Source: a virus | Length of the DNA: 62,857 nt | Virus record (IMG/VR): IMGVR_UViG_3300025009_000105 | Location: 1-62,857 of that record | Direction: 5' to 3' (one strand) | Shown: positions 1 through 62,857 of the stretch, piece by piece | Numbering within the stretch: the first letter of the stretch is position 1 | Layout: every line of letters starts with the position of its first letter | Made by a program: the position numbers and the translations under genes | The notes under the pieces: generated by a model | Databases searched by the model: none | What the model was told of the DNA's origin: nothing | What the model saw: the letters and a program-made list of their open reading frames with translations, nothing else

Positions 1-40
1 CCGCGTACGCGCATTACGTACCGCGTCCCGCGCCCTGGCG

Positions 41-49
41 TGGTATAAT
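41..49 (+). promoter_or_regulatory. Extended -10 promoter of first gene
   Basis: TGGTATAAT is an extended -10 element. It ends 6 nt before the ATG at 56, so transcription should start at or next to the start codon and give a leaderless or nearly leaderless mRNA. No -35 box is obvious in the GC-rich DNA upstream. Confidence 0.6.
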
Positions 50-55
50 GCGGAC

Positions 56-304
56 ATGCCCAAGTTGACGTCCGACTACCCGACTCCGCTTAACATCCTG
101 GTCACGCCTGCCATGAAGCAAACATTGATCGCCGTGTCCTTCCACCAGGGGCGCCGGGGCGCGTTCGGCGCGGCTGCCCGGGACATGATCCAGGCAGGGA
201 TTGACAAGTACCTGGCAAGCCTGGGACCTGCTGACCGTAAGCGCTTCGATGAAGTGATGCAGAACGTAAAAATATCCAGCCAGTACAAGCAGGATCTAAA
301 ATAA
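56..304 (+). CDS. Small ribbon-helix-helix-like protein
   Basis: Encodes 82 aa. Residues 11-55 read as a short strand (PLNILVTP) followed by two helices (MKQTLIAVSFHQ... and ...AAARDMIQAGIDKYLASL), the pattern of Arc/CopG-type DNA-binding proteins. The C-terminal tail is charged. There is no Shine-Dalgarno site because the -10 box lies only 6 nt upstream, so a leaderless start is likely. It is the only rightward gene left of 5.6 kb and faces the end of the leftward operon. A role as a phage regulator is inferred from the fold pattern and is uncertain; no specific family member is recognised. Confidence 0.65.
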   Translation: MPKLTSDYPTPLNILVTPAMKQTLIAVSFHQGRRGAFGAAARDMIQAGIDKYLASLGPADRKRFDEVMQNVKISSQYKQDLK

Positions 305-306
305 CT

Positions 307-332
307 CCCGCCGCGTGTCGGAACGCGGCGGG
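307..332. terminator. Hairpin between convergent genes
   Basis: A 10-bp GC-rich stem (CCCGCCGCGT / ACGCGGCGGG, loop GTCGGA) lies just after the stop at 304. Only TTATGTT follows on the plus strand, so the U-tract is weak. It sits between convergent genes and may terminate transcription in either direction. Confidence 0.55.
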
Positions 333-380
333 TTATGTTAAAACACTTGAAACGGGGGGTTATTTCATGGGGTTGCCTCC

Positions 381-698
381 TCATCCATCCCAGAACGGGG
401 GATTTAATTCAGGCTCGCCAATGCCAAGGCTGCTTAACTTGTGCTGCATTTCCAGGAGTTGCAGCTTCTTGAGTTCAATCTCCAGGTCTTGCAGTAGTAC
501 CGCGTTGTTTTCCTTGGCGATTCTAGCCTGCTCCTGCTGTATCTTTAACTTGCCCTGTTCAATCTTTACTTTTTCCAGGGTGATGTTATCAAGCGCCTTA
601 CGTAACCGGCGCGGGGCGCCCATCATCCCGGCAAGCCCGGAGAGTATCCCGGACATTGCAGCATAAGGCGAACGGTAGGATCGACGGCGGCGGGACAT
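381..698 (-). CDS. Small basic/coiled-coil protein
   Basis: Encodes 105 aa from ATG at 698. The first about 10 residues are basic (MSRRRRSYRS). A short glycine/alanine hydrophobic stretch follows (SGILSGLAGMMGA), then a heptad-rich helix (residues about 35-90, many E, K, Q and L) that predicts a coiled coil. GGAGG lies 13 nt upstream inside the end of the previous gene, which suggests translational coupling. It is the last gene of the leftward operon. The basic N-terminus with a coiled coil could suit a DNA- or membrane-associated adaptor, but no family is recognised. Confidence 0.6.
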   Translation of the reverse strand: MSRRRRSYRSPYAAMSGILSGLAGMMGAPRRLRKALDNITLEKVKIEQGKLKIQQEQARIAKENNAVLLQDLEIELKKLQLLEMQHKLSSLGIGEPELNPPFWDG

Positions 699-705
699 GA
701 GTCTA

Positions 706-1014
706 TTATACCTCCGCCTCGACTTTGGCAATGACGGCGCGGGCACGTTGCAAAATATCCCATGCCTCGCCCGGCCTGTCTGGTTGGGGGTAAATGTTCG
801 GGGCGGCAATTTTAACAAGAGATTTTAGCGCGTCAAACACGGCGGGGGCCTCGGCTATAAAGCGCGCGTTGGCTTCGGCTTCAACTGGCCATTCTTTGGC
901 GTTGCCCATTGTGCAAATGATGCAGGGCGCGGCGTCTGCAATGACTCCCGTCTCGCCCTTCTTGCCGATGTTGTTGTGAACCTTCCAAGGTCCGGGGGTG
1001 TGTTTGGTCGCCAT
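706..1014 (-). CDS. Conserved phage protein, HTPGPW family
   Basis: Encodes 102 aa. The start MATKHTPGPWKV and the later ANARFIAEAPAVFDALKSLV match a widespread small phage protein recognised by the HTPGPW motif and an 'ARLIAxAPELLEAL'-like helix; its function is unknown. ATG at 1014 lies 2 nt after the upstream stop, so it is probably translationally coupled. The two cysteines (CIICT) are not in a clear metal-binding arrangement. Confidence 0.75.
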   Translation of the reverse strand: MATKHTPGPWKVHNNIGKKGETGVIADAAPCIICTMGNAKEWPVEAEANARFIAEAPAVFDALKSLVKIAAPNIYPQPDRPGEAWDILQRARAVIAKVEAEV

Positions 1015-1016
1015 GG

Positions 1017-1553
1017 TTACGCCTCGCTCTTGGGTGCGATCTTGCCGTTGGCGAAAAACAGGTACCCATTGGAGTCGCACGTCTCCCCAAATTGATCGTC
1101 GGAGTATTGCCCTTCACAATCCACCTGGGAGGCGTGTAACCAGGTCTTAAATGCTGCCTGCATGAGTTCCGGGAGGTCGGTCACTCCACGGCGGAACGCG
1201 GCGCGGAGTCCGTCTATCGCGTCCTCGTCTCCACAGTACCCGGTCAATACGCACTCACCATCCCCCCTACCCGTGCGCCGGTTATAGGATCCTAACTTGG
1301 AGATGGCGCCGCGAATCTCCTGCTTGGTAAGGTCTGGCATGTCGAAGGTTGCGAATGAGGGGGAGCAGTTGAACCAGTCTATCTCATAGTTCACCAACTT
1401 CCCGCCGAAATGCTGCGCCAGTTTTGCCAGAGACATCAGGGCGTCTTTACTCCAGGAATAGCCCCAGATGGACTGATGATCCTGCTTGGCGCGCGCCTTG
1501 CCCTTCTCGTCTAATTCACTGAAGGGGTAAACTGTCAGGGTGATGGTTTTCAT
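1017..1553 (-). CDS. Conserved phage protein of unknown function
   Basis: Encodes 178 aa. The N-terminus (TITLTVYPFSELDEKGKARAKQ) resembles a family of uncharacterised phage and mobile-element proteins with a 'F-x-E-L-x-E-K-A-K-x-R-A' start. The rest is acidic with several aromatic residues (WFNCSPSF, YSWSKDAL). ATG at 1553 overlaps the upstream stop (ATGA). No catalytic motif is visible. Confidence 0.7.
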   Translation of the reverse strand: MKTITLTVYPFSELDEKGKARAKQDHQSIWGYSWSKDALMSLAKLAQHFGGKLVNYEIDWFNCSPSFATFDMPDLTKQEIRGAISKLGSYNRRTGRGDGECVLTGYCGDEDAIDGLRAAFRRGVTDLPELMQAAFKTWLHASQVDCEGQYSDDQFGETCDSNGYLFFANGKIAPKSEA

Positions 1554-1930
1554 TTTGACTCCTTATGGTCGCAGTCGCACGCCTCCGAAAAGTAGAGGGG
1601 GTGGTAAGTTCCGCCGATGTTGTCGTCTTGCCATGGATCGCCGGGGCGGATGTTTTTGCCGCGTGCCACAATGACCGCGGCGGGGGGGAGGGCGTCAAAA
1701 AATTCTCCATGGACATGCCAACAAGCGGAGGCAATATGACGTTGCACTCCCTTGTTGTTTACATGCCCCAGGCGCCCACCAGGACCGCGGGAGTTGTTGA
1801 CTGTGAGCGTGAAGCGGATGTTCTTACCGCACGGGGTCACGGATCGAAAACGGACATTCCCGCCGAAGTTTTGATTAACCCTCTCCAGGGCGGACTCCAA
1901 GTCTTGCACTGTAACATTTTTAACTAGCAT
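1550..1930 (-). CDS. Hypothetical phage protein
   Basis: Encodes 126 aa. It starts after the operon's repeated ribosome-binding module (AAGGAGCATAGA, then ATG). The middle contains HIASACWHVHGEFFDALPP and the tail ends CDCDHKESK, so His/Cys metal binding is possible but not in a standard finger. It overlaps the next gene by ATGA. Function is unknown. Confidence 0.65.
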   Translation of the reverse strand: MLVKNVTVQDLESALERVNQNFGGNVRFRSVTPCGKNIRFTLTVNNSRGPGGRLGHVNNKGVQRHIASACWHVHGEFFDALPPAAVIVARGKNIRPGDPWQDDNIGGTYHPLYFSEACDCDHKESK

Positions 1931-1976
1931 TCTATGCTCCTTGTTTACGGGGCAGGCGGTATTCCTGCCGTCCGGC

Positions 1977-2006
1977 TTGCCCCAGACCTTACCGGGTCCG
2001 GGGCAA
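1977..2006. other. Long GC-rich intergenic hairpin
   Basis: TTGCCCC pairs with GGGGCAA around an inner GACC/GGTC stem, with one A-C mismatch. It lies between the genes ending at 2025 and starting at 1930. No U-tract follows on the minus strand, so it may be an RNA-processing or attenuation element rather than a terminator. A second short hairpin (GGCAGG/CCTGCC) lies at about 1951-1969. Confidence 0.45.
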
Positions 2007-2024
2007 TATCGGAGGGGCGGGAGG

Positions 2025-2501
2025 TTAGCGCGCCCAGTAGGTCACGCCGTCAAATTCGGCAGATGTGTAATCCTGCTGCAAGTCCTCGGCGACTCCTTCC
2101 CAATTGATATTACCGGCGATATATTCCGGGAGGTCGCGCGGCAATGCACCAAGGTCGCTTACAAGGTCCTTGCAGTAGTCAATCCAGGCGGACTCCCGGA
2201 TGAGGGTTACGCCGTGGCGCCAGTCGTCGCAGTACCCTTCCAGGTCATCCCGGAGGGATAGCAGTACCTTTAATTCCTGCCCGTCGTCGGAGTCGTCCCA
2301 TTCTCCCCACTTTTCCGCCTGTTCATCGGTCCAGTTCTTAATGATCGCCGGCTGATTCTGGGGGGCCTCCGTGTTCAGATAATCCGGGAGGTCGTTTTCA
2401 GATTGAAAATCATCCCGGGCGGATTCGAGGTCGTTAATACGTTCCTCTATATCCCGGGAGTCGATATAGTCGTCATTGTTGGAGGGGGGATTCTTAATCA
2501 T
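2025..2501 (-). CDS. Acidic conserved phage protein
   Basis: Encodes 158 aa from ATG at 2501, placed by the repeated AAGGAGCATACC module. The protein is very acidic. YIDSRDIEERINDLESARDDF, a central WDDSDDGQELKVLLSLRDDLEGYCDDWRHG and a terminal DFDGVTYWAR match a phage/plasmid family often seen in early operons near anti-restriction genes. A DNA-mimic or anti-restriction role is possible from the charge alone; I do not claim it. Confidence 0.65.
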   Translation of the reverse strand: MIKNPPSNNDDYIDSRDIEERINDLESARDDFQSENDLPDYLNTEAPQNQPAIIKNWTDEQAEKWGEWDDSDDGQELKVLLSLRDDLEGYCDDWRHGVTLIRESAWIDYCKDLVSDLGALPRDLPEYIAGNINWEGVAEDLQQDYTSAEFDGVTYWAR

Positions 2502-2518
2502 GGTATGCTCCTTGTGTA

Positions 2519-2665
2519 TCAGATTCGGCACGTACAGCGGCCACCATATCGCCTTACCATATCGCAGAATGCGAAAACATCGGTTAGCGAATCGGTGAAG
2601 TAATCCCCGCTTACTTCATAGGCATAATTCGGATCGTGGTACCAGTAACTTATACAATATTTCAT
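2519..2665 (-). CDS. 48-aa hypothetical protein
   Basis: Encodes 48 aa from ATG at 2665, preceded by AAGGAGCCTGCT, a variant of the operon's ribosome-binding module. It is rich in tyrosine and cysteine (ISYWYHDPNYAYEV, FAFCDMVRRYGGRCTCRI). The aromatic, compact composition suggests a small folded protein. No function can be assigned. Confidence 0.6.
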   Translation of the reverse strand: MKYCISYWYHDPNYAYEVSGDYFTDSLTDVFAFCDMVRRYGGRCTCRI

Positions 2666-2675
2666 AGCAGGCTCC

Positions 2676-3059
2676 TTAATAATCCGCCAGTTCTTGCAGG
2701 TCGCCATCGGTTAATCCAAGCCTGACGGCTGCCTGATCCGACTCTTGACATCCCTTTATTATCCTAGGGATGTCGTTACCCTTGCAACCCTCTAAAATTT
2801 CCCACTCCTCGAAGCGCGCTATCATAGCGTCGGACGCGAAACATGCCGCCGCGCCTCGGAGGTCGCAACCCTTCCCGGTCTCCATGTCGTGCCTGCTCCC
2901 CCAGAAGTCAAAAGTATAAGACCGTCTTCCAACCTTTGATTTTCTTCCCGTCTTGATTGTTACTTCATAGCAACGGCCGGACGGCTCCCAAGGCGCCTTT
3001 TTATTCCCCCTTACATAATCCAGTTTAACGGCATGTCCAGATTTTAGCGGTATGTCCAT
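2676..3059 (-). CDS. Hypothetical phage protein
   Basis: Encodes 127 aa from ATG at 3059, preceded by AAGGAGCATAGA. The N-terminal half looks beta-rich (YEVTIKTGRKSKVGRRSYTFDFWGSR). The C-terminal half is helical (DQAAVRLGLTDGDLQELADY). No known domain is recognised. It is followed 11 nt later by the 48-aa gene, so the two are likely co-translated. Confidence 0.65.
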   Translation of the reverse strand: MDIPLKSGHAVKLDYVRGNKKAPWEPSGRCYEVTIKTGRKSKVGRRSYTFDFWGSRHDMETGKGCDLRGAAACFASDAMIARFEEWEILEGCKGNDIPRIIKGCQESDQAAVRLGLTDGDLQELADY

Positions 3060-3072
3060 TCTATGCTCCTTC

Positions 3073-3114
3073 CCGACTCATGTCGGTAATAGTGAGATGG
3101 GCACATCCCATCTC
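3073..3114. other. Paired hairpins in a leader
   Basis: Two hairpins lie upstream of the gene starting at 3059: CCGAC/GTCGG (3073-3086) and GAGATGGG/CCCATCTC (3094-3114, 5-nt loop). The nearer one ends only about 14 nt from the start codon, next to the ribosome-binding site, so it may influence translation. No U-tract is present. Confidence 0.4.
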
Positions 3115-3163
3115 TAGCCCGGGTACGTCCAGGGAGACGCGCCCAGGATAGGGACGGGAGGGG

Positions 3164-3478
3164 TTATGAGATTAAGCAGGAAAACTCCTCGGGTCCCATG
3201 TTCTGCGCTTCAGGCATGGCTGCGAACCGGTTAAACTCCCGTGCGACCGTGCGGACTCTCATTCCCTTAAACCGGCGCAGATCATCCGGGGTGCCAACGA
3301 TGGTTGTACCCGACTCGGTTACAACGAAGTGGAACGGGTAAAAATACCACCTGCTGCCCATGTCGCCAGAATGCTCCCAGGCGGACTCTATGTCCGTGAA
3401 TGCGTCCTCATGGTAGGGCGTCTCGGTTTTATAATCGCCGTCAAATGACATGCAGATTAATTTGTACTTCGGGGTCAT
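3164..3478 (-). CDS. Conserved phage protein (DMGSRWYFYPF motif)
   Basis: Encodes 104 aa. The block DIESAWEHSGDMGSRWYFYP followed by HFVV is characteristic of a small phage protein family that I recognise but cannot assign a function. The C-terminus ends FAAMPEAQNMGPEEFSCLIS. The start follows AAGGAGCACACC and overlaps the previous gene's stop (ATGA), so the pair is coupled. Confidence 0.7.
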   Translation of the reverse strand: MTPKYKLICMSFDGDYKTETPYHEDAFTDIESAWEHSGDMGSRWYFYPFHFVVTESGTTIVGTPDDLRRFKGMRVRTVAREFNRFAAMPEAQNMGPEEFSCLIS

Positions 3479-3792
3479 GGTGTGCTCCTTTCAAATTCGA
3501 TTGTCCAGGGAATGCAGGGGGTATGATTGTCATCCGCCAATTTGTAAAATGTCTCCAGGCTGTAAATATTCTGGAATGCCGCGCCGGTCCTGCCGTCCTT
3601 AACCATCAGGTCCCGGGCGTCCTGTTCACTGGTTGCAATGACCTGATAAACTCCCTGTACATCTTGGGAATGATAAACGAAAGTAAACAGGACAGGCGCC
3701 GGGGGATTATCGCAGGCTTGGCAGTATTTGACGCCGTGCGCACGCCCAAATTCAGGGAGGGGGTTCCCGCAGATTGTACATTTTTCATTCAT
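3475..3792 (-). CDS. Small zinc-ribbon protein
   Basis: Encodes 105 aa from ATG at 3792 (module AAGGAGCATACC). The N-terminus carries CTICGNPLPEFGR and YCQAC, a CxxC-x14-CxxC zinc ribbon. The remainder looks like a small alpha/beta domain. It is coupled to the next gene by ATGA. A nucleic-acid or protein adaptor role is possible. Confidence 0.65.
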   Translation of the reverse strand: MNEKCTICGNPLPEFGRAHGVKYCQACDNPPAPVLFTFVYHSQDVQGVYQVIATSEQDARDLMVKDGRTGAAFQNIYSLETFYKLADDNHTPCIPWTIEFERSTP

Positions 3793-3861
3793 GGTATGCT
3801 CCTTATGATGTATTATCTCATGGCTGATATATAGTGGGGGAGGATGAAAGTCACCCTTCCT

Positions 3862-3880
3862 AATATGACATTTGTCACTA
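3862..3880. promoter_or_regulatory. Operator-like dyad, site A
   Basis: The core TGACATTTGTCA is a perfect TGACA-N2-TGTCA dyad. On the minus strand the site reads TAGTGACAAATGTCATATT, identical at 18 of 19 positions to the site at 48676. It lies upstream of the gene starting at 3792 and overlaps the TAG stop of the preceding small gene. Confidence 0.6.
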
Positions 3881-3985
3881 TTTGCCGGGGTCGAACCACC
3901 CCAGGCACAGCCCCATGGCAAGGACCGCAGCCACCAGGACAAGGGAGGGCAGGACTCCCGGGTTGCAGATGATCGTAATTGTCAA
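3878..3985 (-). CDS. 35-aa single-span membrane protein, TTG start
   Basis: Encodes 35 aa. The start is TTG at 3985, placed exactly where the operon's AAGGAGCATACC module demands a start codon; no ATG fits. The middle is one hydrophobic helix (LPSLVLVAAVLAMGLCLGW). The stop overlaps operator-like site A. Function is unknown. Confidence 0.6.
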   Translation of the reverse strand: MTITIICNPGVLPSLVLVAAVLAMGLCLGWFDPGK

Positions 3986-3997
3986 GGTATGCTCCTT

Positions 3998-4426
3998 TTA
4001 GAGCGGCGGAAATTCCCGGGCGTCAAGGCACTTAAACTCTGTGCGCGAGTTCTCGGCGCGGATGGTCAGGATCTGGACGCTGGGATTAAACTCAAGGGCA
4101 AGGATGCCGTAACCGCATGTAGCCATAACCTTGCACCAGTCAAAGAACGGGTGAGTAGTGATGGTTTTCGATCCCTTTCCATAGCCGCCGGGGTGACATG
4201 TGGTTTTTAGGTACATTGGGATGCAAGTCTCGAAAGGCTCTTCTGTGCGTGCGCGGGCACTTGCCTTATAAACCTTCTCAAGGTCAGTTGTGGTGATGGT
4301 GATTTGCCCGTCCTTCACAGTGAGACGCGCATGATTCAGGATTGGCAGGGGTGAGCCTTTTGTAATCTTGACTTCCTTTACTGCCCGAAATAGGTTTTCG
4401 GCTAAAACGGCATTGGGTGTGCTCAT
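3998..4426 (-). CDS. Stand-alone beta-clamp domain I (DnaN N-terminal-like)
   Basis: Encodes 142 aa from ATG at 4426 (module AAGGAGCATAGA). LFRAVKEVKI...PLPILNHARLTVKDG (residues about 12-41) and ITITTTDLE align with the start of bacterial DnaN (..RPTLPILGNLLL..DG..L.GTDLE). ILALEF...LTIRAENSRTEFKCL and the terminal DAREFPPL match the end of clamp domain I. A normal clamp is about 370 aa with three such domains; here domains II and III are absent and the ORF ends right after domain I. It may modulate the host clamp or clamp loader; that is inference. Homology looks strong by eye. Confidence 0.75.
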   Translation of the reverse strand: MSTPNAVLAENLFRAVKEVKITKGSPLPILNHARLTVKDGQITITTTDLEKVYKASARARTEEPFETCIPMYLKTTCHPGGYGKGSKTITTHPFFDWCKVMATCGYGILALEFNPSVQILTIRAENSRTEFKCLDAREFPPL

Positions 4427-4501
4427 TCTATGCTCCTTTACGATTGTAGATTGACATTGCACAAATTGCCTGGGTTATACGTGATTTTATCCTGATATGC
4501 C

Positions 4502-4819
4502 TTACACCTCCCGAACATCATCCCAAATAAGCCCGTTCATGTCATATAAGCGGACCTTACCAATGCGGGCGGTATCATAGACGGCAGAATGGAATGTATC
4601 AGGGTCTGACCCTTCGAAAGTGATGATAAGGTCGTTGCCTTTGAATTGATATTCCATCTCGCATTCCTTCAGCCATTTTTCAACGTCTGATTTTAAGCAC
4701 TTGGGATTCGCCCATCCATTCCAGTGACTGCCGTCTGTGAACCCGCGGACGCGTTCTTTATCCCCATCAATGCAGAAGTATGACATTGCCAGCGGTTTAC
4801 GTTCACTCCATGCTACCAT
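4502..4819 (-). CDS. Hypothetical phage protein
   Basis: Encodes 105 aa from ATG at 4819 (AAGGAGCATAAA). A beta-rich segment (MEYQFKGNDLIITFEGSD) lies in the middle and tryptophans are frequent (SHWNGWANPKCLKSDVEKWL). No family is recognised. A gap of about 75 nt before the clamp gene shows no clear promoter. Confidence 0.6.
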   Translation of the reverse strand: MVAWSERKPLAMSYFCIDGDKERVRGFTDGSHWNGWANPKCLKSDVEKWLKECEMEYQFKGNDLIITFEGSDPDTFHSAVYDTARIGKVRLYDMNGLIWDDVREV

Positions 4820-4860
4820 TTTATGCTCCTTATGTTAGATTCGGCTTATGCCGTCCAGTT

Positions 4861-4884
4861 CAGCCATTAACTGATTAATGGCTG
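4861..4884. other. Perfect 10-bp hairpin
   Basis: CAGCCATTAA pairs with TTAATGGCTG around a CTGA loop, between the genes at 4819 and 4901. There is no U-tract on either strand. It is probably an RNA-processing or attenuation element of the leftward operon. Confidence 0.4.
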
Positions 4885-4900
4885 ATAGCATGGCACAAGA

Positions 4901-5101
4901 CTAGGGATTGACGGGTTCAGTCGTTTCCGTTACCTTTACAATCTTGCACAAGGCGGCCTGTTCTTTCCAGTATGCTGCGTTTCCACGATCTGAGCATTCG
5001 CCGAATCTCGCGACGGCTTGCTGTGCTTCTGGCAGTGTGTCGAAATTCATGTTGGCGAATGTGCTGGGTGTAATTACACGGTAGTAAACTTTTGCATTCA
5101 T
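4901..5101 (-). CDS. 66-aa hypothetical protein
   Basis: Encodes 66 aa from ATG at 5101 (AAGGAGCATACA). Predicted order is strand, helix, strand (KVYYRVITP, LPEAQQAVARFG, ALCKIVKVTET). No known function. It is the second gene of the leftward operon. Confidence 0.6.
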   Translation of the reverse strand: MNAKVYYRVITPSTFANMNFDTLPEAQQAVARFGECSDRGNAAYWKEQAALCKIVKVTETTEPVNP

Positions 5102-5112
5102 TGTATGCTCCT

Positions 5113-5214
5113 TTATAGTCCTATGAATGTGAATGCCCAATTGACAAGCAGATAAGCGCCAATTGCAAGCAGGATAAAAAAGATTGTGTTTAGAGTGGAA
5201 AGCGTTTTGTTCAT
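5113..5214 (-). CDS. 33-aa single-span membrane protein
   Basis: Encodes 33 aa, almost all one transmembrane helix (TIFFILLAIGAYLLVNWAFTF). It starts at ATG 5214 behind AAGGAGCAACCA and is the first gene after the leftward promoter at 5237-5242. It resembles the other one-span mini-proteins in this genome (3878-3985, 52938-53027). Function is unknown. Confidence 0.6.
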   Translation of the reverse strand: MNKTLSTLNTIFFILLAIGAYLLVNWAFTFIGL

Positions 5215-5236
5215 TGGTTGCTCCTTGAATGCCTGT

Positions 5237-5242
5237 ATTATA
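5237..5242 (-). promoter_or_regulatory. -10 box of the leftward small-gene operon
   Basis: TATAAT on the minus strand, about 23 nt upstream of the first start codon of the operon (5214). Spacing to TGGCTT as a -35 would be 17 nt, which is a poor match. Regulatory input from the nearby dyads is possible. Confidence 0.5.
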
Positions 5243-5357
5243 CTTTCACTAGTACATATAAGCCACTTTTACAAGGTCTGAATGTGATACCAATATATGC
5301 CTTCTACCTGGACGCCGGCACTGTACACATGTTCTAAGTATGCGCCTGGCTGATCTG

Positions 5358-5472
5358 ATTTGTCATAGTGTAATGTGACATTAGGCGCCCATGTATGCAC
5401 ATTGTAAGAAGGGCTGCTATATGCGCATTCTTGTCAATGTTTATTGTAATGAATTTTATATGACAAATGTCA
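5358..5472. promoter_or_regulatory. Operator cluster in the divergent control region
   Basis: Two dyads: TAATGTGACATTA (5371-5383, perfect, preceded by the half-site TTTGTCAT) and TGACAAATGTCA (5461-5472), a full copy of the genome's recurring operator. They lie between the leftward promoter (5237) and the rightward promoter (5586). The rest of the 404-nt gap (5215-5618) is AT-rich and shows no convincing gene. Confidence 0.5.
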
Positions 5473-5585
5473 CACGCGCACGCAGAACAAATGTTCTTCC
5501 GAAACGAATTTTCGCTAATGCACTACCCCTCTCGCAAAATTTGCCTAAAAATGGGTCTTATGTCTATTCCTAATAGGAATAATAG

Positions 5586-5594
5586 TGATACAAT
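5586..5594 (+). promoter_or_regulatory. Extended -10 promoter of the rightward late region
   Basis: TGATACAAT is an extended -10 upstream of the first late gene. The start codon chosen (ATG 5619) has AGGAG 9 nt before it; GTG at 5595 would lie directly on the -10 edge and is rejected. Confidence 0.5.
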
Positions 5595-5618
5595 GTGCAG
5601 GAACAGGAGAATAATCCC

Positions 5619-6164
5619 ATGAATGTCATTTTGAAACATTTGAGGCAAGTCGAGGAGGGGATGTCCCTGCTCGATCAGAACGAAGTAACCGAAGTCCTGC
5701 GGTTGTTAAGAGCGTGCAGGAGTTTAGGCGGGACGGCCTACATCTTTGGAAATGGGGGGAGCGCGGCGACGTCCAGCCACTTTGCGAACGACCTGGTGAA
5801 GATGGGCAGGTTGAGGGCGCACTGCTTGAGTGACCAGGTGCCCGTAATGACCGCGTACGGGAATGATGAGGGGTGGGGGAACATGTATGCCAACATGCTG
5901 CGAAAGTATTTCAACCCGGAGAAGGATGTGGCGGTTGGGATCTCGTGCAGCGGGAGCAGTGAGAATGTGATATGGGCACTGAAAGATGTGATCGAGTCGG
6001 GTGGGTCTGCGGCTGGGCTGACCGGGATTGACAACGATTCCGGTATTCACCTGGTAGGCGACATAAGGTTGGTCCATGCGAGGGTGCCGGACATACGGGT
6101 GCAGGAGGATATACACAGCATGGTGTGTCACGCACTGGCGCGTGGGATGCAGGAGGGGGAATGA
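5619..6164 (+). CDS. SIS-domain sugar isomerase, GmhA-like
   Basis: Encodes 181 aa. Sugar isomerase (SIS) fold: FGNGGSA (residues 43-49), HFANDLV, and SCSGSSENV typical of phosphoheptose isomerases (GmhA) and DiaA. GmhA turns sedoheptulose 7-phosphate into D-glycero-D-manno-heptose 7-phosphate in the cytoplasm. Length fits the family (about 190 aa). It opens the late region directly upstream of the packaging genes and overlaps the next gene by ATGA. It may feed the kinase and nucleotidyltransferase at 23-25 kb. DiaA-like replication roles are an alternative. Confidence 0.75.
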   Translation: MNVILKHLRQVEEGMSLLDQNEVTEVLRLLRACRSLGGTAYIFGNGGSAATSSHFANDLVKMGRLRAHCLSDQVPVMTAYGNDEGWGNMYANMLRKYFNPEKDVAVGISCSGSSENVIWALKDVIESGGSAAGLTGIDNDSGIHLVGDIRLVHARVPDIRVQEDIHSMVCHALARGMQEGE

Positions 6165-6502
6165 ACAGAAAAGAATGGAAAGAGGTACGAGAAAAACTAA
6201 CCGAAGGAAAGATTCGGGAGATGTATGAGGCGCAGGACAAAATAATGTGCGCTTATTGTGGTCACACAAACAAAAAGAGCGACAAGGCGGGAGTAATAAA
6301 TCACACCTTAACCTGCGACAAGCGCCCGGAGAAGAAACTGCTTGCCGAAGCATTCAAGGTGGAGGATCGTTTGTTCGGTTGGCTCAAACACGTAACCGGC
6401 ATTTCAGCGGACAGCGCAGAGCATTACTGGCCCACGCAGTGCAAAACGTGCGCGGAGATTAAAGTAGCACTTGATCGGTACGATGAAAAAGAGGATAAAT
6501 GA
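6161..6502 (+). CDS. Small zinc-finger-like protein
   Basis: Encodes 113 aa. CAYCGH...HTLTC (residues about 30-55) and a later CKTC form possible zinc sites. The remainder is helical and charged. It overlaps both neighbours by a few bases (ATGA with the isomerase, 20 nt with the next gene), so all three are translated together just before terminase. Function is unknown. Confidence 0.6.
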   Translation: MNRKEWKEVREKLTEGKIREMYEAQDKIMCAYCGHTNKKSDKAGVINHTLTCDKRPEKKLLAEAFKVEDRLFGWLKHVTGISADSAEHYWPTQCKTCAEIKVALDRYDEKEDK

Positions 6503-7394
6503 TGTGGCGAAATGTCGGGCACTCAAAAAGAACTGCAAATGCGGGTGGCGCGTCGGGTTGGGGAAACGGCAGGAGAATTGTCCTGTATGCGGGACTGACC
6601 TGCATTGTGGGCATGATCCTGTACCTGGCTACGCTTATTGCTCGTATCATGGCGCCCCTGCGCCGGATCGAAATTTCTACGGCAAGGGCACGATGAAGAA
6701 CGGGTCAGCCAGCCAGTTCCCGCTGATGAGACTGGCATCCAAGTACAACCAGATGCTCCGTGATGGGCGGGTATTGAGCAACCGTCAGTCGCTCGAGATC
6801 GTGCGGATGCGTATTCAGCAGTTGGCAGACCGCATCGACATAGATGAGGCGCCAGACCGGGTGGCGAAACTTTATACACTGTGGCAGGAGTACGAGGCGC
6901 TGCGGGGTGCCAATCGGGATGGGGAAGCGAAACTCAAGGAAAAAGAGATCGATGACGAGTTCGAGAAGGTGTACCACGACTACGCCGCCTGGAAGCAGAT
7001 GTTCGACGCGCTTGACCTGGACAGGAAGATGGTCGAGAGCGAAGTCAAGATACTGAAAGAGATCAGAGCCATCATCACTGTCGAGGACGCCTATGAACTG
7101 TCCGCCAAACTCCTTGCCGCCGTTATGCGTGTCGAGGATGACCCCAAGAAAATGAAACAGGTGCAGTATGAGTTCACACGAATCATCGGAGAGTCTGGTG
7201 ACAACGCTTCAGCGGGATATGGGGAGGATGATCGGGGAAGCAGCGGAGAAGAAATTATCGAGCCAGGATCCGGTACGGTGGATAGAGAGGAATTTTTATA
7301 TCCCGGAGACCAAGAACGATCCGAAATTGAAGGGCAGGATCGGTCTGGAGGATTACCAGAGGGACGCATTGAGGGAGGCGTTATCGAGGGATGA
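6483..7394 (+). CDS. Probable terminase small subunit-like protein
   Basis: Encodes up to 303 aa from ATG at 6483. An N-terminal cysteine cluster (CKCG, CPVCG, HCGHD, CSYHG) forms a probable zinc domain. A helical region follows (residues about 75-210, MRIQQLADRIDIDEAP... and EKVYHDYAAWKQMFDAL) with a long helix that could oligomerise. Placement directly before TerL suggests small-terminase function; no sequence family is recognised. The last about 75 codons overlap TerL in the other frame and are low-complexity (G, E, D, R), so the natural C-terminus may be shaped by the overlap. Confidence 0.55.
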   Translation: MKKRINDVAKCRALKKNCKCGWRVGLGKRQENCPVCGTDLHCGHDPVPGYAYCSYHGAPAPDRNFYGKGTMKNGSASQFPLMRLASKYNQMLRDGRVLSNRQSLEIVRMRIQQLADRIDIDEAPDRVAKLYTLWQEYEALRGANRDGEAKLKEKEIDDEFEKVYHDYAAWKQMFDALDLDRKMVESEVKILKEIRAIITVEDAYELSAKLLAAVMRVEDDPKKMKQVQYEFTRIIGESGDNASAGYGEDDRGSSGEEIIEPGSGTVDREEFLYPGDQERSEIEGQDRSGGLPEGRIEGGVIEG

Positions 7395-8703
7395 AAATGG
7401 AAATTTCAAGTATTCCATCATCGTCTGGTCCGACATCAAGAAAAGTTACAAAAGCACCATCTGCGCGGCAGTCAACCTTTACCGCGCCATCCACACGGAA
7501 TTTGGTGAGTATTATATTATTGCAAATGATCTAAAACAGGCGAACTCGCGCGTTGCGCAGTATTTGCGCCGCGCAATTCTACTCAGCCCGGAACTAAGAA
7601 AAAAATGCAAGATGGCGGGGTATCGTATCGAAGTGCCGTCAGGCTCCTACATCGAGGCGATTCCCATTGATCCTTCTGGTGAGGCCGGAACCAACGCGGA
7701 TCAGATTTCTTTCAGCGAGTTATGGGGCGCATACGAGGACGCAAAGCAGAACATGTGGGCGGAAATGACAATACCCCCAGGAAAGCACGGGCAGGCATTT
7801 CGCTGGGTGGAGTCTTATGCGGGATTTGTAGGGGAAAGCCAATTGCTATATTCCCTATACGAATTAGGGGTTAAGCAGGGAGAGATGTTGTGGCCCGACC
7901 GTCTCTATCACACAAACTTTGGCGACCCCTCTCCTCTGGAACTTTATGTCAATCGTCCTGCTCGCATGTTGTGCTTGTGGAATACAGTGCCGCGCTGCTC
8001 GGCGCAAAGCAAGGAATACTACGATTCTGAAAGAACAATCTTAACTCCCATCCAGTTTGACAGGATGCACAGAAACCAATGGGTTACGTCAACAGAAACC
8101 TTCGTCCCGATGGCTTGGTTTTACGCGTGCAAAAGAGCAAATGAGGAGTGGCCCGAATTTGATAAAAAGAATCAGGCAATGATAATTGGGCTAGACGCCG
8201 GAGTCTCTGATGATAACTTCGGTATGTACATGGGTTGCCGTCACCCAACGCGCCCGGAAGAAGTCCTTACCGAATATGTTAGAAGGTGGGCTCCTCCAAA
8301 GAACGGAAAAATAGATTTTCAGGGAACCGAAGAACATCCCGGCCCCGAAAGAGAATTGCGAAGATTGATAAAAGAATATAACGTGATCGAGGTGGCTTAT
8401 GACCCACACGAAATGCACGACTTCACCAACCGCCTGCGGAAAGAAGGGCTGGCGTGGTTTAGACCGTTTATCCAAGGTGACGACCGGTTGATTGCTGACA
8501 GCGGCATAAGGAATCTAATTCGCGACAGAAAACTATGGTACAGAGGCGAGAAAGATTTCGAGGAGCATGTGCAAAACGCGGACGCAAAGGTGGATCCAGA
8601 GGATCGGAAAATTCGCATCGTCAAGAGGGCGGAACAACTCAAAATTGACATCCTCATTTCGGCATCAATGGCTTGTCACGAACTCTCCCGCCTAAATCTA
8701 TAG
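7168..8703 (+). CDS. terL: Terminase large subunit
   Basis: Encodes 511 aa, normal length for TerL, the ATP-driven packaging motor and headful/cos nuclease. ATPase part: Q-like region EDYQRDALREAL, a Walker-A-type loop SDIKKSYKST (residues about 87-97, Tyr where Gly/Ser is usual) and a Walker-B-type QISFSELW (about 179). Nuclease part: GLDAGVSDDNFG (about 342), AYDPHEMHD (about 410) and DILISAS (about 493) supply acidic metal ligands. The start is uncertain: ATG 7168 has AGGTG 6 nt upstream, while ATG 7219 or 7228 would also keep the WIERNFYIPET motif. It overlaps the preceding frame by 227 nt. Confidence 0.85.
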   Translation: MSSHESSESLVTTLQRDMGRMIGEAAEKKLSSQDPVRWIERNFYIPETKNDPKLKGRIGLEDYQRDALREALSRDENGNFKYSIIVWSDIKKSYKSTICAAVNLYRAIHTEFGEYYIIANDLKQANSRVAQYLRRAILLSPELRKKCKMAGYRIEVPSGSYIEAIPIDPSGEAGTNADQISFSELWGAYEDAKQNMWAEMTIPPGKHGQAFRWVESYAGFVGESQLLYSLYELGVKQGEMLWPDRLYHTNFGDPSPLELYVNRPARMLCLWNTVPRCSAQSKEYYDSERTILTPIQFDRMHRNQWVTSTETFVPMAWFYACKRANEEWPEFDKKNQAMIIGLDAGVSDDNFGMYMGCRHPTRPEEVLTEYVRRWAPPKNGKIDFQGTEEHPGPERELRRLIKEYNVIEVAYDPHEMHDFTNRLRKEGLAWFRPFIQGDDRLIADSGIRNLIRDRKLWYRGEKDFEEHVQNADAKVDPEDRKIRIVKRAEQLKIDILISASMACHELSRLNL

Positions 8704-8704
8704 A

Positions 8705-8747
8705 TGGTATAATAAGAACACCCGCGACGTTGAGGCGTCCGGGTGTT
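8705..8747 (+). promoter_or_regulatory. Promoter and hairpin leader of HNH gene
   Basis: TGGTATAAT (8705-8713) is followed at 8717-8747 by a 12-bp hairpin: AACACCCG/CGGGTGTT plus GACG/CGTC with one bulged C and loop TTGAGG. Transcription from this promoter would start inside the 5' arm, while read-through RNA carries the full hairpin. The same layout precedes four other HNH genes. Confidence 0.6.
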
Positions 8748-8773
8748 TGACCAAAACCCTGTTGGAGGTTCTG

Positions 8774-9418
8774 ATGAAAAATATTGTAGCACAGAAAACG
8801 TGTTCGTTGTGCAAGAAAGAAAAAGAGACGCGATATTTCAATAAAGACAAAAGCAGGGCGGATGGGTTGTCTTATGTGTGCCGAGCATGTTCCCAAAAAA
8901 GGTCTAATCTTTATTACAAGAATCACATAGAAGAACGACTTGCGAAATATAAAAAATATAGGGAGGACAATAAGGAGCGTTTACGCGTCAGGGCGAAAGA
9001 GTTGTACTTTTCCGACCCGAAAAGATTTAATGGATATGTCAAAAAATGGACGAATAAAAACATAGACCATGTAAAAACAAAGCAAAAAGAATGGCGCGAA
9101 AACAACGTGGAAAGAATAAAGAAAACCGTAAGAGAGTGGGCGGATGCGAATAAAGACAGGCGTGCATTGTCTGCCGAAAAACGCAGGGCATTAAAACATG
9201 CTGATGGCGGAATAGTAACAGCGCGGGAATGGAAAGACCTGAAAACGAAATACGGCAATAAATGTTTGCGCTGCGGAAGGGATGATGTAAAACTAACGAT
9301 GGATCATGCGACTCCGTTGTCCGCTGGCGGAAAACACGTAATCGAAAACATCCAGCCCCTCTGCGGTTCGTGTAATAGCATCAAGCATACACAGACAATA
9401 GATTATCGCCCCTTCTGA
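8774..9418 (+). CDS. HNH endonuclease, free-standing
   Basis: Encodes 214 aa from ATG 8774 (GGAGG 5 nt upstream). An N-terminal zinc finger (CSLCKKEK...CRACSQ) is followed by a long Lys/Arg/Glu helical region with repeated K-x-W-R-E-N-N-like turns. The C-terminal HNH domain is CLRCGRDDVKLTMDHATPLSAGG with ENIQPLCGSCNSIKH (residues about 175-207). Probably a homing endonuclease inserted between TerL and the next gene; it has its own promoter, leader hairpin and terminator. Confidence 0.85.
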   Translation: MKNIVAQKTCSLCKKEKETRYFNKDKSRADGLSYVCRACSQKRSNLYYKNHIEERLAKYKKYREDNKERLRVRAKELYFSDPKRFNGYVKKWTNKNIDHVKTKQKEWRENNVERIKKTVREWADANKDRRALSAEKRRALKHADGGIVTAREWKDLKTKYGNKCLRCGRDDVKLTMDHATPLSAGGKHVIENIQPLCGSCNSIKHTQTIDYRPF

Positions 9419-9434
9419 CAGACGGGGCTTTTTT
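9408..9434 (+). terminator. Intrinsic terminator after HNH gene
   Basis: GCCCC/GGGGC stem with an 11-nt loop and a run of six T. The 5' arm overlaps the end of the HNH gene. The loop also contains CTGACA, the -35 of the next promoter. Confidence 0.55.
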
Positions 9435-9444
9435 GTAGTACAAT
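9415..9444 (+). promoter_or_regulatory. Promoter CTGACA-N18-TACAAT
   Basis: A sigma70-like promoter embedded in the terminator, driving the gene at 9463. The stretch TTTTTTGTAGTACAAT is repeated exactly at the promoter near 14770. Confidence 0.55.
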
Positions 9445-9462
9445 CCAAAGAAATGAGGCCTA

Positions 9463-9930
9463 ATGAAAAAATCGAATTTCAAACCACGCACCACCATCCG
9501 TATTGAAGCACCACTGGCAGGCAAGGGAAAAGATGGGAAGCCGACCTTGCTATGCCCGTTCTGTCATCCGACCCATCCGATCATCCCGGGCAAGGTTTCG
9601 TTGTGCGGCACCAACCTGGAGATGCGCGCAACCCAGACCGTGTTCCGGGCAAGGTTCATCAAGAACATGGTGTGTGCCAAATGCGGTCAGGGTGGCGGAG
9701 ACATGGTGCATTTTCAGAACGCCTTTATCCACGTACATGACTGCACCCCGGGCGTGGCAACTTTCACAGAACCCCCAAGTATGACGTGGTTCGCCCGTAG
9801 TGTGTATTGGCTTCCGAATGGTTTCAAGAAACATATCGAGAAACGCACAGGCAGGGCGGTTCCAGTGGATGAAGTCAAACCGGACGGCACGCGCACCGGC
9901 AAAGTTTTAGGATACTTCTTTAACAGATAG
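9463..9930 (+). CDS. Zinc-ribbon hypothetical protein
   Basis: Encodes 155 aa. Two cysteine pairs, CPFCHPTHP (residues about 31-39) and CAKCGQGGGD (about 71-80), form a likely zinc ribbon. A basic N-terminus (MKKSNFKPRTTIRIE) precedes it. It lies between terminase and portal, where small packaging or head proteins are common. No specific family is recognised. Confidence 0.6.
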   Translation: MKKSNFKPRTTIRIEAPLAGKGKDGKPTLLCPFCHPTHPIIPGKVSLCGTNLEMRATQTVFRARFIKNMVCAKCGQGGGDMVHFQNAFIHVHDCTPGVATFTEPPSMTWFARSVYWLPNGFKKHIEKRTGRAVPVDEVKPDGTRTGKVLGYFFNR

Positions 9931-9941
9931 GAAGGCGCACA

Positions 9942-11396
9942 ATGCCTAATGTTCCAAGACTAACCCCGACCAACCAGTTCCCCAAGGAAGCCATACGGCA
10001 AAGTGTGCAGGTGCAGCCCGAACCCACTGCCTCAACGACGTGGAACGGCGACCTGGCGACCATGCTGACCATCGGCATTGCGTCCGTGGCAGACCAGATC
10101 TCGCCGTGGGGAAGGAACGTCAAACTTCGGGATAAGCAGTTGCGGGATTTCTGGCCTACCGAATCCTACCTGGCTGGCGCGCTTGTCAATGTGTCCTTCC
10201 GCAACTCGGCATTCGATTGGGAGATCAAGGGCGAGTCGGATAAGGTGGTCGAGGCGGTCACGCAGATGTTCCTGTCTGCTATTTCAGGCGACTCCTTTGG
10301 TTGGGCACCGTTTATGAACAAGATTTCCGAGGACTTATACTCGCAGGACAATGGGGCGATGATCGAATTGATACGCGAGCCCGGCATGGATGCCAATAGC
10401 AAATTCAAGGGCGTGATGGCACCTGTCATTGGAATTGCCCACCTCGACTCAAACCAATGCACTCGTACTGGAAATGCCGAATATCCCATCCTGTATGAAG
10501 ATGCAAAATCAAAAGTTCATAAACTGAAGTGGTGGCAGGTGATCCCGCTTTCGGATTACCCATCCTCCATTCAGCGCATGAACGGTGTGGGGTACTGCGC
10601 GGTGACGCGCGCCTTACGCCTGGCGCAGATCATGCGCTCCATCGAATTGTTCAAGGACGAAAAGATAGGTGGACGGCACTTCAAGTCCATTCACATCGTC
10701 TCCGGCGTGGCGCGCATGGAACTCGAGGATGCAAAGAAGCGCGGCAGGGAGGAGGCGGACAATCAAGGGCAGATGCGCTACATCGACCCCGTGATCATTG
10801 CATCCCTTGACCCGGAGAAACCGGTCTCGACCGCCACGATCGATCTCGCTTCCCTGCCGGAGGGCTTCAATCTCGACCAGGAAATGCAGTGGTACATATC
10901 CGGTCTTGCGCTTTCCTTCGGCGTGGATTATCAGGAGTTCGCTCCTCTCCCGGGCGGCAACATTGGCTCCAGCGCACAGTCCATGATGCTCCATAAAAAG
11001 ACCAGTGGCAAGGGACCGCGCATCTTCATGCGCACATTGGTTGAGGCATTCAAGAATTACGGCGCCATCCCCCGCGGGTACGACATGATATTCAATGACC
11101 GCAACGAGCAGGAGGAGATGGAAAAGCAGGAGATCCGCACCAAGGCTATCGAGGAAGTCGTGATGGCTGTACGCGCCTTCGTCCTCACCCCGGAAGCCGC
11201 CCGTGCCGATCTGGTGAAGCGCGGCATCTACACCAAGGAAACGGTCAAAGGCATCCCGACAGACTACGGTCTGGATGAAATGAAGCCCAAGCAGAATGTG
11301 GGCGAGATTGGCGGCTCCACGATTGGCGATGACACCAAGCGCCAGGATACCGGAAAGACCAACGACAAAAAGAGTGGAAGGCTTGCGAAAACATGA
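9942..11396 (+). CDS. Portal protein
   Basis: Encodes 484 aa, suitable for a portal, the dodecameric ring through which DNA enters the capsid. Position directly after terminase, an alpha/beta core (EIKGESDKVVEAVTQMFLSAISG), the wing/stem-type helical segment SIELFKDEKIGG, and a flexible Lys/Thr/Asp-rich C-terminus all fit. GGNIGSSAQSMMLHKKTSG resembles the conserved region before the stem in other portals. RBS AGGAAGG lies 7 nt before ATG. Assigned on synteny plus composition. Confidence 0.7.
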   Translation: MPNVPRLTPTNQFPKEAIRQSVQVQPEPTASTTWNGDLATMLTIGIASVADQISPWGRNVKLRDKQLRDFWPTESYLAGALVNVSFRNSAFDWEIKGESDKVVEAVTQMFLSAISGDSFGWAPFMNKISEDLYSQDNGAMIELIREPGMDANSKFKGVMAPVIGIAHLDSNQCTRTGNAEYPILYEDAKSKVHKLKWWQVIPLSDYPSSIQRMNGVGYCAVTRALRLAQIMRSIELFKDEKIGGRHFKSIHIVSGVARMELEDAKKRGREEADNQGQMRYIDPVIIASLDPEKPVSTATIDLASLPEGFNLDQEMQWYISGLALSFGVDYQEFAPLPGGNIGSSAQSMMLHKKTSGKGPRIFMRTLVEAFKNYGAIPRGYDMIFNDRNEQEEMEKQEIRTKAIEEVVMAVRAFVLTPEAARADLVKRGIYTKETVKGIPTDYGLDEMKPKQNVGEIGGSTIGDDTKRQDTGKTNDKKSGRLAKT

Positions 11397-11713
11397 GCCC
11401 AATTCGACTTCCCGGAACTTCGCCATCCCAGACCGAGATCAAGTCCACCGTTGACGCGAACGGCGAGCATATTCCGCATGTAAATATTGATAGCGCAATT
11501 ACTGTTGACATGGCGACGGTGGTTGCGGAGTTGGAAGTTCTCAACTCCCTTATCCCGGATTTATATGATTACATTGGAGACTTTGTGTATGACGTTAACA
11601 GCAACCTGACTTCCATCACATTCAGATTAGGAGGTCCGGCAGGCGCGGTTGTTTGCACTCTCACCATGACCTATGATGGAAGTAATCGTTTGACAAGCGT
11701 TTGGTCAACATGA
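11393..11713 (+). CDS. Small structural-type protein
   Basis: Encodes 106 aa. Mostly beta-forming sequence (SNLTSITFRLGGPAGAVVCT, LTMTYDGSNRLTSVW) with an N-terminal linker. Overlaps portal and the next gene by ATGA. The Y-D-x-x-N-R-L-T-S-V tail resembles short fibre or decoration repeats. No family is recognised. Confidence 0.6.
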   Translation: MSPIRLPGTSPSQTEIKSTVDANGEHIPHVNIDSAITVDMATVVAELEVLNSLIPDLYDYIGDFVYDVNSNLTSITFRLGGPAGAVVCTLTMTYDGSNRLTSVWST

Positions 11714-12096
11714 GAATTGTATTCAATCCGTTTACCGCAAAGTTTGATTATGTACTTGCCCCCGCAGAAATTCTTGCGGGGCTTCTTGCGATTGACGGTG
11801 CGGGATCTGGGTTGGACGCGGATTTACTGGACAGCAATCATGCCGCCGCATTTGTTGCCGTAATTGGCGATATTATGACTGGGGATTTGCGGGGGATGGA
11901 CTTCGTTGCAACCAGGACTGTTGCGCTTGCAAGAGATGGAAGTGGATATATTTCAACAGTCACGAAAACTGGCGGCAGAACGGTTACAATCACAAGAGAC
12001 GTTAATCATTATATTACCTCCATCACAGACACAATCAATACATGGACATTCACGCGCGACGTCGACAATAAAGTGACTGATATAACGGTGACATAA
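11710..12096 (+). CDS. Fibre-like protein
   Basis: Encodes 128 aa. GSGLDADLLDSNHAAAFV (residues about 35-52) is the 'LDADLLDGxHAxxF' motif typical of phage tail-fibre subunits. The rest has repeated beta segments (TVTITRDVNHYITSITDTIN, WTFTRDVDNKVTDITVT). Location between portal and capsid protease is unusual for a fibre. Confidence 0.6.
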   Translation: MRIVFNPFTAKFDYVLAPAEILAGLLAIDGAGSGLDADLLDSNHAAAFVAVIGDIMTGDLRGMDFVATRTVALARDGSGYISTVTKTGGRTVTITRDVNHYITSITDTINTWTFTRDVDNKVTDITVT

Positions 12097-12097
12097 T

Positions 12098-12442
12098 ATG
12101 ACAACTACCCTAACCAAATTGCCGGGTGCTAAATGGTGGATCGAAACAGATGACACCACATCTGAAATTGTTGGAACATATAACAAGGCGTTTATTGTCG
12201 CGGATATTCAAGCGATACGGGACACATTGTTACGGTATCCATCCCCCGCCCAAGATGCCAGTGATGTGGCGGATTTGCTGGTTGCAATCGCTGGGAAGTG
12301 GACACCCGCCAAAAACGCACGCATAGTCGCGTTGACAAACTCCATGTATCAGGCGTATCAGGGCGATCAAAAAAACTTGGAAGCAGCGCAGTTACAGGCT
12401 AGGCTGGACGCATTGATTATCTTGCGGGATAGGTTGGTCTAA
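12098..12442 (+). CDS. Hypothetical protein of fibre module
   Basis: Encodes 114 aa, mainly helical (AIRDTLLRYPSPAQDASDVADLL, NLEAAQLQARLDALIILRDRLV) with a final amphipathic coiled-coil-like helix. It overlaps the tailspike-like gene by 1 nt (TAATG). It may be a chaperone or trimerisation partner for the spike; that is inferred from context only. Confidence 0.55.
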   Translation: MTTTLTKLPGAKWWIETDDTTSEIVGTYNKAFIVADIQAIRDTLLRYPSPAQDASDVADLLVAIAGKWTPAKNARIVALTNSMYQAYQGDQKNLEAAQLQARLDALIILRDRLV

Positions 12443-14235
12443 TGCCTACTAAAACAAGTAACGGTACTGGCGGCGGGTTGTTTTCAGCGGGCGCGACCTG
12501 GGTGGGCGGCGTTGCCCCCATTGATAACGACACTGTTGTAATCGCCGCTGGCGATGTTGTTACCTACGAGTCGGATTGGTCGAGCGCCGTCACGTATCCA
12601 AATGGTATTGCTGGAATGACCATCACAGGTACGCTGAAATTGTCCCGCACCACATCCGGCTATCTGAAAATGAAAGCGGCAACGACAATCGCTGGGGCTG
12701 GCACATTCGACTGCGGCGCGTCTGCGGGAGATGCCATTCCGTTTGCTGTCAAGCATACGATCACGGGCGGCGCGGCGTGGTTCATTCAGGGGTCGGGCGG
12801 ACTGACCATGACGGTCTATGCCGCAGAACCCGCCATCCCTACCGCTTACTTATCTGGTGCAGAGGCGATTGGGCAGACCGAGTTGGGCCTGGACAGAGAT
12901 ATAACCGGAGATATTTGGGCGGACGGGGATACGGTACAAATAGACAATATCAATAAAATAGACAATAGCGAGGAGCGCACGATTGCGGCAGGAGGAAGGA
13001 ACGCGGCGCACATTGACGTAACTGCCGGACTTACCGCCGCCAAATTACAAGGCTCGCTAGTTCATCTTACGACCCGCAACGTCCGCTTGGTTGGCGTTGG
13101 CGCGTCTGGGTTTGTTGCTCAAAACTTTGCAACTAGCAAACTAACCATAGCAGGCGGAGAGTGGACAACAAGCTATAGGATATTTAATGCTTGTACGGGC
13201 ATGGCAGTTTCGGGTGGCGTATTTCATGGGAGTGCGGTTGTGTTTAGAGGTTGTACTTCTGCGTCTATTACGGGAGGTGTGTTTACCGGAAACTCCAATC
13301 CAATTAACGTATGTACTGCATTCTCTGTTTCCGGTGGTATTTTTTCTGGATTTTCTAATGGCATTTCAGGAAACGGACATAAAGTTTCTGGCGGGACATT
13401 CATTGGCGGCTATTATCCCTTTTCTGATGCTTTTGGGATTGTTGTGTCGGGTGGGTCGTTTTCGTATTGCACTTATGCGTTTTGGACTTCATTCGGAATT
13501 ATAACCGGAGGGACGTTTAGTTACTGTACAAATGGGTTATATAATAGCGCGTTTGAAATTAAAAATGCAACCTTCTCAAACAACTCAACCTCTGATGTGG
13601 CATTATCGTCCGTAAAGGCATTTAATACGTCTTTCTTATCAACAGAAAACACCGGATATACAAGTTTGGCGAGAGAGGTTTATTCCGAGTCAATAGATCA
13701 CGATACAACAGCAGGAGCGTTTACCGCGTGGACAAAAGGCGGGATAACCACCAACGCGAGCGCGACTCTCCCGACTGGTTTTACCACCTACATGACAACC
13801 GCATTGGAGAACGCCGCAATTGAAGGATTTTGGCAGAAGGAGGTATTGGTAGCGTCGGGCGCGTCCGCAACAATCTCAATGTGCCTGCGTAAAACGGCGG
13901 CGATGACATATCTCCCTCGTTGTATTGTGTTCAATAAGGCGTCCACCGACCCGTTCACTGGAGGGGCTGGACTAAACACGTTCACTATGACCGACAGTAT
14001 TGATACGTGGGAGTACAGCACATACACCTATACAAATTCTGGAACGGCAGATGTTACTTTGGTTATTCGCTTTCAGGGAGAGAACGCAACTGGAAACATG
14101 CTGTCCGCTGTGGGCGTGGAGGTGCTGAATGTGGACTTGACAACTGTATTGGCGAACCTCGCCATTGTGGACGCAAATATAGACATCATTAAGGTTCTGG
14201 CGGATGACGCCGTGGCGTTGATAGCGAGTAAATAA
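12442..14235 (+). CDS. Beta-helix tailspike-like protein
   Basis: Encodes 597 aa. The N-terminus (ATWVGGVAPIDNDTVVIAAG) looks like the cap of right-handed beta-helix proteins. Residues about 235-395 carry short rungs (VSGGVFHGS, ITGGVFTGN, VSGGIFSGF, VSGGTFIGG, VSGGSFSYC, ITGGTFSYC), a solenoid typical of tailspikes and pectate-lyase folds. The C-terminus (about 420-597) is a separate beta domain followed by a short helix. Likely function: receptor or glycan binding, perhaps depolymerisation; no catalytic residues can be assigned. Confidence 0.7.
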   Translation: MPTKTSNGTGGGLFSAGATWVGGVAPIDNDTVVIAAGDVVTYESDWSSAVTYPNGIAGMTITGTLKLSRTTSGYLKMKAATTIAGAGTFDCGASAGDAIPFAVKHTITGGAAWFIQGSGGLTMTVYAAEPAIPTAYLSGAEAIGQTELGLDRDITGDIWADGDTVQIDNINKIDNSEERTIAAGGRNAAHIDVTAGLTAAKLQGSLVHLTTRNVRLVGVGASGFVAQNFATSKLTIAGGEWTTSYRIFNACTGMAVSGGVFHGSAVVFRGCTSASITGGVFTGNSNPINVCTAFSVSGGIFSGFSNGISGNGHKVSGGTFIGGYYPFSDAFGIVVSGGSFSYCTYAFWTSFGIITGGTFSYCTNGLYNSAFEIKNATFSNNSTSDVALSSVKAFNTSFLSTENTGYTSLAREVYSESIDHDTTAGAFTAWTKGGITTNASATLPTGFTTYMTTALENAAIEGFWQKEVLVASGASATISMCLRKTAAMTYLPRCIVFNKASTDPFTGGAGLNTFTMTDSIDTWEYSTYTYTNSGTADVTLVIRFQGENATGNMLSAVGVEVLNVDLTTVLANLAIVDANIDIIKVLADDAVALIASK

Positions 14236-14750
14236 TGTCGCTTGCCATTCACTTCTCGCTCACCCTCCCCAAAGACGGCACCTTCCGCAATAAAAAGTGG
14301 AAGGAGGAAATTCTGCGCGCCATGAAGTATAAGTCCGAGCCGGAACTTAAGAAGTTGTTCAACCAGACGGTTTTCGGTTGGAGCACGAAGCCACGCGCAA
14401 AGTTCGACCACGTGTGGGAGGGAGATCGTGCGGTGATAGACATGTATGCTGCGGGAGAAGGCGCGGATACCTGGAACCTCGTCAGTTCTGGGTCTCCGCA
14501 CCACAGGATCCCCCCAAAGAATTTTGGTGGACTGTTGTGGTTTCGCCCTGGCTATAAAGCCGCAACGAAACCCGGGCAACTTCAGTCTGGACGCGCCTAC
14601 CGTTCCGGGAAATATGTAAATGCTTTTGAAATTCCAGACCACCCCGGATTCGAGGCGCGCAAGTTCCCCGAACTCATTGAGCGAGAGTTCGAGCGCAAGT
14701 TCATTAACCAGATGCAGGACGCATTTAACAAAGCGGCAAGAGAAAAATAG
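14235..14750 (+). CDS. Head-tail connector / gp10-like protein
   Basis: Encodes 171 aa. Basic N-terminal helix, then WSTKPRAKFDHVWEGDRAVIDMYAAG and an exposed loop (SSGSPHHRIPPKN), a C-terminal helix (RKFPELIEREFERKFINQMQDAFNKA). The arrangement resembles HK97 gp10-type tail-completion proteins, but similarity is by pattern only. Start overlaps the spike gene stop (TAATG). Confidence 0.5.
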   Translation: MSLAIHFSLTLPKDGTFRNKKWKEEILRAMKYKSEPELKKLFNQTVFGWSTKPRAKFDHVWEGDRAVIDMYAAGEGADTWNLVSSGSPHHRIPPKNFGGLLWFRPGYKAATKPGQLQSGRAYRSGKYVNAFEIPDHPGFEARKFPELIEREFERKFINQMQDAFNKAAREK

Positions 14751-14754
14751 TCAA

Positions 14755-14785
14755 GTGACAAATGTCATGTTTTTTGTAGTACAAT
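14755..14785 (+). promoter_or_regulatory. Promoter with operator, protease/capsid genes
   Basis: GTGACA (14755) is a possible -35, 19 nt before TACAAT (14780-14785). The operator dyad TGACAAATGTCA (14756-14767) overlaps that -35, so a bound repressor would block this promoter. TTTTTTGTAGTACAAT is shared with the promoter at 9439. Confidence 0.55.
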
Positions 14786-14810
14786 ACTCCAAACCAACAG
14801 GAAGGTTCCT

Positions 14811-16478
14811 ATGGCAAAAAAGAGTGAAAAAGAAAAACGCCGTGACCGCTTGGAGCGAGAACGCCTAAAACTCAAGAAACAACTTGCGCGGGACGAGGCC
14901 ATGATCAACTCCGATGAGCCGTTCACCGAGGAGGAAGTCGAACCCATCGAGGACGACGTACCAGAGGAATCGGAAAAGTCCATGGAAGCAGGCGAAGTCG
15001 CACTTTCGATGGGCGGTCCTACTTCCTTTGGCGAATTGGATATGGCGCGTGAGATGCAGGCAAAGAACGGCGAATTGCAATCGACCGCCTACGATGTGGA
15101 GGCACTCGTCCGTAACATCGTTTACCATCCCATGCTGACCCCTGCGGAAAAGTCCAACGCCATCAAAGCCGTTGGAAACGAGTTCGGAACGCGGGTGGAA
15201 TCCATTATGGACAAGCCCGTGATGAAGGAACTTGATATGGACTTGCTGGAGTTGGAGGCGCTGATCGCAAAAGACACGCGCGCTACTCCGGTTGCCGAAC
15301 GTGTCGGAAATTGGGTTGCAAAGGCGATCATGGGATCCACGGTGGAAAACAAACTCCAGGACAAGACGCACGTCCGAATTGCCATGGCGCGCGCCGCCCA
15401 GATGATCAGGCGCGGCGGCGAGGATGCAGAACAGGCGCGCGCTGAACTTCCCAAGATCAAGACTGCCGCAAAGAGCATGGGCATTGGCAGTATCGAGAAA
15501 ACGCAAAGCGCGGTGGTGATCGAGAAGGACGCCAGTGGAACGTGGCGCGCTGTGATGTGGCCTTCCAACAATTTCAAGGATTGGGACGGGGAGATCATCT
15601 CCGAAAAAGCCCATCTTGAATATGTGGAATGGGTCAATAAGAATATGGACTGCGCTCCCGTCTTTACGACCTGGCACAAACCCGAACTGGTTCGGGAGCA
15701 TCCGGTGGATTTCGTTTCCTATGAGAACGGTTTCCTGCTGATGAGTGCGCCACTGACCGAGGCGGAAGCCGGCGCCTTGCTGAAGGCACAGAAACTCACC
15801 GACATTGGAATGTCACATGGTTCATTGGTTTTCGAGCGCGACCCGCAAGACCCGCGCATCATAAACAAGTATCGAATGGTAGAGGTGTCTGACCTGCCGC
15901 TGGAAAACGCGGCCAATCCATTCACAGATTTTTCAACCCTCATAAAGGAGGCTGATATGGATACACTGAAATACCTTGCCGCAATTCTCGGCAGCGAGGA
16001 AAAGGCGAAAGCCTACCTCGATAAGACCGAGGGCAAACAGAAGGCGTTGCAGGCGGCTGGCGTGGAGACCAAAGAGGTGAAACCGGAAACGGTTGAAACT
16101 CCTGCGGTTGAAACTCCCGCTCCCGTTGCTCCCCCCGCGCCCAACACGGATGAGATCGTGGCGAAGGTTCTGAAGGAACTGGACATCGAAGGATTGCAGG
16201 ACTTCCTCAAGAAGTCGCAGGAATCCCTCGAGAAGGTGCCTGTCCTGGAGAAACTTGTGCAGGATCTCTCCGGCAACCGGGACGACTGGTTGGCGGAAAA
16301 GATTGCTCCCGCTGCCGAAAAGCGGTTCCTCTGGTCACGCGCTTCGGGAGACGAAACCAACGTCTTGAATAAAGACGATGCTGCCGACGAGGAACTCAAG
16401 AAAACCGCGGCAGGACTTCCCGAAAACTGGCTTGGTGATGCCCTCGGCGTCCAGCCACTCGTTCTCGAAACCAAGTAG
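14811..16478 (+). CDS. Prohead protease fused to scaffold
   Basis: Encodes 555 aa. A charged N-terminal coiled coil (about 1-60) and helical region precede a protease-like core: FKDWDGEIISEKAHLEYVEW, then FTTWHKPELV (His about 287) and LTDIGMSHGSLVFERDP (Ser about 335), the His/Ser arrangement of phage maturation (U35/U9-type, XkdF-like) proteases. The C-terminal part (about 385-555) is Ala/Glu/Pro-rich with a coiled coil, as in a scaffold. Protease and scaffold in one polypeptide before the capsid gene is a known arrangement. Confidence 0.75.
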   Translation: MAKKSEKEKRRDRLERERLKLKKQLARDEAMINSDEPFTEEEVEPIEDDVPEESEKSMEAGEVALSMGGPTSFGELDMAREMQAKNGELQSTAYDVEALVRNIVYHPMLTPAEKSNAIKAVGNEFGTRVESIMDKPVMKELDMDLLELEALIAKDTRATPVAERVGNWVAKAIMGSTVENKLQDKTHVRIAMARAAQMIRRGGEDAEQARAELPKIKTAAKSMGIGSIEKTQSAVVIEKDASGTWRAVMWPSNNFKDWDGEIISEKAHLEYVEWVNKNMDCAPVFTTWHKPELVREHPVDFVSYENGFLLMSAPLTEAEAGALLKAQKLTDIGMSHGSLVFERDPQDPRIINKYRMVEVSDLPLENAANPFTDFSTLIKEADMDTLKYLAAILGSEEKAKAYLDKTEGKQKALQAAGVETKEVKPETVETPAVETPAPVAPPAPNTDEIVAKVLKELDIEGLQDFLKKSQESLEKVPVLEKLVQDLSGNRDDWLAEKIAPAAEKRFLWSRASGDETNVLNKDDAADEELKKTAAGLPENWLGDALGVQPLVLETK

Positions 16479-16488
16479 GAGGTGAACT

Positions 16489-18009
16489 ATGTTCCCCAAC
16501 AAACTCGATGGGACGGTTGATCCCGTCAAACTCGGTGCTGCCATCGCTGAAATGATGGTCAAAGCCGGTGGACCGCAACTGATGCAAAAAGGCACGGGTG
16601 CGTCCATTGGACCATACGTCCACGGCCCCGGTGGGCTGTTCGGCGTGCGTGGTCTTTCGCGCGGCATCATCTCCACCCATACCCAGATCACCGGGTCATT
16701 GGGCGAGATGCTTCCCATCATGCCCAGCATGGACACCAATCCCCTGTTCCCGTACATCACGGGTTTCCTGCGCTCCGATACGCAGGAAAAGGACGGCATC
16801 TGCGACGAGCCGGAGGAAGCCGCACCTTTCAAGACCTGTATCCAGACCACCGTGTTTGGGCGCAAGGAGTTCAAGACCCGGGAACTCGAAGTCAACCGGC
16901 TTGGACAGCGCATCAACCGCGGCGAGTTCATGGACTTGCAGTTGGAGAACTCCCCATTGGTCGCCTCCATGGGCGGACTCATGGCGTCGTTCTTTGGTCT
17001 GGACAACCAGGCTGCCGCAATCGCAGGTAACGATGTGGTCATGCGCATGGTGGAAGTCGGCGTTGCTTATCAGCGTTGGTTCTGCCCCCAGGTGTACACC
17101 GGCAACCCCGCCAACTCAAGCGCGGGTGGTGGGTACAAGGAGTTCATGGGGCTTGACCTCCTGATCTCCAAGACCAAGTTGGACGCCATCACCGGTACTC
17201 TCTGCCCCAGCCTGTACTCGGACATCAAATCCTTCGGTTATCGCCAGGTTTCAAGCACAACCGACCCGGATATTGTCCGCACCCTGACCACCATGATCCG
17301 CATTCTGACCCGCAAGGCTGTCCAGCAAGGGTTGGCACCGGTGCAGTTGGCAATCGTCATGCGCGAACCCCTGTTCTATGAACTGACCCGCGTTTGGCCT
17401 TGCCAGTACAACACCGACTCCTGCATCGGCTCCGCCTCCAACGGTCTGACCGGTGGCATCAACATGATCAATGACTTCCAGGTGACGATGCGTGACGCAA
17501 TGCGCAACGGAATGTACCTGCTCATCGACGGTCGGCAGATCCCCGTGATCGTGGATGACTGCATCATGGAGGAGAACGCCGCCGACAACCAGAACATCCC
17601 TGCCGGTGGGTTTGCTTCCGACATCTACATCGTCCCGCTGTCCGCCCGTGGCGGAACCATCAAGACCCTGTATTGGGAATACTTCAACTTCAATGGCTCG
17701 AACGCAGCCATCCCCTCCACCGCATCCCTTCCCAAGTACTTCTGGTCGGACAATGGCGTGTTCCTGTGGACCATGCTGACACCGCACGTCTGGTGTATTG
17801 ACCTCGCCGTGAAGGTCGAGCCTCGCATCATCCTGCGTACTCCGCAGTTGGCAGGCCGCCTGACCGATGTTGTCTATGTCCCGTTGCAGCACACCGATGA
17901 TCCTCTGCCCAGCCAGGACTACCACGTCAACGGTGGCGTGACCACTGGCTACCCGTTTGCCTCTCCGTTCAGTGAGTACAACCTCTCTGGACCCGGCGTA
18001 ACGGCGTAA
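16489..18009 (+). CDS. Major capsid protein
   Basis: Encodes 506 aa with a very strong ribosome-binding site (TAGGAGGTGAACT) 10 nt after the protease-scaffold stop. The sequence is rich in strand segments and W/Y (IVPLSARGGTIKTLYWEYF, YFWSDNGVFLWTMLTPHVW), with RIILRTPQLAGRLTDVVYVPL near the C-terminus as in HK97-fold capsid proteins. Position after the protease, size and a strong terminator right behind support the assignment. Confidence 0.8.
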   Translation: MFPNKLDGTVDPVKLGAAIAEMMVKAGGPQLMQKGTGASIGPYVHGPGGLFGVRGLSRGIISTHTQITGSLGEMLPIMPSMDTNPLFPYITGFLRSDTQEKDGICDEPEEAAPFKTCIQTTVFGRKEFKTRELEVNRLGQRINRGEFMDLQLENSPLVASMGGLMASFFGLDNQAAAIAGNDVVMRMVEVGVAYQRWFCPQVYTGNPANSSAGGGYKEFMGLDLLISKTKLDAITGTLCPSLYSDIKSFGYRQVSSTTDPDIVRTLTTMIRILTRKAVQQGLAPVQLAIVMREPLFYELTRVWPCQYNTDSCIGSASNGLTGGINMINDFQVTMRDAMRNGMYLLIDGRQIPVIVDDCIMEENAADNQNIPAGGFASDIYIVPLSARGGTIKTLYWEYFNFNGSNAAIPSTASLPKYFWSDNGVFLWTMLTPHVWCIDLAVKVEPRIILRTPQLAGRLTDVVYVPLQHTDDPLPSQDYHVNGGVTTGYPFASPFSEYNLSGPGVTA

Positions 18010-18025
18010 CTCTCCCACAACTGAA

Positions 18026-18052
18026 GGGAGGCTGGAAACAGCCTCCCTTTTT
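18026..18052 (+). terminator. Intrinsic terminator after the capsid gene
   Basis: Perfect 9-bp GC-rich stem GGGAGGCTG/CAGCCTCCC with a GAAA loop followed by TTTTT. It should cap capsid mRNA and make downstream genes partly dependent on read-through or other promoters. Confidence 0.85.
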
Positions 18053-18070
18053 GGAATCCTTGAGGTCAAT

Positions 18071-18415
18071 ATGTCCAATGAAGAAATTGCAGTCATTATC
18101 AAGGACGCTATTCACGACGCGCTGGAAGGGGCGACATTTCCGCAATGTGCATTGGAACTACAGCGCATAGCAGCATTCGAGGAAATATCCAAGAAATTAT
18201 CCATCATCATCACTGGAAACGGAGACCCCGAAAAGGGTCTTGTGACGCAGTTCGCACACGTCAGGACGAACGTGGAGAACTTTCACGTCGAGACCAGGAA
18301 AGAGATAAGCGAACTAAAAGAACAGAACAAAGAGAAACGCACAAGAGAGTGGGCGTTGGTTATGATCGGCATTGGAATGATCGCAACAGCAATCGGCGGC
18401 TTGATACTCAAGTAA
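18071..18415 (+). CDS. Coiled-coil protein with C-terminal membrane span (XhlA-like)
   Basis: Encodes 114 aa. Helical, charged region (FHVETRKEISELKEQNKEKRTREW, residues about 76-97) then a C-terminal transmembrane segment (ALVMIGIGMIATAIGGLIL). This layout resembles haemolysin XhlA / holin-accessory proteins. It sits upstream of the sugar cluster, away from the holin at 30.3 kb, so membrane scaffolding is an alternative. Confidence 0.55.
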   Translation: MSNEEIAVIIKDAIHDALEGATFPQCALELQRIAAFEEISKKLSIIITGNGDPEKGLVTQFAHVRTNVENFHVETRKEISELKEQNKEKRTREWALVMIGIGMIATAIGGLILK

Positions 18416-18435
18416 TTTCAGGCGCGCACCGCGTA

Positions 18436-18539
18436 TTGCAATTTTTCTGCATTGGTGTATAATCGTGAGTGCGCGAGTAGCATAGTTCTAGGCCAACTGT
18501 GTGACGCAACCGCTTCCATTGCCTCGCGCGCTCACGATT
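18436..18539 (+). promoter_or_regulatory. Promoter and long hairpin leader of HNH-AP2 gene
   Basis: TTGCAA (18436) N16 TATAAT (18458-18463). A stem of about 17 bp follows: 18461-18477 (AATCGTGAGTGCGCGAG) pairs with 18523-18539 (CTCGCGCGCTCACGATT), one G-U. The -10 is part of the 5' arm, so promoter transcripts lose part of the stem while read-through RNA keeps all of it. Confidence 0.65.
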
Positions 18540-18568
18540 GTCCATCATTAGGAAGCGAAAGAGGAAGC

Positions 18569-19039
18569 GTGAAAAAAATCCCATTAACGCAAGGTAAATT
18601 CGCCATTGTTGATGACGTTGATTATGAACGTCTGTCGAAGTTTAAGTGGTATTGCCATTGTGGGTATGCTCGGAGAATGGGCGATGGAAAGGCAATTCAC
18701 ATGCACCGGGAAATTCTCTCCCCGCCTGATGGTTTTATAATAGACCATGCCAACGGAAACAGACTCGATAATCGCAGGGAGAATATACGGATATGCACAT
18801 TCGCCCAGAACACCCAAAATGCAGAGCGCCGTTCCGACAACTCCAGCGGATACAAGGGGGTTAGTTGGCATACAAACAAAAAGTGGAGAACGCAGATTAT
18901 AGTAAACGGGAAAGTAACACACGTTGGCATGTTCTCGAATATCATAGATGCCGCAAGGGCATACAACGAGGCGGCAATAAAATATTATGGGGAGTTTGCA
19001 AAATTGAATGAAATCCCACAGGAGAGTGTGTCATGCTAA
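18569..19039 (+). CDS. HNH endonuclease with AP2-type DNA-binding domain
   Basis: Encodes 156 aa from GTG 18569 (AGAGGAAGC upstream); the N-terminus KKIPLTQGKFAIVDDVDYERLSKF aligns with the relative at 48584 (KEIHLTQGQVTTVDD). HNH core: HMHREIL...IDHANGNRLDNRRENIR. A C-terminal AP2-like module follows (SSGYKGVSWHTNKKWRTQI...GMFSNIIDAARAYNEAA). Typical phage homing endonuclease. Its stop overlaps the start of the sugar dehydratase gene and its last codons supply that gene's RBS. Confidence 0.85.
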   Translation: MKKIPLTQGKFAIVDDVDYERLSKFKWYCHCGYARRMGDGKAIHMHREILSPPDGFIIDHANGNRLDNRRENIRICTFAQNTQNAERRSDNSSGYKGVSWHTNKKWRTQIIVNGKVTHVGMFSNIIDAARAYNEAAIKYYGEFAKLNEIPQESVSC

Positions 19040-19953
19040 CTGGCGAAATCCTTTTGCTTGGCGGAAGCGGAACTTTGGGGAGAGCAATTATCAAGCGCGC
19101 TTTCGATGAAAAGTGGGATTGTAGGATTGCGATTTTCTCAACTGACCCGATGAAACATCACGCCATCCGTTCTGAATATCCAGAAGTCCAGTCAATTATT
19201 GGTGATATTCGAGACTTTACGACACTTTATAATGCGATGTCTGGAAAGGACTATGTTCTGCATCTGGCGGCACAAAAACATATTCCAGACGGCGAATATA
19301 GCTCAATCGACACATTCGGCGTCAACGTCACCGGTTCGCTTAATGTTGCGCAGGCTGCAATGCAATTGAACATTCCGCATGTCTTGGCGATCTCCACGGA
19401 TAAATCCTGCCATCCGGCAAACGCGTATGGCGCAAGCAAATACGCGATGGAAAAAATCTGGCAGGAATATTCCCGTTTGGGGGTGAGAACAAGATTTCAC
19501 TTGACGCGGTACGGAAATGTCCTCGAGTCCACCGGTTCAGTAATCGAAATATGGAACAATGCAATCGAGCGTGGTGAGAAGATCAAGATGGTTGACCCGG
19601 ACATGACGCGTTTCTTTTTATCTCCATCGCAAGCCGTTGATCTAGTACAGCTTGCCGTGAAACTGGATTCGGGATTGATACTCATTCCGAAACTTCCCTC
19701 TCTGTCCATTGGAAAACTGGCAGAGTACACGGTTGGCGAACAGGAAATGGAACTCATTCCCATGCGCCCGGGCGAGAAATTGGACGAGGAACTCCTGACG
19801 CTCGAGGAGACCGCATTCGCCGTTGAATCCGAAAGTTTCTTTTTCCTGCATCCCACCACCACCGAGAGACTGAATAACGACATCCAGCCATTCAACAGCG
19901 CAGGGGCAAAGGAACTGACAAAGGAACAACTCACGGAGTTGCTCAATGGCTGA
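19033..19953 (+). CDS. NAD-dependent sugar 4,6-dehydratase-like (PseB/CapD type)
   Basis: Encodes 306 aa. Extended SDR: ILLLGGSGTLGRAI (NAD loop, residues about 5-18), DIRDFTTL, HLAAQKHIP, and STDKSCHPANAYGASKYAMEKI, where ISTDK and YxxxK are typical of PseB/CapD/FlaA1-type NDP-sugar dehydratases. Acts on a nucleotide sugar in the cytoplasm. RBS AGGAGAG lies within the HNH stop. First gene of the sugar cluster. Confidence 0.75.
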   Translation: MLTGEILLLGGSGTLGRAIIKRAFDEKWDCRIAIFSTDPMKHHAIRSEYPEVQSIIGDIRDFTTLYNAMSGKDYVLHLAAQKHIPDGEYSSIDTFGVNVTGSLNVAQAAMQLNIPHVLAISTDKSCHPANAYGASKYAMEKIWQEYSRLGVRTRFHLTRYGNVLESTGSVIEIWNNAIERGEKIKMVDPDMTRFFLSPSQAVDLVQLAVKLDSGLILIPKLPSLSIGKLAEYTVGEQEMELIPMRPGEKLDEELLTLEETAFAVESESFFFLHPTTTERLNNDIQPFNSAGAKELTKEQLTELLNG

Positions 19954-20665
19954 TTTCCTGGACATCAAGGAGTTCGGGGAAGGCGCAAAGATACCATCCC
20001 CCACTCTCTGCATCGTCCTTGTTACATACGAGCGAACCCCTCTGGCGTTGCGCACTATTCAAGGCGTGTGCGAGAACCTCGACTATCCACAGCGCACCTG
20101 GTATATTGCTGACGACGGAAGTTCGAGAGAACACGTTGATAGACTGGTGGGAGAACTGAAGTCCAGAGGGGAAAACCTGTATGCCATGCACAACCAGACA
20201 TTCGCAGAGCGTCCTTATTGCGGCAGGGGATGGAACCACGCCTTGCGCCGCGCCCACGATCTGACGGACTACGTTCTTTGGCTTGAGGATGACTGGCATC
20301 TTGAAAAGCCACTTGACATCCGACCCTATATGCGCGCCCTGCTGGAACGGGAGGATGTGGGCATGATCTCCATGCGTGGATTATCCAAAGGACTTCGCTT
20401 GGAAGTGGATGGGCATAACGGCATCCATTACTTCAAGGTGTTGCGGGAAGGAGACCGGGATTCCATGGCTTATTCTGGCAACCCGCTTATTCGCCACACT
20501 CGCTACCTGGAGTATGGTTGGTTTTCAAACGTGGAAACGCCCGGAGACATTGAGATCGTGTGCGATCACAATTACAGACACCACTTCGGTCCGAACATCT
20601 GGAGACCCGCCGAGATAAGCGGTTGGGGCATCTGGGGTCACATCGGCAGTTCACGTACATGGTAG
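19946..20665 (+). CDS. Family-2-like glycosyltransferase
   Basis: Encodes 239 aa. CIVLVTYERTPLALRTIQGV (nucleotide-sugar binding strand) and LEDDWHLEKP (metal-binding acidic motif, about residue 113) are GT2/GT-A features. Short C-terminus. It overlaps the dehydratase by 8 nt and precedes a second GT-A protein. Acceptor unknown. Confidence 0.7.
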   Translation: MADFLDIKEFGEGAKIPSPTLCIVLVTYERTPLALRTIQGVCENLDYPQRTWYIADDGSSREHVDRLVGELKSRGENLYAMHNQTFAERPYCGRGWNHALRRAHDLTDYVLWLEDDWHLEKPLDIRPYMRALLEREDVGMISMRGLSKGLRLEVDGHNGIHYFKVLREGDRDSMAYSGNPLIRHTRYLEYGWFSNVETPGDIEIVCDHNYRHHFGPNIWRPAEISGWGIWGHIGSSRTW

Positions 20666-20671
20666 GAGACT

Positions 20672-21394
20672 ATGACACTTCCAACTTTGACAATCGGCAT
20701 CTGTACTTATAAGCGCCCTCATTATGGGATGCTGACGATTAACTGCCTTAAGGGTTGGCTTGGTTATGACGGTCCGCGCAAGTTCCACATTGCTGATGGC
20801 GGCAGTCCACAGGAGGAGATTGATTACTATCTCAAGATCCTCGAAGGCGAGAAGGTGACGGTGGAAGTCACGAACAACCTGGCGGATATGGTCAACTCCT
20901 GCGCCCGGAACGGCGGGGATGTGTGGCTGACCACCCTGGATGACTTCTGCCCACGCTATCCAATCAACATCACGCCCGATGTGGAGTTCCTTATGTCCCG
21001 TGAGGATGTGGGCGTGGTGAGGATGGCGCGGTTGGCGTTCTGGGGAAGCGGGTCTGGAGACCCGGAGACATCCGCCGATCTGTTGCAGTTCCATGGACTG
21101 CACTGGTGGAAGTTGAGTAAGGAGCGTTCCAAGGACGGCTACATGTGCAGCATTGGAACGCATCTGTACCACAGGCGTTTTTGGGATGCCTATGGCGACA
21201 TTCCGTCCTGCGCTCCCAACGTGCCGGGGCAGGCTGAACTGAATGGTGCGGCACGCTTCAATGGTCATCCCGGTCCTGCGGTCGCTGTCCCGATGCGTTT
21301 CGGGCAGGATTCTCCGCATTACCAGGAACCAATTTGGCATCTCGGCATCTGGAGAACGGACGAGTATGCAGAAACGGCAGGGTCCAGACTATGA
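20672..21394 (+). CDS. GT-A fold glycosyltransferase-like protein
   Basis: Encodes 240 aa. TLTIGICTYKRPHYGMLTINC and ADGGSPQEEIDYYL are GT2-type N-terminal elements; TTLDDFCPRYP supplies the acidic motif. Later FWGSGSGDPETSADLLQFHG and DSPHYQEPIWHLG are not typical. RBS AGGAGACT. It overlaps the DegT-type gene (ATGA). Confidence 0.65.
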   Translation: MTLPTLTIGICTYKRPHYGMLTINCLKGWLGYDGPRKFHIADGGSPQEEIDYYLKILEGEKVTVEVTNNLADMVNSCARNGGDVWLTTLDDFCPRYPINITPDVEFLMSREDVGVVRMARLAFWGSGSGDPETSADLLQFHGLHWWKLSKERSKDGYMCSIGTHLYHRRFWDAYGDIPSCAPNVPGQAELNGAARFNGHPGPAVAVPMRFGQDSPHYQEPIWHLGIWRTDEYAETAGSRL

Positions 21395-22476
21395 CGTACA
21401 AAATCTCTCTTTCGGCTGTGAACATTCCAGAGGAGACCTATCCCCTGATGGAGAAGGCTTTGCGCGCCGGCAAGGTGGGGCAAAGCGAATACGTGGAGCA
21501 ATTCGAGCATCTGATCGCAGATTTCGTGGGCTCCAAGTATTGCGTTGCGATCTCCAACGGAACGATGGCGGATGCGGTCGCTGTGGCTGCCATGAAGGAG
21601 AAGTACGGCATCAAGCGAGTGGTGGTGCCTGCCCTGACCTTCATTGCCCAACCCAACTCCGTGCGCTACAACAACCTGGAAGTCGTCTTTGAGGATGTAA
21701 CGGATGACTGGCAGATGGACATGCTGAAGTACGATCAGGAACACTCGTATGACAGCGAAACCCTTTTCTTTATCACAGACCTAATGGGCAGGGTGTCGTC
21801 TCGACCCGCACCCGCTTATCGCTTCATCGAGGATGCGTGCGAGGCTTTTGGTAGTTTTGTCGAGGGCGACAAGTTCTCTGGTACGCTTGGAAAGATGGGA
21901 ACCTATTCGTTCTTTCCTTCCCACACTATCTCGACCGGCGAAGGCGGAGCAATCGTCACGGACGACGTTGAACTTGCCGGTCTGTGCCGTCAGTTGCGCG
22001 CCCATGGTTTCCGTTCCATGTCGCCGTTTGACAAATTCTCCTTCCCGATCATGGGTTTCAATGCCCGGATGACCACCATGCAGGCGGTCATTGGGATTGC
22101 CGTGATGGGACACATCAGCGAGTATATCTACAACAGGCGCAAGATCATGGTCGCCATGCAAGATGCGGTAGGCGGCTTCTATGATCGAGAAGGCGATACC
22201 ATGATCATCCCGCACGGTTTCCCCATCCAGTACAAAACGGAGATGGCAAGAAACAGTGCCATGTTCGAGATATTGGAGTCGGGAATTGAGTGCAGGAAGT
22301 TCTTCTCCTGCATCCCGACCGACGAGGAACCCTACTCAAAGGATAACGTCCTGGAGTTCCCCAATGCAGAGCGTATCGCCCACACCCACCTGTATGTCCC
22401 GTGCCACCAGAACATGACACTGGAGGATGTGGACTATATCGCCAAAGTCGTGAAAGGAATTGGAGGCAGGGTATGA
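21391..22476 (+). CDS. DegT/DnrJ-family PLP enzyme with His for the catalytic Lys
   Basis: Encodes 361 aa. PLP-binding features: NGTMADAVAV, PALTFIAQPNSV, FIEDACEAFGS and YSFFPSHTISTGEGGAIVT. In ordinary family aminotransferases the PLP-binding Lys occupies the position before N-I/L-T-T-G-E-G-G; here it is His178. That change marks RfbH/ColD-type enzymes that use PLP to remove the 3-hydroxyl (3-dehydratases). The likely role is 3-deoxygenation of a 4-keto sugar; a loss of function is the other reading. Confidence 0.75.
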   Translation: MTYKISLSAVNIPEETYPLMEKALRAGKVGQSEYVEQFEHLIADFVGSKYCVAISNGTMADAVAVAAMKEKYGIKRVVVPALTFIAQPNSVRYNNLEVVFEDVTDDWQMDMLKYDQEHSYDSETLFFITDLMGRVSSRPAPAYRFIEDACEAFGSFVEGDKFSGTLGKMGTYSFFPSHTISTGEGGAIVTDDVELAGLCRQLRAHGFRSMSPFDKFSFPIMGFNARMTTMQAVIGIAVMGHISEYIYNRRKIMVAMQDAVGGFYDREGDTMIIPHGFPIQYKTEMARNSAMFEILESGIECRKFFSCIPTDEEPYSKDNVLEFPNAERIAHTHLYVPCHQNMTLEDVDYIAKVVKGIGGRV

Positions 22477-23054
22477 ATCCTACATTTGATGGCGAGACAG
22501 CAGAGACCTGGTTGCGTGGTCTGAATGGAATGAGTGACCACAATGCAAAGCACATACTCTCCACCTTCGCTTATTTTGGATTACCGAAATCAATGCTGGA
22601 TGTTGGCTGTGGGGATGGCACAATGGTCAAACTGGCGCGGTTGCTGGGAGTGGAGGCCTACGGTATCGATCAGTTGGTGCAACCCGACTGGCCTCCGTAC
22701 TATTATTATCGAAACCTCGTGGACGCTTTCAGGCTGGATCATCCCGTAGAGATGGTGCTGTGTCTGGAAGTTGCAGAGCATATCCACGAAACCGCGCACA
22801 GCACATTCATGGATACCATAGTAGAGAACATGGTGCCTGGCATAGGTGCAAGGCTTATCTTTAGCGCGGCGCATCCAGGACAGGACGGAACTGGACACGT
22901 TGCCATGCGCCCAGCAAAATACTGGCGGGAGGAGTTCACCAACAGAGGTCTGACCCACAACCGCATGGACACCATTAACCTTGCCCTTCTGTGGTCGCAC
23001 ATCCAAAGTCCGCTTGGGCATCTCGCCGCCAACTTGCAGGTGTTTCACAAATGA
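22473..23054 (+). CDS. SAM-dependent methyltransferase
   Basis: Encodes 193 aa. SAM motif I MLDVGCGDGTMVKLARLLG, VEAYGID (motif II) and VLCLEVAEHIHE (motif IV region) mark a class I small-molecule methyltransferase, as used on sugars. ATGA overlap with the PLP gene and with the next one. The substrate is presumably a cluster sugar or glycan. Confidence 0.8.
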   Translation: MNPTFDGETAETWLRGLNGMSDHNAKHILSTFAYFGLPKSMLDVGCGDGTMVKLARLLGVEAYGIDQLVQPDWPPYYYYRNLVDAFRLDHPVEMVLCLEVAEHIHETAHSTFMDTIVENMVPGIGARLIFSAAHPGQDGTGHVAMRPAKYWREEFTNRGLTHNRMDTINLALLWSHIQSPLGHLAANLQVFHK

Positions 23055-23356
23055 ACGACACTCTCGCCTTGTTGGTTTTCCTGTTCGTGGTGTTTTTGCT
23101 CCTGCGCTGGAAGTATCATCAGTGGCTTCGGAAGCACGACTGGTGGAACTGGTACAGCAACATCTACTTGAAGTCGTGGCATTGGAAACACTACCGGATA
23201 AGGCGACTTCTGAAAGCGGGTTATGTGTGTGAACATTGCGGAAGGAGACGAAAGCCATTGCAGGTACACCACTTGAGTTATGACGATCTATGGCACGAAA
23301 AGATGGGCGACACGATGGTTCTGTGCGTTCCATGCCACAATAGGATACACCAATGA
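23051..23356 (+). CDS. HNH protein with N-terminal membrane span
   Basis: Encodes 101 aa. Residues 5-20 (LALLVFLFVVFLLLRW) form a clear transmembrane segment. The C-terminal half is an HNH domain: CEHCGRRRKPLQVHHLSYDDLW...TMVLCVPCHNRIH. It has no leader hairpin and is coupled to both neighbours by ATGA, unlike the free-standing HNH genes here. Confidence 0.7.
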   Translation: MNDTLALLVFLFVVFLLLRWKYHQWLRKHDWWNWYSNIYLKSWHWKHYRIRRLLKAGYVCEHCGRRRKPLQVHHLSYDDLWHEKMGDTMVLCVPCHNRIHQ

Positions 23357-24327
23357 TCATTTCGCGCACCCCTCTGCGGGTGAGTCTGGTCGGCGGAGGA
23401 ACAGACACTCCGGCATTCTATGAAAAAGCCCCCGGCGCGGTGGTGAGTTTTGCCATATCGAAGTATATCTATGTATCCGTTAACGAAAAGTTCGACGGCA
23501 CCTTTCGGGTTTCCTACTCCAGGACAGAGAACGAAGCGACAATCGACGGGATACAACACGATCTGGTGCGCAGGGCGCTACAGACCTTCCGAGTTGTATC
23601 GGGTCTGGAGATAACATCCGTTGCCGACATTCCGGGATCTGGAACTGGACTTGGTTCATCCAGTTCATTCACGGTCGGATTGGTCAATGCTCTTGGGCAT
23701 CACCTGCATAAGAACAACCCCAAGGGTGGCGGATTGGCGGAGTTCGCCTACGACATCGAGGCAACCGGACACCCGGAAATCGGCAAGCAAGACCACTACG
23801 CCGCAGCCTGTGGCGGACTGAACCTGTTCCGTTTCAACAAGAAGTCTGTCACCATCAAGCCCGTGGAGGCGGAGGATAGCGACCTGGTGGAATTTGAAAA
23901 GCACCTTGTTCTCCTGTGGACTGGCATCACCCGCCCATCGTCCATTCCGCTTAGAAGCCAGATGAGGAACTTCTCCGCCTTGGATAAAACCATGAAAGCG
24001 GGAATTGAAATGGCTGCGTATGCCAATGAACTGTACAGGCAGATGCAGGCAGGAAACTTTCACATGATTGGCGAGTATCTGCATGAGAACTGGTTGCTCA
24101 AGAAGTCCATCTCGGACGCCATCTCCAACGAAAAGATAGACTGGTTGTACGAGGTGGCAACGAAAAACGGGGCAGATGGAGGCAAGTTGTGCGGCGCGGG
24201 TGGAGGCGGATTCCTTCTATTCCACTGCGACCCGGACGCCCGGGACAGGATCGCCAAGGCAACCGAATTGCGCCGTGTTGATTTCAGGATTGATACGAAA
24301 GGAAGCGACATAATCTATGAAGCCTAA
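23353..24327 (+). CDS. GHMP sugar kinase, HddA-like
   Basis: Encodes 324 aa. ISRTPLRVSLVGGGTDTPAF (motif 1), IPGSGTGLGSSSSFTV (phosphate-binding motif 2, about residue 93) and KLCGAGGGGFLLF (motif 3) are those of D-glycero-D-manno-heptose 7-phosphate kinase (HddA) and related GHMP kinases. Phosphorylates a sugar phosphate with ATP. Best paired with the GmhA-like isomerase at 5.6 kb. Overlaps the next gene by 11 nt. Confidence 0.8.
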   Translation: MIISRTPLRVSLVGGGTDTPAFYEKAPGAVVSFAISKYIYVSVNEKFDGTFRVSYSRTENEATIDGIQHDLVRRALQTFRVVSGLEITSVADIPGSGTGLGSSSSFTVGLVNALGHHLHKNNPKGGGLAEFAYDIEATGHPEIGKQDHYAAACGGLNLFRFNKKSVTIKPVEAEDSDLVEFEKHLVLLWTGITRPSSIPLRSQMRNFSALDKTMKAGIEMAAYANELYRQMQAGNFHMIGEYLHENWLLKKSISDAISNEKIDWLYEVATKNGADGGKLCGAGGGGFLLFHCDPDARDRIAKATELRRVDFRIDTKGSDIIYEA

Positions 24328-25171
24328 ACTGTTGTTTGTGGACGACAAGCCTAGTCGTTGTGAGGATGCCATCAAAAGATACGGGGATGAATACGAAGTT
24401 ATTCTTGCTCATACTGTGGCGGACGCCTTACGTCAAATGAGTGGGAATAACCTGTCGGTTGTCTCTCTCGATCACGACCTGAACGGTCAAGATTTTCAAG
24501 ACCCGGACGAATCTACAAGCGGAATGGCGATCCTCCGCTACCTTCAGAAAACCGGATGGCCTTTCGATCAAAGACCTAGACCGCGTTTTCTGATACATTC
24601 AACGAACCTGTTCGCCGCAAGTGCGATGGTTGACATTCTATGGCAAGGCGGGTTCGATGCAATCTCCCAGCCCTACAACTGGAAGCAGTATCAGCATGGC
24701 GTGGTCGCCGGGGCTTTCGATGTCATCCACCCGGGCTACATCTATCTCCTGCGGGAAGCGAAGGAACTGTGCCATAAGGTCACGGTGCTGCTCCACGACA
24801 AACCCAACCAGGTCTTTGAACTTTCAGACCGCGCCACCGCCTTACTCGCCCTGAAGTATGTGGATGATGTCATACCCTACACAAGCGAGGAAGGATTGGA
24901 CAAGTTGCTGGAAACGCTTCATCCAGATGTGCGCATCGTCGGAAACGACCACAAGGGAAGCACCACGCGTCCAAACATTAACGTCAAGACCATCTACCAC
25001 GACAGGCAACATCTTTGGTCCGCTACGAGGTACAAGAAAATGATAGCAGAGAAAGTTGGCGTTGTTCCGAGATACGGAATACATTATGCGCCTTGTAAAC
25101 ATTGTGGTGTGTTGGTGGACGTTAACGATGACGGGGTTTGCTTTGATTGTTTCAACAAGGGGAAAGAATGA
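24317..25171 (+). CDS. Receiver-like domain fused to sugar nucleotidyltransferase
   Basis: Encodes 284 aa. Residues 1-125 resemble a receiver-like domain of the cyclic-phosphate-processing type: KLLFVDDKPSRCEDA and VSLDHDLNG. From about 128: VVAGAFDVIHPGYIYLLREAKELC is the HxGH-type signature of the HldE/TagD-like nucleotidyltransferase superfamily (with Tyr for the second His), followed by VRIVGNDHKGSTTRPNI and a C-terminal CKHCGVLVDV zinc-like motif. Likely activates the sugar phosphate as an NDP-sugar. The fusion in one ORF is unusual. Confidence 0.75.
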   Translation: MKPKLLFVDDKPSRCEDAIKRYGDEYEVILAHTVADALRQMSGNNLSVVSLDHDLNGQDFQDPDESTSGMAILRYLQKTGWPFDQRPRPRFLIHSTNLFAASAMVDILWQGGFDAISQPYNWKQYQHGVVAGAFDVIHPGYIYLLREAKELCHKVTVLLHDKPNQVFELSDRATALLALKYVDDVIPYTSEEGLDKLLETLHPDVRIVGNDHKGSTTRPNINVKTIYHDRQHLWSATRYKKMIAEKVGVVPRYGIHYAPCKHCGVLVDVNDDGVCFDCFNKGKE

Positions 25172-26094
25172 AAATCCTCGTCTCCGGTGGCGCAGGGTTC
25201 ATAGGCTCCAACACCGTCAAGTTGCTTGCCAAGCGCGGGCACGACGTATTGGTCATTGACAACTTCTCAACCGGCAGGAGCGAGAACCTCAAGAGTTTCA
25301 AGGGCAAGGTGGTCATTGCCGACATCACGGATTACAAGTCTGTGGATGCCGCGTTCTACGAGTTCGGTCCCGATGCGGTTCTGCACCTGGCTGCGCAGAG
25401 TGCCATCACCACGTCCATCAACGACCCGCAGAAAGACCTAGAGATCAACGGGATGGGCACAGTGAACATGCTCCGGGCAGCACAGGCTTTTGAGACAAAG
25501 CGGTTCGTGTTCTCGTCCACATCTGCCGTGTACCGGGAAACCAGTCCGTTGTTCGGCGGAGTGAGCGAGAAGTGGCCTTGCGCTCCCACTTCCCCCTACG
25601 GCATCTCCAAGTTGACCTGTGAACACTACATCCGTCTTATGCACCCCAACCACATGATCTTGCGCTATGGGAATGTCTATGGACGCCACCAGAGACCTGT
25701 CGGACAGAACCAGGTGATCGCCCGGGCGTTGAGCCACTTCATCCACGGAGACGACTTCTTTGTAACCGGAAGCGGAAAGCAGAAACGTGATTTCGTCAAT
25801 GTCGAGGATGTGGCTTACGCCAACCTGCTTGCCTTGACTTCCGAAGTGACAGGCACGTTCAACGTCGCCACTGGCAAAAACCACTCGGTCAACGAAGTGC
25901 TTGCCATCCTGGAACGCCTGTACGATGTGGTAGGATATGAGTGGGAACACACAAACTCCCCTGACCCGCGTGGTGACGTGGCATTGGATGTCTCTGCGAT
26001 CAGGAGAGAACTCGGTTGGAAAGCAGTTGTTTCATTGGAAGCCGGACTGAAGGACACCGCAAAATGGTGGAACAACGAGGAAGCGAAACGATGA
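25168..26094 (+). CDS. NAD-dependent sugar epimerase (extended SDR)
   Basis: Encodes 308 aa. ILVSGGAGFIGSNTVKLLA (residues about 3-21), VLHLAAQSAITTS, FSSTSAVYRE and SPYGISKLTCEHY (YxxxK) mark a UDP-glucose 4-epimerase/GDP-sugar-type SDR. Overlaps its neighbours by ATGA. Exact substrate unknown. Confidence 0.85.
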   Translation: MKILVSGGAGFIGSNTVKLLAKRGHDVLVIDNFSTGRSENLKSFKGKVVIADITDYKSVDAAFYEFGPDAVLHLAAQSAITTSINDPQKDLEINGMGTVNMLRAAQAFETKRFVFSSTSAVYRETSPLFGGVSEKWPCAPTSPYGISKLTCEHYIRLMHPNHMILRYGNVYGRHQRPVGQNQVIARALSHFIHGDDFFVTGSGKQKRDFVNVEDVAYANLLALTSEVTGTFNVATGKNHSVNEVLAILERLYDVVGYEWEHTNSPDPRGDVALDVSAIRRELGWKAVVSLEAGLKDTAKWWNNEEAKR

Positions 26095-26933
26095 GCGCGC
26101 AACTGTTTCAGGGCGACTGCATAGAATTTATGAAAACGATGCCGGAAAAGTCGGTGGATGCGGTGATTACCTCGCCACCGTACAATTGCCGAAAAGACTA
26201 CGGAACATTTCTGGACGAAATGCCGTGGTCGGAATATTATGTCTGGATGGGACATTTGCTCGACGAATTTTATAGGGTATTAGTAGACGGCGGATTAGTT
26301 GCCATAAATATTCCTGGAGTTATCCGGTGGCAATCAGAGCATAAATATTCTGAGACGTGGACAGACTTCGACGCGTCATACAAGACTCACAGAAACGGAG
26401 TAAAGGTAATCGGGAAGGGGAGAATTGAGCCTGTTGGATTCAGGCTGTTTCAAATGATGGAAGATAGAGACAGCCACATACGAGAACCGATTGTGTGGGT
26501 AAAAGGAAGTGAGGGAAACGCCATAAGTAGCGATTACAGAATGGGATGCGATAGCGACCCCTATATGCGACCGGCGCATGAATTAATATTATTGGGAACA
26601 AAAAACCGATGGTTTCATAGAGGCGGCACGGGTAGGCGAGGGAAAGACGCAGTTCCGTTTTTGGACGAAACAAAAGATGTCTGGTTTATTACACCCGAAA
26701 GGAATAAAAACCATCCTGCTGTTTTCCCGATTGAATTACCGTCGCGCTTAATAAAGTTGTTTACCCATGCAAATGACGCACTGGTCTTTGATCCATTCAT
26801 GGGTAGCGGAACAACAGGTGTGGCTTGCGCGCGGTTGGGCCGCAACTTTATCGGTTGCGAGATTGATCCTAAATACTACGCCATCGCAAAGAAACGGATT
26901 TCGGAAACACACAGGCAGGGAGTTCTGTTATGA
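26091..26933 (+). CDS. DNA methyltransferase, N4-cytosine/N6-adenine beta class
   Basis: Encodes 280 aa. SPPYNCRKDYG (motif IV, residues about 28-38) precedes DPFMGSGTTGVACARLGR (motif I, about 233), the beta-class order. Modifies DNA, not sugar. Here it is translationally coupled inside the sugar cluster (ATGA with both neighbours). Recognition site unknown; a host-restriction escape role is likely. Confidence 0.85.
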   Translation: MSAQLFQGDCIEFMKTMPEKSVDAVITSPPYNCRKDYGTFLDEMPWSEYYVWMGHLLDEFYRVLVDGGLVAINIPGVIRWQSEHKYSETWTDFDASYKTHRNGVKVIGKGRIEPVGFRLFQMMEDRDSHIREPIVWVKGSEGNAISSDYRMGCDSDPYMRPAHELILLGTKNRWFHRGGTGRRGKDAVPFLDETKDVWFITPERNKNHPAVFPIELPSRLIKLFTHANDALVFDPFMGSGTTGVACARLGRNFIGCEIDPKYYAIAKKRISETHRQGVLL

Positions 26934-29746
26934 CGGTTAATGTTTATATTAATCCAGATTATGCAAACACGCCTCAGCAGAAGGACAACGGCGGGATTCG
27001 TAGAGTGATTTCTGCCATGGCTGAACATCTGCATAAATTCGATATAAATGTCGTACACAATCCAAACGATGCCGATGTTATTAATAATCACGGCGGCGCG
27101 CTTGTTGAGGTTCGCGGAACGCCAATGGTAAATTCGTGCCACGGTTTATACTGGAGCAGGCAACCTTGGGGCGACGGTTTCTACGAAGTAAATAAACAGG
27201 TAGTAGAATCAATGTGCAGGTCTGACGCATGGACAGCGCCTTCGGATTGGGTTAATCAAGCGATGCGCAGGGGCGGATATTTCTACCCCGTCACGGTGTA
27301 TCATGGGGTTAACCCTGACGAATTTCTCCCATCCAAGACGCCCGGAAATTACATCCTTTGGAACAAGCTTCGCCAAGATTACGTCTCCAATCCAGACGAC
27401 ATGCAGAGACTTGCTGCCAGGATGCAGAACAGGAGTTTCGTCTCCACCATCGGATCTCAAACCCCGAACGTCTCCATCACCGGCGCGATCTCCTATGAGG
27501 CCATGCACAAACTGGTGGCAGAGGCAGGCGTGTATCTCTCCACGGTCCGGGAGACCTTCGGTATTGGAATATTGGAAGCCCTGGCGTGCGGCGTACCGGT
27601 GGCAGCGTTCGATTGGGGTGGCAATTCCGAGATCCTCTCGCATGGCTACACCGGTTATCTTGCTCCCCCAGGAGACTTCGTGGCGCTGGCGGAATGCGTG
27701 GAACGCTGCTTCTCTGAACGTGACAGGCTCTCCAGGAACGCAGTCAGTGACGTCCGGGCAAGGTGGACATGGGAACCGCGTATCGAGCAATACGCCAATA
27801 TATTCAAGCGGGTGCATGACCGCTTCAAGACAGACATTCCGAAGGTCAGTATCATCCTGACCGCCTATAAACTGGACACCTACCTTCCGGCTTGCCTAGA
27901 TTCTGTACAGGCTCAAACCTATCCGAACTTTGAGTGCCTGGTCATCGACGATGCCCAACTCAAGTCCACAGAAACGATTGTGAGGAACTATGCCGTCCGA
28001 GATCCACGCATCCGATACATACCAACTCCTAACAATTTTGGACTGCCCGGTGCTAGAAATTTTGGTTGCTCGCAGGCTAAAGGGCATTACATCCGACATC
28101 TGGATGCTGACGATTACCTTGCACCGAACGCGCTTGAGTTGGAAGTCGCCGCGCTGGACAAGGATCGGGGAACCGATATTGTCTATGGTCATCTGGAAGT
28201 AGTGCGGGAGGACGGGACGCGCTTTCTGGACAAACATCAGCAACCGATACGTGGCGGATGGCCTCCCGAACAATTTGACTGGCACAAGCAGATGTCGCAC
28301 ATGAACCAGATCCCATCCTGCGCAATGGCAAGGCGGGAAGTGTTCGAGAGGGTGGGCGGATACCGGGAGCGCATGAAGCGCAATGAGGATGCGGAGTTCT
28401 GGTGCCGCGCCACTTCGCTTGGCTTGAGGGCAAAGAAGTTCACGCAGGCAGTCACCTACTTCCACCGGGAGCGCAATGACAGCAAGGGCGCATTGGAGTG
28501 GAAAAACGAAGGTGGAGAACCGGACTGGACCGCCTGGTTCCCGTGGAGGGCGGGTGCAGCCAACTCCGAACAGGCTCGGAAACTGGAAGGGCAGATACGC
28601 CTTCCATACATCGTTCCGTTTGGGGCGCAGGGCAAACCCCCGGACGGCATGAAGTTCTGGTACGTCCACGACTACGCTTATCCGGTTGTCTCTGTTATTG
28701 TCACCTGCGGACCCGGGCACAAGCATTACCTGATCGATGCCCTGGACTCTGTGCAAGCCCAGACCTTCCCGGATTGGGAATGCCTGGTGGTCAACGACAC
28801 TGGCGAGGAATGGAATAACGACATTCCGGGCGCGCCGTGGGCAAGGGTGATCAACCTGAAGGGCAACCAGGGAACTTCCAAAGCGCGTAACGCAGGCTTC
28901 CGCTTTGCGCGTGGCAGGTACATCGTCTGGTTGGACGCGGATGATTACTGGTTGCCTTGGTTTCTCGAGAAGATGGTCGGATACGCCGAAGTGAACGATG
29001 GCGTGATATTCTCCGACCTGATCGCCTTACAGGACACATACAAGGTCTATCGGTATGACGAGTTCGACCCGCAACGCCTGAAACTGTCCATGCGCTACCC
29101 GGGTTCATCCGTCCTATACCCCCGTAATGTCGTGCAGGCAGTCTTTGATAAGCAGGGTGGATACGACACCGAGATACCAGGTATGGAGGACTGGGATTTC
29201 CAGTATGCCGTCCACGACCTCGGCTTCTGTGCTTATCATATAGACGAACCGCTATTTGTGTACAGAATGCTTTCATCCACGAAGCGGGAAAAGGATTATA
29301 ATAAAATCGAATTGATACGCGCCTACATGGATAAGAAGTGGAGTGCGTATCGGAAAGGCGAGAAACCATTCATGTGTGGATGCCAGCAACCCAAAAAGAA
29401 ACCTTCGGCGCCCCTTCCGGCAAGCACCCTTAACAGCTCCGGCAACTTCAGCGCGGATGCCATCAAGACCATGGAAACGTCCGACCAGAACCAGATGGTC
29501 ATGTTGGAATACATTGGACCAATGGAAGGCACGTTCTCCATTCGGTCCCGTGTGGACAAGACCAAGATATACCGCTTCGGGAATAATCCCGGGCACAAAG
29601 CCCGTGCGGTGTTTTTGGGAGATGCGGAACTCCTGACTTCCATGATGGATGGTCAGGGCAACGCTTCCTACCGTATCGTCAACCAGGGAGGCGCGGGCAT
29701 ACCCTATGACCCGATTGCTTTCCTCGGACAACCAATCAGTTCATAA
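26930..29746 (+). CDS. Three-domain glycosyltransferase (GT4 + GT2 + GT2)
   Basis: Encodes 938 aa. GT4-like domain (about 1-300) with YLSTVRETFGIGILEALACG (E-x7-E type, about residue 207) and PVAAFDWGGNSEIL. First GT2 domain about 305-560 with VSIILTAYKLDTYLPACLDS and LDADDYL (about 393). Second GT2 domain about 587-800 with VSVIVTCGPG and LDADDYW (about 670). A C-terminal about-85-residue domain follows a CGCQ-proline-rich linker and has YRFGNNPGHKARAVF. It could add several sugars processively. The C-terminal domain is unassigned. Confidence 0.8.
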   Translation: MTVNVYINPDYANTPQQKDNGGIRRVISAMAEHLHKFDINVVHNPNDADVINNHGGALVEVRGTPMVNSCHGLYWSRQPWGDGFYEVNKQVVESMCRSDAWTAPSDWVNQAMRRGGYFYPVTVYHGVNPDEFLPSKTPGNYILWNKLRQDYVSNPDDMQRLAARMQNRSFVSTIGSQTPNVSITGAISYEAMHKLVAEAGVYLSTVRETFGIGILEALACGVPVAAFDWGGNSEILSHGYTGYLAPPGDFVALAECVERCFSERDRLSRNAVSDVRARWTWEPRIEQYANIFKRVHDRFKTDIPKVSIILTAYKLDTYLPACLDSVQAQTYPNFECLVIDDAQLKSTETIVRNYAVRDPRIRYIPTPNNFGLPGARNFGCSQAKGHYIRHLDADDYLAPNALELEVAALDKDRGTDIVYGHLEVVREDGTRFLDKHQQPIRGGWPPEQFDWHKQMSHMNQIPSCAMARREVFERVGGYRERMKRNEDAEFWCRATSLGLRAKKFTQAVTYFHRERNDSKGALEWKNEGGEPDWTAWFPWRAGAANSEQARKLEGQIRLPYIVPFGAQGKPPDGMKFWYVHDYAYPVVSVIVTCGPGHKHYLIDALDSVQAQTFPDWECLVVNDTGEEWNNDIPGAPWARVINLKGNQGTSKARNAGFRFARGRYIVWLDADDYWLPWFLEKMVGYAEVNDGVIFSDLIALQDTYKVYRYDEFDPQRLKLSMRYPGSSVLYPRNVVQAVFDKQGGYDTEIPGMEDWDFQYAVHDLGFCAYHIDEPLFVYRMLSSTKREKDYNKIELIRAYMDKKWSAYRKGEKPFMCGCQQPKKKPSAPLPASTLNSSGNFSADAIKTMETSDQNQMVMLEYIGPMEGTFSIRSRVDKTKIYRFGNNPGHKARAVFLGDAELLTSMMDGQGNASYRIVNQGGAGIPYDPIAFLGQPISS

Positions 29747-29752
29747 GGAGAA

Positions 29753-29820
29753 TGGTATAATAAACACGTCTGGGATGGTACTCCCGGTACTGTCCCAGAC
29801 AACGCTCCGGGAGGGCGTGT
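29753..29820 (+). promoter_or_regulatory. Promoter and branched leader of HNH gene
   Basis: TGGTATAAT (29753-29761) followed by an 8-bp hairpin GTCTGGGA/TCCCAGAC (29768-29775 with 29793-29800) and a short ACGC/GCGT stem; ACAC (29764) can pair with GTGT (29817-29820). The SD GGGAGGG lies inside the second stem, so translation may be gated by folding. Confidence 0.55.
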
Positions 29821-29823
29821 AAA

Positions 29824-30273
29824 ATGAAAACCAATGAGTATTACAGAAAATGGCGCGCAGAACATCGAGAAAGCGTTAGAAATTACTCTAGGAAATACCG
29901 CAAAACGCACCTCGAAAAAGTTTTGACAAAAGAGAGAGAACGTCACCGACTAAATAAAGAAAAGGAAAATTCCTATTCAAGAGAATACAGCAGGAAACAC
30001 AGTGAAGAAAAAAGGCTCGAGCGAATCACTTTACGGAAAGAAGTTCTGGAACACTACGGCGGGAAATGCGCCTGTTGTGGCGAGACAAAATACGAGTTTC
30101 TGTCAATCGATCACATTAATGGAGGCGGAAGCAAACACAGAAAAGAAATTAACGGAATGATATGTCCGTGGCTAAAAAACAACAATTTCCCCGATGGATT
30201 TCAGGTTTTGTGTTACAACTGTAATCAGGCTAAAGGAATCTACGGGTATTGTCCACACCAAAAAGGAGAATAA
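29824..30273 (+). CDS. HNH endonuclease
   Basis: Encodes 149 aa. A basic N-terminal helical region (about 1-70, many R/K/E) precedes the HNH domain: CACCGETKYEFLSIDHINGGG, then FQVLCYNCNQAKGIYG, Cys-paired zinc sites. Free-standing homing-endonuclease type between the glycosyltransferase and holin. Its end carries the RBS of the holin gene. Confidence 0.8.
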   Translation: MKTNEYYRKWRAEHRESVRNYSRKYRKTHLEKVLTKERERHRLNKEKENSYSREYSRKHSEEKRLERITLRKEVLEHYGGKCACCGETKYEFLSIDHINGGGSKHRKEINGMICPWLKNNNFPDGFQVLCYNCNQAKGIYGYCPHQKGE

Positions 30274-30274
30274 A

Positions 30275-30529
30275 ATGACTTCCCCCAACATATTCAAGAG
30301 TCGTAAGTTCTGGATTGCCGTTATCGACGCGTTGATCTCAATTGCGACGATGGCGACAACGCTCTATCTGGCGGACGACATCGAGACCCGAGGTTTCATT
30401 CTCGGTGTCATTGCCGCGGTCCAACCAGTGCTCGTGGCGGTAATCAATGGCATAGCCACAGAGGATGCCGCACACATGGCGGCTGCCGCTTCTGTACAAG
30501 TGGCTGAAACAAAACTCGACGCGGGCTAA
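30275..30529 (+). CDS. Holin-like membrane protein
   Basis: Encodes 84 aa from ATG 30275 (AAAAAGGAGAATAAA upstream). Two transmembrane segments: FWIAVIDALISIATMATTLYL (about 11-31) and GFILGVIAAVQPVLVAVINGIA (about 41-62), with a polar N-terminus and Ala-rich C-tail. Size and layout suit a class II holin, though the endolysin lies 13 kb away. Followed by a hairpin. Confidence 0.65.
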   Translation: MTSPNIFKSRKFWIAVIDALISIATMATTLYLADDIETRGFILGVIAAVQPVLVAVINGIATEDAAHMAAAASVQVAETKLDAG

Positions 30530-30540
30530 CCATTCGATGA

Positions 30541-30562
30541 CTGGTCGGGGAAACCCGACCAG
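30541..30562 (+). terminator. Hairpin after the holin gene
   Basis: Perfect 9-bp stem CTGGTCGGG/CCCGACCAG with a GAAA loop, followed by TTCTCTAT. Weak U-tract; a partial terminator or mRNA-stability element. Confidence 0.55.
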
Positions 30563-30570
30563 TTCTCTAT

Positions 30571-30891
30571 ATGAACATATTCACATTCGTTATTCTGTCC
30601 CTTGCCACTTGGCGCGTCTCGAAGTTGCTCACAGGAGAGGCGGGGCCGTTCAATGTGTTCCTGCGGATTCGCAAATTGGCGGGAATTGTCTATATAGACG
30701 ATGATCCATTCCAGATCCCGGATACCTTCTTTGCTCAACTTCTAAGTTGTGTATGGTGCTTGTCAATCTGGGTGGGCGCGCTGTGGTTTCTCGCTTGGTA
30801 TCTTGTCCCGAAGGAAACCGAACTGATCGCCATTCCATTCGCATTGAGCGCAGTTGCCATCCTGTTTGAAGGTCACATTTCGCCAAAGTGA
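30571..30891 (+). CDS. DUF1360-like membrane protein
   Basis: Encodes 106 aa. N-terminal FVILSLATWRVSKLLTGEAGPFNVFLRIRK and later LSCVWCLSIWVGALWFLAWYL with a terminal hydrophobic helix (LIAIPFALSAVAILFEG) match the DUF1360 family of small membrane proteins often found in phages. It has two to three spans. A lysis or membrane-modifying role is inferred. Confidence 0.7.
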   Translation: MNIFTFVILSLATWRVSKLLTGEAGPFNVFLRIRKLAGIVYIDDDPFQIPDTFFAQLLSCVWCLSIWVGALWFLAWYLVPKETELIAIPFALSAVAILFEGHISPK

Positions 30892-30897
30892 AGTATA

Positions 30898-31188
30898 ATG
30901 TCGAGTGAACTGCCTTTGCGGTGTGACGCCTGTCACCAGGAAACAATGGTTGACATGGAACGGATGGAAACCCGGCCCGTTTCCAACCTGGTCACGATGG
31001 AAGGGTTCACATGTAAGCACTGTCACGAATGGAAGCCGGTGTTTGCTCTGACGGCATCTCTCGCAGGTGCCATGCGAAAACTGAACGCACTCTCGCCAAC
31101 GCGCAGGGATTTCCTGTGGCATTTCGCCAAGACACTGCACAAGGCAGAGGGAGTTCAAAAACGCGGAGAAAACTATGGCGCGTTCTGA
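30898..31188 (+). CDS. Small zinc-ribbon protein
   Basis: Encodes 96 aa. CDACHQ...CKHCHEW (residues about 9-42) is a zinc ribbon. The rest is helical. It overlaps the next gene by 14 nt. Start is ATG 30898; no good Shine-Dalgarno is visible, and a TATAAT overlaps the codon. Confidence 0.55.
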   Translation: MSSELPLRCDACHQETMVDMERMETRPVSNLVTMEGFTCKHCHEWKPVFALTASLAGAMRKLNALSPTRRDFLWHFAKTLHKAEGVQKRGENYGAF

Positions 31189-32392
31189 ATATAAGACCTG
31201 GCTTCCTTTGGACGAGTTCGCACAACTCATGGGTTTTAATCCCCTCGGGTTCAATCAACTCACCAGTTCGTCTTTGTTCCCGAACAACACCTGCGGCGAG
31301 ACCACATTCCAGTACGCTTACCAACATTCTGACCGTGTAGGTCGGGAGGATATGGCGTTGGTTCTTCAGCAGGCGGAGTATGAGATTGCCCGGGAGATCG
31401 GGTTCAATTTAATGCCCGACTGGACGCTGAACGAGCGCCTTCAGTATCCTCGTCCATCCTTCCCGGAAGCATACAACCTGATCGGCGTCAACCCGCGTTG
31501 GCAGTTGAAGTCTGTCGAGGCGAGCAAGGGACACGTCATTTCAGGCGGGATCCGCGCAAAGACGTTGCTCGAGGCGGGTGCGGCTGTGGTCAGGACGGAC
31601 GCGGACGGGGATGGGTTCACAGAAACCTGCACCGTCATCGTGGCGATCACCACCACCGATCTAAGCGAAGTGCGCGTCTTTTACAACACCAAGTCTGGCG
31701 CGGATGAGTGGGAAGTCCGCCCGATCAAGGTTGCCATCTCCGGTGGGTTCGCCACCATCACATTCAAGGCGTGGCAGATCGTCAAGTGGGAAAAGATGGA
31801 GGAACTGGATGCGGATGCCCTGGATGCCCATACTGCCGGCAACTTCGAGACCACCGTGGATGTGTACCGTGTCTGGAATAACCCGGCGACGCAGGCGCAA
31901 CTCCTATGGGAGAATTATCCGAACTGCTGCGGAACTTGCCAGGCTTGCACCATTGGGACACAGGACGCCTGTTTCCACCTGCGGGATGAAAGGTTGGGCA
32001 TACTTGTCCCGGCTCCCGCCACTTGGGATGCGACCGACGAGGAGTTCGACACCGCAGAGTGGTCGGCGTGCAGGGAGCCGGACCAAATACGCCTGTGGTA
32101 CTATAGTGGCTACAGAGACGAGAACCTCCTGCGACCCTACGCCGAGATGTCTCCGAGGTTCAAGTTCGCCGTGGCGGTCTTTGCCGCCTCGAAATTCGAG
32201 AGACCCGTCTGTGGGTGTAGCAACGTCAACCAGTTCATCGAAAAGTGGCGCAGGGATGGGGCGTACTCCTCAATGAACGAAGGCGGTTTCACCATGACCT
32301 CCGAGCAGGCTTCCAACCGGCTCGGGACAAGTATGGGAGCCTTGTACGCATGGCGTGTCATTCATCAAGGAGATTTGAAGGTGAACAAATGA
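31175..32392 (+). CDS. Large head-tail adaptor-like structural protein
   Basis: Encodes 405 aa. After the N-terminal domain (YKTWLPLDEFAQLMGFNPLGFNQL) there is a segment MALVLQQAEYEIAREIGFNL reminiscent of head-tail adaptors. Cysteines cluster in the middle and near the end (NCCGTCQACT, CGCSN). The C-terminus EQASNRLGTSMGALYAWRVI is helical. A connector between capsid and tail is inferred from position; no family match is claimed. Confidence 0.55.
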   Translation: MARSEYKTWLPLDEFAQLMGFNPLGFNQLTSSSLFPNNTCGETTFQYAYQHSDRVGREDMALVLQQAEYEIAREIGFNLMPDWTLNERLQYPRPSFPEAYNLIGVNPRWQLKSVEASKGHVISGGIRAKTLLEAGAAVVRTDADGDGFTETCTVIVAITTTDLSEVRVFYNTKSGADEWEVRPIKVAISGGFATITFKAWQIVKWEKMEELDADALDAHTAGNFETTVDVYRVWNNPATQAQLLWENYPNCCGTCQACTIGTQDACFHLRDERLGILVPAPATWDATDEEFDTAEWSACREPDQIRLWYYSGYRDENLLRPYAEMSPRFKFAVAVFAASKFERPVCGCSNVNQFIEKWRRDGAYSSMNEGGFTMTSEQASNRLGTSMGALYAWRVIHQGDLKVNK

Positions 32393-32688
32393 GAGAGATC
32401 ATCCACACGGACGAGAAGGGACGCAAGTACAAAGTCCTTCTTGATGGAAGCATGGGTGACGAACTATCCATTGTTGTTGGACCACCGGAAGGCGTGGTGG
32501 ACGAAATGGGACTGCCTGAACCATTTGCAACCCGCCTGCACAACGCCCTGTGCGACCGAGGCATTTTCACGTTCAAAGATATATCCTCGAACCAACGCGC
32601 CGCACTTGGCGCATTGCAAGAGGCGTTGAATACCGACATTCAGAAATTGGCGGAAGCCTATTTGAACTATGAAAAAGAAACCATCTAG
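32389..32688 (+). CDS. Small head-tail or tail protein
   Basis: Encodes 99 aa. N-terminal REIIHTDEKGRKYKVLLDG is strand-forming. RGIFTFKDISSNQRAALGALQEALNTDIQKL resembles helix-hairpin-helix-like segments. ATGA overlap with the previous gene. Short adaptor in the tail module. Confidence 0.55.
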   Translation: MREIIHTDEKGRKYKVLLDGSMGDELSIVVGPPEGVVDEMGLPEPFATRLHNALCDRGIFTFKDISSNQRAALGALQEALNTDIQKLAEAYLNYEKETI

Positions 32689-32697
32689 GAGGTTCCC

Positions 32698-34203
32698 ATG
32701 ACTGATCTAAAACAACTCCAGGCGATAAATCAAAGATGCTGGTATGTCGAGGGGGGTGTACATCCCTCACGCGCACCACAATTCCTGGCGCTTGGCAAAT
32801 TCTCCGATGACCCCGCAATCACCATCGGAGAGGAAACGAAGGTCTCTGCACCCGATCCGAACAACTTCGGTCGGGACATCTCCATCGGATCCATGCCCGG
32901 GGAATCGGAGCGCGCCACGCTTGCCATCGGCATCCGTTCCACAGCGCAGAAGTCGATCCTGTTGGATTGGAAAAACAAGCGTTGCCGCGTGGACATCTAT
33001 GCCCTCAGCGGTAAATGCGGAAATCCACAGGACTTCACCGAAGGCGGAGAGAAGTGGGTGTACTTCCCGGACGGCAAGATCTCCGGGCACGCCTACGAGA
33101 ACTTCGGTGCCTACGGTCTGGATGAGAACAACCCGACCAACGAAGCCGTGCCCATGACCGCAGAGGACTACTACGAGTTCCTGTACATGCGGCAGGATCA
33201 GATGGGGAGTTCCGTCACAACCCGGCTTATCTACACCGTGGATACCTATGCCGGAGACCTGTGTGAGAATTGCCCGGATCAATGCTCACGCGTCCTGATG
33301 ACCATGGCGGGTTTGGGCGCCACGCCTGGTACGCAACCCACCCTGTTGTATTCGGACGATGCCGGAGAGTCCTTCTCCTCACAATCCATCGACACGCTGC
33401 ACTCGAATGAGGACATCGTGGACGGTCTGGTGATCGGGAACTACTTCATCATCGTCTCCCACACCGCCAACGAACTTCACTGGACGAGTGCCATGGAGTT
33501 GTTCGAGGACGCCTCGAATGACTGGAACCAAGTGGCGTCCGGGTTCGTGGCTGCGAAGGCGCCCAATGCCATCACCGCTGCTGACATCCGCCATATCTGG
33601 ATCGCCGCGGACGGCGGGTATGTGTACTTCTCCGAGAACTTCAAGGTCGATGTGGAAGTACAGGAAGCCGGTATTGCCACCACGCAGAACCTCAATGCCA
33701 TCCACGCCTACGACACGCAGAATGTGCTTGCGGTCGGCAACTCCAACGCTGTCATTTACACCAGTAATGGTGGAAGCGTTTGGGAGAGCGTGACTGGTCC
33801 TGCCATCGGTGTCAACCTCGGCGCGTGCTGGATGTGGGATGCGAAGGTCTGGTTGGTTGGTGAGGGTGCTGGCGGAACAGGCAAACTCTGGCTGACCGTC
33901 AACTCCGGCGCAACCTGGACACAGATCGGTCTGCCTGCCACCTATAACCGCATCTACAAGATCGTGTTCATCTCCGAAGCGGAAGGTTATCTGCTTGCGG
34001 CTGATGGTTCACAGACCTATGTCCTGCGCACCATCACCGGTGGCAACGAATGGGTGGTCCTGCCCCAAGGCAAGAAAGGCACGCCCATCGACAACACTTA
34101 CCTGACCGATGTTGCGGTCTGCTCCAAGTACGCCAACACCGCTTACGCTGCGGGTCTGGCGTCCAACGGCACCGCAGGCATTGCGCTCAAGATGGTCGGG
34201 TAG
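32698..34203 (+). CDS. Major tail protein with Asp-box propeller domain
   Basis: Encodes 501 aa. N-terminal about 180 residues look like a tail-tube protein. From about 210 to 480 the sequence shows repeated Asp-box-like turns: LYSDDAGESFSS (about 216), VIYTSNGGSVWESV (about 352), LWLTVNSGATWTQIG (about 398) and RTITGGNEW (about 444), the pattern of sialidase/BNR beta-propellers. RBS AGGAGG lies 8 nt upstream. A tube subunit carrying a surface propeller would display a binding domain on every tail ring. Confidence 0.65.
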   Translation: MTDLKQLQAINQRCWYVEGGVHPSRAPQFLALGKFSDDPAITIGEETKVSAPDPNNFGRDISIGSMPGESERATLAIGIRSTAQKSILLDWKNKRCRVDIYALSGKCGNPQDFTEGGEKWVYFPDGKISGHAYENFGAYGLDENNPTNEAVPMTAEDYYEFLYMRQDQMGSSVTTRLIYTVDTYAGDLCENCPDQCSRVLMTMAGLGATPGTQPTLLYSDDAGESFSSQSIDTLHSNEDIVDGLVIGNYFIIVSHTANELHWTSAMELFEDASNDWNQVASGFVAAKAPNAITAADIRHIWIAADGGYVYFSENFKVDVEVQEAGIATTQNLNAIHAYDTQNVLAVGNSNAVIYTSNGGSVWESVTGPAIGVNLGACWMWDAKVWLVGEGAGGTGKLWLTVNSGATWTQIGLPATYNRIYKIVFISEAEGYLLAADGSQTYVLRTITGGNEWVVLPQGKKGTPIDNTYLTDVAVCSKYANTAYAAGLASNGTAGIALKMVG

Positions 34204-34232
34204 GATAGACGAACCGGAAGCAAAGAGGAAGC

Positions 34233-34790
34233 ATGTCAAAAGTAACCGATAGCGATAAAACGATTGCGAAAGCAATCGACGTTGCGAAGGGAGAGGCGGA
34301 TGATAACCTCGTCCGCCTCTCCACGGGCGTTGTGCTGAAGGTCAAGCAGGCAAACCCCAACGTCCTGATCCGCATAATGACGTCCCAACGGCGTCCCGTT
34401 CCCCCGGTCTATTTCAACAAGGTCATGGGGCGTGAGATGGAAAACCCCGACGACCCCGATTACGTCTCCCGCGTCAAGGCGTGGCAGATGGACTACAACA
34501 ATGGGATGCTGAACGCACTCATTGGATTGGGCACGGAACTGGTCTCCAAGCCGAAGGGAATGCCCGGACCGGACGACGATGCGTGGATCAGGGACTACGA
34601 AGCCCTTGGTCTGCCTTCCATGAAGGACAGCCCTGCGTGGCGCTACATGACCTGGGTCTTGTTCAAGGCTGCGGTGATCGATGCCGACACAGCCGCCATT
34701 GGAGATGCAGTCAAGAAACTTTCGGGCGTCAAGGAGGAGGATGTCAAGTCCGCCGAGACGTTTCCTGGGAGTGACAAAGCGGGTCGGTGA
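34233..34790 (+). CDS. Tail assembly chaperone (gpG-like)
   Basis: Encodes 185 aa. Charged, helical protein upstream of the tape measure. QANPNVLIRIMTSQRRPVPPVYFNKVMGREMENPDDPDY followed by a C-terminal about 50-residue acidic tail resembles gpG-type tail chaperones. It ends in TGA at 34788 while the following frame is open, as in gpG/gpGT pairs. Confidence 0.65.
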   Translation: MSKVTDSDKTIAKAIDVAKGEADDNLVRLSTGVVLKVKQANPNVLIRIMTSQRRPVPPVYFNKVMGREMENPDDPDYVSRVKAWQMDYNNGMLNALIGLGTELVSKPKGMPGPDDDAWIRDYEALGLPSMKDSPAWRYMTWVLFKAAVIDADTAAIGDAVKKLSGVKEEDVKSAETFPGSDKAGR

Positions 34791-35067
34791 AGTGCAGGAA
34801 AACATCACGCGCGTTGAACTGGATAACGCGGTGAGCGCAGGTATTTACTGGCAGAGACTCGGAGAAGGTTTCGTTCCCATTTATGAGGAACAACTTTCCA
34901 GACTGGAGCGCAATATCAGCATGGAGGCGTGGTATCGCATGGAACCCATGGAGCGCGCCATGGTGATCGCCGTGCGGCGTATTGAGAACGCCTCCAAAGG
35001 GCACCAGTCCGAGGCTGAAAGCGCAGCCATCAAGAGGCAGACTGCCATGAGAGGAAAACGCCATTAA
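34771..35067 (+). CDS. gpT-like frame of the tail chaperone
   Basis: Open frame shifted relative to the gpG-like gene, encoding about 98 aa after the overlap (TKRVGEVQENITRVELDNAVSAG). Probably expressed as a gpGT fusion by frameshifting near 34760-34790 (a change to the +1 frame; GTTTCCTGGGAG lies there). GTG 34771 could be an independent start, though SD support is poor. Overlaps the tape-measure start (TAATG). Confidence 0.55.
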   Translation: MTKRVGEVQENITRVELDNAVSAGIYWQRLGEGFVPIYEEQLSRLERNISMEAWYRMEPMERAMVIAVRRIENASKGHQSEAESAAIKRQTAMRGKRH

Positions 35068-37781
35068 TGGAACAGGTCGGTGTTGAGGCCGTACTTAAAG
35101 GACTCGAATCTTTCCTGGGGGGCATGGGGAAGATGGACAAGAGTATCCGCGACCTTATCCCAGGGAACTCCCTGTTGGAGAAGGCGTTCCTTTCGGTTGG
35201 AGACACGATTTCTAAATTTGCCAGTAGCGCGGTACGAACACTGGAATATGCCCTTGGTCAATTATTGGCAGATGCCATTAAGAAGGTCATCAGTTTTATA
35301 GGCGACCTTATAAAAGATGTTATCGACGCAGGGGATGAGTTTTCGCGCCTCCAGATACGTTTGCAACGCCTGAACTTCAACGCACTCACCGAATCCGGCA
35401 TGGAATACAACGAAGCCATGAAGGAGGCAACCAGACTTACAAAAGAGCAACTCGACTGGACGATACGCCTTGGCGCAAAGACTCCTTACGACGCCAAGGA
35501 TATTGCCAACATCTACACCCTTGCGCTCGGTTATGGCTTTACAGCCGACGAAGCGAAGGGATTGACAGAAGCAGTTATCGACTTTGCGTCCGGCATGGGC
35601 TTGACCAACGTGGAATTGGAGCGAGTGGTCATCAACTTCGGTCAGTTGCGGCAGCAGGGGAAGTTGAACGGGCAGGACTTGCGCGACCTGGCGCGCGGCG
35701 CGTTTGTTCCTATTAATAAAATTCTGGCAATCACAGCAGAAAAACTCGGTCTGACAACCGAGGAGTTCAACAAACTCAAGGCTGCTGGGAAATTGTCCGC
35801 CGATCAGGTGGACGTATTCATCCAATCCTTTGAGGAATTTGTTGGAATAAACTTCAAGGGCGCGGCGGAAGCATTAGGAACCGTGTTCAGCGTGGCGGCA
35901 GAGAACGTGCGCGGCATGATCCGCGACATGCTTGCTTCCTACGTTGTGTTTCCCGTATTTATGCAACTCGGCGGTTGGATACAGGGAATCGTGGACGCTA
36001 TTGCCGACAGCGATACGCGCTGGAATAAACTTGTTGGCGCCTTACAGGTTATTGGTCAGACAATCACTCTCATTGTCGATGATCTGCTCGAAATGGTTCC
36101 GTCCACAGAAACAATAGCAGACAAGATCGTTGATGCTGTTCAAAAGATTTCGGCGTGGTTTTTCAAGAACCACGATGTTGTCGTTGAGTGGGTTAGGAAC
36201 GCGGTCAAGTGGTTCAAAAAATCCTTTTTACCAACGCTCCAAAAGGTATGGAAATTTATATTTGGAGATAAGAAAGAAGGGGAGAAAGGCGCTCTCGCTG
36301 GCTTTTTTGATTTTATCGAGAGGGTCGCTCCAGGCGTAGAACAAATGATTAAGTGGATAGTAGATCAACTCACCACCTTCTCAAATTGGGTTACAGAGAA
36401 CAAACCGTTGATTGATGAGTTCTTCTCCACACTTGGAGAGATCGTCTCTGATGTTCTGGAGGGATTGTTCGGAGAAACCCCAGGGGAAGGCGAGGGTTTC
36501 CTGGGAACTCTCAAGACAATCATGCAATGGGTAATTGACAACAAGGATGGAATTGCCGAGTTTATCGAGAACTTTGTTCGCCTCGCCGTTGTCTGGGAGA
36601 TAGTCAAGACTGTGGGGGGAGTTGTTATTGGTATTCTTCTCATACTTGTCGGAGTGATACTCTCCATCATTGGCGTTTTTACAATGTTGGGACCCGGAGC
36701 GGTAATTGGCCTTGCCTTGTTGCTTGCGGCAGTAGCCGGAAGTTTGCTTAGCGTTGACGAAAAAATCGACGAGTGGGGTGCTGGAGTTATAGACAAATTT
36801 AAGGGGTGGTGGGACAAAACCGTAATTGATGTCGGTAATTGGGCAACCGAGATCAACGAAAAATTTGAGATATGGAAAAGCGATAACGCCACCAAGATAA
36901 AAGCGTGGGCAGATGAATTTAACGAAAACTTCAAAAAGGGTCTTGAGGAATCCGGCAATCCTGTGGACGCGTGGGCCGCCGAGACATTAACATCTATTCA
37001 GAAATGGGCGGATGAAACTAAAATCAAGATGGGAGAGGCGTCCACAAACATCGACGGTAGTGTAAAGGAATGGACATCCACTACGCTTACCGACATACAA
37101 ACGTGGTTTGACGAAACCCAAAAGAAGGGAGAAACATGGTCCACTGAGTTTGACGGAACCATCAAAACGTGGGCTTCTACGACCATCGCAGACATTCGCG
37201 CCTGGGGTACGGATGCCGGTGTGGAGGTGGACAATGCCATTGCCGGATTTATAACAAAACTTCGTTCTTGGGGAGCCGATGCTGGCGTTGCCATCGATGA
37301 AAGTTTCGCAGACCTGCTTGGTAAATTCAGCACCATCTGGGAACAAATCAGAACTACTGTTACTCAAATACCGATATGGTTTGAGATTGGAGCAGATATG
37401 CTTCAGGGAATAATAGACGGCGTTGTGTCAAAAGGAAGCGAGTTAATTACGACGGTTGTCACTCTTGCGGTCGATGCCTATAACGCGCTCACCGCTGCAC
37501 TTCAGACCGGCTCCCCGTCCAAGTTGTTCATGGAAGTTGGCTATTCCATTGACGAAGGACTAATCGCAGGTATCACCGGCATGGCAAAGGATGTAGGAAG
37601 CGCAATGGGTAGTGTGATGGGACAGGTGACTGCACCCGCAATGGCTGCCACCGCATCCCCGGGCAGGTCGATCTCGAACAGTTACCAGAACACCCGGAAC
37701 TACAACCTGAACATTACATCCGGTGCGAACTCGGAGGACATCATCTCCGACTATAATATGCTGGAAAGCCTGGCAGGATAA
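35067..37781 (+). CDS. Tape measure protein
   Basis: Encodes 904 aa, setting a tail of about 130 nm if 0.15 nm per residue holds. The N-terminal about 300 aa has tape-measure features (LARGAFVPINKILAITAEKLG). A central hydrophobic part (VVIGILLILVGVILSIIGVF) could cross membrane. Three degenerate Trp-containing repeats lie about 640-730 (WAAETLTSIQKWADET, WTSTTLTDIQTWFDET, WASTTIADIRAWGTDA), about 39 residues apart. Confidence 0.8.
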   Translation: MEQVGVEAVLKGLESFLGGMGKMDKSIRDLIPGNSLLEKAFLSVGDTISKFASSAVRTLEYALGQLLADAIKKVISFIGDLIKDVIDAGDEFSRLQIRLQRLNFNALTESGMEYNEAMKEATRLTKEQLDWTIRLGAKTPYDAKDIANIYTLALGYGFTADEAKGLTEAVIDFASGMGLTNVELERVVINFGQLRQQGKLNGQDLRDLARGAFVPINKILAITAEKLGLTTEEFNKLKAAGKLSADQVDVFIQSFEEFVGINFKGAAEALGTVFSVAAENVRGMIRDMLASYVVFPVFMQLGGWIQGIVDAIADSDTRWNKLVGALQVIGQTITLIVDDLLEMVPSTETIADKIVDAVQKISAWFFKNHDVVVEWVRNAVKWFKKSFLPTLQKVWKFIFGDKKEGEKGALAGFFDFIERVAPGVEQMIKWIVDQLTTFSNWVTENKPLIDEFFSTLGEIVSDVLEGLFGETPGEGEGFLGTLKTIMQWVIDNKDGIAEFIENFVRLAVVWEIVKTVGGVVIGILLILVGVILSIIGVFTMLGPGAVIGLALLLAAVAGSLLSVDEKIDEWGAGVIDKFKGWWDKTVIDVGNWATEINEKFEIWKSDNATKIKAWADEFNENFKKGLEESGNPVDAWAAETLTSIQKWADETKIKMGEASTNIDGSVKEWTSTTLTDIQTWFDETQKKGETWSTEFDGTIKTWASTTIADIRAWGTDAGVEVDNAIAGFITKLRSWGADAGVAIDESFADLLGKFSTIWEQIRTTVTQIPIWFEIGADMLQGIIDGVVSKGSELITTVVTLAVDAYNALTAALQTGSPSKLFMEVGYSIDEGLIAGITGMAKDVGSAMGSVMGQVTAPAMAATASPGRSISNSYQNTRNYNLNITSGANSEDIISDYNMLESLAG

Positions 37782-37782
37782 G

Positions 37783-40236
37783 ATGGCGACACTTCGGATT
37801 TGCGTTCCTGACGCTACCACGAACTACATTGAGAACCCCGCCTTCCGCTACGCAACAACCGGATGGACTGCGGTGGGATCCGCTTTGACGCGTGTCCTAA
37901 CCGAAGCCCGGTGGAATGTGGCATCCTGTCGGGTGGTGACGAACGGCTCGGCGTTGTACGAGGGTTTGTATTATCGGGTGAGCAGGTTATCTGGCATCAG
38001 CGAACCGGTCTCTGCAAGCGTGTACGTGCGGGGAAGCGGGACGGTGAGATTGCGCCTGATCGACAACCCATCCGGGCAGCAATGGACAAGCAAGGCAAAA
38101 AGACTGCGCACAGATCGTTGGTTGCGCCTGACCGTTACAGGGCGTTCCACGGGCTCGGATGACATGCGCCTGTATGTCGAGACAGACAAGACTGCGCAGG
38201 CCGTCACGTTCTATGTGGACGGCGCGCAGATGGAACGACACCCCTACTCCACGACCTACTGTGACGGAGACCAGGAGGATTGTATGTGGGCGGGAACCAG
38301 TCACGCCAGTCAGTCCAGTCGAACTGGTTTCACACGGGCAGGTGGACGCTGGGTGAGTATTGCGGGATGTGAACGGGACGACCCGGATATTTACTTGACG
38401 GTGATTGGCGGGATGGGCGTGGCTCCCATTCGGAACAACACGCAGTCCTACGCCAACGCTCCGGGCTCCTACCACCAGAACTCAAAGACACTGGACAGGG
38501 TGGTGACGCTTTCATTCAATGTCAAGGCTGCCGATACGAGGCGGAAAACGCTCGAGGCATCCCTAAAGAAACTGCACCAACTCCGGCAGAAACTATTCGA
38601 TGTCATCAAGCCGGACCGCACCCCGGGAAGTCAGGAGTTCCTGATTGAATATCAGGACGGCGCCTACCCCATGTATTTCAAGGCTGTCTATGACGGCGGG
38701 ATGGAAGGCGAATGGGACATTCGTAACCAGTGGATCAACTCATTCCCCGTGCGCCTTCTGGTGGTCTCCCCATACTTCACAGAGGACACACAAGAAGCTG
38801 CGCAGTTGGGCATCCGGGACGAAGCCACGGTCAATTACATCATGCAGCGTTTTGATGGACAGTGGAGCGAGATGAACGGCGGAATGAACGCGGAAGTGCT
38901 GGATATGGCAATCGGCAGCCAGGGCGAAATCATTGCGGTCGGCAACTTCATCCTGGCGAACAATAAGGTGACAGCCATTGACCCGCAGATATTCGCCAAC
39001 TACGTTTGTTATTGGGACGGCAGGCAGTGGCGAGGCTACGGTACTGGCGCGGACGGCATCATCAACGCAGTGGCAGTGGCGCCCAACGGAGACGTGATCG
39101 TCACAGGCAACTTCACGAACATTGGAGGCGCGGCAGCCAACCGGATAGCCAGATGGGTGAAAGCCACTTCCACATGGACCGCACTCGGCGCTGGACTTAC
39201 CGGAGGCGCAGGCTTCGATGTGGCAGTTGCGCCTAATGGAGACGTGTATGTAGTCGGCGCGTTCACTCACGCAGGCGGACAACTCATGCACTACTGCGCC
39301 AGGTACGACGGTGCGTGGCACTCGCTAAGTTCGCAACCAGGTCTGAATAATTACGTCTATGCAATAGCAATCTCAACAGACGGCTCTTATGTCTATCTCG
39401 GAGGTGATTTCACGGACGAGTGGGGAGACCCGGCAACTTTGGATATTCAAAAGATCGTTGGGTACGAAGTATCTGGAAACTCATTCTTTGAACTTGGCGA
39501 CGGCTTTGACAACACGGTTCTTGATCTTGTGTATGCTCCCTCTGGAAGGCTATATGCCTGTGGAGAGTTCACGCTGGCTCCTGCAACATCAGATCAACTT
39601 CGATATATGGCGTATTGGAACGGTGCGCAATGGGCCGAAATAGGCGGAGGCGCAGATAACACTGTAAGATGTTTGAGCGTATCTAAATCGGGCTACATTC
39701 TTGCTTGTGGCGATTTCACTACGCTCGGAAATGTGAACTCGAAATACGTCGGATATTGGAACGGGTCGTCGTGGGTTAATCTTGACGTGGCGATTAACGC
39801 CCCGGTGTACGCCATAATGTTTGACCAATATGATAATATTTTTACGGGATCTGGAGTTGTTACAGAGTTCGCATCCATTACCCCTGTTAATAACATTGGA
39901 ACGGCGGAAACCAATCCAATCCTTTACTTGATAGGACCCGGAACATTGCGGTGGGTCGAAAATCAAGTAGCGCAGAAACGCGTTTATGGAGACGTTGAAA
40001 TTCTTGAGGATGAGGAGGTGATTTTAGATTTTGCAACGGGGAAAATAACAAGCACCGTGCGCGGAGATTTAACCTATACAATTCTTTCCGGCTCGGATAT
40101 TAGCGCCTGGAAACTGCTTCCTGGAAACAATGATATTGCCGTTTTATTTATAGAGGATGTTGGCGCCAGTGCATACATGTACTATGTGCCCCGCCACTGG
40201 AGCGCAGACGCAACCCAACGCGGAGACTCGTTGTAA
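37783..40236 (+). CDS. Dit-like distal tail protein with CBM and inserted propeller
   Basis: Encodes 817 aa. Residues about 1-150: jelly-roll-type carbohydrate-binding domain (PAFRYATTGWTAVGSA, YVRGSGTVRLRLIDN). About 250-370: Dit core (AYDSL-like segments, KTLEASLKKLHQLRQKLFDVI and YPMYFKAVYDGG). About 390-700: beta-propeller with NFTNIGGAAANRIARW, AVAPNGDVYVVGAFTHAGG and similar blades. About 700-817: Dit-type C-terminus (VILDFATGKITSTVRGDLTY). The start MATLRIC follows the tape-measure stop. Confidence 0.7.
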   Translation: MATLRICVPDATTNYIENPAFRYATTGWTAVGSALTRVLTEARWNVASCRVVTNGSALYEGLYYRVSRLSGISEPVSASVYVRGSGTVRLRLIDNPSGQQWTSKAKRLRTDRWLRLTVTGRSTGSDDMRLYVETDKTAQAVTFYVDGAQMERHPYSTTYCDGDQEDCMWAGTSHASQSSRTGFTRAGGRWVSIAGCERDDPDIYLTVIGGMGVAPIRNNTQSYANAPGSYHQNSKTLDRVVTLSFNVKAADTRRKTLEASLKKLHQLRQKLFDVIKPDRTPGSQEFLIEYQDGAYPMYFKAVYDGGMEGEWDIRNQWINSFPVRLLVVSPYFTEDTQEAAQLGIRDEATVNYIMQRFDGQWSEMNGGMNAEVLDMAIGSQGEIIAVGNFILANNKVTAIDPQIFANYVCYWDGRQWRGYGTGADGIINAVAVAPNGDVIVTGNFTNIGGAAANRIARWVKATSTWTALGAGLTGGAGFDVAVAPNGDVYVVGAFTHAGGQLMHYCARYDGAWHSLSSQPGLNNYVYAIAISTDGSYVYLGGDFTDEWGDPATLDIQKIVGYEVSGNSFFELGDGFDNTVLDLVYAPSGRLYACGEFTLAPATSDQLRYMAYWNGAQWAEIGGGADNTVRCLSVSKSGYILACGDFTTLGNVNSKYVGYWNGSSWVNLDVAINAPVYAIMFDQYDNIFTGSGVVTEFASITPVNNIGTAETNPILYLIGPGTLRWVENQVAQKRVYGDVEILEDEEVILDFATGKITSTVRGDLTYTILSGSDISAWKLLPGNNDIAVLFIEDVGASAYMYYVPRHWSADATQRGDSL

Positions 40237-41519
40237 TGCCATCAACATACCAACTTTGGCTGACAGACGACGTGGGCACGCGTCTGTTGGAATTAAAAAA
40301 CTATGCCTTTATATCCTATTCTCGCTCCCTGCTTGGACTTGGAACATTCAACATCGGTATCCCCTATAAGCAGTTTGTTACAGAGATTTCGCCATATTTC
40401 GAGGTTGACAGACGCGTAGAGGTGTGGAGATCGCCGGATATAGGCTACCCGTTGCGCAGGGAAAATGTATATCTTCTTAGAAAGCCACGTATTTACACAA
40501 GAGAATCGGACAGTGTGCAAATCCTTGAACTGTTTGGGCGCAGCCCCATTGATCTTTTGCGCAGAAGGGTAATCATTCAGGCTGCGGGTTCAATATACAC
40601 AACCAAAACCGGCACTATTGACGATATTATGAAGCAAATTGTTCGGGAGCAAATGTTATACAACGATGCGTTGGACGAAAACGGAGCAGTTGATAACACG
40701 CGGGCGTATCCGCAAACTGGTTTTTTTGTTCAGGAGAATTTATCTTTGGGGCCGTCTGTTAGCGTAGAATACGCAGACAGAAACGTGTTGGACGTTCTTA
40801 ACGAATTAAGGGATATGAGTTTTCAAAAAACGAAGGAAGATAGCGCAAATATCCGCATTGGATTTGATGTAACACCAAGCGAACAGGACGCGGCTCTGCG
40901 TTTTATTCTGGAGGAAGATTACGACATTATCCTGGACGAGGACGGCATTTTACTAGAAGCGGAAGATAGTGCTGCCGTCTATTCAAAAAACGGATTTCGC
41001 TTTATCACTTATGCAAACCTGTATGGATTGGACAGGACCAAAGGAACAGTGTTTTCTGTCGAAAACAACAATCTGCGCGCTCCATTCTATTCCAAGGATC
41101 ATCTCGAAGAAGTGAATACTGTTATCGTCAAGGGACTTGGGCGCGGTGACAGTCGTTCTGTCAGTATTGTTCAGGATCAAGAGCGTGTGTATTCAAGCCG
41201 CTGGAACCGTTGTGAGAGTTTTTTGGATGCCGGTAACGAACCGGATGCGTCAAATTTGGACGATCTGGGCAAATCCGCGCTGTGGGATGGAGAGCCGATT
41301 GAGCAAGTCACGGCTGTTTTTTTAAGCGTTCCGCAAAGTCAAGATTCTCCAAGTTCTTTGTATGGTATTGATTGGGATTTGGGGGATTTGCTCCCGGTAG
41401 AATATGCAGGAAAAAGGTTTGATTGTGAGGTGGTAATTGTATATGTTTCAATCAACGATAGAGGTCAGGAAAATATAACCGGAAGGAATGAGGTCGATAA
41501 TTCTGGAGAGCAAACGTGA
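40236..41519 (+). CDS. Tail-associated (Tal/Gp37-like) protein
   Basis: Encodes 427 aa. LAD-type N-terminal DDVGTRLLELKNYAFISYSRSLLG and RENVYLLRKPRIYTRE match siphovirus tail proteins of the ReqiPepy6 Gp37 type. A central portion with long strand-rich segments (VSVEYADRNVLDVLNELRDMSF) and an acidic C-terminus follow. TAATG overlap with the Dit-like gene. Confidence 0.65.
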   Translation: MPSTYQLWLTDDVGTRLLELKNYAFISYSRSLLGLGTFNIGIPYKQFVTEISPYFEVDRRVEVWRSPDIGYPLRRENVYLLRKPRIYTRESDSVQILELFGRSPIDLLRRRVIIQAAGSIYTTKTGTIDDIMKQIVREQMLYNDALDENGAVDNTRAYPQTGFFVQENLSLGPSVSVEYADRNVLDVLNELRDMSFQKTKEDSANIRIGFDVTPSEQDAALRFILEEDYDIILDEDGILLEAEDSAAVYSKNGFRFITYANLYGLDRTKGTVFSVENNNLRAPFYSKDHLEEVNTVIVKGLGRGDSRSVSIVQDQERVYSSRWNRCESFLDAGNEPDASNLDDLGKSALWDGEPIEQVTAVFLSVPQSQDSPSSLYGIDWDLGDLLPVEYAGKRFDCEVVIVYVSINDRGQENITGRNEVDNSGEQT

Positions 41520-41944
41520 GTCAATTTAATCAAGATGACCCCCAACTGCGCATCATAAGGGAACTTGCGAAAATCAAAGCAGATATACGCAGGTCTGATT
41601 CTGTACAATCTCCCTATGATGTGGCAAACGAAAATACACCGGATCAGATTACGATTAACCCAAACGATTATGACCCCGGGAACTATTCTGTTTTACGCCT
41701 CTCAACGGACGCGGCAAGAAACATTACGGGAATTTCTGGAGGCGTCAAGGGACGTTCGCTTCATATTATAAACGTAGGCACATTCACAATTACGCTCATA
41801 TACAATTCTGCTTTGTCAGTGGCGGCAAACAGGTTTTACATAAGCACCGCCAGTAATTACGCTTTGGCAACCAACAAGATAGTGGATTTATATTATGACA
41901 GTACGATTGCAATGTGGCGAATTATTGCTCCAGGGTCATCGTGA
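41516..41944 (+). CDS. Small tail/fibre protein
   Basis: Encodes 142 aa from GTG 41516 (GTGA overlap with the previous gene). N-terminal coiled-coil-like helix (DDPQLRIIRELAKIKADIRR), then beta segments (SLHIINVGTFTITLIYNSALS, IWWYDS-like end). Fits a fibre/baseplate adaptor. No family is assigned. Confidence 0.5.
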   Translation: MSQFNQDDPQLRIIRELAKIKADIRRSDSVQSPYDVANENTPDQITINPNDYDPGNYSVLRLSTDAARNITGISGGVKGRSLHIINVGTFTITLIYNSALSVAANRFYISTASNYALATNKIVDLYYDSTIAMWRIIAPGSS

Positions 41945-41950
41945 TATAAT
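41942..41950 (+). promoter_or_regulatory. Extended -10 promoter of fibre genes
   Basis: TGATATAAT overlaps the end of the previous gene and lies about 18 nt before the fibre gene start (GAGGAAAAT upstream of ATG 41968). Suggests separate expression of the fibre/endolysin block. Confidence 0.5.
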
Positions 41951-41967
41951 GATGTTGTGAGGAAAAT

Positions 41968-42669
41968 ATGGCAAAAATCTCAGATTTCGCAGACGGGGGG
42001 GCGCCGCAAAACGCGGACGAGTTTGCTGTTGCGCGCGTTGGAAGCAATTTCAAAATAACGTGGTTAAACATTTTGACATTGCTCGGTACAATTTATGCCG
42101 CAATAGCAAACAGTGTTACGGGCGGAGACTCTCATGATCACAATGGCGGTGATGGCGCGCAGATAAACCACACTGCATTATCCAATATCGGCACAAATAC
42201 GCACGCTCAGATCGATGCTTTTTTGGCGGTGTCTGGTTCTTGGACTACCGTTAAAAAAACGGCCGACGAGTCTGTCAGTTTGGACACCACCCTAAGCACA
42301 GATGGCACCTTGCAGTTTACGGCCACCGCAAATAAAACATACGCGGTGCGTGGCAGAATATGGTTTTCGACTGCCGCAACTCCCGACTTCAAATATCGTT
42401 TTGCGTTCGCCGGAACATCCATGTGGATTTTACATACGTCTTATCCGGCAGGAAGTTCTACGCCAACGGTCACAAATGACAATGCAACCCCCGGAACAAC
42501 AGTCGCCCTCTTGGGCGCCGCGTATGGGGGATATATTGAGTTTGACGGAGTGCTTGTTTGCGACGGCAGCGCCAGGGTGTTGGGTTTTCAGTGGGCGCAG
42601 AACACTTCGGATGCCGCCAACACAACGGTCAATGCCGGCTCGTATTTAGAATACATCCAGGTAAATTGA
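41968..42669 (+). CDS. Tail fibre paralogue 1
   Basis: Encodes 233 aa. N-terminus KISDFADGGAPQNADEFAVAR aligns with paralogue 2. Shares an exact 89-nt block with it (encodes HDHNGGDGAQINHTALSNIG). The C-terminal about 130 aa differ and are beta-rich (QWAQNTSDAANTTVNAGSYLEYIQVN), as in receptor-binding fibre ends. Confidence 0.7.
   Translation: MAKISDFADGGAPQNADEFAVARVGSNFKITWLNILTLLGTIYAAIANSVTGGDSHDHNGGDGAQINHTALSNIGTNTHAQIDAFLAVSGSWTTVKKTADESVSLDTTLSTDGTLQFTATANKTYAVRGRIWFSTAATPDFKYRFAFAGTSMWILHTSYPAGSSTPTVTNDNATPGTTVALLGAAYGGYIEFDGVLVCDGSARVLGFQWAQNTSDAANTTVNAGSYLEYIQVN
42128..42216 (+). repeat. Direct repeat copy 1 in fibre genes
   Basis: Exact 89-nt match to 42837-42925; after one mismatch a further 11 nt are shared. 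Encodes the conserved knob/linker of the fibre paralogues. Confidence 0.95.
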
Positions 42670-42670
42670 C

Positions 42671-43381
42671 ATGCCAAGAATATCAGATTTAAGTAGCGGC
42701 GGCGACCCAAGAAGCGCAGACGAATTTATTGTCGCAAGGGGCGGTGCATCAAAAAAATTAAACTGGTCATCCATACGCGCCGTGCTAGATCCGCTTTATA
42801 TTCCGTCGGGCGATGCGGGGCTGGTTACAAACGGAAACTCTCATGATCACAATGGCGGTGATGGCGCGCAGATAAACCACACTGCATTATCCAATATCGG
42901 CACAAATACGCACGCTCAGATCGATACTTTTTTGGCGTCTTATTCAGGAACGGCAAAAAAAGCCGCAAATGAAACCATTAATAACAGTGTCGTTGGTGTA
43001 TGGGATGATTCCCTGTATTTTACAATGTTGCCAAACAAAAGGTATTCAATTCATGGCGCAATGTTTGTTTATTCCAATGCCGCGGCAGATTTTATAGTCG
43101 CTTTTCATCATCCTGCCGGAACCGGAAATGTTGTCGTATTCAAATCGGTAAGTTTTGATGTTGGTAGTGCTACGCCAGTACACGACATCAGCATTGGATC
43201 GTCCATTGGTGTTACCATTAATGGCGCCGCTTCTGGTATTGGTGTTATTCGTTTTGATGCACTACTCATCCCAATCGTTGCCGGAGGAACATTTAGAACT
43301 GGTTGGGGGCAAGTCACAGCAGACCCAAGTAATACAACGGTATATGCCGGTTCTTATATGGATTATGTACAGATTAACTAA
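42671..43381 (+). CDS. Tail fibre paralogue 2
   Basis: Encodes 236 aa. RISDLSSGGDPRSADEFIVARGG corresponds to the start of paralogue 1. Holds repeat copy 2. The C-terminal domain (SIHGAMFVYSNAAADFIVAF... TVYAGSYMDYVQIN) is different from paralogue 1 apart from the last strand. Follows paralogue 1 by 1 nt. Confidence 0.7.
   Translation: MPRISDLSSGGDPRSADEFIVARGGASKKLNWSSIRAVLDPLYIPSGDAGLVTNGNSHDHNGGDGAQINHTALSNIGTNTHAQIDTFLASYSGTAKKAANETINNSVVGVWDDSLYFTMLPNKRYSIHGAMFVYSNAAADFIVAFHHPAGTGNVVVFKSVSFDVGSATPVHDISIGSSIGVTINGAASGIGVIRFDALLIPIVAGGTFRTGWGQVTADPSNTTVYAGSYMDYVQIN
42837..42925 (+). repeat. Direct repeat copy 2 in fibre genes
   Basis: Exact 89-nt copy of 42128-42216; a likely site of recombination between the two fibre genes or with other phages. 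Confidence 0.95.
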
Positions 43382-43382
43382 A

Positions 43383-44414
43383 ATGGGCGAAATATTCGGT
43401 CCTGATCATTATTGGGCGGATTGGTGCAAGCGAGACGAGAACAACCAACTCGTTTATTGCGGAATCGACTTTGCCAAAGCCAAAGCCAACGGAGTGCGTT
43501 TTGTTGGGCTGAAGGGTTGCGACGGACTGGAGCCGACCCCGTTCTTTCACGAGGCGTATCGGGATGCGACTGCGGTCTTTGGGAAGTACGTCCTGATATA
43601 CTGTTGGTTGGATGCGGCAATCTATGCGGACCCCAAGGCGCAAGCGACATTTTGGTACAACGAAGTTGGGAAACTCGGAAACCCGATTGCCATAGACTTT
43701 GAGCGTTATCTTGACAATATTCCGGGGAAGGACGAACTCTGGGCGTCCGGCTATCGGATGCGGGAGTTGGGTTTTCGCAAGGTGCTGATACCATACTCCA
43801 ACTGGTCATATTGGTTGGAACACGCAAGCAACTCACCTGCCTGGTTGGATATATTTGACGGAATCTGGTTGGCGGATCCCGACAGTCCGGTTCCAACTCC
43901 CCCCATCTGGGCTCCTGGAGAAGCAGGCAAGAAGGCGCCTTCTCCGTTCCCGGATTACCTCATCCACCAGTATTCATGGACAGGAGACCCGGAGTTTTAC
44001 GGCGTCCCGTACAAGAAGGCTGTGGACGAAAACAGGATACAATCAGAAGCAGACCTTGCAAGACTGTTTGGCGGAACCATACCGCCAGAACCACCGGAGG
44101 AACACATGAATAAAATTACGATCACCTGGAGAGACGGGGCAACCAAACGCGCGCAACCTTATTACCCCGCCACCCCCACGGACGGCGTCCTGCCTTTGGG
44201 CGCGGTCGTCTATTCAGACAAGGAGCAGGTGCTAGACGCCTATGGAAACAAGTGGATCGAACTCACGGACGGTTGGTTCATTGCGACCGTGTATGGTGGC
44301 GCGCCACGCTGCACCATCGTCCCTGTGACAGTACCGCCCGTGGACACGATCTCGACCACCCTGGTCTTTGATGACACGGGTGAGACGTACAAGGGTACGC
44401 TCACAAAGCAGTAG
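43383..44414 (+). CDS. GH25 endolysin (muramidase) with SH3-like domain
   Basis: Encodes 343 aa from ATG 43383. N-terminal GH25 barrel: GIDFAKAKANGVRFVGLKG (catalytic Asp near residue 29) and NPIAIDFERYLD (Asp/Glu near 102-104). This enzyme cleaves N-acetylmuramic acid bonds in peptidoglycan. A C-terminal part (about 245-343) with ITITWRDGATKRAQPYYPATP and WIELTDGWFIATVYGG resembles an SH3-type cell-wall-binding domain. The holin candidate is at 30275. Confidence 0.8.
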   Translation: MGEIFGPDHYWADWCKRDENNQLVYCGIDFAKAKANGVRFVGLKGCDGLEPTPFFHEAYRDATAVFGKYVLIYCWLDAAIYADPKAQATFWYNEVGKLGNPIAIDFERYLDNIPGKDELWASGYRMRELGFRKVLIPYSNWSYWLEHASNSPAWLDIFDGIWLADPDSPVPTPPIWAPGEAGKKAPSPFPDYLIHQYSWTGDPEFYGVPYKKAVDENRIQSEADLARLFGGTIPPEPPEEHMNKITITWRDGATKRAQPYYPATPTDGVLPLGAVVYSDKEQVLDAYGNKWIELTDGWFIATVYGGAPRCTIVPVTVPPVDTISTTLVFDDTGETYKGTLTKQ

Positions 44415-44422
44415 CCCGCGGT

Positions 44423-44480
44423 ACACTAAAACGCCTCGCTTTATATTGGATATTGTGATATTATTCGATATAAAGCGAGG
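44423..44480 (+). promoter_or_regulatory. Promoter and 13-bp hairpin leader of HNH gene
   Basis: TACACT (44423-44428) followed 7 nt later by a perfect 13-bp stem CCTCGCTTTATAT/ATATAAAGCGAGG (44435-44447 with 44468-44480). The GAGG that could serve as Shine-Dalgarno for ATG 44486 lies in the 3' arm, so the stem would hide it. Confidence 0.65.
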
Positions 44481-44485
44481 TAACA

Positions 44486-45055
44486 GTGAAATGCCGTTTG
44501 TGCGGAAAGCATACAAAAAAACATATTTGTGGGGGTTGTGTCCGCAGAATAAACACGTGGGGAGAGTGTGGATATTCGGAAATGAGAAGCCTTCTTTCGT
44601 TTTCGGAGATTGAGGTTGAAGAGGTTTATCGTTTTTGCGAAAAGTATTATATTGGAAGGTCAAGAGTAGAAAATGAAAAGAGATCAATATTCAAAGTGTC
44701 AATGAGAATACTCGGCTGGAAAGGGAAAATCGTTGGGAGGCATAAAAAATACAACGACTATCTTCATGTCCGAAACGCAAATATAGGAAAACACAATAGG
44801 GAGGGAACGAAAAAAACATTTTGCGAGATTTGTAAAGCAAAAAACGATTTGCGACTGCACCATGTCGTTCCTGCGTCTTGGGGAGGCGCCTTCTTTTTCC
44901 CGGATCTTGTTGTAACTCTTTGCGAAAAATGTCATCGAGAAATACACGCAAAACTAACAAAGAGGTTGACAAGAGAGTTGAAAATAGGATATTTTTCTCC
45001 ACACATGGATGAGATAAAAAGACTGGCATGTTCTATGTTTGATTTTCAAATATAA
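44486..45055 (+). CDS. HNH endonuclease
   Basis: Encodes 189 aa. N-terminal CRLCGKHTKKHICGGCVRR is a zinc finger. A middle helical region (residues 30-110) precedes the HNH core: CEICKAKNDLRLHHVVPASWGG...LVVTLCEKCHREIH (about 115-152). Free-standing between endolysin and the terminal gene, with own promoter. Confidence 0.75.
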   Translation: MKCRLCGKHTKKHICGGCVRRINTWGECGYSEMRSLLSFSEIEVEEVYRFCEKYYIGRSRVENEKRSIFKVSMRILGWKGKIVGRHKKYNDYLHVRNANIGKHNREGTKKTFCEICKAKNDLRLHHVVPASWGGAFFFPDLVVTLCEKCHREIHAKLTKRLTRELKIGYFSPHMDEIKRLACSMFDFQI

Positions 45056-45079
45056 ACCACAACTTAGGTTAAACCATAT

Positions 45080-45958
45080 ATGAGAACCATAACCATCCAC
45101 GCCACGCGCAACGCCACGCCTCCACTCGTCATCCCGGAGGAAATACGTGGGAAGCGGGAGTTCATGCTCCACGACTTCCAGTGTGATGACGACAACTTCA
45201 ATGCTTATTATCCACGCGTCTGTAATGCGGACGGCACCCCGCGCTTGGTGGATGGGGAACCCATCGGACTGCCGGAGACAGAGAAGGCGGGAGAGAACGC
45301 CTACGACATTCTGTATGAGCCGTTCCAATGGATGTGGTTTGAGTTGGTGGTGGAGAGTGCCAAAGTGAATGGCGTTCTGACCATCCCGTTTGAGGTGCTG
45401 AAAACGCAAAGGTGGCCGGACTTGCTTGCCGGAGATAAGGCGTTCTGCAACAAGCGCGGTGTCATTCGCAACCCCCGTACCGAGAAGCGTTATTACGACT
45501 TCATCAACCAAACGTCCAACCTGACCGAGGAACCCGCAGGGAAGGAACGCGTCACAACCTGCGGCAACCAGGTGATCATGTGGGGCGGAGAAAAAAGCAT
45601 CGGCGGCGTGCCGTTCCAGGGCGTCCTGTGTCTCGAAGCCACGAAACTTCCGACTTCAGCGGAAATCCTCGCTCACCCCCTGTACCGATACTTCATCCAC
45701 ACGGCGACCACATGCAGACCGGAACCGGCATACGCAGAGAACTTCCCGCGCAGAGCAAAGGCACCGCACGGGACATACGTGGTCAATCCATTCCCGCACC
45801 TGGGCGGACTGGATGTACCTGTGCCGTTCGTTTCATCTGGCGGAGAACAAGTGGATCTGATGGGACTGCACTGCTGCGTGAACTATATTGCCACCCGCAG
45901 GCTTGTCCTGCTCGATGACAACGAGATGCCATCACCCTACGTGCGCCTCAAGCGGTGA
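45080..45958 (+). CDS. Late protein of unknown function
   Basis: Encodes 292 aa. The last rightward gene; no good Shine-Dalgarno is visible before ATG. HDFQCDDDNFNAYYPRVCNADGTPRLVDGEP and PRTEKRYYDFINQTSNL have no recognised family. Cysteines at ends (CGNQ, HCC) do not form a clear zinc site. Converges with 46129. Confidence 0.6.
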   Translation: MRTITIHATRNATPPLVIPEEIRGKREFMLHDFQCDDDNFNAYYPRVCNADGTPRLVDGEPIGLPETEKAGENAYDILYEPFQWMWFELVVESAKVNGVLTIPFEVLKTQRWPDLLAGDKAFCNKRGVIRNPRTEKRYYDFINQTSNLTEEPAGKERVTTCGNQVIMWGGEKSIGGVPFQGVLCLEATKLPTSAEILAHPLYRYFIHTATTCRPEPAYAENFPRRAKAPHGTYVVNPFPHLGGLDVPVPFVSSGGEQVDLMGLHCCVNYIATRRLVLLDDNEMPSPYVRLKR

Positions 45959-46129
45959 TTCGTCGGTGTACTTCCTGATCGTCGGCTCCTTCATGTCGAT
46001 GGAGACAACGTACATTCCAAAGTCCCACTTCCTGTGACGGATGGTGGTCATAATTGTAACCACACTCGCAAGCGAACTTGCGAGTGTGTATATTACATCA
46101 TCCATGACGGTTGGGGGTTCTGGTTCCAT
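45932..46129 (-). CDS. Small membrane-associated protein, uncertain
   Basis: Encodes 65 aa. ATG 46129 sits directly after the upstream stop (TAAATG). Residues 10-29 (DVIYTLASSLASVVTIMTTI) are weakly hydrophobic and are encoded by the 12-bp inverted repeat at 46061-46088. The end RKWDFGMYVVSIDMKEPTIRKY looks protein-like. Overlaps the end of the rightward gene by 27 nt. May be an unused ORF. Confidence 0.4.
   Translation of the reverse strand: MEPEPPTVMDDVIYTLASSLASVVTIMTTIRHRKWDFGMYVVSIDMKEPTIRKYTDESPLEAHVG
46061..46088. terminator. 12-bp hairpin between convergent operons
   Basis: CACACTCGCAAG pairs with CTTGCGAGTGTG around CGAA. It lies where the late rightward and early leftward transcription meet and could terminate in both directions. 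Only TATATTAC follows on the plus strand, so termination is not certain. Confidence 0.5.
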
Positions 46130-46564
46130 TTATTTGTTGTCCGGGTCTAATATAAACATCGCAATATGCCTGCCCGTTCCCTTGTGCGCGGTTTTGTCCT
46201 CGATGGCTCTCCATTGAACATCTTTTAGGTTTCGGACTTTTGCGCCTGCATCCAACAACATTAAAACCCACTTATCAATCGGATAAACCATTACGACACG
46301 CTTGCCTTTTTTGAACTCCTCGATACATTTTCGAGCCCACGCCGTTGCCCCTCGTTTCTTTCCGTCCTGATAAACAATTGCGCCAAAAGGAGGGTTGACA
46401 TAGTTAGACTGACCCCATTCTGCGGTCAAACCATCAAAATCATCCGGTTTGGGGTAGGGACAAGGGTCAAAGTCGAAGTTGAACTCGGCACGCAGATCAT
46501 CCATTAATTCGTCTGGCGTCAGCCAGTAATGCTTTCCATCTTTCGCGCCTTGAGTAAATGTCAT
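46130..46564 (-). CDS. DNA N-6-adenine methyltransferase (phage Dam-like)
   Basis: Encodes 144 aa. WLTPDELMDDLRAEFNFDFDPCPYPKP and SNYVNPPFGAIVYQ (NPPF catalytic motif, about residue 60) belong to the phage Dam-type family (PF05869-like). Length matches (about 140-170 aa). ATGA overlap with the acyltransferase. Likely methylates phage DNA. Confidence 0.85.
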   Translation of the reverse strand: MTFTQGAKDGKHYWLTPDELMDDLRAEFNFDFDPCPYPKPDDFDGLTAEWGQSNYVNPPFGAIVYQDGKKRGATAWARKCIEEFKKGKRVVMVYPIDKWVLMLLDAGAKVRNLKDVQWRAIEDKTAHKGTGRHIAMFILDPDNK

Positions 46565-47001
46565 TTTATTCTCCCGACGCTTCGCCAGTGCCCATCGATG
46601 TATTCCTTGATGATCTTAGCGGGGTTGCCCTCGACCATGCAGTAGGGCGGGATGATCATGCCTCTTACTACTGACCCGGCTGAAACAACACAGTGATCCT
46701 GCAACCAACAGTCATAAAGCAGCGCCAGAGAGCCTACAAAGACGCCCTTCTCTATCCAGCACCTTTTCAGCACCATTTCGCCTACACCACCCTGTTTTAG
46801 GTCATGGCTGGCAGTCAGGATGTTCACCCTGAACCCAAATGTGATGGATTGGTTGCACCGCATCTGTAGATCACCACGGAAGTCAATCAACCCGATTTGC
46901 CTGTCCCAAAACCACTGCGGCTCGAGGCCGGACACCTTGGCGGGATCATATTCTCCGAGGATGGAACCACGCTCTACGAGGAGTTTCAGGTAGTCGGTCA
47001 A
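46561..47001 (-). CDS. Hexapeptide acyltransferase (WcaF/WbbJ-like)
   Basis: Encodes 146 aa. GLIDFRGDLQMRCNQSITFGFRVNILTASHD and VVSAGSVVRGMIIPPYCMVEGNPAKIIKEYIDGHW are the left-handed beta-helix hexapeptide repeats of O-acetyltransferases. Probably acylates a sugar. It sits in the early operon, far from the late sugar cluster; it might still act on its product. Confidence 0.8.
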   Translation of the reverse strand: MTDYLKLLVERGSILGEYDPAKVSGLEPQWFWDRQIGLIDFRGDLQMRCNQSITFGFRVNILTASHDLKQGGVGEMVLKRCWIEKGVFVGSLALLYDCWLQDHCVVSAGSVVRGMIIPPYCMVEGNPAKIIKEYIDGHWRSVGRIK

Positions 47002-47169
47002 TTATTTTCCCTGCCACGAAAGCGCACCAGCGCATAATCCGACGAAGAAAAAGATACCTGCAATGGTGTAGGACTGCGGTTGTAATTCGACAAACCTAAG
47101 AACAATCAGCCATAACAGGGCGAGGAATGACAACCACGATGCAAGTGAAATGATCTGTGATACTTTCAT
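47002..47169 (-). CDS. 55-aa membrane protein
   Basis: Encodes 55 aa, starting at ATG 47169 with ATGA overlap. Two hydrophobic stretches (ISLASWLSFLALLWLIVLRF and YTIAGIFFFVGLCAGALSW). Function is unknown. Adjacent to the acyltransferase gene. Confidence 0.6.
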   Translation of the reverse strand: MKVSQIISLASWLSFLALLWLIVLRFVELQPQSYTIAGIFFFVGLCAGALSWQGK

Positions 47170-47537
47170 TCTTGCTCCTCTGAGTCGTCATCAAACGGTT
47201 CGCGTCCTGCGGGAAGAAGGCGCGATAGCGTTTCCTTCATTTGCCTTATTGTATCTTCGTGCTTTTCCCTCGAGATCAGATTCGGCACATACACACTGAC
47301 AGGATTGACCTTGCATTGTTCGGCGGTCAGCCCGGCAACCTCCTCGCTGACCATCGTCACGCAGTACAGTGAGGTCTCTCCATAGAACTGCGTGAATGCT
47401 GGATATTCGCTTGTTGCAGGCACGTCCACGCGGAGCATCGGTGGTCCGAGTTCCACGCTTTTCTGGATTAAGCCAGACACAACCTTGCGTCCCATCAATT
47501 CAACAACTGCCCATTGACCAGAATTTTCGTTCTCCAT
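47166..47537 (-). CDS. Conserved phage protein
   Basis: Encodes 123 aa. GRKVVSGLIQKSVELGPPMLRVDVPATSEYPAFTQFYGETSLYCVTMVSEEVA resembles a known phage/prophage family (GRR..AG...FYG..S.Y.....TEE) without known function. The C-terminus is charged and ends FDDDSEEQE. Confidence 0.7.
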   Translation of the reverse strand: MENENSGQWAVVELMGRKVVSGLIQKSVELGPPMLRVDVPATSEYPAFTQFYGETSLYCVTMVSEEVAGLTAEQCKVNPVSVYVPNLISREKHEDTIRQMKETLSRLLPAGREPFDDDSEEQE

Positions 47538-47545
47538 TTTTCTCC

Positions 47546-48094
47546 TTAAGAATGATCACCAAGCCACTCGAAAGTTTCGGTTATGATCTTGCGCCCGTCT
47601 GTAGGTAAGTCGGGTTGGTTCAACAGAGTTGCGATTGCCTTGTTTGCTTTTGCTCCGAAGTATTCCCAGGTTCGTGTGTCACCATACCTGTCTCTGGCGT
47701 GTTGGTCCACGTCCCGGGATGAGATTTGACCTTCCCCATAGAAAACGTCCATAAGAAGGTTGAGAATTTGTTCGTTGTTCAGATGGTAGCGCTCCCTGGC
47801 TTCGTACAGGGCGCGGAAATGAGCGCGGTAAATGTACGGAGATTTTCTTGCACCACGAACAAACGAGGCGGCGCGCGGCATTTGGCGCAACTCTTTATAG
47901 ATTTGATACGCGTGACTCAAATCTTCGACCGAATCAACAGAGATTCCCATGTCGGAGGCAAGTCCGATAGTTGCGCCCCTTTCGTACTTACCGACTATTT
48001 GACCACAATAAAACGCACTAACCCAAGTTTTTGCGTCGCCTTGGCGGTACGCCTCTGTTGCCTTGCGAAATAATTTTGCTAATTTCTCATCCAT
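47546..48094 (-). CDS. Hypothetical early protein
   Basis: Encodes 182 aa. Mostly helical (DEKLAKLFRKATEAYRQGDAKTWVSAF). Overlaps the HNH gene end by 8 nt. ERGATIGLASDMGISVDSVEDLSHAYQIY resembles a DNA-binding HTH region; a regulator or replication role is possible. Confidence 0.55.
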   Translation of the reverse strand: MDEKLAKLFRKATEAYRQGDAKTWVSAFYCGQIVGKYERGATIGLASDMGISVDSVEDLSHAYQIYKELRQMPRAASFVRGARKSPYIYRAHFRALYEARERYHLNNEQILNLLMDVFYGEGQISSRDVDQHARDRYGDTRTWEYFGAKANKAIATLLNQPDLPTDGRKIITETFEWLGDHS

Positions 48095-48584
48095 TTTCCC
48101 TCTCTGGAAAATTCAACTTTGCATATTCTCCGTGCAACCGTTTTGCGGCTTCGTCGTATGCGCGTGCCGCCTCTTCTATGGTTAGATACGATCCTAAATA
48201 AATAGGTTGCTTTCTTACTTGTATCAGCGCATACCATCTGTTTATGTTTTTCTTTTTATACGCCCCCCTATATCCAGTTGTGTTGTTCTCTCTTGTTTTT
48301 GAGTTCATTTGATTTTGAGAACAAGTACACACCCGCAAGTTTTCTTCTCGATTGTCTAACGTATCATGATTAATGTGGTCTGTGTACATTCCTTTCGGAG
48401 TTCCGGCTATAACAGAGTGCATAATAATTACTTTTTTACCGTCAATATATGATGTTCGGACTGCGTAAAATGAACGCATCTTAGGATCGTAATGCGCTTG
48501 CCACTTATGTTGACTTAGTTCATCGTACCACCAATCGTCAACCGTAGTTACTTGACCTTGCGTTAGGTGGATTTCTTTTGCCAT
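48087..48584 (-). CDS. HNH endonuclease with AP2-type domain
   Basis: Encodes 165 aa. KEIHLTQGQVTTVDDWWYDELSQHKW matches the HNH-AP2 protein at 18569. HSVIAGTPKGMYTDHINHDTLDNREENLRVC is the HNH core; NTTGYRGAYKKKNINRWYALI and YLTIEEAARAYDEAAKRL are AP2-like. Own promoter and terminator hairpin upstream. Confidence 0.85.
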   Translation of the reverse strand: MAKEIHLTQGQVTTVDDWWYDELSQHKWQAHYDPKMRSFYAVRTSYIDGKKVIIMHSVIAGTPKGMYTDHINHDTLDNREENLRVCTCSQNQMNSKTRENNTTGYRGAYKKKNINRWYALIQVRKQPIYLGSYLTIEEAARAYDEAAKRLHGEYAKLNFPERENG

Positions 48585-48598
48585 GGTCTCCTAAAAAA

Positions 48599-48642
48599 GA
48601 TTGGGAAGGCAGGGATGGGAGCAGCACCCATACCTTCCCATC
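48599..48642 (-). terminator. Intrinsic-terminator-like hairpin before HNH gene
   Basis: On the minus strand a GGGAAGG/CCTTCCC stem (48633-48639 with 48603-48609) with inner ATGGG/CCCAT is followed by AATCTTTTTT. It should end transcription from the lipoprotein operon and forms the leader of the HNH gene. Confidence 0.6.
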
Positions 48643-48649
48643 TCAATTC

Positions 48650-48658
48650 ATTTTATCA
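48650..48658 (-). promoter_or_regulatory. Extended -10 of HNH gene
   Basis: TGATAAAAT on the minus strand, just upstream of the terminator hairpin. Same order of -10, hairpin and HNH gene as at the other four loci. Confidence 0.45.
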
Positions 48659-48675
48659 GGTTCCGCGCAGAATAC

Positions 48676-48694
48676 AATATGACATTCGTCACTA
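48676..48694. promoter_or_regulatory. Operator-like dyad, site D
   Basis: The minus strand reads TAGTGACGAATGTCATATT, 18 of 19 identical to site A (3862-3880). Overlaps the TAG stop of the lipoprotein gene, like site A overlaps the stop of its neighbour. Confidence 0.6.
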
Positions 48695-49270
48695 CTTCCT
48701 GCACAAATACTCATGCCATACCCAACGACTGTCCTCGATCATAGCCCAACCCAGGACGCCGTGCGACATCTCGCGGATCTTTACTTCGGTTCCAATGGGC
48801 AGGACGTACATAATATTGGTTCCGGCAGGCATTCCATAGACAGGGGCATCTATCCCGCAGATGACGTAAACATGGGGGTCATAATCAAGCGGGTTGTACA
48901 CTTCATCCGGGGTGAATTGGCTCTCTGTCAGATAGTTGGCACAGACCCAATGTTCCTGGTTGGAGACATGTGCCCAGGATTGGCACTCGTCAAGGTTGGC
49001 ATCGTAAAGCCAACTGTCCACCAGAACGACGGAGCCTTCCGGGTAAAAGCCAACGTCAAGGCAGGTTACGGAGGGGCAAGTGCGTTGGCGCAGGTCTGTG
49101 GTGACAAAAAACACTCTTGGCGGGTAAGTTGTGACCGTCGAGGTTGGCGACTGTGTTGCAGATAAGGTTGGCAACGGGGTTTCTGAGGGTTGGCGATACC
49201 TGTTTTCCAGAGATGAACAACCAACTATCAAAGCGCCGACCATCAATAGCAGGATAAGATTACGGTTCAT
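48692..49270 (-). CDS. Lipoprotein with SH3-like repeats
   Basis: Encodes 192 aa. MNRNLILLLMVGALIVGC is a lipoprotein signal (Cys18). A Ser/Thr/Pro linker (residues about 30-50) follows, then two SH3-like segments, FFVTTDLRQRTCPSVTCLDVGFYPEGSVV and YVICGIDAPVYGMPAGTNIMYV...GTEV. Such lipoproteins sit outside the cytoplasmic membrane; superinfection exclusion or receptor blocking is inferred. Confidence 0.7.
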   Translation of the reverse strand: MNRNLILLLMVGALIVGCSSLENRYRQPSETPLPTLSATQSPTSTVTTYPPRVFFVTTDLRQRTCPSVTCLDVGFYPEGSVVLVDSWLYDANLDECQSWAHVSNQEHWVCANYLTESQFTPDEVYNPLDYDPHVYVICGIDAPVYGMPAGTNIMYVLPIGTEVKIREMSHGVLGWAMIEDSRWVWHEYLCRK

Positions 49271-49505
49271 TGGTTTTTCCTTCGGTTGGCACAGTCGGCA
49301 CTATGGAGACGATCTTATTATCCTCGACTTTGGCATTCGGGATGATGATAACCAACAGTGGAATGCCTCCGTTTCCTGGAACCTCCATTAATTCAACTTC
49401 CTTGCGCTTCGCCAACTCTCCGATGTACTCAAACGTCAGTATTTTCATCAGATCGGTGGGTTCGCTTCCATTGCTCGAAGGCGTTCCTGTGAAAGAGATA
49501 GTCAT
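49260..49505 (-). CDS. Small hypothetical protein
   Basis: Encodes 81 aa, overlapping its neighbours on both sides (11 nt with the lipoprotein, 77 nt with the next ORF). Central VELMEVPGNGGIPLLVIIIPNAKVEDNKIVSIV looks beta-rich. Start ATG 49505; the Shine-Dalgarno is weak. Function is unknown. Confidence 0.5.
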   Translation of the reverse strand: MTISFTGTPSSNGSEPTDLMKILTFEYIGELAKRKEVELMEVPGNGGIPLLVIIIPNAKVEDNKIVSIVPTVPTEGKTNEP

Positions 49506-49716
49506 TTGTTGGCCTTGATCCTTTCCGGCCTTTGCCGATATAACGTACAGACTTCCTGTGCTTGTCTGGAGTGCGCCATACCACTCCTCTAAGTTCGCCA
49601 GTTTTTGCGTTAATTCGCCATTCTCGCCTTGGTTCTTTATCCGTTTTGATTATACTGACAAGATGGGCATTTGCAAGGCGCGGGATTGATTCTGCAAGTG
49701 CCTCTGGCGAAATCAA
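49429..49716 (-). CDS. Basic hypothetical protein, TTG start
   Basis: Encodes 95 aa from TTG 49716, which overlaps the upstream stop (TTGA). Basic C-terminal half (VWRTPDKHRKSVRYIGKGRKGSRPTND). Could bind nucleic acid. The 77-nt overlap with the 81-aa ORF makes one of the two doubtful. Confidence 0.45.
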   Translation of the reverse strand: MISPEALAESIPRLANAHLVSIIKTDKEPRREWRINAKTGELRGVVWRTPDKHRKSVRYIGKGRKGSRPTNDYLFHRNAFEQWKRTHRSDENTDV

Positions 49717-50576
49717 AAAGAAGGCTTGGGCTCCTCGGGCGGTTCGGGATCCTTGTAGATGGCAGGATTGACAAACACCTCTTCTTTACCGGGTTTGTTG
49801 ATGTCGTCCGTATCGTAAGTCGGAGGATAGTGCAATCTTTTGGAAATGGGCGCAACCTTCCAATCCGGGTCCTGATAGTTCATAATCCCGTCTCCATCGT
49901 CATCCTCGAGCATCTGCGCAAGGATGGGATAACCCATGGCTTTTGCGGTCTTGGCAGCCTGCCCGGGACCGGGGAATTGCTTCCTGATCTCCTCAAGGCG
50001 TTGCGACAGTTTCGCCATGCTCTCGATCTCGGCTTGGAAGTCGTTGGTAGTTTCCTGTAATTCGAGACGGGAGGCAATGCTTTTCTGTCGCTTGGCCTCA
50101 GATTTACTGCCTTCATCGATCATCCACCACCAGGCAAGCATGATAGCCTGGGCGCCGGTCAGGATGATCACAATACCCCATAGCAGGGCTGCGTTAATTG
50201 AGATGACGTCCACCAGATAGTCCAGGAAGGCGAGGACAAGGGAGAGCAGGATACCGCCAACTGTGCCAACTGCTGCAATATTGCACTGGCTCTTGTTGCT
50301 GTACTTGCGGGAATGCGGGTACAGGAAGTCCCACCAGAACAATGCCAACACACCGGAGACGATGACTGTGACCGAGGCGAGCAAGATACTGCCGGTCATC
50401 TTGGCGACCACATCGAAAGCGCGCACATCCAGTGAGATGAAGATGATATTGGCTGCGATCAGGGCGAGAGTTGGCACGATCTTGCGCTTGGTCTGTTCCT
50501 TCTTTTCGTGCTTCTGCTTCTCCAGATTGACTTCGGCAGAGCGTTTGTTTTCAGCGAGATCTGAAATTTGTTTCAT
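49713..50576 (-). CDS. Multi-span membrane protein with Ca-binding-like tail
   Basis: Encodes 287 aa. Charged N-terminus (1-30), four transmembrane segments (about 35-150, including LALIAANIIFISLDV and ILLASVTVIVSGVLALFWW), a coiled-coil region (about 160-215), and DDDGDGIMNYQDPD (about 225-240), a calcium-loop-like motif typical of thrombospondin-type or dockerin segments. RBS AAGGAGACCAA lies inside the previous gene. Function is unknown; the topology suggests host-membrane modulation. Confidence 0.65.
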   Translation of the reverse strand: MKQISDLAENKRSAEVNLEKQKHEKKEQTKRKIVPTLALIAANIIFISLDVRAFDVVAKMTGSILLASVTVIVSGVLALFWWDFLYPHSRKYSNKSQCNIAAVGTVGGILLSLVLAFLDYLVDVISINAALLWGIVIILTGAQAIMLAWWWMIDEGSKSEAKRQKSIASRLELQETTNDFQAEIESMAKLSQRLEEIRKQFPGPGQAAKTAKAMGYPILAQMLEDDDGDGIMNYQDPDWKVAPISKRLHYPPTYDTDDINKPGKEEVFVNPAIYKDPEPPEEPKPSF

Positions 50577-50820
50577 TTGGTCTCCTTCGTTATTGAAAGA
50601 ATTGTGCTGTTTTGAAAGAGGGCGTATTTACCAGTTACCTCATTACGGCAACTTGTGAACGAGTCGTTGACTTGGACATACGAACAAACAACAGTTGTTC
50701 CATCAACAAATCTTATAACTCCCCCCCCCCTTCAATACCGACAGTGAAAAGACACACCGAGAACACGATAAGCGCGGCGACAACGAGAATAAACAAAAGT
50801 CCACCAACACGATCGTTCAT
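50573..50820 (-). pseudogene. Membrane protein gene interrupted by a G10 tract
   Basis: ATG 50820 with GAGGAAAAA upstream encodes MNDRVGG, a transmembrane segment (LLFILVVAALIVFSVCLFTV) and then a G10 tract (minus strand, 50721-50730). As read, it hits TAA at 50713 after 35 aa. In the -1 frame the reading is open for another 48 codons (VIRFVDGTTVVCSYVQVNDS...) to TGA at 50573, which overlaps the next start codon (ATGA). One more or two fewer G would restore an 82-aa protein with a transmembrane span and two Cys outside. Confidence 0.6.
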
Positions 50821-51155
50821 TTTTTCCTCACTTCCATTGTCTGAATGACCTGCTTGACACAGGTTTCCGGGTCTTTGCGCAACATCGTTGGCGAGAAGCG
50901 CAGGAGAAGCCAACCGAGCGTGGCGGCGATATTATACTTCTCCAAGTCCCGGTCCATCATGTGCTTTCCGCCACCCGGCGCGCCCCAGGCGTTGCCTTCC
51001 ACCTCGATTGCGACCTTGTAGTCCGGGAACGCAAAATCAAAGCGGTGTTTCCTGCCGAGGTGCTTGTCGAAAGGATATTCCGCCTCGGGCTGGATGAGTG
51101 TGCCGTACACTTTCCAGATGAAAAGGAACTCCCCGGCGCGGTCAGAGTGTTGCAT
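50817..51155 (-). CDS. VSR/DUF559-like endonuclease
   Basis: Encodes 112 aa. HRFDFAFPDYKVAIEVEG (residues about 37-54) has the D...ExE signature of PD-(D/E)xK nucleases of the Vsr/DUF559 type, followed by GWLLLRFSPTML. Phage homologues occur near replication genes. Short length suggests a minimal nuclease. It overlaps the previous and next genes. Confidence 0.7.
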   Translation of the reverse strand: MQHSDRAGEFLFIWKVYGTLIQPEAEYPFDKHLGRKHRFDFAFPDYKVAIEVEGNAWGAPGGGKHMMDRDLEKYNIAATLGWLLLRFSPTMLRKDPETCVKQVIQTMEVRKK

Positions 51156-51373
51156 TATGGCACTATCCGACCGGCGATCAGTTCGATCTCGTCAGGGGAG
51201 AGAGTGATTTCGCCATTGGAAAGACGTTCAACTTCGTCAGAGAGTTGGTCGGCGGTCTTGTTCCAGGCACTCCATAGCGCGGGGAGGACAATGTGCAGGC
51301 GCGTGATGAAATGGTAACGGATAGCCTTTGATTCGGACTGGCTGAACTTTTCCCCAAAGTTGTTTCTTGGCAT
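51155..51373 (-). CDS. 72-aa hypothetical protein
   Basis: Encodes 72 aa from ATG 51373 (AAAGGAGACCGCT). Sequence ESKAIRYHFITRLHIVLPALWSAWNKTADQL then an acidic helix. Downstream of promoter 51393-51421. No family is recognised. Confidence 0.6.
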   Translation of the reverse strand: MPRNNFGEKFSQSESKAIRYHFITRLHIVLPALWSAWNKTADQLSDEVERLSNGEITLSPDEIELIAGRIVP

Positions 51374-51392
51374 AGCGGTCTCCTTTTGCTCT

Positions 51393-51421
51393 ATTCTACT
51401 CTCACTCTCTCGCCTTGTCAA
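51393..51421 (-). promoter_or_regulatory. Consensus sigma70 promoter
   Basis: Minus strand TTGACA (51421-51416), 17-nt spacer, TAGAAT (51398-51393), about 20 nt upstream of ATG 51373. One of the best matches in the window; it would drive the nuclease and membrane-protein genes. Confidence 0.7.
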
Positions 51422-51441
51422 TCTCCCGATACAGTTCGGAA

Positions 51442-52704
51442 TTATTCTCCTATTGCTGTGAACTGTGCAACCAACCCTTCGGATGGGTGCCAGAGGAATC
51501 CTTCCGCAGCCTTGACCGACCCGACGAAGCCATGGTCATGCGTCCAGGTATCTGCCGGGGCGAGGGAACGCTGCACCCGGATGGTGACGCCCAACTTCTC
51601 GTCAATGCGCAGTTCCAGGGACTTCTTTTTGTGTATGTGGGCGATATGCCATTCCCGGACTTTCGACTTTCCCCACAGGAGAGGCACTTCGGTTGCCATG
51701 ATGGAAGGGAGTTGATCCACGTTTTCGTAATCTCCGTGGGTGAAACCGATCAGGTTCGTGCCATACAACTTGTACTTGCGTTTGTTCGCCTTATTATCGA
51801 CCTCCACATTTTGATTGTTCCTGAAGTAGCAGTCGAGAGAATCCCCCATGTAGAATGACCTTTGTTCGTCGTGGTTGCCCGGGATGATAAGGACGCTCAC
51901 CGGGGCTATCTGCATACAGGTCTCGATCATCTCACAAGCCAGTTGCCGACCGAGGCGGAATGTTTTCGCCCACCTGGTATCCTCCTGCTGTGGGGTGCCG
52001 TTGACCGTGGTGTCGTGCTTGTTATCGACGTTGAACCAGTCATTGCCGACCGGAAGCAGCACCTTCGAGATCTTGAACTTGTCTGCATAGGACAAGAGAC
52101 GGGCAAGGGCTTTCTGGACAGTCTTGCGTGCGATCTTGACATCGTAGTCCTTACCGCTTTCCTCCGCCCAGGCTAGGCGGCCGAAATGTAAATCGGGGAA
52201 GTCGATTTCGTAGATCAGGTTCTCCGGCGCCTTCGGGTACTTGATGCGCGCCACCTTCGGGGAGTGCTTGCGCAGGTCTGCCAGGATGTCATCGACCGCC
52301 TTCCTTGCGTGGATCTCATCGGTCTTGCGGACAAGCCAGAGTTTGACGCGGTACACGGGTTTGGCAATGATCTTGCCTGTGTCGTGGACATCACCTTGCA
52401 GCACTTCTCCGTCCCTGACCACCCATTCCACAGACCTATCCTTGCGCCACCCTTCGTCCACGCCGCATGTCCAGCGGTCCACAGCCCATTCAGTTGTGTC
52501 GATGTTGCAGGCTCGGATGGCGTCCTTCTCATTCATCACACGCTCATGCACAAAGGCTTCCATCTCGGCCTTTTCGCCCTTGACGGACAACCGCATTTTC
52601 CCCGCATCTGGTTTCTGATACTTCTTGCACTTCTTGCACTGAAACCATGCTCCCCTGTTCGCCCACTCCGTTCCCCCGCAGTGGTCACATTTGAGTTTTT
52701 GCAT
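51442..52704 (-). CDS. Calcineurin-like metallophosphoesterase with zinc ribbon
   Basis: Encodes 420 aa. N-terminal zinc ribbon CDHCGG...CKKCKKY (about 6-28). Metallophosphoesterase motifs: FPDLHFG (about 173), PVGNDWFN (about 222), IPGNHDEQ (about 275), FTHGDYEN (about 323) and HIAHIHKKK (about 350). Such phage proteins may act on nucleic-acid ends or nucleotides. RBS GGAGGTCAA. Confidence 0.8.
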   Translation of the reverse strand: MQKLKCDHCGGTEWANRGAWFQCKKCKKYQKPDAGKMRLSVKGEKAEMEAFVHERVMNEKDAIRACNIDTTEWAVDRWTCGVDEGWRKDRSVEWVVRDGEVLQGDVHDTGKIIAKPVYRVKLWLVRKTDEIHARKAVDDILADLRKHSPKVARIKYPKAPENLIYEIDFPDLHFGRLAWAEESGKDYDVKIARKTVQKALARLLSYADKFKISKVLLPVGNDWFNVDNKHDTTVNGTPQQEDTRWAKTFRLGRQLACEMIETCMQIAPVSVLIIPGNHDEQRSFYMGDSLDCYFRNNQNVEVDNKANKRKYKLYGTNLIGFTHGDYENVDQLPSIMATEVPLLWGKSKVREWHIAHIHKKKSLELRIDEKLGVTIRVQRSLAPADTWTHDHGFVGSVKAAEGFLWHPSEGLVAQFTAIGE

Positions 52705-52731
52705 TTGACCTCCGTCATCTATGCGACAATT

Positions 52732-52941
52732 TTACTCCAAAACGGCGGTTAGTTTTATGGCTTGCTCATACGCCACCTTCGACTTTACTCCGCAATTACG
52801 AAGTATCCGATACTTGCGGACCCTCTCCAGCATCTCCTCCTCGGTCTTGAGTTGAGCGAGGTGGAGACCTTCGGCAATGTGCTGGGCGGCGAATCCGTTT
52901 TCAGCGAGACCTTCCTGGACGATCAATTCTACGATTGTCAT
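52732..52941 (-). CDS. 69-aa helical protein
   Basis: Encodes 69 aa. LIVQEGLAENGFAAQHIAEGLHLA and MLERVRKYRILRNCGVKSKVAYEQAIKL predict helices and an HTH-like region. AAGGAG is 7 nt before ATG. Small regulator possible but not recognised. Confidence 0.55.
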   Translation of the reverse strand: MTIVELIVQEGLAENGFAAQHIAEGLHLAQLKTEEEMLERVRKYRILRNCGVKSKVAYEQAIKLTAVLE

Positions 52942-53027
52942 ATCTTACTCCTTGCTCTCCATCCGTAAACGTACCCAAACAACCACCCAACTAGGTACGC
53001 TACAACTCCAATCATAATATATGTCAT
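52938..53027 (-). CDS. 29-aa membrane protein
   Basis: Encodes 29 aa: MTYIMIGVVAYLVGWLFGYVYG then WRARSKI. AAGGAGTAGCC precedes ATG 53027; ATGA overlap with the next gene. A third one-span mini-protein in this genome. Confidence 0.55.
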   Translation of the reverse strand: MTYIMIGVVAYLVGWLFGYVYGWRARSKI

Positions 53028-53029
53028 GG

Positions 53030-53611
53030 CTACTCCTTATCAAGAACGATTGAATTTTCGACTTCGTTACCGAACGCGGCCCACCCTTGTCGAGGGTGTC
53101 TTGCGAATAGTTCAAGATACTTCCTGCCGGGGTACAGGCGCTCGATCTTGCCATACTGCTCGTCCGGCTTCCGTGAGTGTTCCCGGATGGGTGTCACTAT
53201 CAGGTTTCTTTCGCTTCGGGTGGCAACTTTCATGGTTCCCTTGACAGCCAGAAGGCAGGGTTCGGGGTTGGCGCGGGTGTAATATCCGAGACCGATATGG
53301 AAACCCATTCCAGACTTATTGAGTTTTACCCACTCGAAACCAAGTGTCCGATACCTGAATCCCCAGGCATTAATCACCCTTTCGGCGTCGAATATGCGAG
53401 GCCAGACCGCCCACATAAACAGGGCGCAGTTTTCAGCGGCAAGGTCGGCAATTGGCAAGGCGCAAATATCATCCACAGACATCACATCGTAATGGGCGGA
53501 CGGGGTGCGGGAGTTTGCCTTCTTGTCCCACGTCTCGAAGTTCCACGGTGGATCTGCGAGGATGACGTCGTACTTCTGGGATTCAATCGCCAGTTTGGTT
53601 GAGGTGTCCAT
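53030..53611 (-). CDS. MT-A70-type DNA/RNA adenine methyltransferase
   Basis: Encodes 193 aa from ATG 53611 (TAATG overlap with the upstream stop). YDVILADPPWNFETW (DPPW motif, about residue 15-20) and ERNLIVTPIREHSRKPDE are diagnostic of MT-A70 family N6-adenine methyltransferases. Length fits phage members. Likely modifies phage DNA. Confidence 0.85.
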   Translation of the reverse strand: MDTSTKLAIESQKYDVILADPPWNFETWDKKANSRTPSAHYDVMSVDDICALPIADLAAENCALFMWAVWPRIFDAERVINAWGFRYRTLGFEWVKLNKSGMGFHIGLGYYTRANPEPCLLAVKGTMKVATRSERNLIVTPIREHSRKPDEQYGKIERLYPGRKYLELFARHPRQGWAAFGNEVENSIVLDKE

Positions 53612-54192
53612 TATCCCCATTGCTCCGCCATAGCATCGGCAATTCCCTGGTAGGTTCGGCTTCTTTCCATCCACCTTGTCTTGCTGGGCGGGATGTTGTT
53701 CCTGCCGCTGGGTGTTTGGTTCTGCCATCGTCCCGATTCCGGCAGTTCAAGAATGTTTGTTGCAGCAAGTTTCGGCAGGTTTTTCAACCACAAGCAGGTG
53801 GATTTGCTTTCCGGGTGTCCGAATTGGAATGGTTGAATAATCTGGTCGGGCTTCCTTACTTGTGTGCTAATGCAACCAATGGGGTTTTCAAGCGCTATTT
53901 TTTCTATCGGAGCATTGAGCAGAATCCGCACAAAATCCAGTGCCTCGCCGGTCAATTTGCAGCGTTCCGGGCGGCGGCTATTCCAATGCAACCCGCTTGA
54001 CGCTAAATACGTACATGGAGGATGAGCGATCATCATATCCCAACCGTCGTTCAGGATGTCCATTACGTCACCCTGATAATGTTTGCCGGGTCTTTCGGAT
54101 GGCAACAGGTCGCAGGACATGGCGCCGTGCCCTCTGCTTGCAAAGGCATCCCGGACAATTCCGCTGAACTCACAGGCAACCAGTATTTTCAT
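53611..54192 (-). CDS. Cytosine-methyltransferase-like protein
   Basis: Encodes 193 aa. N-terminal KILVACEFSGIVRDAFASRGH is a SAM-binding start seen in C5-methyltransferase relatives; WDMMIAHPPCTYLASSG (PPC motif, about 56-72) carries the proposed catalytic Cys. Shorter than typical M5C enzymes and lacks a clear target-recognition domain. Start ATG 54192 has GGAGAGG upstream. Confidence 0.65.
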   Translation of the reverse strand: MKILVACEFSGIVRDAFASRGHGAMSCDLLPSERPGKHYQGDVMDILNDGWDMMIAHPPCTYLASSGLHWNSRRPERCKLTGEALDFVRILLNAPIEKIALENPIGCISTQVRKPDQIIQPFQFGHPESKSTCLWLKNLPKLAATNILELPESGRWQNQTPSGRNNIPPSKTRWMERSRTYQGIADAMAEQWG

Positions 54193-54193
54193 G

Positions 54194-55570
54194 TCAATCC
54201 TCTCCAAAGACATCTCTACGCCTGGTGTCGGGTTCGTTGAAATTAACGTGTCGCTTGGTGCAGTTCTCGAACTTGGTGAGTTCCTTGCGGAATAGAAGGT
54301 CCTCTTTTCCGACCCGACCGTTGCGGTGCTTCGCTATAATGATCTCGGCAATCCCGTTTTTGGCAGTGTCGGCTTCATACTGGTCAGGTCGGTAGATGAA
54401 GGCAACCAGGTCGGCGTCATTCTCGATGGATCCGCTTTCCCGCAGGTCGGACAGGATGGGACGCTTGTCTGCACGAAGTTCCACTGCCCGGGAGAGTTGC
54501 GCGGCAGCCCAGATGGGAACATCGAAGTCCTTCGCAAGCACCTTCAGTCCCGACATGACCTTACTGACCTCCAGTTGGCGCGTCTCGTAGCGCCCTTCCG
54601 CATCCGCCAGTTGCAGGTAGTCCATCATCACCATGTCCATCTCCCCGTACCGGGCTTCGAGGGTGCGTAGGGTGCGGGACATCTGCCGGACAGAGATGGC
54701 AGGCAGGTCACACAGGTACAGGGGAAGGTGCTCGATGTTCTTTATCGTGTCGTAATACTTCTCCCACCCTTCCGACGATAGGTTCCCCTTGCGTTGATCC
54801 CCGAATGACACGCCTGATTCCATGGCGATCAGGCGCATGGCGAGTTGGATGTTCGCCATTTCCAGTGTGAAAAACGCAACTCTTTTACCTCCCTTGACCG
54901 CGTTGTGCGCCATATTCAACAGGAGCGCGGTCTTACCCTGACCGGGACGGGCGGCGAGAATATGCACGTCCGGGGCGCAGGCGCCATCGTCCAACAGCCT
55001 GTCAAGGTCACAGAAGCCCGTAGGAACGATTTTGCGCCCTCCCTCGGATGATTTTATGGTTTCGTCACTGGCGACGCCCACGGCTTCTCCCAGGGTCATG
55101 GTGTGGGTATCCGCGGTGTGGTTTGGAACCCGTACATCTGAAAAAGCGGCAATTAAGTCCTTTGAGATTTCCGAGGCGCTTCTGCCGTTCTCCGCCCATT
55201 GGTATCCACGCTTGCACAATTCGATCTGCCGGCGTTTCGCGGCGTAATCCAGGACGTTGTTGGCGTAGGTGGGGGCGTTCCCCGGGAACCCTTCCTCCCG
55301 GATGTAGGCGAGGGCGTTGCGACCCGACTTCCCGCCAATCCCGAAGTCCGCCATCATACCGTTGCGTTCCAGTTCGTCTCCGACCGTGATCACGTCGATG
55401 CCCATGTTCCGTTCCCGCAGGGACAGCATGGCGTCCCACGTCCAGCGCAGGACATCCGACAGGAAGTCATCCCGGGTCAGTATGTCGTGGACCAACTCGA
55501 TCTGCTTCGGTGCCTTGAGCAAGGAACCGATGAGTGCCTTTTCTGCCTCGAAGGTCAGGTCGTTATTCAT
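54194..55570 (-). CDS. dnaB: Replicative DNA helicase, DnaB-like
   Basis: Encodes 458 aa, normal length. N-terminal helical domain (about 1-110, DnaB-N). RecA-like motor: LAARPGQGKTALLLNM (Walker A, about 206-221), FFTLEMANIQLAMRL, VMMDYLQL (Walker B region), AQLSRAVE and SDLRESGSIENDADLVAFIYRP. Hexameric 5'-3' helicase loaded at the origin by the initiator. ATGA overlap with the upstream methyltransferase. Confidence 0.9.
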   Translation of the reverse strand: MNNDLTFEAEKALIGSLLKAPKQIELVHDILTRDDFLSDVLRWTWDAMLSLRERNMGIDVITVGDELERNGMMADFGIGGKSGRNALAYIREEGFPGNAPTYANNVLDYAAKRRQIELCKRGYQWAENGRSASEISKDLIAAFSDVRVPNHTADTHTMTLGEAVGVASDETIKSSEGGRKIVPTGFCDLDRLLDDGACAPDVHILAARPGQGKTALLLNMAHNAVKGGKRVAFFTLEMANIQLAMRLIAMESGVSFGDQRKGNLSSEGWEKYYDTIKNIEHLPLYLCDLPAISVRQMSRTLRTLEARYGEMDMVMMDYLQLADAEGRYETRQLEVSKVMSGLKVLAKDFDVPIWAAAQLSRAVELRADKRPILSDLRESGSIENDADLVAFIYRPDQYEADTAKNGIAEIIIAKHRNGRVGKEDLLFRKELTKFENCTKRHVNFNEPDTRRRDVFGED

Positions 55571-56349
55571 TGGGCAAACTCCATCTGGCTTTGTCTTTGA
55601 TATTGCTCTATTCTTTTGTTTGAAAGTTCAATATATTCCGGCTGTAATTCAAACCCGACGAAATTCCTTCCCGTTTTAATGGATGCGATTGCTGTTGTTC
55701 CGCTTCCGCAAAATGGGTCAAGCACGGTATCGCCCTTATCTGTGGAAAACAAGATGGCTCGGCACGCAAGATTTACTGGCATTTGTGCCGGGTGCGCCTT
55801 CTCGTTTGTTCCGGGCTTTAGTATCGCCTCGGGATGCGAAACGGACCCGGCGTACACAAAGGGTATATCATCCCAATAATCAAGAAGTTGTCCTTTTGGC
55901 TCCGTTGAATATCCGCCCCACCGCAAATTCTGGCTTGAGATTTTCCTTGTTTGTGCATAAGTGTTGAATTTATATTCTGCCGTTTTTCCAAAGACAACGA
56001 TGGATTGCGTGGAAGGCCAGAACTGCTTTTTGGCATGAGAGGCGGAAACATTTCGCCACTCGATTTTATTGACAAACACCCCGTGTTTTTCCATCTCGCA
56101 CCCCATACGAAAAACATGGCGAGCAATGGTCATCAGATAGAATGTTCCGGTGGGCTTAAGTACCCGAAAGCCATCAGCAATCCAATCTTTGCACCAACTG
56201 TAGTAATCCGCCCGATTATCGTTACTTGCTTTTCCGCCGTATTTTTTCCCGATATTAAATGGGGGATCCGCAAATATCATATCTATGCTTTCCGACTCGG
56301 TGGATTTGAAAAGTTCAATGCAATCGCCTTGCAACAATGTAACTGTCAT
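55567..56349 (-). CDS. N6-adenine DNA methyltransferase
   Basis: Encodes 260 aa. FADPPFNIGKKYGG (motif IV DPPF, about 31-44) first, then DTVLDPFCGSGTTAIASIKTGR (motif I, about 209) late: beta-class order. Recognition region lies between. It overlaps the helicase gene by ATGA. Confidence 0.85.
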   Translation of the reverse strand: MTVTLLQGDCIELFKSTESESIDMIFADPPFNIGKKYGGKASNDNRADYYSWCKDWIADGFRVLKPTGTFYLMTIARHVFRMGCEMEKHGVFVNKIEWRNVSASHAKKQFWPSTQSIVVFGKTAEYKFNTYAQTRKISSQNLRWGGYSTEPKGQLLDYWDDIPFVYAGSVSHPEAILKPGTNEKAHPAQMPVNLACRAILFSTDKGDTVLDPFCGSGTTAIASIKTGRNFVGFELQPEYIELSNKRIEQYQRQSQMEFAQ

Positions 56350-56585
56350 TTCTGCTCCATAAAACTCATCACATAATCCGCCACCTTATCCAAGTCCAGG
56401 CACGGCTTGACCGGGATGGGGTCGGTTTCGAGTAGATCAAGATAGTCCACGTAGCGAGCCTGGAGATCCACCAACACCGCGGAATCCCGGTCTGTGAACT
56501 CCTGCTGCTTTTCGACCTTCTCGAGCAGGGCGAGGGCTTCGTCTCCTATCTGGTTGACGATGGCGCGGGCTTCGGAGGAGGTCAT
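56346..56585 (-). CDS. 79-aa helical protein
   Basis: Encodes 79 aa. Mainly helices (IVNQIGDEALALLEKVEKQQEFTDRD, DLQARYVDYLDLLE). ATGA overlaps with both neighbours. No recognised family. Confidence 0.55.
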   Translation of the reverse strand: MTSSEARAIVNQIGDEALALLEKVEKQQEFTDRDSAVLVDLQARYVDYLDLLETDPIPVKPCLDLDKVADYVMSFMEQK

Positions 56586-56833
56586 TTTTGCGCCTTTCGG
56601 AAGTTTTCAAGAGAAACAAACATCTGCTTTTTCGCGGACGCTCGCGCTTTGGCGTCCTCATAAGCCAACCCGCTTTCTGTATGTCGTTTGAAAATTTCCA
56701 CGTCCTCCGCCAACTTCTCTGCGGCGGATAGTTGCCTCTCTATTTTTTCAAGTTTAGTTTTCATATTTGCCACAAAATCATCATGTTGTTTTCGTAACTT
56801 AGCGATTGTTTCAAACATGTTTTCTTCGCTCAT
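56582..56833 (-). CDS. 83-aa coiled-coil protein
   Basis: Encodes 83 aa. KLRKQHDDFVANMKTKLEKIERQLSAAEKLAEDVEIFKRH is a heptad-rich coiled coil. The QLSAAEKLAE segment recurs in the gene at 57234-57608 (also QLSAAEKLAE), so the two are related or exchange parts. Function is unknown. Confidence 0.6.
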   Translation of the reverse strand: MSEENMFETIAKLRKQHDDFVANMKTKLEKIERQLSAAEKLAEDVEIFKRHTESGLAYEDAKARASAKKQMFVSLENFRKAQK

Positions 56834-57237
56834 CCCTTACCTGCCAGTTTCTTGTCTGCCATACGGTGGCATTTTCCGCACAACCATAGAACATCAAGGG
56901 CGCGGTCATCGCCGTATCCACTCCAATGATGTGCCTCAATGCGCCCCGCCTCACCGCATACCTGACATTTCGTTGGTCTTATTATTTCTCCCTTCTCAAC
57001 AGAAAAATTCAATCTGCGTTGCGCCCTTACTTTTTCTGCGTTATTCTCGCGCCACTCCTTTTTGTGCGCCCTTACTTTTTCTGGGTTGTTGGCACACCAC
57101 TCAGCCCAATGATTTAAGTGGTCAGCATAACGGCGACTGATTTCCAAAGCCTGCTCAGGATGCGCAATTCTCCAACGCCTATTAGCCTCCCGGCATTTAT
57201 CGCGGTGCGCTTTATTCCAATCGTTAGAACTGCTCAT
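56830..57237 (-). CDS. HNH endonuclease (operon-embedded)
   Basis: Encodes 135 aa. Helical N-terminus (about 1-80, with repeated REN/K turns) followed by CQVCGEAGRIEAHHWSGYGDDRALDVLWLCGKCHRMADKKL, a compact HNH domain. No leader hairpin; it overlaps both neighbours by ATGA. Confidence 0.8.
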   Translation of the reverse strand: MSSSNDWNKAHRDKCREANRRWRIAHPEQALEISRRYADHLNHWAEWCANNPEKVRAHKKEWRENNAEKVRAQRRLNFSVEKGEIIRPTKCQVCGEAGRIEAHHWSGYGDDRALDVLWLCGKCHRMADKKLAGKG

Positions 57238-57608
57238 TTTTCATTACCTGCCTTTCGGAAGTCGGCAAGGGTTTGGACAATACGCGCGCTCAATATGTAC
57301 CCAAATGCTCCCGCAACCGGCAATCGTTCCTCCACCGCCTCCGCCAACTTCTCTGCGGCGGATAGTTGTCTCTCTAACTCTAGACTCGTTTTGAGCAAGG
57401 ATGAATATTCGCGCTTGGCAAGTTCGATTTCGGCGGTGAGTTCTCTATTGCCTTTTACCACCTGCTTCACTTCATCATCTGCGGCGGCAAGACGGGCGCG
57501 AAGTTGGTTGTTCTCAGCGAGTAGGGCGGAGAGGTCAATATCCTTCAAGATTTCTCCTGCAATTTTTTCGGCATATCTCTTTGCAATAATATTGTTTGTT
57601 GCGCTCAT
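57234..57608 (-). CDS. Coiled-coil protein
   Basis: Encodes 124 aa. A long helical region (LSALLAENNQLRARLAAADDEVKQVV, LKTSLELERQLSAAEKLAEAVEER) predicts a coiled coil. Shares QLSAAEKLAE with the 83-aa protein. Function is unknown. Confidence 0.6.
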   Translation of the reverse strand: MSATNNIIAKRYAEKIAGEILKDIDLSALLAENNQLRARLAAADDEVKQVVKGNRELTAEIELAKREYSSLLKTSLELERQLSAAEKLAEAVEERLPVAGAFGYILSARIVQTLADFRKAGNEK

Positions 57609-57895
57609 TCCTTCCTCGCTTTTTGAATCCTTCCGTATTCACGAAGCAAGTCAACAATAAGATCCTCTTGCTTTACCCTGTCTGCCGGGACATCGAAATT
57701 GCCGTAAAAAAGAGTGCCCACAGCATCCCACAATTTATCGGCAATAGTGAGTTCGGCATCCTTCGCGGCAAGTTCCTTCTCCGCCTCGTCTCTCCCACAG
57801 GAGCAGTGGCGATCACCAGAATAGACATAGAACGTGCATGTCCTTTTGTGCTTCTCAAGGAACTTCTCAAGCGGGGATAGGTTAATTTTGCTCAT
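57605..57895 (-). CDS. Small hypothetical protein
   Basis: Encodes 96 aa. CTFYVYSGDRHCSCGRDEAEKELAAKD has Cys/His residues; the rest is helical (DELRV-like). Overlaps the next gene by ATGA. Function is unknown. Confidence 0.55.
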   Translation of the reverse strand: MSKINLSPLEKFLEKHKRTCTFYVYSGDRHCSCGRDEAEKELAAKDAELTIADKLWDAVGTLFYGNFDVPADRVKQEDLIVDLLREYGRIQKARKE

Positions 57896-58014
57896 GACCT
57901 ACCTGCCTTTAGGAATTGCAAGCACGCGCAAATCCACGCGCCAAGTTTTGTTTTATGTTCGTGGTGAACATAATCAGAACACGACCACGCTATTTTTATC
58001 CTATTTTTGCTCAT
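57892..58014 (-). CDS. 40-aa Cys/His-rich protein
   Basis: Encodes 40 aa from ATG 58014, overlapping the end of the initiator gene. WSCSDYVHHEHKTKLGAWICACL contains two His and three Cys. Chain of start/stop overlaps with both neighbours suggests it is real. Function is unknown. Confidence 0.5.
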   Translation of the reverse strand: MSKNRIKIAWSCSDYVHHEHKTKLGAWICACLQFLKAGRS

Positions 58015-58903
58015 GGCTCTCCTTCCATATCTTGTACTCCGCTGCTGTCATTTTGTTGCCAGTCTCCGGCTCCGGGACGTAGGGCTTGTGATATTCCGGG
58101 ATGGGTTCGGAGGAAACCTGGGCACTGATCAGTTCCAGCCAGTGTTCTTGAATGCCCTTCAGGTCGTACTGTTTCCAGTTGAAACGCTTGTCGAATTTCC
58201 ATGTCTCGGAGGCAGTTTTGATCTGTTCGGGAGTGACCTTGTTCTCGATTGCCCATTCCATGAATTGACGACCGTACTTCGTCTCGAAGTTGGGTGTGTA
58301 TAGGAAATACTTTGCAAGTGCGTCTTTAATGGCTTTTGGACTTAGGGAGTATTTGATGATTCCATCAACCAGATCCCCGCTTTTGTTTGTCTTGTTATAC
58401 TCTTGTTTAGGTGAAGTTTCTTCACCGATTCCCGCGTCAGAGTTCACTAAGTCCGCGTCAGAGTTCACTGGTGAAGTTTCTTCACTACCCGGAATTACGG
58501 GGTCAGACGTGCCGAAGGCGGCGTAAGAAAGTATCCTATAAACATTGTGGCCACGTGTGTTTTTTACTGTCAGATACCCCTCTTTCTCAAGTTCCCTAAC
58601 CGTGTCTATGATCTCCCTGTTACTAAGGCCGGTGTCTTTCTGCATTTTTGCGATAGACGGGTAACTAACATAGTTCTCGTCTATTCTAATGGCAATCGCC
58701 ATCCAAACAGAGAGGCGCGCGCCCTTAAGGTTTCGCATGGTCTCCAGGAATGCCATGGATATTTTCACCCACGCATCCTCCCTTATCTCAATGGGCTTCC
58801 CATTCCTGTCTGATTTGATTACCCTTTGTGGAGGGTGAATCTCGTATCCTTTCCCCAACATTTCAACCGCGTCTGTAATGTATTCTGATTGTTGCTCTGT
58901 CAT
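58001..58903 (-). CDS. Replication initiator-like protein with winged helix
   Basis: Encodes 300 aa. Residues about 45-125 form a winged-helix-type domain (SVWMAIAIRIDENYVSYPSIAKMQKDTGLSNREIIDTVRELEKEGYLTVKNT). A linker (about 139-165) is encoded by a repeated DNA block (VNSDADL-VNSDAGI). The C-terminus (about 190-290) resembles a helicase-loader/DnaD-type helical region. Upstream of DnaB in the same operon, it is the best candidate for lambda-O-like initiation. RBS GGAGGATTTTGTT. Confidence 0.7.
   Translation of the reverse strand: MTEQQSEYITDAVEMLGKGYEIHPPQRVIKSDRNGKPIEIREDAWVKISMAFLETMRNLKGARLSVWMAIAIRIDENYVSYPSIAKMQKDTGLSNREIIDTVRELEKEGYLTVKNTRGHNVYRILSYAAFGTSDPVIPGSEETSPVNSDADLVNSDAGIGEETSPKQEYNKTNKSGDLVDGIIKYSLSPKAIKDALAKYFLYTPNFETKYGRQFMEWAIENKVTPEQIKTASETWKFDKRFNWKQYDLKGIQEHWLELISAQVSSEPIPEYHKPYVPEPETGNKMTAAEYKIWKESHEQK
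58410..58486. other. Putative replication origin with iterons
   Basis: Outer near-identical palindromes GGTGAAGTTTCTTCACC (58410-58426) and GGTGAAGTTTCTTCACT (58470-58486) flank two 17-bp direct repeats CCGCGTCAGAGTTCACT (58432-58448, 58453-58469) spaced 21 nt, two helical turns. The pentamer GTGAA/TTCAC occurs six times. Lies inside the initiator gene, as in lambda O. Confidence 0.6.
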
Positions 58904-58924
58904 AACAAAATCCTCCGAAACTTT

Positions 58925-58996
58925 GAGAGATGCTCAGGCGACGCAAGGGCTTTGATTGAATCGGCTGGCGTTGCCGAAATAACCTAAGCACCTCTC
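58925..58996 (-). ncRNA. Structured leader RNA of the replication operon
   Basis: A 14-bp outer stem (58925-58938 GAGAGATGCTCAGG with 58983-58996 CCTAAGCACCTCTC, two G-U) encloses smaller helices (TCGGC/GCCGA). It lies between the promoter at 59069-59096 and the initiator start. Not a riboswitch class I know. May regulate translation of the initiator. Confidence 0.5.
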
Positions 58997-59068
58997 AAAA
59001 TCCCGAAGGACTTTTATCGCCTTACGTCTGATTGTCACTCTTGCTGCGGGTTGCCATCCCACAACATC

Positions 59069-59096
59069 ATTATAATCGTTTCCTTGTCGTTGTCAA
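59069..59096 (-). promoter_or_regulatory. Strong promoter of the replication operon
   Basis: Minus strand TTGACA (59096-59091), 16-nt spacer, TATAAT (59074-59069): perfect -35 and -10. It should transcribe the leader, initiator, methyltransferase and helicase genes. The space 59097-59293 holds no recognised gene. Confidence 0.85.
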
Positions 59097-59293
59097 CCAC
59101 TTGCCCTGCCGTCTATCCTGACTTATCGGCGATCATCAGTGCCTTGCACGGCAGGGTGGCGAACTCCTGGTTTGATCGGTTTGCACCTCTTTCGACGTGT
59201 GTTTATTCCGACTTTCTCATGCTCAACGCTAATTCGCGTCCACCAGTAGTCTCATCATAATCGAACACTTCAAAAACAAGGTAGTGACGAAAG

Positions 59294-59533
59294 TCATGTT
59301 TCCAGGAACTCGATGACATACTCATAGATGCCCTTGGCGCGCTTGTCGGCGTCCCGGTAGTGCTTGATCTGGCGTGCGGTCCCGATGCGCTTGCCCTGCG
59401 GGTTCTCGACCGGAAGCACCTTGCGCGGGGGTTCCTTGGCGTAGATGTTGACGTGGTTCTCCCGGTTGAACATCTTGTCGTACTTCTTGTGACGGGGGTC
59501 ACGCTTGGTTTCATCGACCACTATCTTTTGCAT
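59294..59533 (-). CDS. 79-aa hypothetical protein
   Basis: Encodes 79 aa from ATG 59533 (AAAAGGAGTCCA). Basic N-terminal half (VDETKRDPRHKKYDKMFNRENH) and helical C-terminus (RQIKHYRDADKRAKGIYEYVIEFLET). Possible nucleic-acid binder. No family. Confidence 0.55.
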   Translation of the reverse strand: MQKIVVDETKRDPRHKKYDKMFNRENHVNIYAKEPPRKVLPVENPQGKRIGTARQIKHYRDADKRAKGIYEYVIEFLET

Positions 59534-59669
59534 TGGACTCCTTTTCCGAGATGTATCGGACGATGTGGGCATCGGCGCCACTGGCTGTTGCACACAGGGC
59601 GTAGGCGAACAATCCCATGAGGGGCATTACGATCAATCCAACCGGCAACAGGCAGACAAGGGCGTCCAT
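59511..59669 (-). CDS. 52-aa membrane protein
   Basis: Encodes 52 aa from ATG 59669 (AAAGGAGATTTAAC). LVCLLPVGLIVMPLMGLFAYALC is a hydrophobic segment. It overlaps the next gene by 23 nt and its 3' end carries that gene's RBS. Function is unknown. Confidence 0.55.
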   Translation of the reverse strand: MDALVCLLPVGLIVMPLMGLFAYALCATASGADAHIVRYISEKESNAKDSGR

Positions 59670-59767
59670 GTTAAATCTCCTTTGCGCTTCCCTCCAGTAT
59701 TTCCTCTCCAGATGGCTTCCTGCGACCTGGAGATCGGGACGGATGTGGTTCGGTAGGCGTTGGACAT
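59633..59767 (-). CDS. 44-aa hypothetical protein
   Basis: Encodes 44 aa, start ATG 59767 overlapping the upstream stop (TGATG). Basic and polar. The overlap with the 52-aa membrane gene is 37 nt. Weak candidate; may be translated only to couple the operon. Confidence 0.4.
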   Translation of the reverse strand: MSNAYRTTSVPISRSQEAIWRGNTGGKRKGDLTWTPLSACCRLD

Positions 59768-60183
59768 CACAATTCCTTTGCGATCTGAACCCGGCTCTCC
59801 TCGTCGGTTTCCGTGCCTGGCACTACGCCGAACTCCTTGGCGTACTTCTCGACCTTCTTGAAGTCGGTGGAGAGGGCGGCGGGCAGGTTGACGAAGCACC
59901 AATCCCAGACGCGGACGGCATCCACCACCTTGAAGGTCTTGAAGGTCTTGACCTCGACCTTGGGATGGACGTGTTTGTTGCCATCAATGGCAAATTGCTG
60001 CAACGCTTTTTCCTTGATCTCGTTGACCAGGCGCTCCTCCTCGCCTTCAGCCAGGGCGGACACGGCTTGCAGGGAGGTGTACTCATCCGACTTCTGGATT
60101 ACATCGACCATCTCTTTCATGGTCAAACGGGCTTTCTCTTGTGATTCGCGGACTGTGCGAAGTTTCTCGAGCAGGGTATCCAT
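59767..60183 (-). CDS. RecT-associated hypothetical protein
   Basis: Encodes 138 aa from ATG 60183 (AAAGGAGTAACC). N-terminal coiled coil (LLEKLRTVRESQEKARLTMKEMVDVIQ) then KVEVKTFKTFKVVDAVRVWDWCFVNLPAALSTDFKKVEKYAKE, a segment seen in phage proteins encoded near recT. Function is unknown; association with recombination is by synteny. Confidence 0.65.
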   Translation of the reverse strand: MDTLLEKLRTVRESQEKARLTMKEMVDVIQKSDEYTSLQAVSALAEGEEERLVNEIKEKALQQFAIDGNKHVHPKVEVKTFKTFKVVDAVRVWDWCFVNLPAALSTDFKKVEKYAKEFGVVPGTETDEESRVQIAKEL

Positions 60184-60185
60184 GG

Positions 60186-60425
60186 TTACTCCTTTGCGGG
60201 TAGCAGGATGATGGAACGGGACTGGCGCGCAATGATGCGTGCCCATCCAAGTTGTTCCATGCAAGCCAGGTCGTAGTTGACGACACTGGTGGAGGTCTCG
60301 AACGCGTCTGCGATCTCACGTCGGGACGGGGTGATGGAGGTGCGCTCCTGGTACTTCTTGATCCAGTCGTACACCTTGCGCACCTTCTTTTCGTGCTGGG
60401 TTCCGATGCGGCGGGTGGTGGGCAT
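60186..60425 (-). CDS. Winged-helix DNA-binding protein, LexA-N-like
   Basis: Encodes 79 aa from ATG 60425. VYDWIKKYQERTSITPSRREIADAFETSTSVVNYDLACMEQLGWARII is the LexA-type DNA-binding domain without a peptidase part. A small regulator; the best candidate to bind the repeated TGACA-N2-TGTCA operators, but this is only inference. Confidence 0.7.
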   Translation of the reverse strand: MPTTRRIGTQHEKKVRKVYDWIKKYQERTSITPSRREIADAFETSTSVVNYDLACMEQLGWARIIARQSRSIILLPAKE

Positions 60426-60426
60426 G

Positions 60427-60669
60427 TTATTCGCCCTCCGCAATTACGCAACATTCAGACTTTTCCCGGATGAGCGCCCAAAGCGCCCTGGCTTTGTTGT
60501 CATAGAATGAGCACTCATCTGAGTCTCCGACAAGATACAGGGTTATTTTTTCCCCTGCAATTGCTGGCGCGCCCTCGGATGTGCGTGTTTCGTGGGTCGG
60601 TTCATAGCGCACATACGTCACGAGATCCAGATTTACAACGTGGTTTCCAATTTGTATTAGTTGTGCCAT
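60427..60669 (-). CDS. 80-aa hypothetical protein
   Basis: Encodes 80 aa. IGNHVVNLDLVTYVRYEP and AGEKITLYLVGDSDECSFY are strand-rich and resemble small phage proteins of unknown role. One nt from RecT, so co-translated. No function assigned. Confidence 0.6.
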   Translation of the reverse strand: MAQLIQIGNHVVNLDLVTYVRYEPTHETRTSEGAPAIAGEKITLYLVGDSDECSFYDNKARALWALIREKSECCVIAEGE

Positions 60670-60670
60670 C

Positions 60671-61765
60671 TTATCCTCCTGTGACTGCCTTCTTGAACGC
60701 AGCCTTGATCATCGGCTTGGTGAACTTGCCGGACTTGATGCCTGTGGCAATTTCTTTGGCAGCCTGCCCGGTGGACATGTTCCACTTCTGGGCGGCGAAC
60801 TTGACCGCCTCCACTTCCATTGGGTCGATCTCGACCGCGTCCGCAGCCTGTTCCTCTGTGCGGGGGAGCATGGACTTGGCGGGTTCTGGTTCGGACGGAA
60901 CATATTTGCCACCAACAATCATCTCCTCGTTCTCGACCGTGGCGGACTCTGCGTCCACAACTTCAGCATCCCGGTCGGCGGAGAGGGCTTCCTTGAGTTG
61001 CAGGTTCTCGGTGCCGGACAGGTCTGCCCAGGACAGCAGTTGGCGCAGGACGGTTTTCATTTCCATTACATGGCGCTTGGAGGGGTCGCTCCAGTTGGGG
61101 TTGGAGTCATACTTCTGGACGTACTGCCGGGCGTGTTCCTCGATCTCCTGGCAGGACATATAGACCGATTTCTTGAAGCCCTTGACGGTCTCGAAGTATC
61201 CCATCCATCCAATCGTTTTCTTGCCCTGATCCCGGCGCACGGTGACATTGGCATACCCGGAGTAGCGGTGGTTGACACGTGACTGCGATTCCACTTCGGG
61301 CATGGTGACGAGCCCGTTTTCCAGTTGGACAACGTGCATACCGGTCAGGGGATCCTCCAGGACAGTCTGCCCTTCATAGATGGGGCCGACATTGATGATG
61401 TGGTAGCGCCCGGTGCGCATGGCAAGGGTGTGCAAGCCCTTGTAGTGGGGTTGGAACTGCGCTTCCTTCTCCCAATGTTCCGGGGTGTCTTTGGTGGCTG
61501 CCACCTTCTTGTTGTACGGAACCAACCACGCCTGTTTGAGGGCGGGGTCGCAGGACAAACCGAGGGAGGCGGCGCGCAGGGCGGCGCGCATGATGCTGGG
61601 AGGCGTGCACTTCGTCAATTCGGGGGACGCGCTGACTGCGATCAGGACGCTCTGGACGTAGGGGGCGGCGTTCCCGCCGAGCAAGTCCTCGAAGCGTGCC
61701 AGGTTGGTCGGTTGGCGCATGAAGTCTGAAACGGTGATGGCGGTGGTGGGGTTGGGTTGGGTCAT
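60671..61765 (-). CDS. recT: Single-strand annealing recombinase, RecT family
   Basis: Encodes 364 aa. MRAALRAASLGLSCDPALKQAWLVPYNKK, FQPHYKGLHTLAMRTGRYHIINVGPIYEG and GWMGYFETVKGFKKSVYMSCQEIEEHARQY are core RecT segments. Promotes annealing of single strands in phage recombination. No RecE-type nuclease gene is recognised next to it. C-terminal about 110 aa are charged with a helical end. Confidence 0.85.
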   Translation of the reverse strand: MTQPNPTTAITVSDFMRQPTNLARFEDLLGGNAAPYVQSVLIAVSASPELTKCTPPSIMRAALRAASLGLSCDPALKQAWLVPYNKKVAATKDTPEHWEKEAQFQPHYKGLHTLAMRTGRYHIINVGPIYEGQTVLEDPLTGMHVVQLENGLVTMPEVESQSRVNHRYSGYANVTVRRDQGKKTIGWMGYFETVKGFKKSVYMSCQEIEEHARQYVQKYDSNPNWSDPSKRHVMEMKTVLRQLLSWADLSGTENLQLKEALSADRDAEVVDAESATVENEEMIVGGKYVPSEPEPAKSMLPRTEEQAADAVEIDPMEVEAVKFAAQKWNMSTGQAAKEIATGIKSGKFTKPMIKAAFKKAVTGG

Positions 61766-62157
61766 TTGATCTCTCCTTGTTTGACGTATTCGATGGCTTC
61801 GTGGAGCAAGCCGATCATGGGGATGGGGTCGCCGTATTCGGAAAAAGCGTAATACGGGGATACGATCTCTACCACCCTGAGACCGTCACATCGGACTCCT
61901 CGCACCTTGTACAGAGGGCAGAGTTTGCATTTGTCCTTGACGGCTATGCACACAGCGCAGGAGTCCATGTCGATTGTCATAACCCTCATATTGTCTCCAT
62001 GGATGGCGGCGCCGTCTTGCTTCAAGCCGTGCGTTTTCAGGATCGATGGTTGTAGTCCGCGCCACTTGCGCAGGGCGTGTTTGAGCGCGCCAAGCATGGT
62101 GGTCGGTGCGGTTGCGGGAACGGGGTAATACTTCTTTTGCCAGGTCTTGAAACTCAT
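61762..62157 (-). CDS. Cys-rich hypothetical protein
   Basis: Encodes 131 aa. DSCAVCIAVKDKCKLCPLYKVRGVRC has a CxxC-x5-CxxC cluster (about residue 67-85), possibly metal or Fe-S. ATGA overlap with recT. It could be a nuclease partner, but no catalytic motif is seen. Confidence 0.6.
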   Translation of the reverse strand: MSFKTWQKKYYPVPATAPTTMLGALKHALRKWRGLQPSILKTHGLKQDGAAIHGDNMRVMTIDMDSCAVCIAVKDKCKLCPLYKVRGVRCDGLRVVEIVSPYYAFSEYGDPIPMIGLLHEAIEYVKQGEIK

Positions 62158-62172
62158 ATCAATTCTCCTTGG

Positions 62173-62451
62173 TTAGAATGGGATCTCGGGGATGGTCGCC
62201 CAGTGGGTGTCGAACCACTCATTGATGCGGTCGTTCTCTGCCTGGGCAGCCTGGTCGGGGGTGTCGTAGTCCGGGGGTGTGGCGTGCAGGGTACCGGGGA
62301 ACAGCACCTTATGCGGGAGGCGTGCTGGGGTCGGGTCACACTTGCACGCCTCGTACCGCGCTCCGCACTCATAGCAGATTCCGATGTTGGCGTATATCTG
62401 CTCGATCACGCCCGGGGGGAGTTTAATGGCGGGTCGCCTACTTTTTGACAT
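62173..62451 (-). CDS. Small zinc-ribbon-like protein
   Basis: Encodes 92 aa from ATG 62451 (AGGAGG). ICYECGARYEACKCDP (about 25-40) has four Cys in a possible zinc site. Basic N-terminus. First-to-second gene of the early operon. Function is unknown. Confidence 0.6.
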   Translation of the reverse strand: MSKSRRPAIKLPPGVIEQIYANIGICYECGARYEACKCDPTPARLPHKVLFPGTLHATPPDYDTPDQAAQAENDRINEWFDTHWATIPEIPF

Positions 62452-62707
62452 GCGTATCCTCCTGGCGCTTGTAGGGCAGGAACTTCCCATCGGTCAAGAC
62501 GATGGACTTGTCCATGGACCCGAAGGATCGGAAGTCCTGGCGCGTCTGCTTGTCTGCCGCCTTGTCGCTCATGGAACTGTACGCTTTGTATACCAGGTAG
62601 CGTTCGTTCATCTCGGCTACGATCTCTCCGATGGCGGGACCCGGTTGTTTTGCAACCCAGGCTTTTACTTCGTCGGTCAGGGGGTCGGACTTAATTCTGG
62701 TTGTCAT
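62438..62707 (-). CDS. First early-operon gene, hypothetical
   Basis: Encodes 89 aa from ATG 62707 (AAGGAGTAAAGCCT). DEVKAWVAKQPGPAIGEIVAEMNERYLVYKAY resembles a winged-helix or single-helix DNA-binding segment. Transcribed from the promoter at 62729-62756. A role in early control is possible. Confidence 0.55.
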   Translation of the reverse strand: MTTRIKSDPLTDEVKAWVAKQPGPAIGEIVAEMNERYLVYKAYSSMSDKAADKQTRQDFRSFGSMDKSIVLTDGKFLPYKRQEDTHVKK

Positions 62708-62728
62708 AGGCTTTACTCCTTGGTGTGG

Positions 62729-62756
62729 ATTATAGCACATACGGGCGGAAACACAA
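62729..62756 (-). promoter_or_regulatory. Early leftward promoter
   Basis: Minus strand TGCTATAAT extended -10 (62737-62729) with TTGTGT (62756-62751) 16 nt upstream. Drives the recT-containing operon. Confidence 0.65.
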
Positions 62757-62768
62757 GGATGGGAAGGG

Positions 62769-62800
62769 TGACGAATGACACTATTTTAGTATGACATTCG
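62769..62800. promoter_or_regulatory. Two degenerate operator copies near the right end
   Basis: TGACGAATGACA and TAGTATGACATTCG are partial matches to the recurrent operator, lying just upstream of the early promoter. Confidence 0.4.
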
Positions 62801-62857
62801 GGGGAGGGGGGTCGCGCGCCGATACGCCTCGGGGGGTCGGGGGGGGGGCGCGCCCAC
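62801..62857. other. G-rich right end
   Basis: Contains several G-runs, including about ten G in a row, and GCGCGC blocks. No gene. The left end begins with CGCG-rich sequence; no terminal direct repeat is visible. May be close to a packaging end or an assembly boundary. Confidence 0.35.

Follow-up and report, generated by a model that had tools for sequence, protein, structure and literature searches.

Results

A small membrane-protein gene is broken at a run of ten Gs

The window analyzed here is the complete 62,857-nucleotide stretch of a viral record (IMG/VR IMGVR_UViG_3300025009_000105). Its minus strand carries, at 50573..50820, a split gene for a small membrane protein of about 81 codons if read through, with the transmembrane (TM) segment in frame 0 and the outer domain in the -1 frame. 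The gene starts at ATG 50820-50818, which is preceded by GAGG/AAAAA, and its 5' half (50731..50820, minus strand) comprises 30 codons that specify one TM helix. Frame 0 reads MNDRVGGLLFILVVAALIVFSVCLFTVGIE followed by GGG GGG GGG GAG TTA TAA and ends with the TAA at 50713..50715, leaving a stub of 35 aa. The glycine codons are provided by a tract of exactly ten Gs (50721..50730, minus strand; zero frame GAA GGG GGG GGG GAG). The -1 frame is closed just before the tract by a TGA (50732..50734) and then runs without a stop through 51 codons, some 48 of which lie past the tract, up to TGA 50575-50573. This 3' half (50573..50720, minus strand) encodes VIRFVDGTTVVCSYVQVNDSFTSCRNEVTGKYALFQNSTILSITKETK, which includes two Cys. 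The overlap of the two open frames spans 16 bases (50731-50716), including the ten of the tract, and the tract with its six flanking bases is the sole place where the two frames can be joined. The initial annotation had reported that the reading from ATG 50820 stops after the tract at 35 aa and that the -1 frame continues for 48 more codons, and we could confirm both statements.

The joined gene is embedded in a minus-strand cluster. Its upstream neighbor (50817..51155, minus strand) encodes a DUF559/Vsr-type endonuclease-like protein (PHROG 503), the stop codon of which overlaps ATG 50820 as ATGA. The downstream neighbor (49713..50576, minus strand) encodes a protein of 287 aa with several hydrophobic segments that matched no known family. 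Its ATG 50576 overlaps TGA 50575-50573, again as ATGA, and its Shine-Dalgarno sequence AAGGAG lies within the 3' half. Since both borders are ATGA overlaps, the joined gene fits exactly between its neighbors. Seven other minus-strand junctions show the same four-base overlap, as had been stated for other gene pairs here, and junction gaps within the cluster (52941-48692) range from -77 to +27. Neither a Sigma-70-type promoter near the locus nor a known RNA family in the window was found. Further along the cluster, 48692-49270 (minus strand) encodes a lipoprotein-like protein with a Thr/Pro/Ser-rich linker, which has a distant look-alike in a related phage (L047:16305-16661, E 0.015).

The tract is exceptional for this genome

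We compared the tract with the background of the contig. At 50730-50721, the G10 exceeds every other run inside the contig, where G/C runs otherwise reach 7 bases at most. Beyond it, a G/C run longer than 7 occurs just once more, as a G10 at 62839-62848 within the last 20 bases. Depending on the Markov order, 0.02-0.18 G/C runs of at least ten bases are expected per window, hence the tract is longer than composition predicts. GGG accounts for 16% of Gly codons, and GGG-GGG was used for none of the 80 Gly-Gly pairs in 30 confident genes. The gene shows one of the features of a contingency gene, a long in-frame homopolymer at which a change of length shifts the downstream part in or out of frame. 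As a separate observation, the right end of the contig (62800-62857, plus strand) is rich in G (G5, G6, G6, G10); this block might fold into a G-quadruplex, or it might be a sequencing or assembly artifact at the contig end.

The 3' half is very probably coding

Codon usage of the 5' half is clearly coding (+0.249 bits per codon). For the 3' half it is equivocal: the score of -0.098 bits per codon lies slightly short of the 5th percentile of real genes and exceeds that of most off-frame stretches, and amino-acid usage is no more decisive. The region is AT-rich (38.5% GC) and lacks a GC3 bias. We then turned to a GC-independent frame model, which relies solely on the position-specific excess of purines, G and A after correction for overall composition, and which tells true from off frames in this phage at an AUC of 0.99; the split gene was kept outside the training set. 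This model gave P 0.952 for the -1 frame of the 3' half, versus 0.023 and 0.067 for the other frames, a result whose weight should be read in light of the model having been applied after the codon-usage tests proved equivocal. Among random open sequences of the same composition, 3.8% reached the coding score of the 3' half (P 0.038), and the probability that one given frame is open over 48 codons in a region of this composition is 0.064. An independent start of the 3' half was rejected, as its frame contains no ATG, GTG or TTG, and the 3' half consequently depends on the 5' half. Frame model and exact tiling together make it very probable that the 3' half is coding. The proposal of a broken gene at 50573-50820 therefore stood, with correct coordinates, coding signal on both sides of the tract and a joined gene that tiles exactly.

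The predicted product is a single-helix membrane protein with a beta-rich outer domain

The read-through product has 81 residues. An AlphaFold2 model made without an alignment contains a helix (residues 2-29, the TM helix of the 5' half) followed by six short strands (mean pLDDT 72.6, pTM 0.41). The earlier description of a joined product with one TM segment and a Cys-containing outer domain agrees with this model and with the two Cys. The protein would thus probably consist of one TM helix and a small beta-rich domain that lies outside, and the few charges beside the helix suggest an N-in, C-out topology. Inspection by eye found no match to the lipobox consensus at the Cys of the TM segment. 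Foldseek searches against the PDB returned mostly Hfq or other small beta-barrels as best matches, at E 0.39 and above, and a best viral match at E 0.033. No significant structural or sequence match placed the outer domain among the Hfq/Sm-like small beta-barrels. The model suggests a small-beta-barrel look, which we take as a fold class and not as membership in a family. Given the same-strand neighbors, a role at the envelope is plausible. From the architecture and the neighboring genes for membrane and lipoprotein-like proteins, our guess is a host-envelope protein made during infection, acting for example in exclusion or envelope control.

Related phages do not carry the gene

No homologue of the joined protein was found in IMG/VR, in INPHARED (tblastn), in GTDB genomes or in the related phage records, and the protein matched nothing in Pfam, PHROGs or PDB sequences. 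The locus had no close match in INPHARED. An exact search with a 28-base flank retrieved no copies with another tract length, near-identical records possibly lying outside that search. Because no homologue was found, the ON length cannot be read from relatives. The major capsid protein, in turn, identified a group of uncultured phages at 49-71% identity; no bacterial genome matched it. The split gene is absent from the related phages found in this way. A relative of the nearby exonuclease is kept in three of them, and the endonuclease-like gene in one.

One related phage (G006) contains, elsewhere in its genome, an uninterrupted ORF of 96 aa (L018:1163-1453) with a TM helix, strands and two Cys. 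Homology to the 81-aa product was rejected, as the local alignment was not significant; in a global alignment the shuffle fraction was about 0.01, mainly when the TM helix was included. The ORF may therefore serve as an architectural parallel only, indicating that such proteins may exist in the group. Another relative (G009) has a G10 at L043:1610-1619 with the same AA-G10-AG borders as the tract in the window. We rejected it as a coding tract, as it lies outside any ORF of at least 60 aa on both strands; it stands upstream of a 211-aa ORF and can pair with a C6 run 30 bases on.

Two further observations were made in the relatives. In G012, six runs of exactly G8 occur on one strand within 6 kb (L044, 2423-8199), some of which have TTGGGGGGGGTCTT in common and lie in G-rich intergenic blocks; the other 19-kb stretch of this genome that we examined contained no G8 runs. 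In G004, the terminase large-subunit match (L012, 3523-6006) falls into two parts about 1 kb apart, the break lying between residues 198 and 199 of the window protein, as if an intron or an inserted gene were located there.

Other features of the contig include a block between the structural genes (19033-29746, plus strand) with sugar-nucleotide, aminotransferase, kinase and glycosyltransferase-like genes, parts of which are conserved in relatives directly after the capsid gene. Such genes might allow the phage to synthesize or alter a surface glycan. Immediately upstream of a 904-aa tape-measure-like gene, two overlapping ORFs (34233-35067, plus strand) resemble a tail assembly chaperone pair. 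In this pair (34233-34790 and the frame ending at 35067), the second frame runs on past CGG TGA after a shift of +1 (or -2), and no separate start for it is evident at the joint.

Discussion

Our analysis reveals a clean break of the reading frame at a homopolymer in a gene that is otherwise ordinary. As a tentative first choice, with a probability of roughly 0.43, we read the tract as a slippage-prone homopolymer that breaks the frame, the gene being ON only in genomes with another tract length. According to this proposal, 50820-50573 would be one gene of about 81 codons interrupted by a coding G10. The assembled run would belong to the wrong length class, giving the TM segment, three glycines, two further codons and a stop, with the outer domain left unmade. 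The run would gain and lose bases through strand slippage during phage replication, virions of another length class would produce the protein in full length, and expression would switch on and off stochastically, as in a contingency gene. Tract length would then vary in the population, the assembled copy would represent a true OFF state and switching would have a selected role. We put this explanation first because ten consecutive Gs in coding sequence should be unstable in replication and because Campylobacter phages provide a poly-G precedent. It is favored by frames that meet only at the tract, by the exact tiling, by a 3' half that is coding and has no own start, by the exceptional G10 with a GGG-GGG pair not used in the confident genes, by the read-through model and by the intact ORF of the same layout in a relative. 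On the other side, the single assembled length fits an error or recoding equally well, the tract is the sole one of its kind in coding sequence of this genome and has no coding counterpart in relatives, no intact allele was found, and the 3' half gives equivocal values for simple codon and amino-acid usage.

The gene might instead be intact in the real phage, with the run miscounted during sequencing or assembly. Homopolymers are a known source of artifacts (PMC8808543), this one exceeds all other internal runs of the contig, the gene looks intact in every other respect and the record is an unreviewed metagenome contig. However, a run of this length is itself expected to vary in nature. Short-read consensus is, moreover, usually right at ten bases given fair coverage, and we consider a miscount rather unlikely. 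Recoding would mean that a single G10 genome makes both stub and full protein, through ribosomes slipping by -1 at G GGG GGG or through slippage of the RNA polymerase. The tract indeed holds, in the zero frame, a slippery heptamer of the type X XXY YYZ (G GGG GGG), both tRNAs would re-pair perfectly after a -1 slip on the run, and the zero-frame stop follows two codons later. Low-level frameshifting on a run of Gs is known from herpesvirus TK mRNA (PMC5009743). Compared with shuffled sequences, the fold comprising the tract is stronger (z -2.85), but it pairs the C/G-biased tract itself, and a search limited to stem-loops found no stimulatory structure beyond chance in the 79 bases after the tract (z +0.16). 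Moreover, no conserved relative shows selection for a slip site and frameshifting is not known from genes of this type, so that recoding appears distinctly unlikely. The three mechanisms named in the initial annotation can thus be ranked in part: programmed slippage lost ground with the lack of downstream structure, and between phase variation and a base-count error the evidence does not decide.

The same sequence evidence would also fit a dead gene, in which the frame break is fixed and no switching occurs. That no related phage conserves a homologue implies that the gene is dispensable in the group. Yet no stop codon interrupts the remainder of the 3' frame, which carries a coding signal, so any break must be recent, and a G10 left in place is expected to go on slipping; we regard a dead gene as improbable. 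Least probable of all, in our view, is that the 35-aa single-TM peptide is a complete gene and that the -1 frame of a 136-base spacer is open by chance. Gaps of more than 100 bases do occur elsewhere on the strand, according to a rough hand-made gene list, and the equivocal codon and amino-acid usage would fit. Against this, the probabilities of an open frame (0.064) and of the coding score given an open frame (0.038) amount jointly to about 0.002, the end of the -1 frame coincides exactly with an ATGA, a fold is predicted for the read-through chain and the junction gaps of the cluster are small throughout. The order of preference is hence an on/off gene, a miscount, recoding, a dead gene and a complete 35-aa gene. 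The evidence sets the last apart better than it separates the other four from each other.

Poly-G switching of a receptor-binding protein gene has been described for Campylobacter phages (Sorensen 2021, Cell Rep 35:109214, as cited in PMC11868660 and PMC9311878). As portrayed in these citing papers, the likeness to the split gene is that a phage reading frame is set by the length of a coding G tract. Unlike here, where one assembled length and a small predicted membrane protein are at hand, tract variation and phenotype were measured there, for a receptor-binding protein of the virion. Campylobacter contingency loci contain coding runs of 7-11 Gs (PMC9311878). The poly-G loci of Campylobacter and Neisseria share the long coding G run with our gene and often lie in surface-related genes; in contrast, they are bacterial, with many tracts per genome and measured switching, whereas we describe one internal tract in a phage. 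The -1 frameshifting of tail chaperones in dsDNA phages likewise offers a perfect slip heptamer with a zero-frame stop close behind, but the split gene is no tail chaperone, and neither a stimulator nor conservation was found. In the tail-chaperone-like pair of this phage, the frames would have to be joined by a +1 or -2 shift, unlike the -1 at the split gene.

Should the break turn out to be an assembly error, it would be a plain warning about homopolymers in viral contigs. If switching is true, the locus would be a second phage case of poly-G control, this time from an unrelated group of phages and affecting a membrane protein that is made within the host cell. A more specific scenario, which we hold to be doubtful, is a phase-variable non-virion membrane protein, in which slippage of the G10 during replication makes bursts mix virions that do and virions that do not place a small beta-rich protein in the host envelope and so hedge bets on a trait of host takeover or exclusion rather than on a tail fiber. 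True switching would imply that contingency tracts in phages also serve traits expressed within the cell.
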